The translations under genes were made by a program, and so were the position numbers. The notes below the pieces were generated by a model that was given only the letters and a program-made list of their open reading frames with translations, was not told where the DNA came from and did no database searches. A stretch of DNA of 30,977 bases, taken from a virus. Below are positions 1 through 30,977 of the stretch, in pieces (positions within the stretch are counted from its first letter, which is position 1; every line of letters starts with the position of its first letter). The DNA lies in IMG/VR virus record IMGVR_UViG_3300033141_001476, positions 1-30,977 of that record. The stretch is one strand, 5' to 3'.

Positions 1-2
1 AT

Positions 3-605
3 TCGCTTGGTGTGAAGGTTGTTACTCATGAAGATGTATTGAGGATTCTTGAACAAAAACAAGTTTACAGTCAATACTCCGACCTCTTTATGGATGTCCT
101 TGCTGTATCAGCAACTCATATAAGAAGCAATGAGGACTTGAGTGCTGCTACACCTATTACCTTTACCATAGATGCCCAGCCTGATGTACCTAGAACCTTA
201 AGTGGACACTTTGATGCTCACGCAAATATAACCGCCTACACTATAGAAATTACTGGCGTGGATGCTAAGGGCAATACCGTTACTGAGACAAAAACTGATG
301 CCGATGGTTGGGATTGGGAAACCAGTAATGCCTTTGCTACGATTACCAGTATCAAGATGACGGAGCGGACAGGCACAGGTGCGGGAGATACTATGGATAT
401 CGGTATAACTGATGTTCTAGGGTTGTCTAATGTAATTTATGAGACTGGGGATGTTTATAAAATCAAGAAAAACAATGCCAATGCTACTGTCGCTGGTGCA
501 CAAGTAGATACTGATTACGATACTTACGATATGTCGGTGATAGGACTGGCGGGTGGCGATGATTTCACCTTGTGGTTTAGGAGCAATCTCAACATAATAG
601 CTTAG
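3..605 (+). CDS. virion structural protein, 5' partial
   Basis: The reading frame is open to the left window edge. A GTG at 12 could start it, but there is no ribosome-binding site before it, so I read this as the C-terminal part of a longer gene. The protein begins with a short helical stretch (HEDVLRILEQK), followed by a beta-rich part whose core (TAYTIEITGVDAKGNTVTE, about residues 75-95) has the alternating pattern of phage beta-sandwich proteins. Its place directly before decoration- and adaptor-like genes suggests a head or head-surface protein. I do not recognise a named family. That it is a gene is near certain; that it is a virion protein is inferred from context and composition. Confidence 0.75.
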   Translation, partial: SLGVKVVTHEDVLRILEQKQVYSQYSDLFMDVLAVSATHIRSNEDLSAATPITFTIDAQPDVPRTLSGHFDAHANITAYTIEITGVDAKGNTVTETKTDADGWDWETSNAFATITSIKMTERTGTGAGDTMDIGITDVLGLSNVIYETGDVYKIKKNNANATVAGAQVDTDYDTYDMSVIGLAGGDDFTLWFRSNLNIIA

Positions 606-614
606 GAGGCTTAG

Positions 615-1184
615 ATGCCAACACCAGTAGGCTCATACCAAGAAGACATGGATGTAAATAACCTCCAGATTGGGGTTATTACACGGCATTTGGTCGTGCC
701 AGCGGATTCTCTGGGCAAAAACCCAACGAATCCCCCTGCTGTAGATGTCTACGGTATCTGCCAGGCCCTTGAATTTACCGTGGATACCGACAAGGCATAC
801 TACAAAACTCATGTGCCTGATGACTGGGTGAGTGGAACCGATATACTGATATACATTCACTGGACACGCAGCTCCACTGGTGGTAATGACTCCACGAAAA
901 CCGTGAAGTGGCAGCTAAAGTACCTTGCTGTCAACGGTACAAACGAGAATGTCAATTCTGGCGAGTCCACTCTGAGTGTTCAGGACACCTATGACTCAGC
1001 CGTTCTCGCAGACCAGATAGTCTACCGCACTGACGCTTTCACAATACCCGCTGCGGCTCTTGCTGTCGGGGATTGTATTACTCTTGAAATGATGGCGGTA
1101 ACACCGACAGGAACGGCACCCAGCCAGCCCGCCTGCGTGGGTTTCAGCATATCTTGGACAGCATACCAAATGATAAAGACTTAG
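615..1184 (+). CDS. probable virion beta-sandwich protein
   Basis: A 189-aa protein starting at ATG 615, preceded by AGGAGG (604-609), ten bases after the previous stop. It is almost entirely beta-prone, with alternating hydrophobic residues and few charges. The stretch around residues 67-84 (VPDDWVSGTDILIYIHW) followed by a Ser/Thr/Gly-rich turn is the kind of jelly-roll strand seen in phage head-decoration or fibre proteins. There is no signal peptide or membrane segment. It sits in a compact plus-strand virion operon with the same orientation and short gaps on both sides. I cannot name a family; the structural role is inferred from context and composition. Confidence 0.7.
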   Translation: MPTPVGSYQEDMDVNNLQIGVITRHLVVPADSLGKNPTNPPAVDVYGICQALEFTVDTDKAYYKTHVPDDWVSGTDILIYIHWTRSSTGGNDSTKTVKWQLKYLAVNGTNENVNSGESTLSVQDTYDSAVLADQIVYRTDAFTIPAAALAVGDCITLEMMAVTPTGTAPSQPACVGFSISWTAYQMIKT

Positions 1185-1194
1185 GGGGTAAGTA

Positions 1195-1605
1195 ATGGCT
1201 TTCGCAGATGCTCAAAAAAATGCGGTTATAGATTTTGGGGAAGATGAATCTGAAATAGAATTAGCGGGCACGGTTAAGGTAGGGGATGCTTTAGGCTGGA
1301 GTAGTGGCTGGAAGCGTGCTTTGGCTACAACGGGTTCTGTTATTCAGATGCGTTGTGTAGCTGGCAAAGATGGCGAGGACGGACAGAAGGTAAAAGCCTA
1401 CTTTGGCAAAGTCTTAATCAATGGCTCTAGGTTCTCTGGGGGCACGGCTGGGGCTAGTCTCTATGTTGCTGAAGGAACAGATAACGGTAAATATACTGAA
1501 ACCGCCCCAAGTGATTCTGGGGACGCCAATACTGTTGTGGGCTATATGATTTCAGCTAACGAGGCGGTTTTAATTCCCAACCGTAACACTGACAGTGTAG
1601 CTTGA
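1195..1605 (+). CDS. capsid decoration-like protein (DUF2190-like)
   Basis: A 136-aa small beta-rich protein starting at ATG 1195, with a GGGGG-type RBS (1184-1188). Features seen: an early VKVGDALGW motif (about residues 28-36), a Gly-rich middle (FSGGTAGASLYVAEGTDNG), and a C-terminal VVGYMISANEAVLIPN segment. This layout (set value, tunable property, 'VGYALS..EVL') matches the DUF2190-type decoration/cement proteins commonly encoded beside the major capsid gene. It ends in a TGA, and the next gene's RBS starts two bases later. Assignment is by pattern only; it could also be another small head-surface protein. Confidence 0.6.
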   Translation: MAFADAQKNAVIDFGEDESEIELAGTVKVGDALGWSSGWKRALATTGSVIQMRCVAGKDGEDGQKVKAYFGKVLINGSRFSGGTAGASLYVAEGTDNGKYTETAPSDSGDANTVVGYMISANEAVLIPNRNTDSVA

Positions 1606-1619
1606 TAAAGGAGGATGAT

Positions 1620-2423
1620 GTGTATAGCAATCCACTTTCAACCATCAGACAGTATTTGAGTGGGGCTGTTGGCGACCTTATATTCGGAACTTTTGATAGC
1701 GGAACAACGACCACGGGAGTCCACACCTTTTTAAGGCAAGCCGATGACTACTATAACGAACATAGGTATAAGTGCTATATCTATGCTGGCACAGACATTG
1801 GAGAAGAAAGGGTTGTGTCAGATTGGGTTCTATCAACTCACACACTAACCCTTGACCCTGCGTTTTCCAGTGCTATTGATGCTACCTCCAAATATGAGCT
1901 TCACCGTATCTTTTCTGCTGACGAATACCTAAAGGCAATCAATCTAGCCATTGAGGACGCAGCTCTTCACGGATACCTGCTCGACCTGACTGATGAAACA
2001 ACCATAACCCTAGTAGCTGACACCTATGAATATACTTTGCCTACTACTATGAGTTATATCCACAGAATTACTACAGAGAATGAGGCAGACAGTGGAGACT
2101 TCTACGAGAGCGGGGTTATTGATACCAGGGATTGGGAACTTATATCATCCCGCAAGCTCAAATTAAATTATGATAGATACTCCATAACCGCAGGTAAGGA
2201 TTTAAGGGTTGAGGGGCAGGGCAGGCAAGCTGTCGTGAGTGCTGATGCTGATGTTATTAAGTTGCCGACAGACTGGCTCATACAGAAATCGATTACCTTC
2301 TTACCTGAAGTCAAAATTCTATCTAACAAATTAGACAGAACTTACGCCAAAGCAATGGACTATGTAGCCCGCTATCCCCTATCGGGTTATCCCAATCCGT
2401 GGGCAAGAAAAGTGGCGGAGTAA
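1620..2423 (+). CDS. head-tail adaptor / connector-like protein
   Basis: A protein of about 267 aa. I place the start at GTG 1620 because AAAGGAGG (1607-1614) lies five bases upstream; an in-frame TTG at 1602 overlaps the previous stop but has no RBS. The middle (SADEYLKAINLAIEDAALHGYLLD) is a helical segment like those that open phage head-completion or tail-adaptor proteins ('AINEAIRD..'). It is followed by beta hairpins (TITLVADTYEYTLP) and a C-terminal helix with basic residues. Its place between decoration-like proteins and the large tail protein fits a T7 gp11-like or gp6-like connector. I am confident it is a virion gene and only moderately so of the adaptor role. Confidence 0.6.
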   Translation: MYSNPLSTIRQYLSGAVGDLIFGTFDSGTTTTGVHTFLRQADDYYNEHRYKCYIYAGTDIGEERVVSDWVLSTHTLTLDPAFSSAIDATSKYELHRIFSADEYLKAINLAIEDAALHGYLLDLTDETTITLVADTYEYTLPTTMSYIHRITTENEADSGDFYESGVIDTRDWELISSRKLKLNYDRYSITAGKDLRVEGQGRQAVVSADADVIKLPTDWLIQKSITFLPEVKILSNKLDRTYAKAMDYVARYPLSGYPNPWARKVAE

Positions 2424-2427
2424 GGCT

Positions 2428-2577
2428 ATGCCCAGCGAAATAAGGACAAACAACGACAAACTTAAGAAGGAAACTATTAAACTAAAAGCCAAGCTAGAGA
2501 AAGCAGAGACCCAGATAAAAGAGCTAACAAAAACAAAAGTGAAAAGTCTGGGCTTTTATAGGAGTAGGTTTCGGTGA
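2428..2577 (+). CDS. 49-aa Lys/Glu-rich coiled-coil protein
   Basis: ATG 2428 to TGA 2577. The sequence is mostly heptad-like Lys/Glu/Leu/Ile (LKAKLEKAETQIKELTK), predicting a short coiled coil, with a basic aromatic tail (GFYRSRFR). Its stop overlaps the next gene's GTG (GTGA at 2574), so the two are probably translationally coupled. It may be a small tail-assembly or chaperone-like factor for the large protein that follows. The function is unknown, but the overlap and gap-free packing support a real gene. Confidence 0.6.
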   Translation: MPSEIRTNNDKLKKETIKLKAKLEKAETQIKELTKTKVKSLGFYRSRFR

Positions 2578-4763
2578 GGGAAATCGTATTAAATAGTAAA
2601 CGCTACCAAATCACGGGAGAGATTGTTCAGCGAGCGATAAACCCCTGGCAAGCAAAGGTTCAATCAGGGGGCTTAACCTATGAGGACTTCGGTCAGGCTC
2701 AATTAGAAGAGTATTATGACTTCCGTAATGGTATTGGCAAAAAGAGAGGGCTAGGCTCTGAAGCTAGATTAGAGTTTTCTGAAGGAATAGACTTTACCAC
2801 TGAAGGGCAGGCTGTTCTGGGTGGACTGGTAAATACTGCTGGCACATTCGGTGTAGCCCCAGTTAAGATTATAGATTTTCAGGATGCTACTTATGCCATC
2901 GGGCTGAACCTCATAGCTAAATGGAATACGGGGACTTCTGCTTGGGATACTAAATGGCAAAATCTTGAAATATGTGATTGTGATGCTGTTTGGGATGCTC
3001 AGTCTAATGTTACTTGTTCTGCCGATACCAGCGATAAAAAGGAGGGCACGGCTTCAGCTAAAATAGTTGTTGCTGATGCTAAGACAGCTGGTACTCTAGC
3101 AACTGAAAGCATAACGGCGGTAGATTTATCTGGGGAAACGGAGATTAAGTTATGGATTAAAAGTAGCATTGCCTTAAATGCCGATGACCTTGCTCTAGTA
3201 CTAAATGCTGGTGGGGTAACAAAAGAGGATATAGGAATAGGGGCTATTAGTGCGGATACTTGGACAAAGGTCACATTAACGCTTGCGGACCCATCGCAGG
3301 ATACAGCCATTGATGAAGTATTCCTTGATATGGATGTGGACAAAGGGGCGTTCACTGTTTGGCTAGACCACATCACGGGCGGTGAATCTCTACTTACTCC
3401 TATTGATGCCATTGTAGCCACTGATGCTACGGATGAATACTTTGTGGTAAGTAGTGCGGATGACGCTATTTACAGCACGGATGGCATTACTTGGCTAGAG
3501 TTGACTGGCTGTCAAGGATATTTGGCTTGGTATGACACTAAATTAAGGGGCATAGACACAGATGGTGGAACAGTTAGGAGTTCTGCGGCTAATAATATTG
3601 ACGGCACTTGGACTACCTTTGATTTAAGTGGTCAATTCGGCACGGTATATGACTTATTTGAAGGTAAGCTCTTGGCTGATGGCACGCCTACTCTATACTT
3701 CTGCGGAACTGAGGGCTTATTTACCATTGATGTAACCAACGAGAAAGCCTACAAGCAAGAAGTAGAATACCCGCCATTAACTTATGCTGGACATAAGGGA
3801 ATGTACTGGAACGCTAATGTCTGGGTAGCTACAGGGTTTGGAATACTAAAAGTAACTCCCAGTATGGCAACCTTTATCGGGCCCGATTTAGATGATGGGC
3901 TTCCTTCAGGGTATCAAGGCTCTATCTTTGATATGGTAACAGTCAATAACTGGCTGGTCTATTGTGTTAATAAAACCACCTCATCTGATAGGAGTTCAAT
4001 TCTAAAAAGGAACGCATCTTATGGTGGCAATCTACAGGTCTATACATCGGCTGCTGATACGGCAATAACCTGTTTACATCATTCCCCGTCTTCACTCTAC
4101 ACAAACGGAAGACTATGGTTTGGTGAAGGAACGAATGTAAAGTATATGATGTTCCCCGACACAACTTCTAATGTCAAGCAGATTTCTACCTATGAGTATG
4201 TAGATGACTCAGGCTACGGCAAGTTACCAATCTTCAGAAAACTAGCTGTTATTCCTAAAGTGGCTCTTGGCGTAGGGGCTATTACTAAAAGCTGTGATGC
4301 TGATGATTACATAGAAGTCTTTTACGGATTAAACGGGGCTGCCCCTACTACATCGTTAGGTACTTTTAAGACTTCACCTAGACCTACTATTCTAACTTTT
4401 AATAGTGGGTTAGGCACAGAGTTTTACACCATTCAATTTGCTATTAAGCTGTTCAGGGACGGGGGGACAACTACCAGCCCAGAATTAGAGAGTTTATTAT
4501 TCTATTACTACGCAGTGCCTGACAGGATTAGTGCCTGGACTTTTAATGTTGAGGCGATTGGCGACGAAGCTGACAGGATTTTTAGTGAGTTTGAAACTAT
4601 ACTTGATACAAAAACACTGGTTGCGTTCGTTCCCTCTGGAGATACCAACAAAAGTTCGTACAATGTAAAGCTAACTAGTATGCCTTCCAGGGCTTGGTGG
4701 GAAGAAATGGGTGGGCGTGAAGGATATTTCCAAGTAACCTGCGAGGAATTGTGTAAACTCTAG
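2574..4763 (+). CDS. large tail protein: propeller-like with carbohydrate-binding-type domain
   Basis: A 729-aa protein starting at GTG 2574, coupled to the upstream gene. Residues 1-130 hold a virion-type N-terminus (FRNGIGKKRGLGSEARLEF). Residues about 138-270 form a beta-jelly-roll stretch with the signature of CBM/discoidin-like domains: DKKEGTASAKI, then LSGETEIKLWIKSS, then DTWTKVTLTL, then FTVWLDHI. Residues about 280-560 carry repeated W/G-rich beta segments (DGITWLEL, YDTKLRGID, PTLYFCGTEGLFTID) resembling propeller blades. The C-terminus is beta-rich. Size, position after an adaptor-like gene and the propeller look suggest a tail-hub, nozzle (T7 gp12-like) or receptor-binding protein. 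Role inferred; domain calls by pattern. Confidence 0.65.
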   Translation: MREIVLNSKRYQITGEIVQRAINPWQAKVQSGGLTYEDFGQAQLEEYYDFRNGIGKKRGLGSEARLEFSEGIDFTTEGQAVLGGLVNTAGTFGVAPVKIIDFQDATYAIGLNLIAKWNTGTSAWDTKWQNLEICDCDAVWDAQSNVTCSADTSDKKEGTASAKIVVADAKTAGTLATESITAVDLSGETEIKLWIKSSIALNADDLALVLNAGGVTKEDIGIGAISADTWTKVTLTLADPSQDTAIDEVFLDMDVDKGAFTVWLDHITGGESLLTPIDAIVATDATDEYFVVSSADDAIYSTDGITWLELTGCQGYLAWYDTKLRGIDTDGGTVRSSAANNIDGTWTTFDLSGQFGTVYDLFEGKLLADGTPTLYFCGTEGLFTIDVTNEKAYKQEVEYPPLTYAGHKGMYWNANVWVATGFGILKVTPSMATFIGPDLDDGLPSGYQGSIFDMVTVNNWLVYCVNKTTSSDRSSILKRNASYGGNLQVYTSAADTAITCLHHSPSSLYTNGRLWFGEGTNVKYMMFPDTTSNVKQISTYEYVDDSGYGKLPIFRKLAVIPKVALGVGAITKSCDADDYIEVFYGLNGAAPTTSLGTFKTSPRPTILTFNSGLGTEFYTIQFAIKLFRDGGTTTSPELESLLFYYYAVPDRISAWTFNVEAIGDEADRIFSEFETILDTKTLVAFVPSGDTNKSSYNVKLTSMPSRAWWEEMGGREGYFQVTCEELCKL

Positions 4764-4808
4764 AAGCCATTACCAGACACCACAGAATGAAAATCTGGGC
4801 GGTTTAAG

Positions 4809-5162
4809 ATGGTAACTAATACTAGACAACTAGCAATGAGCGATTTGGAGGCAATCGTATTCAGATGGCTCACCAAACGGAAAATCCCATTTTCTTTTCA
4901 GACTAGCCTTGCTGGAGGGCACTATCAGCTGGGTGGTGCTGTAGTTGATTTCCTCCTAGAAGAGCGGAGACTTGCGTGGAGGGTACAGGGGGAATACTGG
5001 CATCGGGGAGTCTCAAAGACTGGGCAGGACATAATACAAAAAGAAATGTTAGCTGAGTTGGGATATACTGTTGTTGACATCTTGGCAGATGATTTACAAG
5101 ACCCTAGAAGGCTAGAACAAACCCTACGATTAGCTCTTCAAGGACAGGAGATGTTGCGTTAA
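4809..5162 (+). CDS. DUF559/Vsr-like endonuclease-fold protein
   Basis: A 117-aa protein with the layout of DUF559 / very-short-patch-repair-like PD-(D/E)XK proteins: an N-terminal helix with Glu14, then VVDF (Asp47), then a core strand running into QGEYWH (residues 60-65), then a helix with Gln/Lys and GYTVVDI. In classical members the core strand reads E-x-D; here it is R58-V-Q60, so one or both acidic catalytic positions are changed while Glu62 and His65 remain. It sits between the tail gene and the lysis-type genes on the same strand. It could be a packaging- or head-associated nuclease or an inactive fold. The fold call is fairly secure; activity is uncertain. Confidence 0.65.
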   Translation: MVTNTRQLAMSDLEAIVFRWLTKRKIPFSFQTSLAGGHYQLGGAVVDFLLEERRLAWRVQGEYWHRGVSKTGQDIIQKEMLAELGYTVVDILADDLQDPRRLEQTLRLALQGQEMLR

Positions 5163-5192
5163 CAATACTGTAATAAAAGCAAGGAGGGTATA

Positions 5193-5300
5193 ATGCCTAA
5201 AGGAATTCCTAAGAGGGATGGCAGTGGGGGCGGGAGGCGTCTAAATAGGGGTAGGGGGGGCTGTGCTACAACAAGAGCAACAGGTAGGGGGAGAAGGTAA
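5193..5300 (+). CDS. 35-aa Gly/Arg-rich small protein
   Basis: ATG 5193 with an AAGGAGGG RBS (5180-5187). It starts MPKGIPKRDGSGGG and ends in an Arg/Gly-rich tail with one Cys (RGRGGC). This resembles the short 'MPRGDGTGP..GRG.GYC' miniproteins common in phage and environmental genomes (DUF5320-like). Its TAA overlaps the next ATG (TAATG). Function unknown. Conservation of such peptides and the overlap support coding. Confidence 0.55.
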   Translation: MPKGIPKRDGSGGGRRLNRGRGGCATTRATGRGRR

Positions 5301-5467
5301 TGCCAGCAACATCGGAAAGCCAGAAACGCTTAATGTGTCTCGCTCTATCTATAAAGTTAGGCAAAACGCCAGCCAGCAAAAGTCCACAGGCAGCGAAAAT
5401 GGCGAAGACTATGACGCTAAAACAACTTAAAGATTTTTGTGAGAGCAAGGTGGAGGGGGTTAAATGA
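5300..5467 (+). CDS. DUF3008-like small protein
   Basis: A 55-aa protein. It opens MPATSESQKRLMCLALSIK and ends AKMAKTMTLKQLKDFCESK, the two blocks typical of the DUF3008 family ('MPAKSKAQQR..M..A', then 'AKKMAKSMSEKDLEDFA'). It is helical and basic. It overlaps its neighbours on both sides by 1-4 bases, which implies translational coupling into the S26-type protein that follows. Family function is unknown; recognition is by sequence pattern. Confidence 0.75.
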   Translation: MPATSESQKRLMCLALSIKLGKTPASKSPQAAKMAKTMTLKQLKDFCESKVEGVK

Positions 5468-5892
5468 TAAAGTTTATAATGAGGCTTCTGCGTGGTTTCT
5501 ATCTCAAAAAGTCAGGACTAGAAAGGATTTCTCCAAATGACTGGATTAAGAGAGACCAAATAGACTACATTAAGAAATCAAAACTCCTCACTATTAAACT
5601 TGAACCCAATGTTAAGATATTTAGCATAGCCGATACGAACAGCATGGATGGGCTTTTAGACACAGGACACAATCTTATAGCAACCGATAACTTTGACCAC
5701 GCTAAATTAGCTGTTGGCGACATTGTGGTTTATCAGGTCTATACTACAAAGATAGTCCACCGCATAGTAGAAATCAAAGAAGATAAGAACGGTAGAATTT
5801 ATCGCTGCCGTGGTGATAATAATATAGACACTGACCCGTACTACCTGCGTGATGCTAACCTGAAGTATTTGGTTATCGGAATTCTATACTAA
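5464..5892 (+). CDS. S24/S26-family signal-peptidase-like protein
   Basis: A 142-aa protein. The conserved boxes of S26B-type (SipW/ER-like) signal peptidases are in order: TNSM with the nucleophile Ser60-Met61, then GDIVVYQ (residues 85-91), then KIVHRI with His99, then CRGDNN with Asp118, then a C-terminal KYLVIGILY strand. The Ser-His-Asp set replaces the Ser-Lys dyad of ordinary bacterial LepB, as in the SipW branch. The N-terminus is basic with only a weak hydrophobic stretch, so a membrane anchor is not obvious. It overlaps the upstream gene by four bases. Role is unproven: virion-protein maturation, processing of a lysis factor, or a LexA-like sensor are all possible. The fold call is strong. 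Confidence 0.8.
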   Translation: MIKFIMRLLRGFYLKKSGLERISPNDWIKRDQIDYIKKSKLLTIKLEPNVKIFSIADTNSMDGLLDTGHNLIATDNFDHAKLAVGDIVVYQVYTTKIVHRIVEIKEDKNGRIYRCRGDNNIDTDPYYLRDANLKYLVIGILY

Positions 5893-5906
5893 AAGGGGGA
5901 ATAATA

Positions 5907-6011
5907 ATGAAGTTCACATTTAGAATTTGGCAATTCAGTTTTACAATAGACATATTCGACCTTGACCCCTCGGACAGGAATCTAAAATGCGGTATTACGG
6001 TTGAGTGGTAA
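5907..6011 (+). CDS. 34-aa hypothetical protein
   Basis: ATG 5907 with an AAGGGGGA RBS (5893-5900). The peptide is short and aromatic/beta-prone (MKFTFRIWQFSFTIDIFDLD) with one Cys. It fills the gap between the S26-like gene and the holin-like gene. No family recognised; supported by RBS and packing only. Confidence 0.45.
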   Translation: MKFTFRIWQFSFTIDIFDLDPSDRNLKCGITVEW

Positions 6012-6029
6012 TTATCTAGGGGGAGATTG

Positions 6030-6287
6030 ATGGCTAAGTATCAAGAGATTTTAGATGCCGTTAATGAATTAAAGGAAGGCTTTGGTAGAATAGACGAGAG
6101 AACTTGTAACATCTACAAGCTAACTGAAAACCAAGAGAAGCACTTAAGAGACCTCAATGGCTCTGTCGTAGAACAGTGGAAGCAAATATCGTCTAACAAA
6201 ACGAGCATCAAGTGGATTATCCGAGCCATCTCTGCCGCTGGGATAGTTGGTGGTACTGCTACAGGGTTGATAAATTGGCTAGGTTAG
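6030..6287 (+). CDS. XhlA/holin-like membrane protein
   Basis: An 85-aa protein. The start at ATG 6030 follows a GGGGGAG RBS; an in-frame TTG three bases earlier is less likely. The N-terminal 60 residues are a charged coiled coil (ILDAVNELKEGFGRIDER). The C-terminus is one membrane segment with small residues (WIIRAISAAGIVGGTATGLINW), giving N-in coiled coil plus TM like the XhlA / hemolysin-type lysis accessory proteins. It is the last plus-strand gene before the convergent junction, a usual lysis position, although no endolysin is visible here. The topology is clear; the lysis role is inferred. Confidence 0.65.
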   Translation: MAKYQEILDAVNELKEGFGRIDERTCNIYKLTENQEKHLRDLNGSVVEQWKQISSNKTSIKWIIRAISAAGIVGGTATGLINWLG

Positions 6288-6353
6288 GTTGGAAAATTTA
6301 TTATTTAAGCAAGCAACTAAGCAAAGAAAATCAAGAAGTGGTTCTTGTGGTAG

Positions 6354-6545
6354 TTAAGGCTCTTTTGGAGGGTCAACGCAATAGGTGTCCAGAATCAATT
6401 GTGCCCCCACATATAAATCCTCAAGTATAGTGTAGAGTAGTTTTTCCTCGCCTAATTTTAAGAGTATGTTAGCAATCTTTACCCTATTTCCTGTTGAATA
6501 CAAACAGTTTTCTAAGCTCCCCACCTCATTGGCTGTATCTTTCAC
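6354..6545 (-). CDS. 63-aa hypothetical protein
   Basis: I use the GTG at 6545, which follows GGGAGG by six bases and overlaps the upstream gene by 20 bases; a longer frame reaching 6629 would overlap by 100 bases. The protein is mostly helical (RVKIANILLKLGEEKLLYTILEDL). No family recognised. It is the last gene of the leftward operon. Confidence 0.5.
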   Translation of the reverse strand: MKDTANEVGSLENCLYSTGNRVKIANILLKLGEEKLLYTILEDLYVGAQLILDTYCVDPPKEP

Positions 6546-6798
6546 TCTTTCCCTCCCAATAAGTAATCCGCCTAACCATCTTTTTAGGTATTGTTGATAT
6601 GTGGCGGTAATCTCCACCTTGATTCGCATAAGTATAACTATCAGTAGCTACAATAACCACGGATTTGTTCTTCTTAATCAAGTGCCCTACTGTTTTCACA
6701 ACTATTGGCGTAGAAATATCCCTATTATCCTCATTATAGTAACCAGAATTAAACCCCACATCATCCCACTCAACACAAACAATCTTTTTGTCTTTCAT
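6526..6798 (-). CDS. hypothetical phage early protein
   Basis: A 90-aa protein starting at ATG 6798 (GAAGGA RBS) and overlapping the upstream TGA. The alpha/beta pattern runs from KKIVCVEWDDVGFNSGYYNED through TPIVVKTVGHLIKK and SVVIVATDS to RHISTIPKKMVRRITYW. This order (VEW, then TVG..VKKN, then T/S-D, then a terminal IPKKMV basic tail) is one I know from unnamed small early proteins of phages. Function unknown. The gene is well supported by its overlap and composition. Confidence 0.65.
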   Translation of the reverse strand: MKDKKIVCVEWDDVGFNSGYYNEDNRDISTPIVVKTVGHLIKKNKSVVIVATDSYTYANQGGDYRHISTIPKKMVRRITYWEGKSERYSQ

Positions 6799-7073
6799 TC
6801 CTTCACCAACCTTTCTACTGCTACATAGCCAGCCTTGAGCATATCACGTTCAGCTTGCTCATACGCCTCCTGAAGTGAACGGGTTACTACAAGAAACCGA
6901 AGGGGCAACTCCCTATCTACCTCTCTTACTACATTCTCAGAGTCGAGAAATTCTATGGCTTCCTTGACTGTATCTTCTACTAATGAGTGAATTCCTATAT
7001 CCTTTCTACCCGCATCATTTTTTCTAATAGCCCTACCTATTATCCGAGACAACCCTTTTTCTATTTCATTCAT
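6795..7073 (-). CDS. helical hypothetical protein
   Basis: A 92-aa protein, predominantly charged helices (SLVEDTVKEAIEFLDSE, SLQEAYEQAERDMLKAGY). ATG overlaps the upstream gene and its TGA overlaps the downstream ATG, so it is part of a translationally coupled run of four genes. No Cys, no membrane segment, no recognised family. Confidence 0.6.
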   Translation of the reverse strand: MNEIEKGLSRIIGRAIRKNDAGRKDIGIHSLVEDTVKEAIEFLDSENVVREVDRELPLRFLVVTRSLQEAYEQAERDMLKAGYVAVERLVKE

Positions 7074-7303
7074 TCTTTTACCTCACCTAATAGGGATTGA
7101 ATTAGCATTTTAAGGCTTCTGTCCCTAACTTCAGTAGACATTGAAAGTAAATCCTCGATATAGGGTATGAACTTCTTTAACTGGGCTTTGAGTAAGCTAT
7201 GGAGACTCTCCTTTCTGTCTTCTTCCCCCTCCTCATCCAACTCAAAGAGGCAGAACCTTTTACGAATTATGGCTTCTATCTCTTCATCTGTTAATCTTAT
7301 CAT
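7070..7303 (-). CDS. acidic helical hypothetical protein
   Basis: A 77-aa protein with an AAGGAGGG RBS seven bases before ATG 7303. It begins MIRLTDEEIEAIIRKRF, a start common among small phage helical proteins, and is strongly acidic in the middle (ELDEEGEEDRKE). It overlaps the next gene by four bases. Function unknown. Confidence 0.6.
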   Translation of the reverse strand: MIRLTDEEIEAIIRKRFCLFELDEEGEEDRKESLHSLLKAQLKKFIPYIEDLLSMSTEVRDRSLKMLIQSLLGEVKE

Positions 7304-7403
7304 TAAATACCCTCCTTAATATCTTATCCTGTTCCTCTTTAGATTTACACCACCAGCAATCCTTCTTCTTTAATTGTCCCCCTTGATGCCTCATACAATC
7401 CAT
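7284..7403 (-). CDS. possible 39-aa CxxC miniprotein
   Basis: ATG 7403 to TGA 7286-7284, overlapping the start of the next gene by 20 bases. The sequence is basic with one CWWC knuckle (KKKDCWWCKSKEEQDKIL). The RBS is weak, so this is tentative; it fills an otherwise empty 118-base gap and resembles the many other Cys-rich miniproteins of this operon. Confidence 0.35.
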   Translation of the reverse strand: MDCMRHQGGQLKKKDCWWCKSKEEQDKILRRVFNDKINR

Positions 7404-7421
7404 TTCTCACCATCCCATTCC

Positions 7422-8081
7422 TTATTGCTCCAACAATCTTTTAAGATTATCTTTGACTTTAACTGTGGTTATTTCCTTTAATGCTTTAACCAGCATAGCA
7501 ATTTTTAAAGGGTCAGGCTCTGGCAATTTATGTCCCTTACTATCAGCCCCGACACTCACGAATTCAGGTTTAATATCACTAATCCAACGTATCATCACTT
7601 CCATATCAAAGTTCATAATCGGCTCTATGCTTATCATCTTGGGCAGAGGCAAATCTATCATTGCGAGCATCCTTGCTTCTGGTAACGGGGCTTGACTTAC
7701 CTTATAGTCCCTATTAGTTTCTATGGTCGTACCAAGAACAGTATCGTCGGGGAAAAAGCCAAGCCACTTATTGAAACGGGCGGGGTTTTTTGACTGAAAC
7801 AAATATTTATTGTAAACATCATTATCTCGGCAGTGTTTCAATGCCCTTGATGTCCACTCAGTAGGCACAGCTTCTGCCCAAGCATCAGTTGAACTCCCCA
7901 CAAAGATAAAGTTGTTATGCCCTAGTTTAGTATTCATTTCCTTTTCAACAAATCTTAAATCACCTTGCGGATATACTTTCATATAACAATAAGAACAATC
8001 GTGGGGGCATTTACCCCTTATCGGGTTGAACGTGTGAGTTATCCACGGATACATATCACCCTTCTGTTTATTTAATCCCAT
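7422..8081 (-). CDS. DUF5131 radical-SAM-like phage protein (Gp37/Gp68 type)
   Basis: A 219-aa protein. Near the N-terminus it has NPIRGKCPHDCSYCYM, a CX3CX2C cluster (Cys25, Cys29, Cys32) as in radical SAM enzymes. Next come FIFVGSSTDAWAE and later VLGTTIETNRDY, LPLPKMISIEPIM and EFVSVGADSKG, which match the DUF5131 (phage Gp37/Gp68) family. The usual length of that family is somewhat greater, so this is a compact member. Radical SAM chemistry is known for the fold, but the substrate of DUF5131 proteins is not. It is in the early operon, two bases downstream of an HTH-like gene. Confidence 0.85.
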   Translation of the reverse strand: MGLNKQKGDMYPWITHTFNPIRGKCPHDCSYCYMKVYPQGDLRFVEKEMNTKLGHNNFIFVGSSTDAWAEAVPTEWTSRALKHCRDNDVYNKYLFQSKNPARFNKWLGFFPDDTVLGTTIETNRDYKVSQAPLPEARMLAMIDLPLPKMISIEPIMNFDMEVMIRWISDIKPEFVSVGADSKGHKLPEPDPLKIAMLVKALKEITTVKVKDNLKRLLEQ

Positions 8082-8083
8082 TT

Positions 8084-8377
8084 CTACCTCCTTACTAGAT
8101 AATCCATAACCTTATTCTTGACTGAATAATACGCACTCTCAATGTCTTTATAGGGTGCTTCAAGCATCTCATTTATCTTATCTAAGCCGTATCCATCCAG
8201 GTATCTTAAACGAAATACCCTCTCTCCCAATTTACCCAGTTTTTTAAGGGCAAAGTCGAATTCTATATTTTTCTCAGCCTGCGGAATAAATGGTGCTGTA
8301 TAGCGAGTTCCCCTGGCACGAATAGCATCTACTCCTCTATAAGAAAAGGTCTCTTCTACTTGCTCTTTAGTCCACAT
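8084..8377 (-). CDS. sigma-region-4-like HTH protein
   Basis: A 97-aa protein. The C-terminal half has the pattern of a sigma-70 region 4 / ArpU-type helix-turn-helix (GERVFRLRYLDGYGLDKINEML, then a recognition-like helix IESAYYSVKNKVMDYL). The N-terminal half includes WTKEQVEETFSYRGVDAIRA. It could be a phage late-gene or early regulator. The HTH reading is by pattern and the second helix is not canonical. It sits two bases before the DUF5131 gene. Confidence 0.55.
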   Translation of the reverse strand: MWTKEQVEETFSYRGVDAIRARGTRYTAPFIPQAEKNIEFDFALKKLGKLGERVFRLRYLDGYGLDKINEMLEAPYKDIESAYYSVKNKVMDYLVRR

Positions 8378-8388
8378 TATTTACCACT

Positions 8389-8679
8389 TCATTGCCCCAA
8401 CAGGGTATTCTCTCTATGCGAGTTGATTTCTTTGACGAAGCATAATCTGGTATAGCACTTATCACACAGCCCTTGATTGCGAGTAAACTCTTCATCGGAT
8501 ATAATTTCCTCGCACTTCATACATCTCTGCTCCATTTTATCCTCCACCCAATAAACGCAACAAGGATAAATACAACCCTTGATATATTCGCCTTGACTTA
8601 CTTTGTGAATACGGTGCTGCTTCCCACAATCTGGGCAAATAGCAGTTGTCTTGGATTTTCTTACAGCTTTTATTGTCAT
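8389..8679 (-). CDS. double zinc-ribbon protein
   Basis: A 96-aa protein. It has two Cys clusters: CPDCGKQH with a later CIYPCC, and CMKCEE with CDKC, predicting two zinc-binding knuckles. The ATG at 8679 is preceded by an unusual run of nine G instead of a normal RBS. Inside, in frame, an ATG at about residue 49 (before EQRCMKC) is preceded by GGAGG at good spacing, so a separate C-terminal zinc-ribbon protein may also be made. Role unknown; probably nucleic-acid or protein binding. Confidence 0.6.
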   Translation of the reverse strand: MTIKAVRKSKTTAICPDCGKQHRIHKVSQGEYIKGCIYPCCVYWVEDKMEQRCMKCEEIISDEEFTRNQGLCDKCYTRLCFVKEINSHRENTLLGQ

Positions 8680-8683
8680 TCTG

Positions 8684-8692
8684 CCCCCCCCC
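8684..8692 (-). promoter_or_regulatory. G9 tract acting as ribosome-binding site
   Basis: Nine consecutive G (C on the plus strand) lie 4-12 bases before ATG 8679, where the Shine-Dalgarno sequence should be. It is the longest G homopolymer I noticed here. Length change in such a tract would alter translation, or the tract could be an assembly artefact. Confidence 0.4.
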
Positions 8693-8710
8693 TAAAATTC
8701 TTCATCACCC

Positions 8711-8956
8711 TCATAGCCCCATATCTACAGACATTTTATCGTGAATTTCCCTAAGTGTTTCTGCTAGCCACTTCACACTAGGAGGTTCACCATAAGCGTA
8801 ACTATTTGGCTTTAATCTATCCTCAAATGTTTCCGCCATTATACGGATACGGTTTTGTGCCCAACCTAAAACAGTGTAGGCTTTGTATAAATCCTTGATG
8901 CGTTGTTCAGTAGTATAGATGTCAAATACCTCCTCACCACAATTAGGACATTTCAT
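8711..8956 (-). CDS. zinc-knuckle plus helical protein
   Basis: An 81-aa protein starting MKCPNCGEEVFD, giving one CPNC knuckle, then long helices (RIKDLYKAYTVLGWAQNRIRIMAETF, WLAETLREIHDKM). The second Cys pair needed for a full ribbon is missing, so it may dimerise or bind no metal. A GAAAGGAGAAGAGA RBS precedes the ATG. No named family. Confidence 0.6.
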   Translation of the reverse strand: MKCPNCGEEVFDIYTTEQRIKDLYKAYTVLGWAQNRIRIMAETFEDRLKPNSYAYGEPPSVKWLAETLREIHDKMSVDMGL

Positions 8957-8980
8957 TCTCTTCTCCTTTCAGTATATTTA

Positions 8981-9187
8981 TTACCACTTAATTCTCCGCT
9001 TTATCTCAGCCTTTGTAATAGGGCAGGGGCGTTCATCCCCGTGTCCCATATCACAAGCCCACTCTACCAAATCTATTAACATTTCATTAGCAGTATCAAC
9101 CCCCAAGTCCATACCATATCTTCTTAGATGGTCTGTTATCAGAGGGACAGCGCTATTAGCCTTAAACATTACTTTAGGTTTATTCAT
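8981..9187 (-). CDS. hypothetical protein
   Basis: A 68-aa protein. ATG 9187 overlaps the stop of the methyltransferase gene. Helical; contains DHLRRYGMDLGVDTANEMLIDLVEW and a CDMGHGDERPCP stretch. It begins MNKPK, the same five residues and nearly the same stop/start junction as the methyltransferase upstream. Function unknown; coupling to the methyltransferase suggests co-expression. Confidence 0.55.
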   Translation of the reverse strand: MNKPKVMFKANSAVPLITDHLRRYGMDLGVDTANEMLIDLVEWACDMGHGDERPCPITKAEIKRRIKW

Positions 9188-9833
9188 CTACCGTTCCTTG
9201 CTTTACAGCTTTCATTAAATACTTACCCATGTATTCTGTATAGGCTGGCGGGATTGCCTCACTAGCCTCATCTTTATCCATCCAGTCTAATAGTTTGTGT
9301 TTTACCTCTTGTGCTTTTCTTAACCTGCTGCCAAACATACGCCCAGCCGTTAAGGTTTTATGGTCTTTATGTTTTGGCTGCCACCACAAGAAGTTGGTTT
9401 CAAATAGTCGCTGGAAATAGAAGGGCAAATCAAACATACATCCACAGAGCAAACCAGCATCCATTCCGTGCTCTGATATTTTGCGAGTCTCTAGTTGCTT
9501 ACAGCCCACTCTAGCCCGCTTCACATTTTCTATAACATAAGGTTTGCCAGTAGCCTGAAGCATTAAGCGGGTAGGTAATATCAATAATGGGTATTCCTTA
9601 TCGGCAAGCCAGGGGAGATTAGCAGTAGCACTATAACCTTGGCAGGGCGGGCTTGCGTGGTAAGCATCGTATCCATCAAGAGGAAACTCTAGAGCATCAG
9701 CTTGATAGAACTTGAAGGGATAATGTGGCTGGGGTTTAATATCCACACCCTCAACTTCAAATCCAGCTCTATGATATCCCATACTCGCCCCGCCAGCACC
9801 ACAGAATAAGTCCAGTAATTTGGGTTTATTCAT
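9180..9833 (-). CDS. DNA (cytosine-5) methyltransferase, short phage type
   Basis: A 217-aa protein. Motif I is LDLFCGAGGAS (residues 7-17, AdoMet binding). Motif IV is SPPCQGYS with the catalytic Cys64. Motif VI is VIENVK (residues 100-105). A motif-X-like AIPPAYTEYMG lies near the end. The usual large target-recognition domain between motifs VIII and IX is reduced, so specificity may be short or relaxed. Expected action: methylation of cytosine C5 in phage DNA, protecting against host restriction. No cognate endonuclease is adjacent. Both ends overlap neighbouring genes by a few bases. Confidence 0.9.
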   Translation of the reverse strand: MNKPKLLDLFCGAGGASMGYHRAGFEVEGVDIKPQPHYPFKFYQADALEFPLDGYDAYHASPPCQGYSATANLPWLADKEYPLLILPTRLMLQATGKPYVIENVKRARVGCKQLETRKISEHGMDAGLLCGCMFDLPFYFQRLFETNFLWWQPKHKDHKTLTAGRMFGSRLRKAQEVKHKLLDWMDKDEASEAIPPAYTEYMGKYLMKAVKQGTVDE

Positions 9834-10191
9834 ACAGAACCATCAACCCCCTCTCCGTTGCTACTTCAAGCTCTCTCTTAGCACCATTACTTTGTTCCCA
9901 GCCCCTGAGCATTATAATCGCATCACAGAACTCCAGGAATCTCAGGGCACCCTTCAGCCATACCCCATCGGGCAAGCTGGAAAAGACATCAAAGTAAGCA
10001 GTGTTGTTTATTGGCGAGAAAACAGCCCAACCCAACTCCCACAATCTAACGGAAACCCTAGTAGCATGCCATACATTCTCAACTTTCCTTGCTTCAGTCT
10101 TTGCCCGATAGGGACCCGCCACATAAATCATCCTCCCTTCACCCATTGGAATTTTAGGTTTCTCATCCCCCTGTTTAGACTGAGTTGTCAT
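9826..10191 (-). CDS. DUF4406 / nucleoside-deoxyribosyltransferase-like protein
   Basis: A 121-aa protein. The order MIYVAGPYRA, then an Asn/Ala-rich helix, LGWAVFSPINNT, then FCDAIIMLRGWEQSNGAKRELEVA follows DUF4406 proteins, which share the nucleoside 2-deoxyribosyltransferase fold; the GW..S.G...E motif carries the catalytic-type Glu. In phages such genes sit among nucleotide or DNA metabolism genes, as here between a methyltransferase and a phosphoesterase. ATG overlaps the phosphoesterase stop. The fold call is good; substrate unknown. Confidence 0.8.
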   Translation of the reverse strand: MTTQSKQGDEKPKIPMGEGRMIYVAGPYRAKTEARKVENVWHATRVSVRLWELGWAVFSPINNTAYFDVFSSLPDGVWLKGALRFLEFCDAIIMLRGWEQSNGAKRELEVATERGLMVLYE

Positions 10192-10909
10192 TTCCTCTTC
10201 TTACCTCCACTCCCCCAGACTTTCCCACCATACATAAATCGTCTGTTGATAACCTGTATTTGCTCCACCCAAAACCTGCTTTTGGTAAAGTGAACCAACG
10301 AAAAGGCTTGTTGCCAATCAGGGTTTTGTTTCCAGTCTGGATGAAGGGAGCAGAGACACCCATTTTCCCACCAGCCCCAGACCCCAAACCTATTTGTCTT
10401 AGGTGAACTCCCCCACCTGTGTGAGTGTCCACACATTCCGCAACCACCGTGTTTATCAAACATCCCCCTGGCGGTATAGCCAGCGTGTGCCCTAATCATA
10501 TCTCCGTGAGTTACCACAAACACACCGTTGATAAGCAGCCCCTCTTCATATCCGATATGCTCTATGTCATATTCCTGTAGGTCAAATAATTTTTCCACCT
10601 TAAGACATCTTAGGGAAGACAATGCTCTTGAGTTACTCCATAGGTATTTCCGCAACCTATCCTCGTGGTTGCCATCTTCCTGTATCATTCTAGTATTAGG
10701 CAATAAAGCCCTTTGCCTCTTGAACATATTAGTGGTAGAGTCAAGGTCTTTTTGTAAGTGGTTAAGTCATTAAGGTCTCCAGCGTAAACAACCAGGTCGG
10801 GTTGTAACTCAGCTAAAAATAACTCCACTTCCCTCAAGGCTCGCTGGTCTTGAAAGGGGTTATGCGTGTCATTCAATACAGCCATTGTCCCCTGAAATTT
10901 AATATCCAT
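10188..10909 (-). pseudogene. calcineurin-like metallophosphoesterase, frameshifted
   Basis: Two frames together make one metallophosphoesterase. The first (from ATG 10909) has NDTH (Asp14, His16) and YAGDLND. The second (readable from about 10770 down to 10188) has DGNHEDRL, THGD and GHSH. These are the metal-binding boxes of calcineurin-like enzymes in the right order. The frame changes near a five-T run (10749-10753); one extra base there would join ...TYKKDLDSTTNMFKRQ. The spacer between GDLND and the second part also looks short compared with family members as I know them, so a small out-of-frame deletion is possible. Mutation, assembly error or recoding cannot be told apart here. The slip site (C AAA AAG) is only a partial match to -1 slippery heptamers. 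Confidence 0.75.
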
Positions 10910-10914
10910 CTATC

Positions 10915-11007
10915 CTACCTCCCTAATAAATGCCAGGCCGCAACTAAAAGTATAACCACCGCTCCTATCAATATCCCAACAACATAGATACTGATTGCCT
11001 CAATCAT
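10915..11007 (-). CDS. 30-aa single-span membrane peptide
   Basis: ATG 11007, GGGGATATAA upstream, immediately after the previous TAA. Nearly the whole peptide is one hydrophobic helix (ISIYVVGILIGAVVILLVAA) with a short basic end (WHLLGR). A small phage membrane peptide of unknown role; supported by packing and hydrophobicity. Confidence 0.5.
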   Translation of the reverse strand: MIEAISIYVVGILIGAVVILLVAAWHLLGR

Positions 11008-11109
11008 TTATATCCCCGTATATGTAATCTCTGTTGGATACAAGGCAAACGTAACCCAATTTACCCCTTCATCTATCCTATACCATATCCAAACAATTTC
11101 CTTTTTCAT
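11008..11109 (-). CDS. 33-aa hypothetical protein
   Basis: ATG 11109 overlaps the upstream TGA (ATGA) and its TAA directly abuts the next ATG. The sequence is beta-prone and aromatic (EIVWIWYRIDEGVNWVTFAL), ending TEITYTGI. No family recognised; the gap-free arrangement is the main support. Confidence 0.45.
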   Translation of the reverse strand: MKKEIVWIWYRIDEGVNWVTFALYPTEITYTGI

Positions 11110-11534
11110 TCTAACCCCCATTCCTTTAGCTTGGCTTGCCACTCCCTAAGAATGTCATCTGATAGGCTACCCCACAAATTCCAATCTTCTATCCACTCTA
11201 CCACTTCCCCTATCCCTAATTTTCTTCCCGTTTTTACACCCTTCTGGAAGTTTAAGTAGTCAGGGTTGTAGACAAACTCGGAATCCCTCTGTTTGTATCC
11301 CGCTTTCCTTCCATCTTCAAATACAGCTTGTTCTCTATCCCACGGTTCGCCCATACTCTCTTGCCCAGCCTTAAAGGATATTTCCGCTTGGGCTTCCAGT
11401 AACCCGCTCAAATCCCATTCCTTTTCTCTAATGGTAATGGGATTATCCAAATCCCCAACTTCATAGCTTTCTGTATAGCTATACTCATCCACAATTGGTT
11501 TGGTTATTTTTATCACTGTATCACGCCAATCCAT
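11106..11534 (-). CDS. hypothetical protein
   Basis: A 142-aa, acidic, Trp-rich protein with helical segments (LSGLLEAQAEISFKAGQ, QKGVKTGRKLGIGEVVEWIEDW) and a C-terminal amphipathic helix (LREWQAKLKEWG). It resembles the many 'early helical' proteins of phages without a named family. The start overlaps the TAA of the small upstream gene (TAATG). Confidence 0.6.
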   Translation of the reverse strand: MDWRDTVIKITKPIVDEYSYTESYEVGDLDNPITIREKEWDLSGLLEAQAEISFKAGQESMGEPWDREQAVFEDGRKAGYKQRDSEFVYNPDYLNFQKGVKTGRKLGIGEVVEWIEDWNLWGSLSDDILREWQAKLKEWGLE

Positions 11535-11659
11535 TATTTGCCCTCCAATTCTTTGATAGCCTCCAACACAATCCTCACTTCCGCCTCCTTGAATACTGTA
11601 ACATACCCCCTTCTCTTACAGATAGCATTGGCTTGTTTGGTAACTTCCTCAGCTTCCAC
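11534..11659 (-). CDS. 41-aa helical hypothetical protein
   Basis: GTG 11659 with GAGG seven bases upstream, inside the end of ninG; TAA overlaps the next ATG. Sequence is one amphipathic helix pair (VTKQANAICKRRGY, EVRIVLEAIKELEGK). No family recognised; supported by overlaps on both ends. Confidence 0.5.
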   Translation of the reverse strand: MEAEEVTKQANAICKRRGYVTVFKEAEVRIVLEAIKELEGK

Positions 11660-12062
11660 TTTCCAACCTCTTTATCTTTTCCTTTAGGCTGTCTATTAGT
11701 TCCTCAAGTTCTGTTATGGTGAATTTCTTGTCCTGTCTGCTCTCTTCCTCCAGTTCTTCATCAGCACCTTCCCCATACATTGCGATAATCCGCCTTCTGT
11801 ATTCCAATGTATTGCCGTGAAGGTTGATGTTACAGTTATAACATTGTGCGTGAGTCCCCTTCTCTGAAAATAGATTGGCATTGTGCCTACCTGCTATGAA
11901 ATGCCCCGCCTGAAGGAGCTTAAAGTGATACCTCTTCCCACAGGTTATACAAAGCCCAAAAGAAGCACACCCTGTTGTTTTCAAGCAATCCCTTAAACGG
12001 ATATACCTTGAGAAGAGAACCCAGGCTTTCTTTTTCAGACTAGATATTGTCTTCTTCTTCAT
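11649..12062 (-). CDS. ninG: NinG/Rap-like recombination nuclease
   Basis: A 137-aa protein matching lambda NinG (Rap): AWVLFSRYIRLRDCL, CITCGK (Cys38, Cys41), LQAGHFIAGRHN (His54, His60), HAQCYNCN (Cys74, Cys77) and LHGN, which together form an HNH-type zinc-nuclease core. The C-terminal 40 residues are an acidic coiled coil (ELEELIDSLKEKIKRLE). In lambda, Rap is a structure-specific endonuclease acting on branched recombination intermediates in Red-dependent recombination. Here it lies among replication genes, consistent with that role. The length is shorter than lambda NinG because the N-terminal region is reduced. Confidence 0.88.
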   Translation of the reverse strand: MKKKTISSLKKKAWVLFSRYIRLRDCLKTTGCASFGLCITCGKRYHFKLLQAGHFIAGRHNANLFSEKGTHAQCYNCNINLHGNTLEYRRRIIAMYGEGADEELEEESRQDKKFTITELEELIDSLKEKIKRLESGS

Positions 12063-12078
12063 AACTTTATATCACTCC

Positions 12079-12276
12079 CTACTTCGTTGCCCTGAATAAG
12101 TGTTGCCTTTCGGGAGTTGGCTCAATGATTAGGTTTCCCTCTTTCATTGCTGTAACTATTCCCAATGGCGTAGTAAGCAATCTATCTCCAGAATAATACT
12201 TTGTCCCTAGTGCTAATTCACCTTTCACAGCATCAATAATCAGGATTGCCTTCTCTAATGCTTCCACATTATACAT
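12079..12276 (-). CDS. hypothetical protein
   Basis: A 65-aa protein starting at ATG 12276. Helical N-terminus (NVEALEKAILIIDAVKGELAL), then beta (YYSGDRLLTTPLGIVTAM), ending basic. No recognised family. It lies two bases after the frameshifted gene upstream and before ninG. Confidence 0.5.
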   Translation of the reverse strand: MYNVEALEKAILIIDAVKGELALGTKYYSGDRLLTTPLGIVTAMKEGNLIIEPTPERQHLFRATK

Positions 12277-12278
12277 TT

Positions 12279-12486
12279 CTACCCCCTAAAGTTCCATATC
12301 ACTCTCCACTCCAAATTCCTAGTATCTGATATTAAGTTAATTGTGGCTGCTATAGCCTCCTCACAATTGGAGCAAATACCCTCTAGTTCCTTCAACTTAT
12401 CCGCTAGCCCCCTAGGAACTTGGTTAATAGGATACAACTCCCTTGTGCCTCCTCATAGTTATACCATACGACAATTCTGTCTTCAT
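12279..12486 (-). pseudogene. 69-aa protein interrupted by two apparent 1-base deletions
   Basis: The intact part is readable from TTG 12437 (YPINQVPRGLADKLKELEG, then a CSNC knuckle, then WRVIWNFRG). In another frame just upstream is DRIVVWYNYEEAQG, which has no start codon of its own. Adding one A after ATG 12486 and one G in the GGG run near 12443 gives a continuous 69-residue protein from ATG 12486. Alternatively TTG 12437, eight or more bases after AGGAGG, starts a 52-aa protein and the upstream part is leftover. I favour the broken-gene reading because both halves look protein-like. Confidence 0.45.
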
Positions 12487-12490
12487 AACT

Positions 12491-12676
12491 CTACTTCATT
12501 GCCCTGTAGAATTCCTCTATTTGTTTCGGCGTTTTGCCTTCCAGTCTCATAATTACAACCATCTCAAATGCCTCAGGGTCAAACTTTAATAGCCACTTAT
12601 GCTTACCACAGAAGTAATACCCGTAATCATTCGCCTTAGCATCCCTACCACAGACAAGACAAACCTTATTTTCCAT
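12491..12676 (-). CDS. zinc-ribbon miniprotein
   Basis: A 61-aa protein. CLVCGRDAKAND followed by FCGKH (three Cys plus His) forms a zinc knuckle in the first 30 residues. The rest is helical (EAFEMVVIMRLEGKTPKQIEEFYRAM), with an HTH-like look at KTPKQIEEF. GAAAGGAGAAGGGG precedes ATG 12676. Function unknown; possibly a small DNA-binding regulator. Confidence 0.6.
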   Translation of the reverse strand: MENKVCLVCGRDAKANDYGYYFCGKHKWLLKFDPEAFEMVVIMRLEGKTPKQIEEFYRAMK

Positions 12677-12714
12677 CCCCTTCTCCTTTCAGCATATATT
12701 ATCTACATATCTCT

Positions 12715-12954
12715 CTAAAATAACCTCTTCTGGGCTACAACAGCCGTTAGAAAACCCGGGAAGCAGTCATTGATTTGTTTCTCGCAGCATTCAGAGACCC
12801 ACCATTCTTTCTTATCATCATTCCACTCTCGCAAATGAGAGGGTATAGTCTCCTTAAGTCTCTGAATTGTGTCAGGGTCATAAGCAAACGATAACCAATA
12901 GCCAGCCTTGCCTTGTGAGCTACCACCCTTAACCCAAGTCCTTAAATTGCTCAT
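12715..12954 (-). CDS. HARP-like single-domain protein
   Basis: About 79 aa. The pattern WLSFAYDPDTIQRLKETIP, REWNDDKKEWWVS is the 'F-YDP..I..IK..P...R.W....K.W.V' block found at the N-terminus of many phage and SMARCAL1-type helicases (HARP-like), here without any helicase attached. I choose ATG 12954 because a promoter -10 at 12976-12981 would start transcription close to the alternative ATG at 12969, leaving no leader for it, whereas 12954 has a GGGGAAT sequence upstream. A DNA-annealing or ssDNA-related role is a guess from the domain. Confidence 0.55.
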   Translation of the reverse strand: MSNLRTWVKGGSSQGKAGYWLSFAYDPDTIQRLKETIPSHLREWNDDKKEWWVSECCEKQINDCFPGFLTAVVAQKRLF

Positions 12955-12975
12955 ATCTCTATTCCCCATTCTCTT

Positions 12976-13004
12976 ATTATACCATATTCAGATTAGATAG
13001 TCAA
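12976..13004 (-). promoter_or_regulatory. sigma70 promoter, extended -10
   Basis: TTGACT (12999-13004) and TATAAT (12976-12981) are separated by 17 bases, with TGG before the -10 (extended). The block AATATGGTATAAT is identical to those of the promoters at 17923-17951 and 21570-21598. It lies in the 40-base gap downstream of the ATPase gene and would drive the genes from 12954 leftwards. Confidence 0.8.
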
Positions 13005-13009
13005 ACCTT

Positions 13010-14032
13010 TTACTTATCAACATATTTCACACCTAGGCATCTATCACACCGACCACCCTTAGTATAACCCTGCCCTCTACAGTCAGGGCATTTCTTGACT
13101 TCACGAAAGTTCATTATCTGCGTGCCATTATTGATTATAGTATAGGCATAAGTCTTTCCTACTATCGGGGAAGTCTTTTCCTTACACCCCTTTATGGTTA
13201 AGAGTATATCGTCTTCGAAGTCCCCAAATCCATCTAAGAGAATTTCAAGGTCAGAGAAGTCTCTAACAAACTGACCGCCTCTAGGGTTAATAGCTCCTTC
13301 GCCTTTTTGGAGAGCAACAATAGCAATGCCTCTTCCCAAGTTAGACTTTATGTCTTCTAGCACCTTACTTATTTCATATAATTGGTTGGCATCTAGGTTA
13401 ATCCAGTCTATAATATTTATTCTGTCCTTTACAATGTGTTCGGCATAATCACCCTTCACTGGTAAGAGTGTAAACTTATCGTATCCTGCTTCATCAGTCC
13501 ACTCCACCCATTCCCTCATAGTATCAAGTCTATTAAAAAACCTAGCCGATGGCTCGTATTCCTCCTTGCCATTCTCAGACGGGACTAACTGTGTATATTC
13601 GTTACCCATAAGTACGGGGTTTTTATCTATATTCATAGCAGTAAACAGAAGGCATAGCAGTGTTTTGCTTTTGCTCTTAACACCACCCAAGGTAATTAAG
13701 TCGCCCTCACGAACAACCACAGAGTCAGCAAATAACATCTCCATTTGTGTTTCTGCATCTTGGGGAAATCTCAAATCAAACCTCGGATGTCTTTCTCTGC
13801 CGGGGGCGAACACTCTTACAGGCTTAACCTGAGTAATAACCTTGTACTCACCCCTGCCTCCAGCTTTTACTATTTTTTGCTCTGCTAACTGAAACATAAT
13901 ATTGCGGATTGCGTCAAATGACTTAGTCCCAGGCAGTATGTTAAACTCAGCCCTTAATTCTCTGAGTGTAATCTTCCGCCCCTGTATTTTGCTAAGAAAT
14001 TCCCTAACTTCTTGTGTGCTAATTTCAGACAT
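13010..14032 (-). CDS. replicative RecA/DnaB-type ATPase with winged helix and zinc ribbon
   Basis: A 340-aa protein. Residues 1-70 look like a winged helix (ITLRELRAEFNI, FDAIRNIMFQLAEQKIVKAGGRGEYKV). Residues about 100-300 are a RecA-like ATPase of the DnaB/RepA/AAA_25 kind: Walker A-like GGVKSKSKT (116-124), LMGNEY (141-146), Walker B-like INIIDWINLD (205-214) and IAIVALQKGEG (236-246). Residues 315-332 form a CPDCRGQG...CDRC zinc ribbon. In Walker A the second conserved Gly is Ser122. It probably loads or unwinds at the phage origin, and repeats lie directly upstream. AGGAGAAGTA precedes the ATG. A helicase or initiator role is inferred. Confidence 0.75.
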   Translation of the reverse strand: MSEISTQEVREFLSKIQGRKITLRELRAEFNILPGTKSFDAIRNIMFQLAEQKIVKAGGRGEYKVITQVKPVRVFAPGRERHPRFDLRFPQDAETQMEMLFADSVVVREGDLITLGGVKSKSKTLLCLLFTAMNIDKNPVLMGNEYTQLVPSENGKEEYEPSARFFNRLDTMREWVEWTDEAGYDKFTLLPVKGDYAEHIVKDRINIIDWINLDANQLYEISKVLEDIKSNLGRGIAIVALQKGEGAINPRGGQFVRDFSDLEILLDGFGDFEDDILLTIKGCKEKTSPIVGKTYAYTIINNGTQIMNFREVKKCPDCRGQGYTKGGRCDRCLGVKYVDK

Positions 14033-14047
14033 TACTTCTCCTAAACT

Positions 14048-14142
14048 AACAACGCTAACAACTATACAACCATGCCAACGCTAAACAACTTTGCTCATAG
14101 CTAATAAACAACGCAAACAACGCTTTTATAGCTATCGTTGTT
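14048..14142. repeat. iteron-like repeats upstream of the ATPase gene
   Basis: The word CAACGC recurs at 14050-14055, 14076-14081, 14109-14114 and 14118-14123, each flanked by AAC-type sequence (AACAACGCTAACAAC, CCAACGCTAAACAAC, AACAACGCAAACAAC). An inverted AACAACG copy lies at 14136-14142. The 146-base gap is AT-rich and has no convincing ORF. It may be a replication origin or an operator for the winged-helix ATPase encoded next to it. Confidence 0.6.
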
Positions 14143-14178
14143 ACCCTATATATAATAGTATATTTCTTTAAGAGTGTA

Positions 14179-14433
14179 CTAGTCATATTTACTTTTCCGT
14201 TTAGGGGCAGCGGGCATACGAAAGTGATAATGTATTTGCTCCCCCTGTGGTAATTCAATGGGTTCTTTTTGTGTTACCCTTTTCGGGTACTCAAATACCT
14301 CTTTTGGGTAAGGCATATTCAGCATCATCTCTTCTCTGAGACAATCTAGCATACCCTCCATTTGGTATTCAGGATGTTCCCTTAAAGCCTTGTTGTGGTA
14401 GTAGAAAGGGCTATGTTCTTTATCCAATATCAT
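14179..14433 (-). CDS. hypothetical protein
   Basis: An 84-aa protein with AAGGGAAGAG before ATG 14433, overlapping the upstream stop. Rich in Tyr, Pro, Glu and Lys (FYYHNKALREHPEYQMEG), with a basic C-terminus (PAAPKRKSKYD). No recognised family. It is the last gene before the iteron-bearing gap. Confidence 0.55.
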   Translation of the reverse strand: MILDKEHSPFYYHNKALREHPEYQMEGMLDCLREEMMLNMPYPKEVFEYPKRVTQKEPIELPQGEQIHYHFRMPAAPKRKSKYD

Positions 14434-14681
14434 TTCTCTTCCCTTAGAACTTGCTCTATTTCTACTCTTGCTGGAAATCGCTGAAGCTGATTGAGTGGGT
14501 AACTTTCCAGCAGAGTAAGTATCCTCTCCCTTTCTTGATTCTTGGCTTCTTCTATATCAGGAATGATGTCTAGGATTTGGTCGAGGCATTCAGCTTTAAT
14601 TAGCTCGTGTTCGTGCCTCCAATTAGGCACAGTATTATTAAGAACTCCGTCTATCTTCTCCCTCAATTCAAGTCTATCCAT
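14430..14681 (-). CDS. helical hypothetical protein
   Basis: I use ATG 14681, which follows AAGGAGG at seven bases; a frame start 33 bases further upstream lacks an RBS. The 83-aa product is helical (LELREKIDGVLNNTV, IPDIEEAKNQERERILTLLE), like small early phage proteins that often repeat this 'E..KNQERERI' theme. It overlaps both neighbours. Confidence 0.6.
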   Translation of the reverse strand: MDRLELREKIDGVLNNTVPNWRHEHELIKAECLDQILDIIPDIEEAKNQERERILTLLESYPLNQLQRFPARVEIEQVLREEK

Positions 14682-15300
14682 TGCTAACCTCCTTCTTGAG
14701 GGGCATTGCCCCACGATGGAGTAGAATGTGCTCCTCTTCCTCTTTTGTAACCCTCATAGTTATAGGATATTTCTGGACAGTATCAGGCAAGTATTTCTCA
14801 TACCAAGAGTAAAACTTCTCAAGCTCATCCACGCTAGATATTGAGTCAGGTCTATCCAGCCTCTTCCTATTTTTTAGTGCTTCATCAATGTCTTCCAATA
14901 CCTCATAGTGTTGCTTGACTTTGGCTAGTATCTGACTTGCTATATTATCCCTATCATCACAAGTCAATCTGTGAGTAGGTTCTAAGCTATCCATCACTTT
15001 CTTTATTTCTGTCAGCAACAATTCATCCTGTTCGTTCACCAGAGCTTTCCTATCTCTTACAGGGTAATCCGTTCCTGTTACTGGAATGTGTATCTTCTTC
15101 TGTTTACTCATAGTTCTACACTTTGATTCTATATCATCTAAGACCTCATCCACATAATCACTTAATAAACCACTAGCACTAGGATTTACTGCTCTAATGA
15201 AACGCCAAAGGTAGCTATGTAATTCCCTGATGTAATCAAAGATTTCTCCATTATGGTCTATCTTATCTTCAGCTATAAAACCTCGTGGTCTGCTCTTCAT
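14674..15300 (-). CDS. hypothetical helical protein
   Basis: A 208-aa protein. The N-terminal half has EIFDYIRELHSYLWRFIRAVNPS and a long acidic helix (YVDEVLDDIESK). The C-terminal half has LLLTEIKKVMDSLEP, VLEDIDEALKNRKRL and SVDELEKFYSWYEKY. All-helical, no Cys pairs, no membrane segments. No family recognised. ATG overlaps the upstream TGA, so it is coupled to the gene at 15297-15647. Confidence 0.6.
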   Translation of the reverse strand: MKSRPRGFIAEDKIDHNGEIFDYIRELHSYLWRFIRAVNPSASGLLSDYVDEVLDDIESKCRTMSKQKKIHIPVTGTDYPVRDRKALVNEQDELLLTEIKKVMDSLEPTHRLTCDDRDNIASQILAKVKQHYEVLEDIDEALKNRKRLDRPDSISSVDELEKFYSWYEKYLPDTVQKYPITMRVTKEEEEHILLHRGAMPLKKEVSNG

Positions 15301-15647
15301 TCTCTACCCCCTTTATTACCCAGATAGTGGGACTTGATTTTGACCCATTCATCATCGCAAATATATCTAGTACTGCTTGTCTCAAGTTCCTCAAATATCT
15401 TCTCAGCTACTTCCTGCCTGGCTTGGTCTATCAGGGGTTGGATTAGAGATTTAATTTCGTCAGTGCTAGTTTCTTTAAGTTCGTGGATTTTATCTGGGGC
15501 AACTGTACCCCAAGACCTCCAAGCTAACAAAGAGCTACTCAGCTGGCTCAATTCCCCACCTATCTTCTCCCTCACCTTATCAATCTGTTCTGTATTAGCC
15601 ATATAGGGTTTATTTATTCCTAAGTCACCTGGCACTGGTACTCCCAT
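15297..15647 (-). CDS. helical hypothetical protein
   Basis: About 116 aa, starting MGVPVPGDLG at ATG 15647, eight bases after AAAGGAGG. A longer frame to 15749 would run into the structured non-coding region and lacks an RBS. Contents: EQIDKVREKIGGELSQL, TDEIKSLIQPLIDQARQEVAEKIFEEL, then DDEWVKIKSHYLGNKG. It resembles the neighbouring helical protein in style. Unknown function. Confidence 0.6.
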   Translation of the reverse strand: MGVPVPGDLGINKPYMANTEQIDKVREKIGGELSQLSSSLLAWRSWGTVAPDKIHELKETSTDEIKSLIQPLIDQARQEVAEKIFEELETSSTRYICDDEWVKIKSHYLGNKGGRE

Positions 15648-15663
15648 TAGATTATCCTCCTTT

Positions 15664-16031
15664 AGTACACTTAGCATTACCCAAGACTCACCACGTGAAG
15701 GTGTGCACTTTGAGTTCTTACCCCGTGAGGCTGGCAGTGGCGATAACACTGAACCATTAACAGCGGACGCCCATCTTTCAGAGCCTCAGCTGAAACCTCA
15801 CAGGGCTTGCCTGAACCTACACTAAGCCATCTTCTGTCCCTTACACAGGGTACAGGCTTACACCTTCCACCCACCACTCAGTTCAGGCCGTACCGGCTAG
15901 TAGCATTACGACACGGTGGTATCTACTATTACGCATCACCCTTTCGGGTAGCCAGTACACTTGCTGGCTCATTTTCACCATAGCCTCCTCATACAGCACA
16001 CTGTCCAGTGCCACTATGTAACCAGCAAGCC
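15664..16031 (-). ncRNA. large structured non-coding RNA candidate
   Basis: About 370 bases with no credible gene, in an operon whose other gaps are mostly under 50 bases. Read on the minus strand it folds by eye into at least ten helices: 16022-16029 with 15960-15967 (8 bp), a GAAA-capped hairpin at 15938-15949, 15923-15928 with 15898-15903, 15913-15916 with 15888-15891, 15873-15877 with 15916-15920, 15855-15859 with 15824-15828 enclosing a CTGT/CCCT stem, 15796-15805 with 15721-15730 (10 bp, one G-U) enclosing hairpins 15776-15781/15790-15795 and 15735-15739/15747-15751, and 15711-15715 with 15686-15690. It is visibly richer in G+C than the flanking genes. It could be a large phage RNA of the GOLLD/ROOL kind, a degenerate ribozyme or group II intron part, or something new; I cannot assign a class. 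Confidence 0.7.
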
Positions 16032-16037
16032 ATTAAG

Positions 16038-16709
16038 TTACCACTCCTTATCTTTTTTAATAGTTTTGTAAAGTTCCTCGCATCTCTTTTCAGTTAGTAT
16101 CTCTTCAGGGTCTACCCCATACTTAGTTAGGAATGTCGCAACATCTTCTACACCGTGATTCTCTAGATACTTGAAGAATCCAGAGACTCGTTCAGCTTGT
16201 TTATCAGTAGTTTGTGCCCCCTGACCACCTTTAGTGGAAGTTCCACCCACAGCCTCCTCAATCTTAGCCACTATCTGTTCTACCGAATGAAGTCGAGACA
16301 TAGCCCACTCAATAGTAGCCCTGTATTCCTTTGTGTCCTTACCAACCATACCTGTTGAGATAAGCTCCACCATACCCTTGAAAGCCACCTGTGCCTCTAT
16401 GCTGTCATTCTTTTCTACCCTGACCTGTGTTTGAGCTTTCTCGGTAGCTTTACTGGCAAGCTCATCCTTGACTACTGTAAAATCTTTAACAAACGGCTTG
16501 CCGTTGAACTCACCCACTTGTAACTTAATAGCCGCACCTTCTTCTAGTAGGGGCCACTTATCCCTGAGAGCACCACCACGCCCCGACTTGACATTGAATT
16601 TATTACCTGCCTTATCAGTAACCTTTTTGAACTCTTTGCCATCGTAGCTATCGTCCTCAACCTTGTCAATTACAACTATGTCTCCATCCTCTATGTTTCC
16701 ATCACGCAT
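16038..16709 (-). CDS. OB-fold ssDNA-binding-like replication protein
   Basis: I use ATG 16709, which overlaps the TAA of the small zinc-ribbon gene (TAATG) and follows GGGAGG. The 223-aa product opens with beta strands typical of an OB fold (DGDIVVIDKVED, KVTDKAGNKFNVKSG, GAAIKLQVGEFNGKPFVKDFTVV; residues about 8-85). A linker and helices follow, and a C-terminal helical piece (GFFKYLENHGVEDVATFLTKYG, EEILTEKRCEELYKTI). Such proteins bind ssDNA or act as recombination mediators in phage replication. That it binds ssDNA is inferred from the fold pattern. Confidence 0.6.
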   Translation of the reverse strand: MRDGNIEDGDIVVIDKVEDDSYDGKEFKKVTDKAGNKFNVKSGRGGALRDKWPLLEEGAAIKLQVGEFNGKPFVKDFTVVKDELASKATEKAQTQVRVEKNDSIEAQVAFKGMVELISTGMVGKDTKEYRATIEWAMSRLHSVEQIVAKIEEAVGGTSTKGGQGAQTTDKQAERVSGFFKYLENHGVEDVATFLTKYGVDPEEILTEKRCEELYKTIKKDKEW

Positions 16710-16840
16710 TATTTTACCTCCCACGGAGTAGATAAGGGAATTATTTCCTTCATACAATTATAGCAAAATATACGCCCCAACCAGGGATTCCAAGCAAAGT
16801 TTATTCCCCCACATATAGGGCATATCAATTCCTTTTTCAT
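16709..16840 (-). CDS. 43-aa zinc-ribbon miniprotein
   Basis: ATG 16840 follows AAGGAGGAGAA; the TAA overlaps the next ATG. CPICGG and CYNC are separated by about 18 residues (NFAWNPWLGRIF), a classic four-Cys zinc ribbon. Role unknown; coupled to the OB-fold gene, so possibly a partner in replication or transcription. Confidence 0.65.
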   Translation of the reverse strand: MKKELICPICGGINFAWNPWLGRIFCYNCMKEIIPLSTPWEVK

Positions 16841-17271
16841 TTCTCCTCCTTATATATTTCTAAGTTGGTTGCGATGGTAGCTTGTGGTTCAGTTGTAATC
16901 TTAACAAAGTCTGGGGGGTCCGCCTTTGCTATTTTCTCAAAGGCTTTCTTGTCTAGCTGAAGTGCCATCCTGTGAGCCTTAGCCCAATCAAGGGCAATCT
17001 TGACATCATAGGTCAGTATTGTTCGTTCTCTGATACCCACTCCAACCGCCGGTGCCTTGTTACCTGTCTCGGCATAGGCTTGGAGTGTAAGCTCTCTTAA
17101 TTTATTCTCAGCTTCTGAGCAGGTTTCTTTAACATTAGCCTCATTATCGAAAAGAACTTGATTAGTTTCAAGCCATCTCCGATAAGCTGAAGTTTTACAT
17201 TCGGTTGCCTCTTGTAGCCTTTGCCTAGCCTCTGCCACCACCTTGATTTGTTCCTGTAGTCGGTCAATCAT
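16837..17271 (-). CDS. coiled-coil phage protein
   Basis: A 144-aa protein. The N-terminal 65 residues are coiled coil (LQEQIKVVAEARQRLQEATE, EAENKLRELTLQAYAE). Then comes a conserved-looking core: APAVGVGIRERTILTYDVKIALDWAKAHRMALQLDKKAFEKIAK, ending FVKITTEPQATIATNL. I know this arrangement from unnamed phage proteins encoded near recombination or replication genes; a Gam-like role is possible but not shown. ATGA overlap with the downstream gene. Confidence 0.6.
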   Translation of the reverse strand: MIDRLQEQIKVVAEARQRLQEATECKTSAYRRWLETNQVLFDNEANVKETCSEAENKLRELTLQAYAETGNKAPAVGVGIRERTILTYDVKIALDWAKAHRMALQLDKKAFEKIAKADPPDFVKITTEPQATIATNLEIYKEEK

Positions 17272-17405
17272 TTCTTCGCCTCCTTATATGTTTTATACAA
17301 CCAGCACTCATTACACCAACCCTCCTGACAGATAACATTTTCGGCAAACGGACACCACTGACCCTTCATTGATTCCGTTTGTATTACTTCATTGTCCTTT
17401 TTCAT
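17268..17405 (-). CDS. 45-aa Cys-rich miniprotein
   Basis: ATG 17405, overlapping the upstream gene; TGA overlaps the next ATG. Contains WCPFAENVICQEGWCNECW, four to five Cys within 20 residues, a tight metal-binding or iron-sulfur-like cluster. The spacing differs from the ordinary zinc ribbons of this operon. Function unknown. Confidence 0.55.
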   Translation of the reverse strand: MKKDNEVIQTESMKGQWCPFAENVICQEGWCNECWLYKTYKEAKK

Positions 17406-17626
17406 TCCCTATCCCCTTAATCTTGTTACCTATTGCCTTGATGTAAACCTGTGGGTCTGATGAAGCATAGCAAGTTGTGATTGCTGCCCACGAATCAGGC
17501 TCTATGGATTTTGCCTCCAAACTGGATTGATATTGGCGATTTTCCCTATCCATCTCGTCTAGGAGTATCTGCTTACATTCAGCCCCGGAGTATTTTCTTT
17601 GAGATAACCTCACTTAGTAGTGTCAT
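17389..17626 (-). CDS. helical protein with probable frameshift near its start
   Basis: The clear part (GTG 17613 down to 17389) reads RKYSGAECKQILLDEMDREN, then DSWAAITTCYASSDPQVYIKAIG. The expected start is ATG 17626: it overlaps the upstream TGA and has AGGAGG before it, but reads MTLLSEVISKK and then leaves the frame within an AAAGAAAA run (17593-17600). Removing one A restores a single protein of about 78 residues. GTG 17613 has no RBS, so I favour an indel. Function unknown. Confidence 0.5.
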
Positions 17627-17748
17627 TTCCTCGCCTCCTTTTTAATTTCGTAGCACTTTTTACAATAAGGTTTTCGTCTGTACATATAGGGTACTAATAA
17701 TTCTGCCTTACACCTAGAGCAGTGAAATAAATCCAGATTCTTCGCCAT
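17623..17748 (-). CDS. 41-aa zinc-ribbon miniprotein
   Basis: ATG 17748 after GGAGGAAATT. CSRC and CKKC are separated by about 17 residues (KAELLVPYMYRRKPY), a four-Cys zinc ribbon. It is the first gene downstream of the promoter at 17923-17951 and of its structured leader. Its TGA overlaps the next ATG. Confidence 0.65.
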   Translation of the reverse strand: MAKNLDLFHCSRCKAELLVPYMYRRKPYCKKCYEIKKEARK

Positions 17749-17916
17749 AATTTCCTCCAAAACCCAGGCTTGTGGTCTATTTGCCAACATCTTTGGGGGG
17801 ATATACCATAAGCAAAGCCTAAGTCTTTATATGAGCACCCTAGTAGTGTCCTTCTCACTAATCAGGCTTACTCTTGCTTTTCAGCCGTCAATTCAGACTC
17901 TAACTGCAACCCCAGC
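17749..17916 (-). promoter_or_regulatory. structured 5' leader of the early operon
   Basis: About 170 bases between the promoter and the first gene. By eye the transcript can pair AAGCCT with AGGCTT across about 45 bases (extended by AAGC/GCTT), enclosing a TAGTG/CACTA hairpin. A short frame of 16 codons (MLGLQLESELTAEKQE) begins almost at the predicted transcription start. This could be an attenuator, a riboswitch-like element or an antitermination site. I recognise no known family. Confidence 0.45.
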
Positions 17917-17922
17917 ATCTGT

Positions 17923-17951
17923 ATTATACCATATTTAATATTAATAATCAA
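17923..17951 (-). promoter_or_regulatory. sigma70 promoter, extended -10
   Basis: TTGATT (17946-17951), 17 bases, TATAAT (17923-17928) with TGG before the -10. The upstream part lies in the 3' end of the yopX-like gene. Expected to drive the leftward genes from 17748 on. Confidence 0.82.
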
Positions 17952-18339
17952 GTAGCTTTGGGTTCTCATGGATATTACCGATTACCTTAAAAATCTCACC
18001 CTCTATTCCCAGCCAGCATCCACACTCATTATTCCATTCCACAATTTTATTACCTAAATTAAAACAACAGTGAGCATCTTCTATATAATCTTCATTACTG
18101 ATTATATCTCCCTCATATATCCCCTTGCCATTTTTGTCTTTGCGCCCTGTGTATTGTCCTACTGTTTTATACTTAACCACATTAAATCTTAGAACGTTCT
18201 TTTTTTGATTACCACCAACATCATAGCAATCTATATCCCCGCTTAAGATACAGTTCGCTCCATCCTTAATCTTAACATAGCCACCATATACCCATTCTCC
18301 ACTTCTTAACATTCCCCTAAACTTTATCTCTCTCATCAT
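17941..18339 (-). CDS. YopX family protein
   Basis: A 132-aa protein. REIKFRGMLRSGEWVYGGYV, YKTVGQYTGRKDKNGKGIYEGD, a variable middle with HCC, KIVEWNNECGCW and FKVIGNIHENPKLL are the blocks of the YopX family in order. YopX proteins are common in phages and prophages of Firmicutes and others; their fold is hexameric/beta-rich and function is unknown. The start could be either of two adjacent ATGs (18339 or 18336). The 3' end contains the -35 of the next promoter. Confidence 0.9.
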   Translation of the reverse strand: MMREIKFRGMLRSGEWVYGGYVKIKDGANCILSGDIDCYDVGGNQKKNVLRFNVVKYKTVGQYTGRKDKNGKGIYEGDIISNEDYIEDAHCCFNLGNKIVEWNNECGCWLGIEGEIFKVIGNIHENPKLLDY

Positions 18340-18362
18340 TCCTCCTTAATAATCAAGTTTAT

Positions 18363-18527
18363 TCATCTCCACCACAGGAACTTTATACTATAACACCAGC
18401 CAGGCATTTCCCCGCCTCGCTTTTTGTCAATCCACTGAGCGACACGCCAGAACAAGGGTCTAACAACAAAAAGGTTTATTAGTGTTCCCGCTATAATCCC
18501 TAACAGTAAACCAAATAGAATATTCAC
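18363..18527 (-). CDS. 54-aa membrane protein
   Basis: GTG 18527 follows AAGGAGGTTAAG and overlaps the upstream TGA (GTGA). The first 22 residues are one membrane helix (ILFGLLLGIIAGTLINLFVV), then a basic, Trp-rich tail (RVAQWIDKKRGGEMPGW). A longer in-frame reading further upstream has no RBS and overlaps the small gene there. Role unknown; a small inner-membrane phage factor. Confidence 0.55.
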   Translation of the reverse strand: MNILFGLLLGIIAGTLINLFVVRPLFWRVAQWIDKKRGGEMPGWCYSIKFLWWR

Positions 18528-18628
18528 CTTAACCTCCTTATTCTCTCCCTGCTTTCTTTTTTGTATTGCTGAAAGGCTTTTTGCCACTTAATATGAGACT
18601 TAAATTGACTCCTCCACGGATATTTCAT
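18524..18628 (-). CDS. 34-aa basic miniprotein
   Basis: ATG 18628 overlaps the upstream TGA; its TGA overlaps the next GTG. Strongly basic (KKESRERIRRLR at the end) with an aromatic middle (WRSQFKSHIKWQKAFQQY). Possibly nucleic-acid binding; no family recognised. Confidence 0.45.
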   Translation of the reverse strand: MKYPWRSQFKSHIKWQKAFQQYKKESRERIRRLR

Positions 18629-18792
18629 TCCCACAACCCCACTAATTCATCATATTCCAAAGCTTGGTAGTTACTTTCAGCCATGTTATACATAGCTTCC
18701 CTTAAATCTTGGGGCATATTCTCAAGTTCTATGTCGTGCTTTTCTATAGCTAATCGTTGAGCTTCTTCCCAAATCCAATCTTCTTTAGTCAT
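18625..18792 (-). CDS. 55-aa acidic helical protein
   Basis: ATG 18792 follows GGAGGAGAA. Acidic helices (EDWIWEEAQRLAIEKHDIE, LREAMYNMAESNYQALEYDEL). It overlaps neighbours at both ends by four bases. Function unknown. Confidence 0.5.
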   Translation of the reverse strand: MTKEDWIWEEAQRLAIEKHDIELENMPQDLREAMYNMAESNYQALEYDELVGLWE

Positions 18793-19049
18793 TTCTCCTC
18801 CGCCTTAGCTAAGATTTCCAAATTAGTTTTTAATTGTTTTTGTAGATATTCTCTATGTTCCCCAACTTCATATCTAATCTGATTGTGAATAATAGTGGTG
18901 GAGTACTTCAAGGCCTCATACATATCCTTGTTGATACTTTCATAGTAGGCAATAATTCTCTTTTCCCTGTCCGTTCTGTCGTGTTCGTGTGGTATTGGAT
19001 AACTTTGAGGAAAACCACAAGAGCATAATTCCCCTTTAGTATAATTCAT
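18789..19049 (-). CDS. CxC-containing helical protein
   Basis: An 86-aa protein starting MNYTKGELCSCGFPQSYPIPHEHDR: a CSCG knuckle with nearby His residues (HEHD) that could complete a zinc site. A long helix follows (DREKRIIAYYESINKDMYEAL) and a coiled-coil end (LQKQLKTNLEILAKAEE). No named family. Confidence 0.55.
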   Translation of the reverse strand: MNYTKGELCSCGFPQSYPIPHEHDRTDREKRIIAYYESINKDMYEALKYSTTIIHNQIRYEVGEHREYLQKQLKTNLEILAKAEEK

Positions 19050-19050
19050 T

Positions 19051-19251
19051 TTACCCCCTCCAATCTGCCGAGCTAGTATTTAGGTTAGCCCAGTAGTCCC
19101 TCATATTGTCAGCTATAACCTTGTCCTCGTTTCCTTTCAGGATAATCCCCTTGCTAGCTCGGTCTACGACTTGTTTGATAGCTTGTAAGGCTTGCCCTCT
19201 AGTAAGTCCCTTGTCTGTATAATACCTGATTAGATCCTCTACTGTGTTCAT
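19051..19251 (-). CDS. helical hypothetical protein
   Basis: A 66-aa protein. NTVEDLIRYYTDKGLTRGQALQAIKQVVDRA has the look of a UBA-like or small three-helix fold. GGAGAAATT precedes the ATG. No family recognised. Confidence 0.5.
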   Translation of the reverse strand: MNTVEDLIRYYTDKGLTRGQALQAIKQVVDRASKGIILKGNEDKVIADNMRDYWANLNTSSADWRG

Positions 19252-19260
19252 AATTTCTCC

Positions 19261-19701
19261 TTAGTATGTTGTGCTTGCGTTTTTACAAGGGGCTCTCTCA
19301 CCCCTGCCATTCCACCTTGCTCCGCAGTTGGGGCAATGTAGATAAAACGGATTCCAGGACTCAACCTCGACTTTGTAATCCCCGCATTCTGGGCAAGTAT
19401 CCCCTTCAAGAACTATGTCTTTGCTCATTGCTTCCTCCTTGTAAGTTGATATACTGCCATTGCTTAACCCTTTAGTTAGAATATAGGTGGAGGTTGGGAA
19501 ACCATAGACTCGCTTTATTAGCCCTCTCTTTTGTAACGCATCAATGGTATTCCCGTGTACTCTTATAGTTTCACCACCAAACCCTTGTCCGCCTTTCTGT
19601 AAAGAATACCACCCTGGGGCACGACCACCCACACTATAACCTAGTTGCCAGCCATTCGCCATTTTATTTAGTACATCTTGTTGTTTGGCGTTAAGTTTCA
19701 T
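19261..19701 (-). CDS. winged-helix plus zinc-ribbon protein
   Basis: A 146-aa protein. Residues 1-85 resemble a winged helix (KLNAKQQDVLNKMANGW, GNTIDALQKRGLIKRVYGFPTSTYILT). Residues about 100-140 are a four-Cys zinc ribbon (CPECGDYKV, then CPNCGARW) plus one extra Cys. An internal ATG at 19428 (MSKDIVLEG) has a perfect AAGGAGG six bases upstream, so the ribbon may also be made alone as a 55-aa protein. AGGAGGGGTGAA, part of the repeated cassette, precedes ATG 19701. Probably a small DNA-binding regulator. Confidence 0.6.
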   Translation of the reverse strand: MKLNAKQQDVLNKMANGWQLGYSVGGRAPGWYSLQKGGQGFGGETIRVHGNTIDALQKRGLIKRVYGFPTSTYILTKGLSNGSISTYKEEAMSKDIVLEGDTCPECGDYKVEVESWNPFYLHCPNCGARWNGRGERAPCKNASTTY

Positions 19702-19707
19702 TTCACC

Positions 19708-19731
19708 CCTCCTTACTTGTTGGGTTATTTA
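19708..19731 (-). repeat. repeated stop/RBS cassette, copy 1
   Basis: On the minus strand: TAA of the upstream gene, then ATAACCCAACAAGTAAGGAGG, then the next start within about seven bases. Further copies at 20082-20104, 20267-20290, 20982-21004 and 21184-21206; weaker variants at 19900-19918 and 20803-20816. Confidence 0.75.
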
Positions 19732-19893
19732 ATCAAGTGCTTTGCTTGGGAATTCCGTATCTCTAACCAATAGAGTATTACAATTAGGACAATAGCTAGA
19801 CATTGAGCTAGCTATTGTCATTAATGCCCCACAGCGGGGGCAGCGCCATAGATAGCAAATTTTATTATTTATGCTTCGCTTCCACATTGTCAT
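19729..19893 (-). CDS. 54-aa zinc-ribbon miniprotein
   Basis: ATG 19893 follows AAGGAGGATAAA. Four Cys in two pairs, CPRCG and CPNC, separated by about 15 residues. An extra Cys (ICYLWRC) lies just before. The stop is inside the repeated cassette. Function unknown; one of a block of similar miniproteins. Confidence 0.6.
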   Translation of the reverse strand: MTMWKRSINNKICYLWRCPRCGALMTIASSMSSYCPNCNTLLVRDTEFPSKALD

Positions 19894-19915
19894 TTTTATC
19901 CTCCTTATAACTCAC

Positions 19916-20080
19916 TTATTTACTTTTCTTAACCCTTACTGTTCCATCACATACAATTCCCTTGCCAAGCAAAATCGATAATGGGTAGCGGTGGGAATAA
20001 TGATTGTACATGGGGTCAGGATACTTTTTATCTACCACTAATTCTAGCGGTTTCCCACATTTAGGACAGTTCATCTTCAT
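19916..20080 (-). CDS. 54-aa CxxC miniprotein
   Basis: ATG 20080 follows AAGGAGGGATGA of the cassette. Starts MKMNCPKCGKPLEL, a single CPKC knuckle with one distant Cys (GIVCDG), so a full ribbon is doubtful. The middle is His/Tyr-rich (YNHYSHRYPL). No family recognised. Confidence 0.5.
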   Translation of the reverse strand: MKMNCPKCGKPLELVVDKKYPDPMYNHYSHRYPLSILLGKGIVCDGTVRVKKSK

Positions 20081-20081
20081 C

Positions 20082-20108
20082 CCTCCTTATAACTTGTTGG
20101 GTTATTTA
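20082..20108 (-). repeat. repeated stop/RBS cassette, copy 2
   Basis: Same element as at 19708-19731 with one small change (AACAAGTTATAAGGAGG). It separates two zinc-ribbon genes and supplies the stop of one and the RBS of the next. Confidence 0.7.
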
Positions 20109-20260
20109 CTGCCATTAGATACCCCCCTTTTAGCATTATGATTAAACTCGCAACCACAATTGAGACACCTACAATTACTTGCTTCAGGGTTAATTCTGTT
20201 ATAATTTAACGTTGTGTCTATATGCTTGCTTTTACAGTTTGGGCATTGTGGTCTGTTCAT
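20102..20260 (-). CDS. 52-aa zinc-ribbon miniprotein
   Basis: ATG 20260 follows GGGAGGTGTAAG. CPNC and CRCLNCGC are separated by about 20 residues. It resembles small phage/InsA-like ribbons (CPNCKSKHIDTTLNYNR). Its stop lies in cassette copy 2. Probably nucleic-acid binding; function unknown. Confidence 0.6.
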   Translation of the reverse strand: MNRPQCPNCKSKHIDTTLNYNRINPEASNCRCLNCGCEFNHNAKRGVSNGSK

Positions 20261-20266
20261 CTTACA

Positions 20267-20290
20267 CCTCCCTACTTGTTGGGTTATTTA
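20267..20290 (-). repeat. repeated stop/RBS cassette, copy 3
   Basis: TAAATAACCCAACAAGTAGG followed by GAGG, between the clamp-like gene and a zinc-ribbon gene. One base differs from copy 1. Confidence 0.7.
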
Positions 20291-20793
20291 TCCCAGCTTA
20301 TAGGCATTATCAACCCTGTTACATCACCGCCAGCAGCCTCAATTTTAGCTGGCTTTTCAGTGCCATAGAATGTAAACTTGATTTTCTCCTCATCTTTACC
20401 TAGACACTTGAGCATATTGAGTAATTGACTTCTGCCTAAAGCTATCTTGAAAACAGGTTCTTCCTCAGGATATAGCGACTCAGTTTTAGGGTAATTACCT
20501 TCCTGCTTAGGAATAATATTTACATTTTGCCCGATAGCCTTGATATTATCCTCACCGTCTGTAGTATAAACGACTCCTCCTAATCCCTTAGCGTCCTTGT
20601 GGCTTTTAATGTCACTAATGTCCAGTAGCACTTCCTCACCATTACAGTTCAGCTTACGCTCCATTAGGATAAACCCATTAGCTGCCTCAATAGCCCCCTT
20701 CTTGATATGGACACAATGTAATACTGGTCGGTAAGTGTCCTTAGCTGCTGCGTTAGCGATAAGCCTGTCTGTTTTGGTTAGTTTGAATTCCAT
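20284..20793 (-). CDS. sliding-clamp (beta-clamp)-like protein
   Basis: I choose ATG 20793 because AAGGAGG is seven bases upstream; GTG 20799 is too close to it. The 169-aa product has YRPVLHCVHIKKGAIEAANGF (as in 'RPVLtgvhi..g.leAtdg'), a middle VVYTTDG, and an end with FKIALGRSQLLNMLKCLGKD, KIKFTFYG, IEAAGGDVTGLIMPI, which matches DnaN domain III ('..viMPi'). It is about half the size of bacterial DnaN, so it would be a short phage clamp or a clamp-mimic. It should act with the host or phage DNA polymerase. The similarity is partial but in the right order. Confidence 0.6.
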   Translation of the reverse strand: MEFKLTKTDRLIANAAAKDTYRPVLHCVHIKKGAIEAANGFILMERKLNCNGEEVLLDISDIKSHKDAKGLGGVVYTTDGEDNIKAIGQNVNIIPKQEGNYPKTESLYPEEEPVFKIALGRSQLLNMLKCLGKDEEKIKFTFYGTEKPAKIEAAGGDVTGLIMPISWDK

Positions 20794-20816
20794 TTTCACT
20801 CCTCCTTATAACTTAT

Positions 20817-20972
20817 CTACCCTGCGACCAGTTCAGTTTTTATTAGTTTGATTCTTGTGTGATAGTGCTTTTTACAATGCTTACAGTAGTAGCCCCTTCG
20901 TCTATTAGTATTCCACATTCGGCTGTTACACTTTGGGCATCTAGTCCAGCTTAGGGCATTGGTTTCTACCAC
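20817..20972 (-). CDS. 51-aa zinc-ribbon miniprotein
   Basis: GTG 20972 follows GGAGGGGGATTAAA. RCPKCNSRMWNTNRRRGYYCKHCKK is a CX2C-X14-CX2C ribbon with a basic loop, like the zinc-beta-ribbon N-terminus of transposase/InsA-type proteins. The basic C-terminus (HTRIKLIK) fits nucleic-acid binding. Function unknown. Confidence 0.6.
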   Translation of the reverse strand: MVETNALSWTRCPKCNSRMWNTNRRRGYYCKHCKKHYHTRIKLIKTELVAG

Positions 20973-20981
20973 TTTAATCCC

Positions 20982-21004
20982 CCTCCTTACTTGTTGATTA
21001 TTTA
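20982..21004 (-). repeat. repeated stop/RBS cassette, copy 4
   Basis: TAAATAATCAACAAGTAAGG followed by AGG; the CCC of copies 1-3 is altered. It links the stop of the frameshifted gene at 21002 to the RBS of the zinc-ribbon gene. Confidence 0.65.
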
Positions 21005-21177
21005 GTTCCTTTTAGCCTCTAGCAATTTGACTTTTCTGCCAGATACCCAGACTGTTACCTGCCTTGAGGGAATAAAGATAGAAAGCGTTCCGAAATCGTC
21101 ACAATCTTCAATGCGAACTCGCTCATCTTTATATTCCCCGATACAATGATACCCTTTGTTGAGATAGTCTTTGTCAC
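21002..21177 (-). pseudogene. 58-aa protein broken by a one-base deletion after the start
   Basis: The long frame reads DYLNKGYHCIGEYKDERVRIE, then FGTLSIFIPSRQVTVWVSGRKVKLLEAKRN, clearly protein-like, but has no start codon. GTG 21177, six bases after AGGAGG, is one base out of frame. One more A in the AAA run (21170-21172) would give VTKDYLNKG and a complete 58-residue protein of exactly the right spacing. Beta-rich; no family recognised. Confidence 0.55.
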
Positions 21178-21183
21178 TTCACC

Positions 21184-21206
21184 CCTCCTTACTTGTTGGT
21201 TATTTA
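21184..21206 (-). repeat. repeated stop/RBS cassette, copy 5
   Basis: TAAATAACCAACAAGTAAGG followed by AGGGG, between the first gene of the operon and the frameshifted gene. Confidence 0.7.
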
Positions 21207-21383
21207 GACTAGTGCCACCTTACGCCTTGTTACCTTCATCGGCTCACCGCACTCAAGGCACTTTTCCCACTCTCTATATTGATAGTTTGGTAGCTCGTGC
21301 TCTGTGAAAATCTCAGCTTTACCACAAGCCTGGCACTTGAATAAATATTCCCATTGTTGATATATGCTTAATCTGTCTGTCAT
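21204..21383 (-). CDS. 59-aa zinc-ribbon protein
   Basis: First gene of the leftward operon: ATG 21383 follows GGAGGGATGAA and lies about 30 bases from the promoter -10. CQACGK and CLECGEP are separated by about 22 residues, a four-Cys ribbon; the end is basic (MKVTRRKVALV). As first early gene with a ribbon it may bind RNA polymerase or DNA, which is inference from position. Confidence 0.65.
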   Translation of the reverse strand: MTDRLSIYQQWEYLFKCQACGKAEIFTEHELPNYQYREWEKCLECGEPMKVTRRKVALV

Positions 21384-21411
21384 TTCATCCCTCCTTAACC
21401 TTGATACTCTT

Positions 21412-21439
21412 ATTATAAGCCTTCCTGGCTATTTGTCTA
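21412..21439 (-). promoter_or_regulatory. leftward early promoter
   Basis: TAGACA (21434-21439), 16 bases, TATAAT (21412-21417). The start of transcription would fall about 20 bases before the first leftward ATG region. It differs from the shared extended -10 promoters. Confidence 0.65.
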
Positions 21440-21569
21440 CCCCCAGTGGCTTTGCTGGTGCGGATTTATAGCAATTGGGACAAAACGGTTATGAGTAACA
21501 ACTAGCTTTATCTCTATCAGGCTACTATTATCTCGCTTATGCTCTTGTTTTCGAATATATTTTTAAGAC

Positions 21570-21598
21570 TTGATATTTAGTTTGTAATATGGTATAAT
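21570..21598 (+). promoter_or_regulatory. rightward promoter, extended -10
   Basis: TTGATA (21570-21575), 17 bases, TATAAT (21593-21598) with the same AATATGG block as the two leftward promoters. The next gene starts at 21617 after GGAGGTGATAAA. The 130 bases between the two divergent promoters are the likely site of any repressor; they include the small inverted repeat GTTATGAGTAAC. Confidence 0.82.
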
Positions 21599-21616
21599 AG
21601 GAATGGAGGTGATAAA

Positions 21617-21943
21617 ATGACAAACGAGCAGATAAAAGAGTTTTGGGAATGGTGTGGGTTTGAATACAAGATACCATCCGATTATGGTTTGCCTTGTTGC
21701 GATTGGTGGCAATATCCAGACGGAATACAATCTAGCAATTCGCCCCCCATAGACCTCAACAACCTCTTTAAGTATGCTGTGCCGAAGCTAGATTATTGTG
21801 ACATTACTAAGCCTGAAACACCAAAGGGGTGGTGGGTAAGCAGTGTACGGATAGAAGTGAATAACCGTATTGTATTCGGACATAAAATAGACAAAGACCC
21901 TGCCTTAGCTCTATTCTGGGCTATATGGGAAGTAATGAAATGA
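21617..21943 (+). CDS. hypothetical phage protein
   Basis: A 108-aa protein starting at ATG 21617 with a strong GGAGGTGA RBS. Pattern: EQIKEFWEWCGFEY, then WWQYPDG, PIDLNNLFKYAVPKL, and an end DPALALFWAIWEVM. This order (EFWEWCGF...YPDG...NLFKYAVP...DPALALFWAI) is recurrent in unnamed phage proteins. Cys/Trp-rich N-terminus. Function unknown. First gene of the rightward operon, overlapping the next by four bases. Confidence 0.7.
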   Translation: MTNEQIKEFWEWCGFEYKIPSDYGLPCCDWWQYPDGIQSSNSPPIDLNNLFKYAVPKLDYCDITKPETPKGWWVSSVRIEVNNRIVFGHKIDKDPALALFWAIWEVMK

Positions 21944-22353
21944 ATTATACAGAATTTTATAAAGAGGTTCGCAAATACGCAACTAATTATGCTAGCAGGT
22001 TATTTAGGAATGGGAGAGAAGAAGCGGTTGATAAGGCAATGGATATACTTGTTGATAGAATACTTAAAGAGAAAGTTACCCTTTCGTTAGCCAAGCGTAT
22101 AGTTCACGACTCGTTAATCAATATCTTCAGAACTCAAGATTTAGAGAGCATATGCGAGAGGGAGGGTATGACCATATATCAACCAGTAAACAAAAACAAG
22201 AACTTAAAGGTTAGACTAGACCAGATAACCAGACCCCGGGAAAGGGAAATAATGACACTCTATTCTAGAGGGGTAAGACAGGCTAATATAGCTAGAGAAC
22301 TGAAGGTATCAAAACAATACATATCAGAAGTTGTTAGGAGGTGGACGATTTAG
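21940..22353 (+). CDS. sigma-factor-like HTH regulator
   Basis: About 137 aa. I choose ATG 21940 because it overlaps the previous TGA (ATGA); an in-frame ATG at 21925 lies deeper in the previous gene. The C-terminus (PREREIMTLYSRGVRQANIARELKVSKQYISEVVRRW) is a textbook sigma-70 region 4 / LuxR-like helix-turn-helix. The N-terminal 90 residues are helical (EAVDKAMDILVDRILKEKVTL) and may take the place of region 2. Second gene after the rightward promoter, so a good candidate activator of late genes; that role is inferred. Confidence 0.7.
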   Translation: MNYTEFYKEVRKYATNYASRLFRNGREEAVDKAMDILVDRILKEKVTLSLAKRIVHDSLINIFRTQDLESICEREGMTIYQPVNKNKNLKVRLDQITRPREREIMTLYSRGVRQANIARELKVSKQYISEVVRRWTI

Positions 22354-22444
22354 GTTGACTTTTGTTGGTATACTAGATGAGGGAAGTAAAAGTAACGGTT
22401 CTCCTCGGAGCTAAGTTCAATAGCCGTTCAACTCTCTCTTTCAT

Positions 22445-22600
22445 ATGAGCAGAACTAGAAGAAGAAAAGCTTATTTCAGTGTCCCTTCCTGGTTTAAGAG
22501 AATGAATCGCAGGGAAGAGAGAGCTAAACAGAAACAAGCTCTAAGAGAAGGTAAGGATATTCCGATATTTAAGAAGCGGGATGCTTATGATTATTGGTAA
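22445..22600 (+). CDS. 51-aa basic phage miniprotein
   Basis: Starts MSRTRRRKAYFSVPSWFKRM and ends PIFKKRDAYDYW. Basic N-terminus, PSW..R motif and a 'DIP.FK..D.YDYW' end recall short conserved phage proteins found near the packaging genes. No Shine-Dalgarno is visible before the ATG, which is unusual for this genome. Possibly RNA- or DNA-binding. Confidence 0.5.
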   Translation: MSRTRRRKAYFSVPSWFKRMNRREERAKQKQALREGKDIPIFKKRDAYDYW

Positions 22601-22819
22601 GACCTATGTACCAAGCGTACAAAAGGTTCTTTTCTCCTTATGGGGGAATCGCAGGGGGGTGAAAGGCTCTCTTAGTGCTAAGGTGCTAGGAGTATAACAT
22701 CACCAAGTAGCTCCCACAAAGGGGTAACTCAGCGGATTCAGGTCGCTCCTGAACTCTAGTTAATCTAAGCCCCGGCGGGTAGACCGAGATGAAACCCGTC
22801 ACTAATTAATGGAAGATAA
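22601..22819 (+). other. non-coding, hairpin-rich tract before the small-terminase-like gene
   Basis: No gene over 219 bases. Hairpins by eye include TTCAGG/CCTGAA (22737-22753), CGGGT/ACCCG (22776-22798), CCC/GGG near 22713-22724, CTTA/TAAG near 22670-22682, and GGAG/CTCC across 22689-22714. Next to packaging genes it may be a cos/pac region or a structured RNA. Confidence 0.4.
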
Positions 22820-23173
22820 ATGACAGAAGATAACCATTTTGTAAATAAAAAAGATACTAAATTTAAGCCAGGCTGGAAAGGGGGTCCGGGTAGACCTCCA
22901 AAACTAAAAACACAAGTAAAAAACTTCATAAAAGAGCACCCCTACGCTGTGGAAACGCTTATGACTGTTCTATATGAAGCGGGGATTAAAGGAGACCGTG
23001 AAGCAGCCATATATGTAATCGATAGAATCAAAGGTAAGCCTAAAGCTGTTACCGGTTTAGATGAAGCTGACAGGGAGTTGGTAAAAGCCCAGACTGTAGT
23101 GGAGTTTATGAAGCTAAGGAGAGCGAAGCAAATCGGATTAATAGAACAAGGAGGACTAAACGAAAATGAATGA
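22820..23173 (+). CDS. DUF5681 / small-terminase-like protein
   Basis: A 117-aa protein. KFKPGWKGGPGRPPKLKTQVK is the Gly/Pro/Lys-rich lead of DUF5681-type proteins, followed by helices YAVETLMTVLYEAGIKGDREAAIYVIDRIKGKPKAV, typical of the small DNA-binding protein that precedes the large terminase. A TerS-like role is known for some relatives. It precedes the terminase by about 1.2 kb, separated by other genes and a non-coding tract. Overlaps the next gene by eight bases. Confidence 0.7.
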   Translation: MTEDNHFVNKKDTKFKPGWKGGPGRPPKLKTQVKNFIKEHPYAVETLMTVLYEAGIKGDREAAIYVIDRIKGKPKAVTGLDEADRELVKAQTVVEFMKLRRAKQIGLIEQGGLNENE

Positions 23174-23345
23174 GATGTTGACCTGTGTGGATTGTGGGGA
23201 GGAATTTGTATTTACCGAGGGGGAGCAGAAGTTTTACCACGACAGGATACTAGCTCCGCCCAAACGATGTCATAAGTGTAGAATTGCGAAACGAAACGAG
23301 ATGGAGACGAGACGAAATGAAAGAATACTTCAAGGTTTCCAATAG
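23166..23345 (+). CDS. 59-aa zinc-ribbon protein
   Basis: ATG 23166, overlapping the upstream gene, after AGGAGGACTAAACGAAA. CVDCGEEFVFTEGEQ and CHKCR form a four-Cys ribbon of the 'probable zinc-ribbon' type common in phage genomes (CVDCG.eF.ft.geq.fy....l..PkRC..Cr). The C-terminus is basic (RRNERILQGF). Function unknown. Confidence 0.7.
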   Translation: MNEMLTCVDCGEEFVFTEGEQKFYHDRILAPPKRCHKCRIAKRNEMETRRNERILQGFQ

Positions 23346-23568
23346 AGTATTTAATCTAAAGCTAACATTATCGGAACTGGTAATACTGATTTATATATAC
23401 CGGTGCTCTAATAACAGCAAGGCGTTTCCTTCTTACAGTACAATAGCCAAAAACTGCCACATCAGCCGCAGAACCGCTATTAGAGTTATCTTATCACTGG
23501 AGAGTAAAAACATAATTCAGATAGATAGAACTAACAGAAAAGCTAATCGTTACCTAGTGACACTGTGA
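23317..23568 (+). CDS. HTH (HTH_36-like) replication-type protein
   Basis: I use ATG 23317, which gives 83 aa; an in-frame earlier ATG overlaps the zinc-ribbon gene further. LTLSELVILIYIYRCSNNSKAFPSYSTIAKNCHISRRTAIRVILSLESKNII is the winged-helix seen at the N-terminus of phage replication initiators and DnaD-like proteins; here the second domain is absent. Palindromes and repeats follow immediately, which would be natural binding sites. Initiator or repressor role is inferred. Confidence 0.7.
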   Translation: MKEYFKVSNRVFNLKLTLSELVILIYIYRCSNNSKAFPSYSTIAKNCHISRRTAIRVILSLESKNIIQIDRTNRKANRYLVTL

Positions 23569-23606
23569 CACTAGGTGGTGACATGATGTCACCAGAACTA
23601 GTGACA
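23553..23606. promoter_or_regulatory. operator-like palindrome cluster
   Basis: GTGACA occurs at 23557-23562, 23565-23570, 23578-23583 and 23601-23606, and inverted as TGTCAC at 23587-23592. The perfect palindrome GGTGACATGATGTCACC (8+1+8) spans 23577-23593, and CTAGTGACA occurs twice. It overlaps the end of the HTH gene. Likely binding sites for that protein or an origin element. Confidence 0.65.
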
Positions 23607-23663
23607 AATGAGCACCACTATAAATAACTAGATAATAACTATATATAAAGAACTAATATGTAT

Positions 23664-23778
23664 AATAGGGTGTTACGCTTCGCTATTAGGGCTTCGCTTC
23701 ACACCCCTATTAGAAAAGAAAAAGAACCTACGAGTAGGTTCAAAGGAAACATATATGGATAATTACTTATATATGTTT
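23664..23778. repeat. three tandem hairpins in an AT-rich non-coding tract
   Basis: AATAGGGTGT (23664-23673) pairs with ACACCCCTATT (23701-23711), with GCTTCGC twice in the loop. GAACCTAC/GTAGGTTC (23724-23741) is a perfect 8-bp hairpin. AAACATATAT/ATATATGTTT (23747-23778) is a perfect 10-bp hairpin. No gene is seen between 23569 and 23907. Confidence 0.6.
23713..23741 (-). terminator. possible minus-strand rho-independent terminator
   Basis: Read on the minus strand, the perfect hairpin at 23724-23741 is followed by TTTTTCTTTT. It would stop leftward transcription entering from the packaging genes, or end an unseen antisense RNA. Confidence 0.45.
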
Positions 23779-23841
23779 CAACGAATTACATAAGTTAGAA
23801 AGTTCCTGGGGCGTCGCACGGGGACTGTAAGGATGCGGTTG

Positions 23842-23887
23842 GTCAACAAGTCAACAAAGTCAACTTTTAGCTACAACCAAAGTCAAC
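23842..23887. repeat. GTCAAC direct repeats
   Basis: GTCAAC at 23842-23847, 23850-23855, 23859-23864 and 23882-23887 (steps of 8, 9 and 23 bases), ending about 20 bases before the next gene. Iteron- or operator-like. Confidence 0.55.
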
Positions 23888-23907
23888 ATTTGTCACGTAG
23901 GAGAGAT

Positions 23908-24081
23908 ATGCTGGTTGATAAGAAGCTAGACCATCATCTCCAGCGCAATGTAAGTAAGCTTAATCGCAAATTCACACTTGAGGCTATAGAGGCTTGGGAC
24001 AAGGGAGGCAGTGGTTCTTTTGAGGAGTTTCTAGAAACATATGTTTTCCTCAGGTGGGCAGGGTTGTGTATAAGCAACTAG
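23908..24081 (+). CDS. 57-aa hypothetical protein
   Basis: I choose ATG 23908, after GTAGGAGAGAT; a longer frame back to 23833 runs through the GTCAAC repeats and has no RBS. The product is basic then acidic (KKLDHHLQRNVSKLNRKF, EAWDKGGSGSFEEFLETY). No family recognised. The GTCAAC repeats immediately upstream suggest it is regulated. Confidence 0.5.
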   Translation: MLVDKKLDHHLQRNVSKLNRKFTLEAIEAWDKGGSGSFEEFLETYVFLRWAGLCISN

Positions 24082-24381
24082 ATGACATAATGGATGTAGT
24101 GCGTCCCACTAGATAGGAGGAGAGATGACCAGAAGAATATCCCTATGAAGTCGGCTACCAGCAAGGCTTATTGGATAGATAAGTAGTTTACCATTAGCTA
24201 GTACCATAAACAGCCTAGATTTTGGCTACAGTGGCTCTCAGTATAGTTCTGTCTAAGATTACGAAGACCAATCATTATACCCATCCACCATATATCAGAA
24301 AAGAAGGCTAAGGAGCAATCCACCTCAAAAAACGGGGATATAAAAATTCCAATCATTATTATGTAAGGTATATTAGAATAG
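24082..24381 (+). other. 300-base gap, no convincing gene
   Basis: A strong AGGAGGAGAG before ATG 24125 leads only to a seven-codon frame, while a neighbouring frame reads EEYPYEVGYQQGLLDR, perhaps another frameshifted miniprotein. Beyond about 24180 I see no ORF. CCAATCATTAT occurs twice (near 24269 and 24350). Confidence 0.4.
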
Positions 24382-25789
24382 ATGGATAAAAAGGAGCAGT
24401 TATTCAGGGTAGCGGAGGCTCAGGATGATTTATTTTGTTTTCTGAAGTATGTTAAGATACAGGAGCCTGGCGAGTTAAGTTTAGATTATGAATTTATTAG
24501 ACTATCAGTTTATAGATGTAATTAAAGCCAAGCAGATAGGAGTTAGTTGGGCGCTTAGCATTTTTGCCTTATGGACTATTTACTCTAAGTTTGGGTTTAA
24601 TGTACTTGAGATTTCTAAGGGTGACTTAGAATCCCGTGCTTTGTTAGCGAAGTCGAGGGTTGTTTACAACAATTTACCTGAGTGGATGAAGGTATTCACT
24701 CTAGAGCCTAATTCTGGGGAGAAGTTTGGTTTTCGGGAGATAAGGTCGCAGATTTTATCCTTTCCTTCTACAGAGACATCGGGTTTAGGGCAAACAGCGG
24801 GACTCGTTATACACGATGAAGCTGACTTCCATCCTTACTTTAGGGTAAATTTGTCTCACACAAGGGCTACAGTGGCTGACAGTTTAGAAAGGAAACTGGT
24901 TGCTGTTTCTACTGTAGATAAAACCAAGCCTGATTCGTACTTTAAGAAGCATTGGAAAGATGCCAGGGATGGTAAGAATGGGTTTAAGGCTTTGTTTTAT
25001 GGATATGATGTCCGTCCCAACAGAGACCAAGAGTTTTATGATGCGATGGTAAGGGAGAATGAATCCGCTCCTTGGGTTGTGGAAGCAAATTATCCCAGAA
25101 CTTCGGAGGAAGCGTTAAGCCCACTATCGACTCAGTCCTGTTTTAATAAAGACAGGTTGAGTGATTTGTGGGATAAGACCGTAGAACCAGAAACAAGGCG
25201 GGGGTATATCTATGTTTTTTGTCCGCCCAGTATTGGGACTCAATATGTAGGTGGGGTTGATGTTGGTGAGGGGATTGGTAGAGATTATTCGGTTTTGAAT
25301 ATAGTTGGCAGGAGGGGGTTGAATTCAGAGGTTTGTGCTGTTATTTATACCAACAAGGTAGGCACAGCCGAGTTTGCTTACGATGTGTGGAGCTTGTGTA
25401 AGGAATACTTTGGGCCTGAGCTGGTGATAGATAATATAGGTATTGGTAGGGCTGTGATTGACAAACTACGGGAACTGGGTTATACCAGGTTATTCTCAAG
25501 TGAGGCTGATAATAAATTAAAAGCAGGCAGACCAATAACAGGAATAGAAAAGGCGGGTTTTTCTCTTACTCGTCCCAATAAGAGAGAATTGGTAGTTAAG
25601 CTAGTTGAAGCAATAAATGATGGTAGTTTGGTAACACGGTTTAAGCCGCAGGTTAAAGAGATGATGGAATATCAATGGGTTAATGATTACCCAGAGCCGA
25701 CTGGGGCAACTCACGGAGACTTAGTCATCGCCTTGATGTTAAAAGGAAGTGGGTCCATCAGAGAAAGCAAGGGTTTGGATAGGAGGTAG
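24382..25789 (+). CDS. terL: large terminase subunit, frameshifted near the N-terminus
   Basis: The main frame (ATG 24488, 433 aa) has VIKAKQIGVSW (residues 11-21, the variant Walker A of TerL), LVIHDEAD (106-113, Walker B), VGGVDVGEG with Asp258, LVIDNIG with Asp315 and THGDLVIA with Asp411, the last three forming the RNase-H-like nuclease site. The expected N-terminus lies in another frame from ATG 24382 to 24525: MDKKEQLFRVAEAQDDLFCF, KYVKIQEPGELSLDYEF. The frame changes between about 24490 and 24515 and a few codons may be missing. Joined, it resembles a complete terminase ATPase-nuclease that packages DNA through the portal. Indel error or real damage cannot be separated. Confidence 0.88.
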
Positions 25790-25815
25790 GGAAATAAGAT
25801 GGTAAGGAGTAAATA

Positions 25816-27559
25816 GTGGCAAAGTTAACAGCCCCTAAAGATGCCCCTGAAATTACAAAAGAGGTTGCTAAGAAGTTTCAGGACTTTCGGGAGCAGTTTA
25901 CCCGTATGGAACCTTGAAATTTGGGAGATGAACCCATCTCCTACTAATATAACTGCCTACCACTCGGATATTTTAAGTAAGACCAAAGAGCACGAAACTG
26001 ATATAAACATTGTCTCTAATGAGCTACGCACTAACTGCGATAATGTCCAGTCTATTCTCTCTTCAGCCGATATGCAGATTATGGTTAGACTAGCCGAGCC
26101 AACAGGCGTAGATAGGCGTGCTGATATGGCTAAACTAGAGAGGTTATTCTATTTCCTACTTACACAAGGCGATTTGAGATTAAGGCGGTTGTTATTACCC
26201 ACTTTAAGGGAGCAGTCAGACTGGCACGCCCTAGTTAGAGGGTGGAGGGCTGCTAGAATTCTTACCTATAAAGGGGAAAAGGGTGGGATTGTAGCGAATT
26301 ATACCCCATTAGACCCCAGGTGGTTAGTTTACGAGGTTGGTGCTGATGGCTTGATATGGGTGGCATATAAGACATTTAAGGCTAAGGAAACCTTGAAAAG
26401 TGAGTGGGGCTATCTTCCGAAAGGACTGAAGACTGCTTTACAAAGCCTAACTGGGGCGAAGGAAAAGGCAGAAAACGAAACTATAGATTGGTGGTATTTT
26501 GAAGAGCCAGGGAAGGTATGGAATGCGGTAGTTCACAAGGGTGGCTTTTTGAAAGAGCCTGAAAGGCTCAAGCTGCGTTCAATGCCTTTTGCCATTGTTC
26601 CTGTATCAACTCGTCCTCCAATAGCTGACGAAACAGGAATGAAGTTAAAAGGATATGGAGAGAGTTTGTTTGCTTCAAGCCGACAGATACACGCCGTCCG
26701 CAATAGAATGGCGACTTTGTTTGCTAACCACGCTAATGTCAGGGCACATCAACCCCTCATTCATTATCGGGCAAAGCAAGGTGGCAGAGATATTCCGCCA
26801 AACCTTCTGGGTCGCTTTGCGGCTACTCCAGGCAGTATGGTTGAGATGACAATGGGGGAGGACAAAATAGAGGCATCTCCTATGGAGGAAATTTCACCTA
26901 CGGTTGTTCAACTACTCTCTTGGTTAAACAGCCAGATAAGGGAAACGATGTTGCCTACCTTCCAGATGGAGAGTCCGCCTGGTTCTGGCACTCGCTATTC
27001 TCTGGCAATGGAGTCCTCTAATAAGATATTCAACCCACAATTACGAAGTCTTAATCACTTCTATGAGGATATTTGTCGCCTAATAGAAGAACAATTGATT
27101 GATGGCGGGATAAGTGTTAAGTTTCAGAGCTTAGTAAAGAACAGGTTTGAGGAAGCGAAGATTACACCAGTTCAGCTAAAAGAGCCGCATATAATAAAGG
27201 TTGAGTTTATGGCTAGAACACCGTGGACACAGATGGATACGGCTCAGGTAGCCCAGATGCTAAAGCAGCTTGGATTACCTGATGGATGGATATGGGAGAA
27301 CATACTGAAGGTTCAAGACCCGAAAATGCTGGCTGATTTGGCAGCAATAGAACTCTTCGAGCATAGTCCTAAAGGGGCGATGAAGAGAGCGGTAGAAGCT
27401 CTTGTAGAGACAAGGGGGGACATTGTAGCAGCACAATCGCTTGTTGCTGATATGGATAAACTGGAGGCAAGTGAGAGAGGAGGCGTCCCTGAGGGTGCTC
27501 CCGAAGGTGCTCCAGAAGAACCACCACCTGCACCTGTAGGAGGGGGTGAGGGAATTTGA
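25816..27559 (+). CDS. portal protein, frameshifted near the N-terminus
   Basis: About 570 aa. GTG 25816 follows AAGGAG by six bases and reads VAKLTAPKDAPEITKEVAKK, FREQFTRME, then hits TGA at about 25915. The portal continues in another frame with LEIWEMNPSP. The residues readable upstream in that second frame (from ATG 25841) are therefore probably spurious. The main body fits portals: VSNELRTNCDNVQSILSSADMQIM near the start, a central region with RQIHAVRNRMATLFANHANV, LLSWLNSQIRETMLPTFQ and FYEDICRLIEEQLIDGG (helical wing/crown), and an acidic Pro/Gly tail (EGAPEGAPEEPPPAPVGGG). Directly after terminase, as expected. Confidence 0.8.
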
Positions 27560-27789
27560 ATTGGAATGAGCGCTTAGTGCATCAAAGAGAACCATACCAC
27601 TACCAAAGAAACAGGCAGATAGGGAACAAGCAACCAAGGGCTCCACAACCTGGGCTACAACCTAACCAACTACCGCCGATTCAAGGTTTTGGGATGTCCA
27701 CGGCAGAGTATTGGAATGGTGTGTTAAGGGATTATCTCCGTCGGAAGAAGGATTTCCAGTCAAAGGGATTTAAGTTTGGGGGTATATAA
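27556..27789 (+). CDS. Gln/Pro-rich 77-aa protein
   Basis: TTG 27556 overlaps the portal TGA, with GAGGGGGTGAGG upstream. Rich in Gln, Pro and Arg (YHYQRNRQIGNKQPRAPQPG), then a helical end (AEYWNGVLRDYLRRKKDFQSKGF). A small head-module protein; perhaps a scaffold or linker. No family recognised. Confidence 0.5.
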   Translation: MNWNERLVHQREPYHYQRNRQIGNKQPRAPQPGLQPNQLPPIQGFGMSTAEYWNGVLRDYLRRKKDFQSKGFKFGGI

Positions 27790-27791
27790 AT

Positions 27792-28655
27792 ATGCCTGAA
27801 CAAGAAAAAGCCTATCAGGAATGGGTGAGGCAAACTTATGCTCCTGACGCAGCTGACGCTATTTTAAGTGGTGAGGCGTATGACCCCAAAGTAGGTAATA
27901 TATACTGGGATTATTTTCTTACTAATGTTTGGGATGTAGAACAAGAAGCAGAACCAAGCAAATACCCTCATATCGCAAGGGAAAAAATTCATTACGGCTT
28001 AACTCCTACAGATTGGTCAGTGCTTTTCCCTTATATTAGGAAACCAGAATTTCTACTAAAACGATTACAGACGTGGATTGATACTGGCTATATCACCAAA
28101 GAGCAAGCAAAGGCGATTAGAGACCAAGCAAGGGGTCAATCACCTTCCGTGCTTTACTCGTGGACAATGGAGGGTATGAAAAAACACCTTGCCGATGTAG
28201 AGAAAGATGAAGCACGGGTAACATATCCTACAAGAAGAGAGGAAGACTGGGAAAACAAGCTGTGGGCTAGAGTAAAAGCAGGTGAACTGACCAGTGAGCA
28301 GGCAATCAGCTACCTTGACCGCAGGGAGGAAGCTCGTGCCAGAGCAATTAGAAGACGGAAATTAGCAGCACAACCTGTTGAATTTGGGCCCGCATTAGAA
28401 GAAATAAGAGCTGAATTTGCGGAAGAAATGCCACCAACTGAAAGATGGAGGGATTGGTTTAGGTCTAAATATGGCTTGTTGGTAGAGCAGTATAAAGGTC
28501 AGGTGCCCGAGGCACAACGGAGTGAAAAGAGCTGGCGTGAATATCTAAAAAGACGAAAGCCTGAAATTCGTGAGCAGTTCTGGAAGTTATCGCCCTATGA
28601 AAGGGGGGAGCGACCAAGTGTTTTTGCCCCTCGGATAACAACAGTTAGATTTTAG
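27792..28655 (+). CDS. helical head-module protein
   Basis: A 287-aa protein starting at ATG 27792. Highly charged and helical (EKAYQEWVRQTYAPDAADAIL; WENKLWARVKAGELTSEQAI; REEARARAIRRRKLAAQ), with no Cys. Two short 'G.IT..QA.' repeats (TGYITKEQAKAI, AGELTSEQAISYL) hint at EF-hand-like or clathrin-like helical hairpins. Position after the portal suggests a scaffold, ejection or internal head protein. I do not recognise a family. Confidence 0.6.
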   Translation: MPEQEKAYQEWVRQTYAPDAADAILSGEAYDPKVGNIYWDYFLTNVWDVEQEAEPSKYPHIAREKIHYGLTPTDWSVLFPYIRKPEFLLKRLQTWIDTGYITKEQAKAIRDQARGQSPSVLYSWTMEGMKKHLADVEKDEARVTYPTRREEDWENKLWARVKAGELTSEQAISYLDRREEARARAIRRRKLAAQPVEFGPALEEIRAEFAEEMPPTERWRDWFRSKYGLLVEQYKGQVPEAQRSEKSWREYLKRRKPEIREQFWKLSPYERGERPSVFAPRITTVRF

Positions 28656-28665
28656 GAGATAAGAA

Positions 28666-30977
28666 TTGCCTAATGGTAAAAAAGACCCCTGGGAGTTCTC
28701 TTGGGAAGAACCTCTAAAGGAAAAGCCTCCAAAGGAAAAGACTCTTGTAGCTGAACGCCCTCCTGAAGGGCGTTTATACAAAGAAGCAGGGCGGCTTGAA
28801 GAAAAAGTGGAGTTACCCCCAATCCCCCCCGGGGGTGTTACCTATACAGTTAAAGACAGAAAGGGGAAGGATATAGAGCTCTCCCTTAGCGAGGACTTTG
28901 AGTATGAGGGGACAGAAAAAAGGCTTAGAAGCAAGGATTACATAGTTTATTCTAAGGGCAAAGAAGTCGGTAGATACTGTTTTGGAACAGGCGAGTTTGT
29001 CCCTAAAGACCCTACCTGGTGGCAGAAAACTATTGGAGGCGGGGCTAAAGCTCTTCAATGGGCTTTTGTAATGCCATCGCTTATTGGTATTTCTTCAAAG
29101 TATCCGCAACACGCCCCTGATTTTATAGCCCGAGGTATTGCCGATGACAAGTTTAAAGAACACTGGGAGAAGATACCTAAAGGTGTTCAAGACCAGTTTT
29201 ATGGGGGCAGTTGGAAACAATACTTGATGTCTGATGAGGGGGCTAGGCTTTATGCCAAGCTGGTTAGAGATAGCCGATTTGAGGCACAGCAATTATCAAA
29301 GAATTGGGCGGAGGAAGCTCTGCCTGGTGGAAAACTACACGAAAAGTTTAGGGAACTTCCCATAACAGAACAGCTTGCCCGTGAAAGTCCCTTTTGGCTT
29401 TATCTTGGATTAACAGGGGTTTCGGCGATGAAGCTAAGGGCTGCTGCTGAAGCATTGCCAGCGGTGGCTAGAGTTCCAGTTAGGGCAGCACTAGCACCCA
29501 TTGCGGGATACGAGAAGGCAGTTGGTCTTGGCTTAAAATATACCGTTGCCGTTCCCCTTAAACTCGCTATTACAGGTATTCCCAAAGCCACAAACCTAGC
29601 GGTTGAAAAGGCTTTGAGTGGTAGGTTGGGATATTGGTTGGCTTTACAAGGTTCTAGGGGTAGTCAGGCTAATAAAATTGTCTCTTTCTTTTTAAGGCAG
29701 AATAAGGCTTGGTTACATCGCAAGGCTCAAGAAGCTATGGCAAGGCGGATGGCAGAGAAATTTGCCACCACAACTGCTAGAGCGAGTGCTGTTGCCGATG
29801 ATATTTTTAATGACTCTATTCCCTTATTACAAGAAGCTGCTAAAAGCGTAACTGGTAAAGAATTAGTTCCAGTCGTATCAGAAAGCCTTATTCCTTCAGT
29901 CTCAACGGCTGTAGTTGGGGCTTCGCCTAGTATCGCAAAAGCATTATCGGGAATTACCAGCAGGCTTATCAGTGGAGAACTAAAAACTACTCAAATAACG
30001 CCAGAATTCTTAGCCAAGCAAATACCAAAACTAGAAAAGACAGCCTCTCTTATAACTCAATTAAAAGAATTGGGGCATACAGCGGAAGCTATCTCGGCAA
30101 TGAAGCCAGAAGAGGCTTGGGCTAATCTATTCAAAGCTCCTGTAACCCCGCCAGTTACACCCGTTATCCCAGAAGTTACTCCACCCGAAGCTCCCATTGC
30201 TGAAGTGCCTGAAGTTACAATACCTGAAGGCATACGACCTCGTTTATATGTTGCTGATTTAGAGGGTATGATGCCCGATACTGCTAAGAGGGTTAAGGCT
30301 ATTAAGTTGGTTGATGGCAGTGAACTTGTGGTAATGTCATCTGAGGGCGATATATATGGAGTGGTTGATAATCAAGTGGTTGGTTTCGCCACAAAGTTGA
30401 GTGACACTGAAACTGATTTGTCTGTGGCGGTGGAGTATCGCAATAGAGGTATTGGAACAGAGCTAATGAGGCAATTCAGGCAAGAGAACCCCACACATCC
30501 CCTTGGTGGATTAACAGAGAGTGGAAGAAGGGTTATGGAGAAACTTGAGGTCACAGAACGTGAGGTCAAACCTCCAGCAGTTGAAGTTGTTCCAGAGATA
30601 CCCGAAAAGGGTAAGATACTACCCAAAGTAGAGCCTGAAGTTGCTAAACCTCCAGAACCCATTATTACCACAACAGAAGGTATCCCTGAAGCATTGGCGA
30701 CACAAGCTGAGGCTCCAATTACCCCCAAAGAATTACCGACTACACCACCCCCCTTACCCCCTGAGGCTATAGCTCTTGGTAGAACTGAAAATGAATGGGC
30801 TGGGTTTATGGCTGACCTACAAGATGCTCAAACGGTTGCTGATGTTGCTTTTAGAAATGATATGGTTCGTAGGTGGATAAATCTACTACCTGAAATCCAT
30901 AGCTTTTTCCGCACATTAAATCCCAGTGCCGTTGCTAATACTCCAGCCGAGCAAGCTATGATTATTCGTGCTGTTTT
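28666..30977 (+). CDS. giant virion-module protein with GNAT-type motif, 3' partial
   Basis: TTG 28666, seven bases after AGGAG, open to the window edge: at least 770 aa. Layout: Pro/Glu-rich start; residues about 120-140 and 235-310 with hydrophobic, Ala/Gly-rich helices (ALQWAFVMPSLIGIS; YLGLTGVSAMKLRAAAEALP); a long Ala-rich helical middle; Pro/Val/Glu linkers at about 500-530 and 635-700 (VTPPVTPVIPEVTPPEAP); and between them at about 560-625 VVGFATKL...VAVEYRNRGIGTELM, which fits the GNAT acetyl-CoA-binding motif A (R/Q-x-x-G-x-G). Multi-domain proteins with embedded enzyme domains in the head module are known as polyvalent or ejected proteins. The GNAT call rests on one motif. TTG start and length are clear. 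Confidence 0.75.
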   Translation, partial: MPNGKKDPWEFSWEEPLKEKPPKEKTLVAERPPEGRLYKEAGRLEEKVELPPIPPGGVTYTVKDRKGKDIELSLSEDFEYEGTEKRLRSKDYIVYSKGKEVGRYCFGTGEFVPKDPTWWQKTIGGGAKALQWAFVMPSLIGISSKYPQHAPDFIARGIADDKFKEHWEKIPKGVQDQFYGGSWKQYLMSDEGARLYAKLVRDSRFEAQQLSKNWAEEALPGGKLHEKFRELPITEQLARESPFWLYLGLTGVSAMKLRAAAEALPAVARVPVRAALAPIAGYEKAVGLGLKYTVAVPLKLAITGIPKATNLAVEKALSGRLGYWLALQGSRGSQANKIVSFFLRQNKAWLHRKAQEAMARRMAEKFATTTARASAVADDIFNDSIPLLQEAAKSVTGKELVPVVSESLIPSVSTAVVGASPSIAKALSGITSRLISGELKTTQITPEFLAKQIPKLEKTASLITQLKELGHTAEAISAMKPEEAWANLFKAPVTPPVTPVIPEVTPPEAPIAEVPEVTIPEGIRPRLYVADLEGMMPDTAKRVKAIKLVDGSELVVMSSEGDIYGVVDNQVVGFATKLSDTETDLSVAVEYRNRGIGTELMRQFRQENPTHPLGGLTESGRRVMEKLEVTEREVKPPAVEVVPEIPEKGKILPKVEPEVAKPPEPIITTTEGIPEALATQAEAPITPKELPTTPPPLPPEAIALGRTENEWAGFMADLQDAQTVADVAFRNDMVRRWINLLPEIHSFFRTLNPSAVANTPAEQAMIIRAV

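Follow-up and report, generated by a model that had tools for sequence, protein, structure and literature searches.

The window analysed here is the whole 30,977-nt stretch of viral DNA in IMG/VR record IMGVR_UViG_3300033141_001476 (positions 1 to 30,977). In the phage early region of this window, a leftward operon carries, on the minus strand, a 223-codon gene (16038-16709; no family match) and, downstream of it, a gene of 116 codons (15297-15647) that matches nothing in Pfam or PHROG. The stretch between them, 15664-16031 on the same strand, is non-coding: a strongly folded RNA body, about 310 nt long, begins only a few nucleotides past the upstream stop codon and leads into a predicted ribozyme. 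A first-pass annotation, made from the sequence alone, had described this locus as GC-richer than its surroundings, free of ORFs led by a ribosome-binding site (RBS) and placed in the largest gap of the operon, and all of this was borne out. The G+C content of 15664-16031 is 0.519 compared with 0.425 window-wide, the highest among all 368-nt stretches of the window; all six frames across this stretch contain stops, with no RBS-led ORF on either strand; and, by crude gene calls, no other gap in the leftward operon is as large as this one (15648-16037). No consensus promoter was found directly before the window RNA. Most genes around the RNA lack a Pfam or PHROG match, and the terminase large subunit (24488-25789) is very divergent, with a best identity of about 23% to known phages; a search via this terminase in 300 genomes found no host.

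The first-pass annotation overlooked a ribozyme at the 3' end of the locus. The last 55 nt (15718-15664, minus strand) carry the signature of an HDV-like, P4-less (theta-type) ribozyme, with a predicted cut at 15719/15718. P1, P2 and P3 are nested in HDV order, P4 is absent and P1' and P2' are spaced by 12 nt. P1 (15718-15712/15689-15683, AGAACTC/GAGTCTT) is paired at six of seven positions and followed by J1/2 AA, while P2 (15709-15703/15670-15664, AGTGCAC/GTGTACT; 7/7) and P3 (15702-15700/15692-15690, ACC/GGT; 3/3) are fully paired. L3 (15699-15693) reads TTCACGT, and the catalytic C is C15674, inside the GGGTAATGCTAA strand at the start of J4/2. The RBS of the downstream gene, read from the sequence as AGGAGG (15656-15661), follows the last P2 base by 2 nt.

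In a permissive Rfam scan, the best and only relevant match was the F. prausnitzii HDV ribozyme (RF02682, HDV-F-prausnitzii), which aligned over its full model length at 15718-15663 (minus strand; E = 0.0013 over 501 nt, 0.083 over the whole window). The P4 region of this family is missing from the window copy, and its 29.5 bits fall below the gathering score of 44. As a sensitivity control, we scored a theta ribozyme directly 3' of a tRNA-Met in a human gut phage (MT835492.1), which reached 28.9 bits; P4-less theta ribozymes thus score low with RF02682. A structural descriptor composed of the core motif, P1, P2 and the catalytic C matched once in the window, once in the related contig described below and once in 1.8 Mb of shuffled sequence, with no match on unrelated viral and genome loci.

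The first-pass annotation had proposed collecting homologues by BLASTN. With the RNA body as query, blastn in phages and plasmids yielded none, and one relative was found through the ribozyme motif in IMG/VR: phage contig IMGVR_UViG_3300033149_001222 (hereafter L002), which shows mosaic synteny with the window. These two contigs are the only known carriers of the RNA body. No further member came from IMG/VR patterns on domain PA (among the matches listed), on PC, on the PB/PC junction or on the ribozyme plus RBS, from the junction pattern in genome contigs, or from a covariance model (R1) run against phage records that carry theta ribozymes and against 399 genomes from a single phylum. Protein queries P0002 and P0001 likewise led to no locus with the RNA other than those in the window and L002. 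R1 also gave a weak match within the SSB gene of L002 (1375-1476), which was set aside as chance.

Theta ribozymes, minimal delta-like ribozymes of tailed phages, cut in vitro and have been proposed to make tRNA 3' ends; thousands of copies do not adjoin a tRNA, and their role was left open (Kienbeck et al., 2024; PMC10879173). The window ribozyme resembles them in its nested P1-P2-P3 pseudoknot without P4, its L3 of type T[TC]CACGT and its GGGTAATGCTAA strand with the catalytic C. It differs in that it has no tRNA beside it, that it is predicted to cut 1 nt past a structured RNA of 310 nt, and that its P1 contains A1 and one A.C. ARAGORN and the Rfam tRNA model found no tRNA in the window; the region upstream of the L002 ribozyme has none either, and in neither contig does a tRNA 3' end lie within 5 nt of the cut.

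The two ribozymes are 87% identical over 71 nt. Judged by its letters, the L002 copy is a strict theta ribozyme, with a 7-bp P1 that starts at G1 (GGGACTC/GAGTTCT), whereas the window copy departs from the strict form at G1/P1, having A1 and an A.C at the third pair; all tRNA-adjacent ribozymes that we examined differ from the window copy at these P1 positions. Because of A1 and the A.C, the window ribozyme could be slow or inactive. However, between the window and L002, two of the three changed P1 pairs stay standard, and the third goes from G.U to A.C. When protonated, an A.C pair can adopt the same wobble shape as G.U, so the change may be tolerated. The 3' end of the window RNA looks like a largely intact HDV/theta-type ribozyme with only P1 imperfect. 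The earlier suggestion of a degenerate ribozyme came close for this 3' end only, and the catalytic C is present.

The remainder of the RNA is strongly folded, in keeping with the highly structured RNA described in the first-pass annotation. Segment 15719-16031 (minus strand, 313 nt) has a minimum free energy (MFE) of -124 kcal/mol and folds better than shuffled sequence (z = -3.06; 1 of 100 shuffles was equally good). Among 102 minus-strand segments of 313 nt (mean -68.8, sd 11.8), it ranks first by MFE and second by z, and the plus strand of the locus folds less well (z = -1.35). The lowest z of the sampled segments (-4.95) belongs to 23519-23831 on the minus strand, which overlaps a non-coding gap (about 23569-23907).

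We assign the body to 15719-16036 on the minus strand, with a predicted 3' end at 15719 and an approximate 5' end; it is predicted to fold into four domains. PA (15960-16029) is closed by a 10-bp stem (16020-16029/15960-15969; pair probability 0.81-1.0), PB (15890-15958) by 15949-15958/15890-15899, PC (15809-15888) by 15881-15888/15809-15816 and PD (15720-15806) by an 11-bp helix (15796-15806/15720-15730; pair probability 0.95-1.0). The three helices singled out in the first-pass annotation all appear in the window fold with pairing probabilities near 1. Two proved longer than described, the outer stem (10 bp instead of 8) and the long-range helix (11 bp instead of 10), and the GAAA hairpin (15938-15949), which lies within PB, is present as drawn. 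The annotation had also pointed to a 9-bp direct repeat, AGTACACTT, as a possible mark of insertion. The repeat is real, but since one copy is the 3' strand of ribozyme P2 and the other (15954-15962) is unconserved in L002, we do not read it as an insertion mark.

In L002, the RNA is shorter (2417-2611) and the ribozyme starts at G2612. The order PA-PB-PC is the same in both contigs, and either body folded alone gives the same three-stem order (z = -3.06 in the window and -2.71 in L002); PD, between PC and the ribozyme, occurs in the window copy only. The predicted cut nevertheless lies 1 nt past the last closing helix in each case, that of PD in the window and that of PC in L002. When the L002 RNA and ribozyme were folded jointly without pseudoknots, a competing fold appeared. 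The PA stem (L002 2419-2428/2485-2494) has one pair changed from G-C to G-U and another mismatched as C.A, the PB stem keeps 10 of 10 pairs, with a compensatory double change in one and one-sided changes in three, PC keeps 8 of 8 pairs, and the PB/PC junction GGTACRGCCTGAACYGAGT is nearly invariant. In all, 7 of the 28 closing pairs of PA, PB and PC differ and six of these seven stay paired, one via the double change; sliding the partner strand by 1-3 columns lowers pairing from 98% to 17-40%. A covariation shuffle test with two rows only was not significant (251/500). Such a test has no power at two sequences, and we therefore claim structural consistency and not proof; covariation support for the body, as read from this alignment, is modest. 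Nor does the body behave like a protein-coding gene, which the first-pass annotation had named as an outcome that would count against an RNA: the forward frames are broken inside the L002 RNA, and no conserved open frame exists in the window or L002.

Comparison with known classes left the body without a family. The first-pass annotation had raised GOLLD, ROOL and self-splicing introns, but the Rfam models for GOLLD, ROOL, group I and group II gave no match even at E = 10. Since the body matches no Rfam family, we take it to be neither GOLLD nor ROOL nor an intron, in line with the annotation's other suggestion of a large structured RNA of a possibly undescribed class. Like GOLLD and ROOL, it is a large folded phage RNA without known function; it differs from them in lacking an Rfam match at E = 10, in being about half their size and in lying outside a tRNA island (PMC12286853). 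Two further candidates were ruled out: a remnant of a tRNA array, since the tRNA-sized domains (69-87 nt) have no tRNA match and PB is just 44 nt in L002, and a circular RNA from paired ribozymes, since the window holds a single ribozyme.

The RNA and ribozyme do not depend on particular neighbouring genes. In both contigs the RNA begins a few nucleotides past the upstream stop codon and an RBS follows the ribozyme by 2 nt (2669-2674 in L002), yet the flanking genes differ on both sides. Upstream, the slot of the 223-codon gene is taken in L002 by an unrelated ERF recombinase gene; downstream, the L002 homologue of the 116-codon gene is 90% identical, but an additional ORF of 88 codons lies between it and the ribozyme. 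Because RNA and ribozyme are kept while neighbours change, the module looks more like a stand-alone RNA gene than a gene-specific leader. L002 also has a promoter-like site (TTGACA-18-TAAAAT with a TG extension, 11 of 12 sigma-70 positions) that ends about 14 nt before PA. The 88-codon ORF is absent from the window (15602-15664, compared with L002 2669-2950), and a GGAGGA RBS stands at both ends of the missing piece; this arrangement suggests that the ORF was lost or gained by recombination between the two GGAGGA sites.

We think it probable, if far from certain, that the locus encodes a phage early RNA, about 310 nt long, with a 3' end generated by the theta-type ribozyme, which would also give the next mRNA a new 5' end. 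During leftward transcription of the early operon, the ribozyme would fold while being made and cut at 15719/15718, one nucleotide past the last closing helix. This would free an RNA with a defined, structured 3' end (a 2',3'-cyclic phosphate). The other product would be an mRNA with a 5' hydroxyl and the ribozyme as its leader, and this leader would stop 2 nt short of the next gene's Shine-Dalgarno sequence. The ribozyme would then act for a large RNA as theta ribozymes are proposed to act for phage tRNAs. We infer that cleavage occurs at this position and that, of the products, the freed RNA is the one with a function; that it acts in trans is a guess.

The same ribozyme could instead serve the mRNAs. 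The folded domains would then be the 3' UTR of the upstream gene, the ribozyme would split the operon into two mRNAs, the helix beside the cut would block 3' exonucleases and the RNA would have no function of its own. The start of the RNA right after the upstream stop codon in both phages fits this account, as does the PD helix, which at the cut outdoes all 150 random positions; other HDV-like sites without a tRNA also often show a helix ending a few nucleotides from the cut, and two such sites, L184 2967 and L178 9607, come soon after an ORF. Yet half of the other sites give only a weak helix-at-cut signal, the strong promoter-like site just upstream of the L002 RNA argues against a 3' UTR, and a multi-domain body of 195-310 nt with near-invariant junctions far exceeds what a protective hairpin needs. 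We regard this account as unlikely. We give still less credence to a cis-regulatory leader in which the folded RNA and its ribozyme would govern how the downstream gene is translated, in the manner of a ribozyme-based riboswitch: the ribozyme does stop 2 nt short of the Shine-Dalgarno sequence in both phages, but the conserved bases outside it lie mostly in PA-PC, far from the RBS, and the first downstream gene differs (the extra ORF in L002), which leaves the RNA without a fixed partner gene. That a once active RNA-ribozyme module is now decaying in the window phage is very improbable, for although its P1 is imperfect with A1 and the body diverges faster than the neighbouring genes (73% mean column identity compared with about 92-94%), P2, P3, L3, the J4/2 strand and the catalytic C remain intact, no segment of the minus strand folds more stably than the body, and the P1 changes relative to L002 leave two of three pairs standard, with the third going from G.U to A.C.

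If the locus encodes an RNA released by its own ribozyme, the list of candidate phage RNA classes grows by one, with a 3' boundary predicted at single-nucleotide precision. Conservation of a structured RNA right up to a predicted cut would also supply a concrete role for theta copies without a tRNA, that of making the 3' ends of large phage RNAs, and hints at the purpose of the many tRNA-free copies in phages. We found no paper in the literature describing theta ribozymes attached to large RNAs. More broadly, theta-type ribozymes might be a general phage 3'-end maker for large structured non-coding RNAs and not for tRNAs alone, with the window RNA as the first described partner class and two further contigs (L184 and L182) following the same practice, a generalization that we offer tentatively and would not bet on.

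In our sample of nine other IMG/VR sites with the strict theta motif, seven directly follow a tRNA, showing the normal use of the cut position. The L184 and L182 sites are unrelated in sequence to the window RNA. L184, a 301-kb phage contig, carries two HDV-like ribozymes 400 nt apart (minus strand, 2568-2967); the intervening stretch lacks any ORF of 60 codons and folds with z = -3.46, an RBS follows the second ribozyme, and from this layout the 400-nt stretch could be released as a free RNA. In L182 (plus strand, 11972-12643), a theta-type ribozyme (cut at about 11972) stands just before a ROOL RNA (12037-12643, E = 2.2e-61) and may therefore shape ROOL on its 5' side; the ribozyme is itself preceded by an unassigned stretch of 247 nt (z = -2.00). 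A general rule that a helix ends at the cut of isolated HDV-like sites was weakly supported when we tested it. The descriptor also found HDV-like ribozymes with no adjoining tRNA in L178 (minus strand, 9607 and 8362) and L179 (plus strand, 6636), and a predicted helix ends near each of these cuts.
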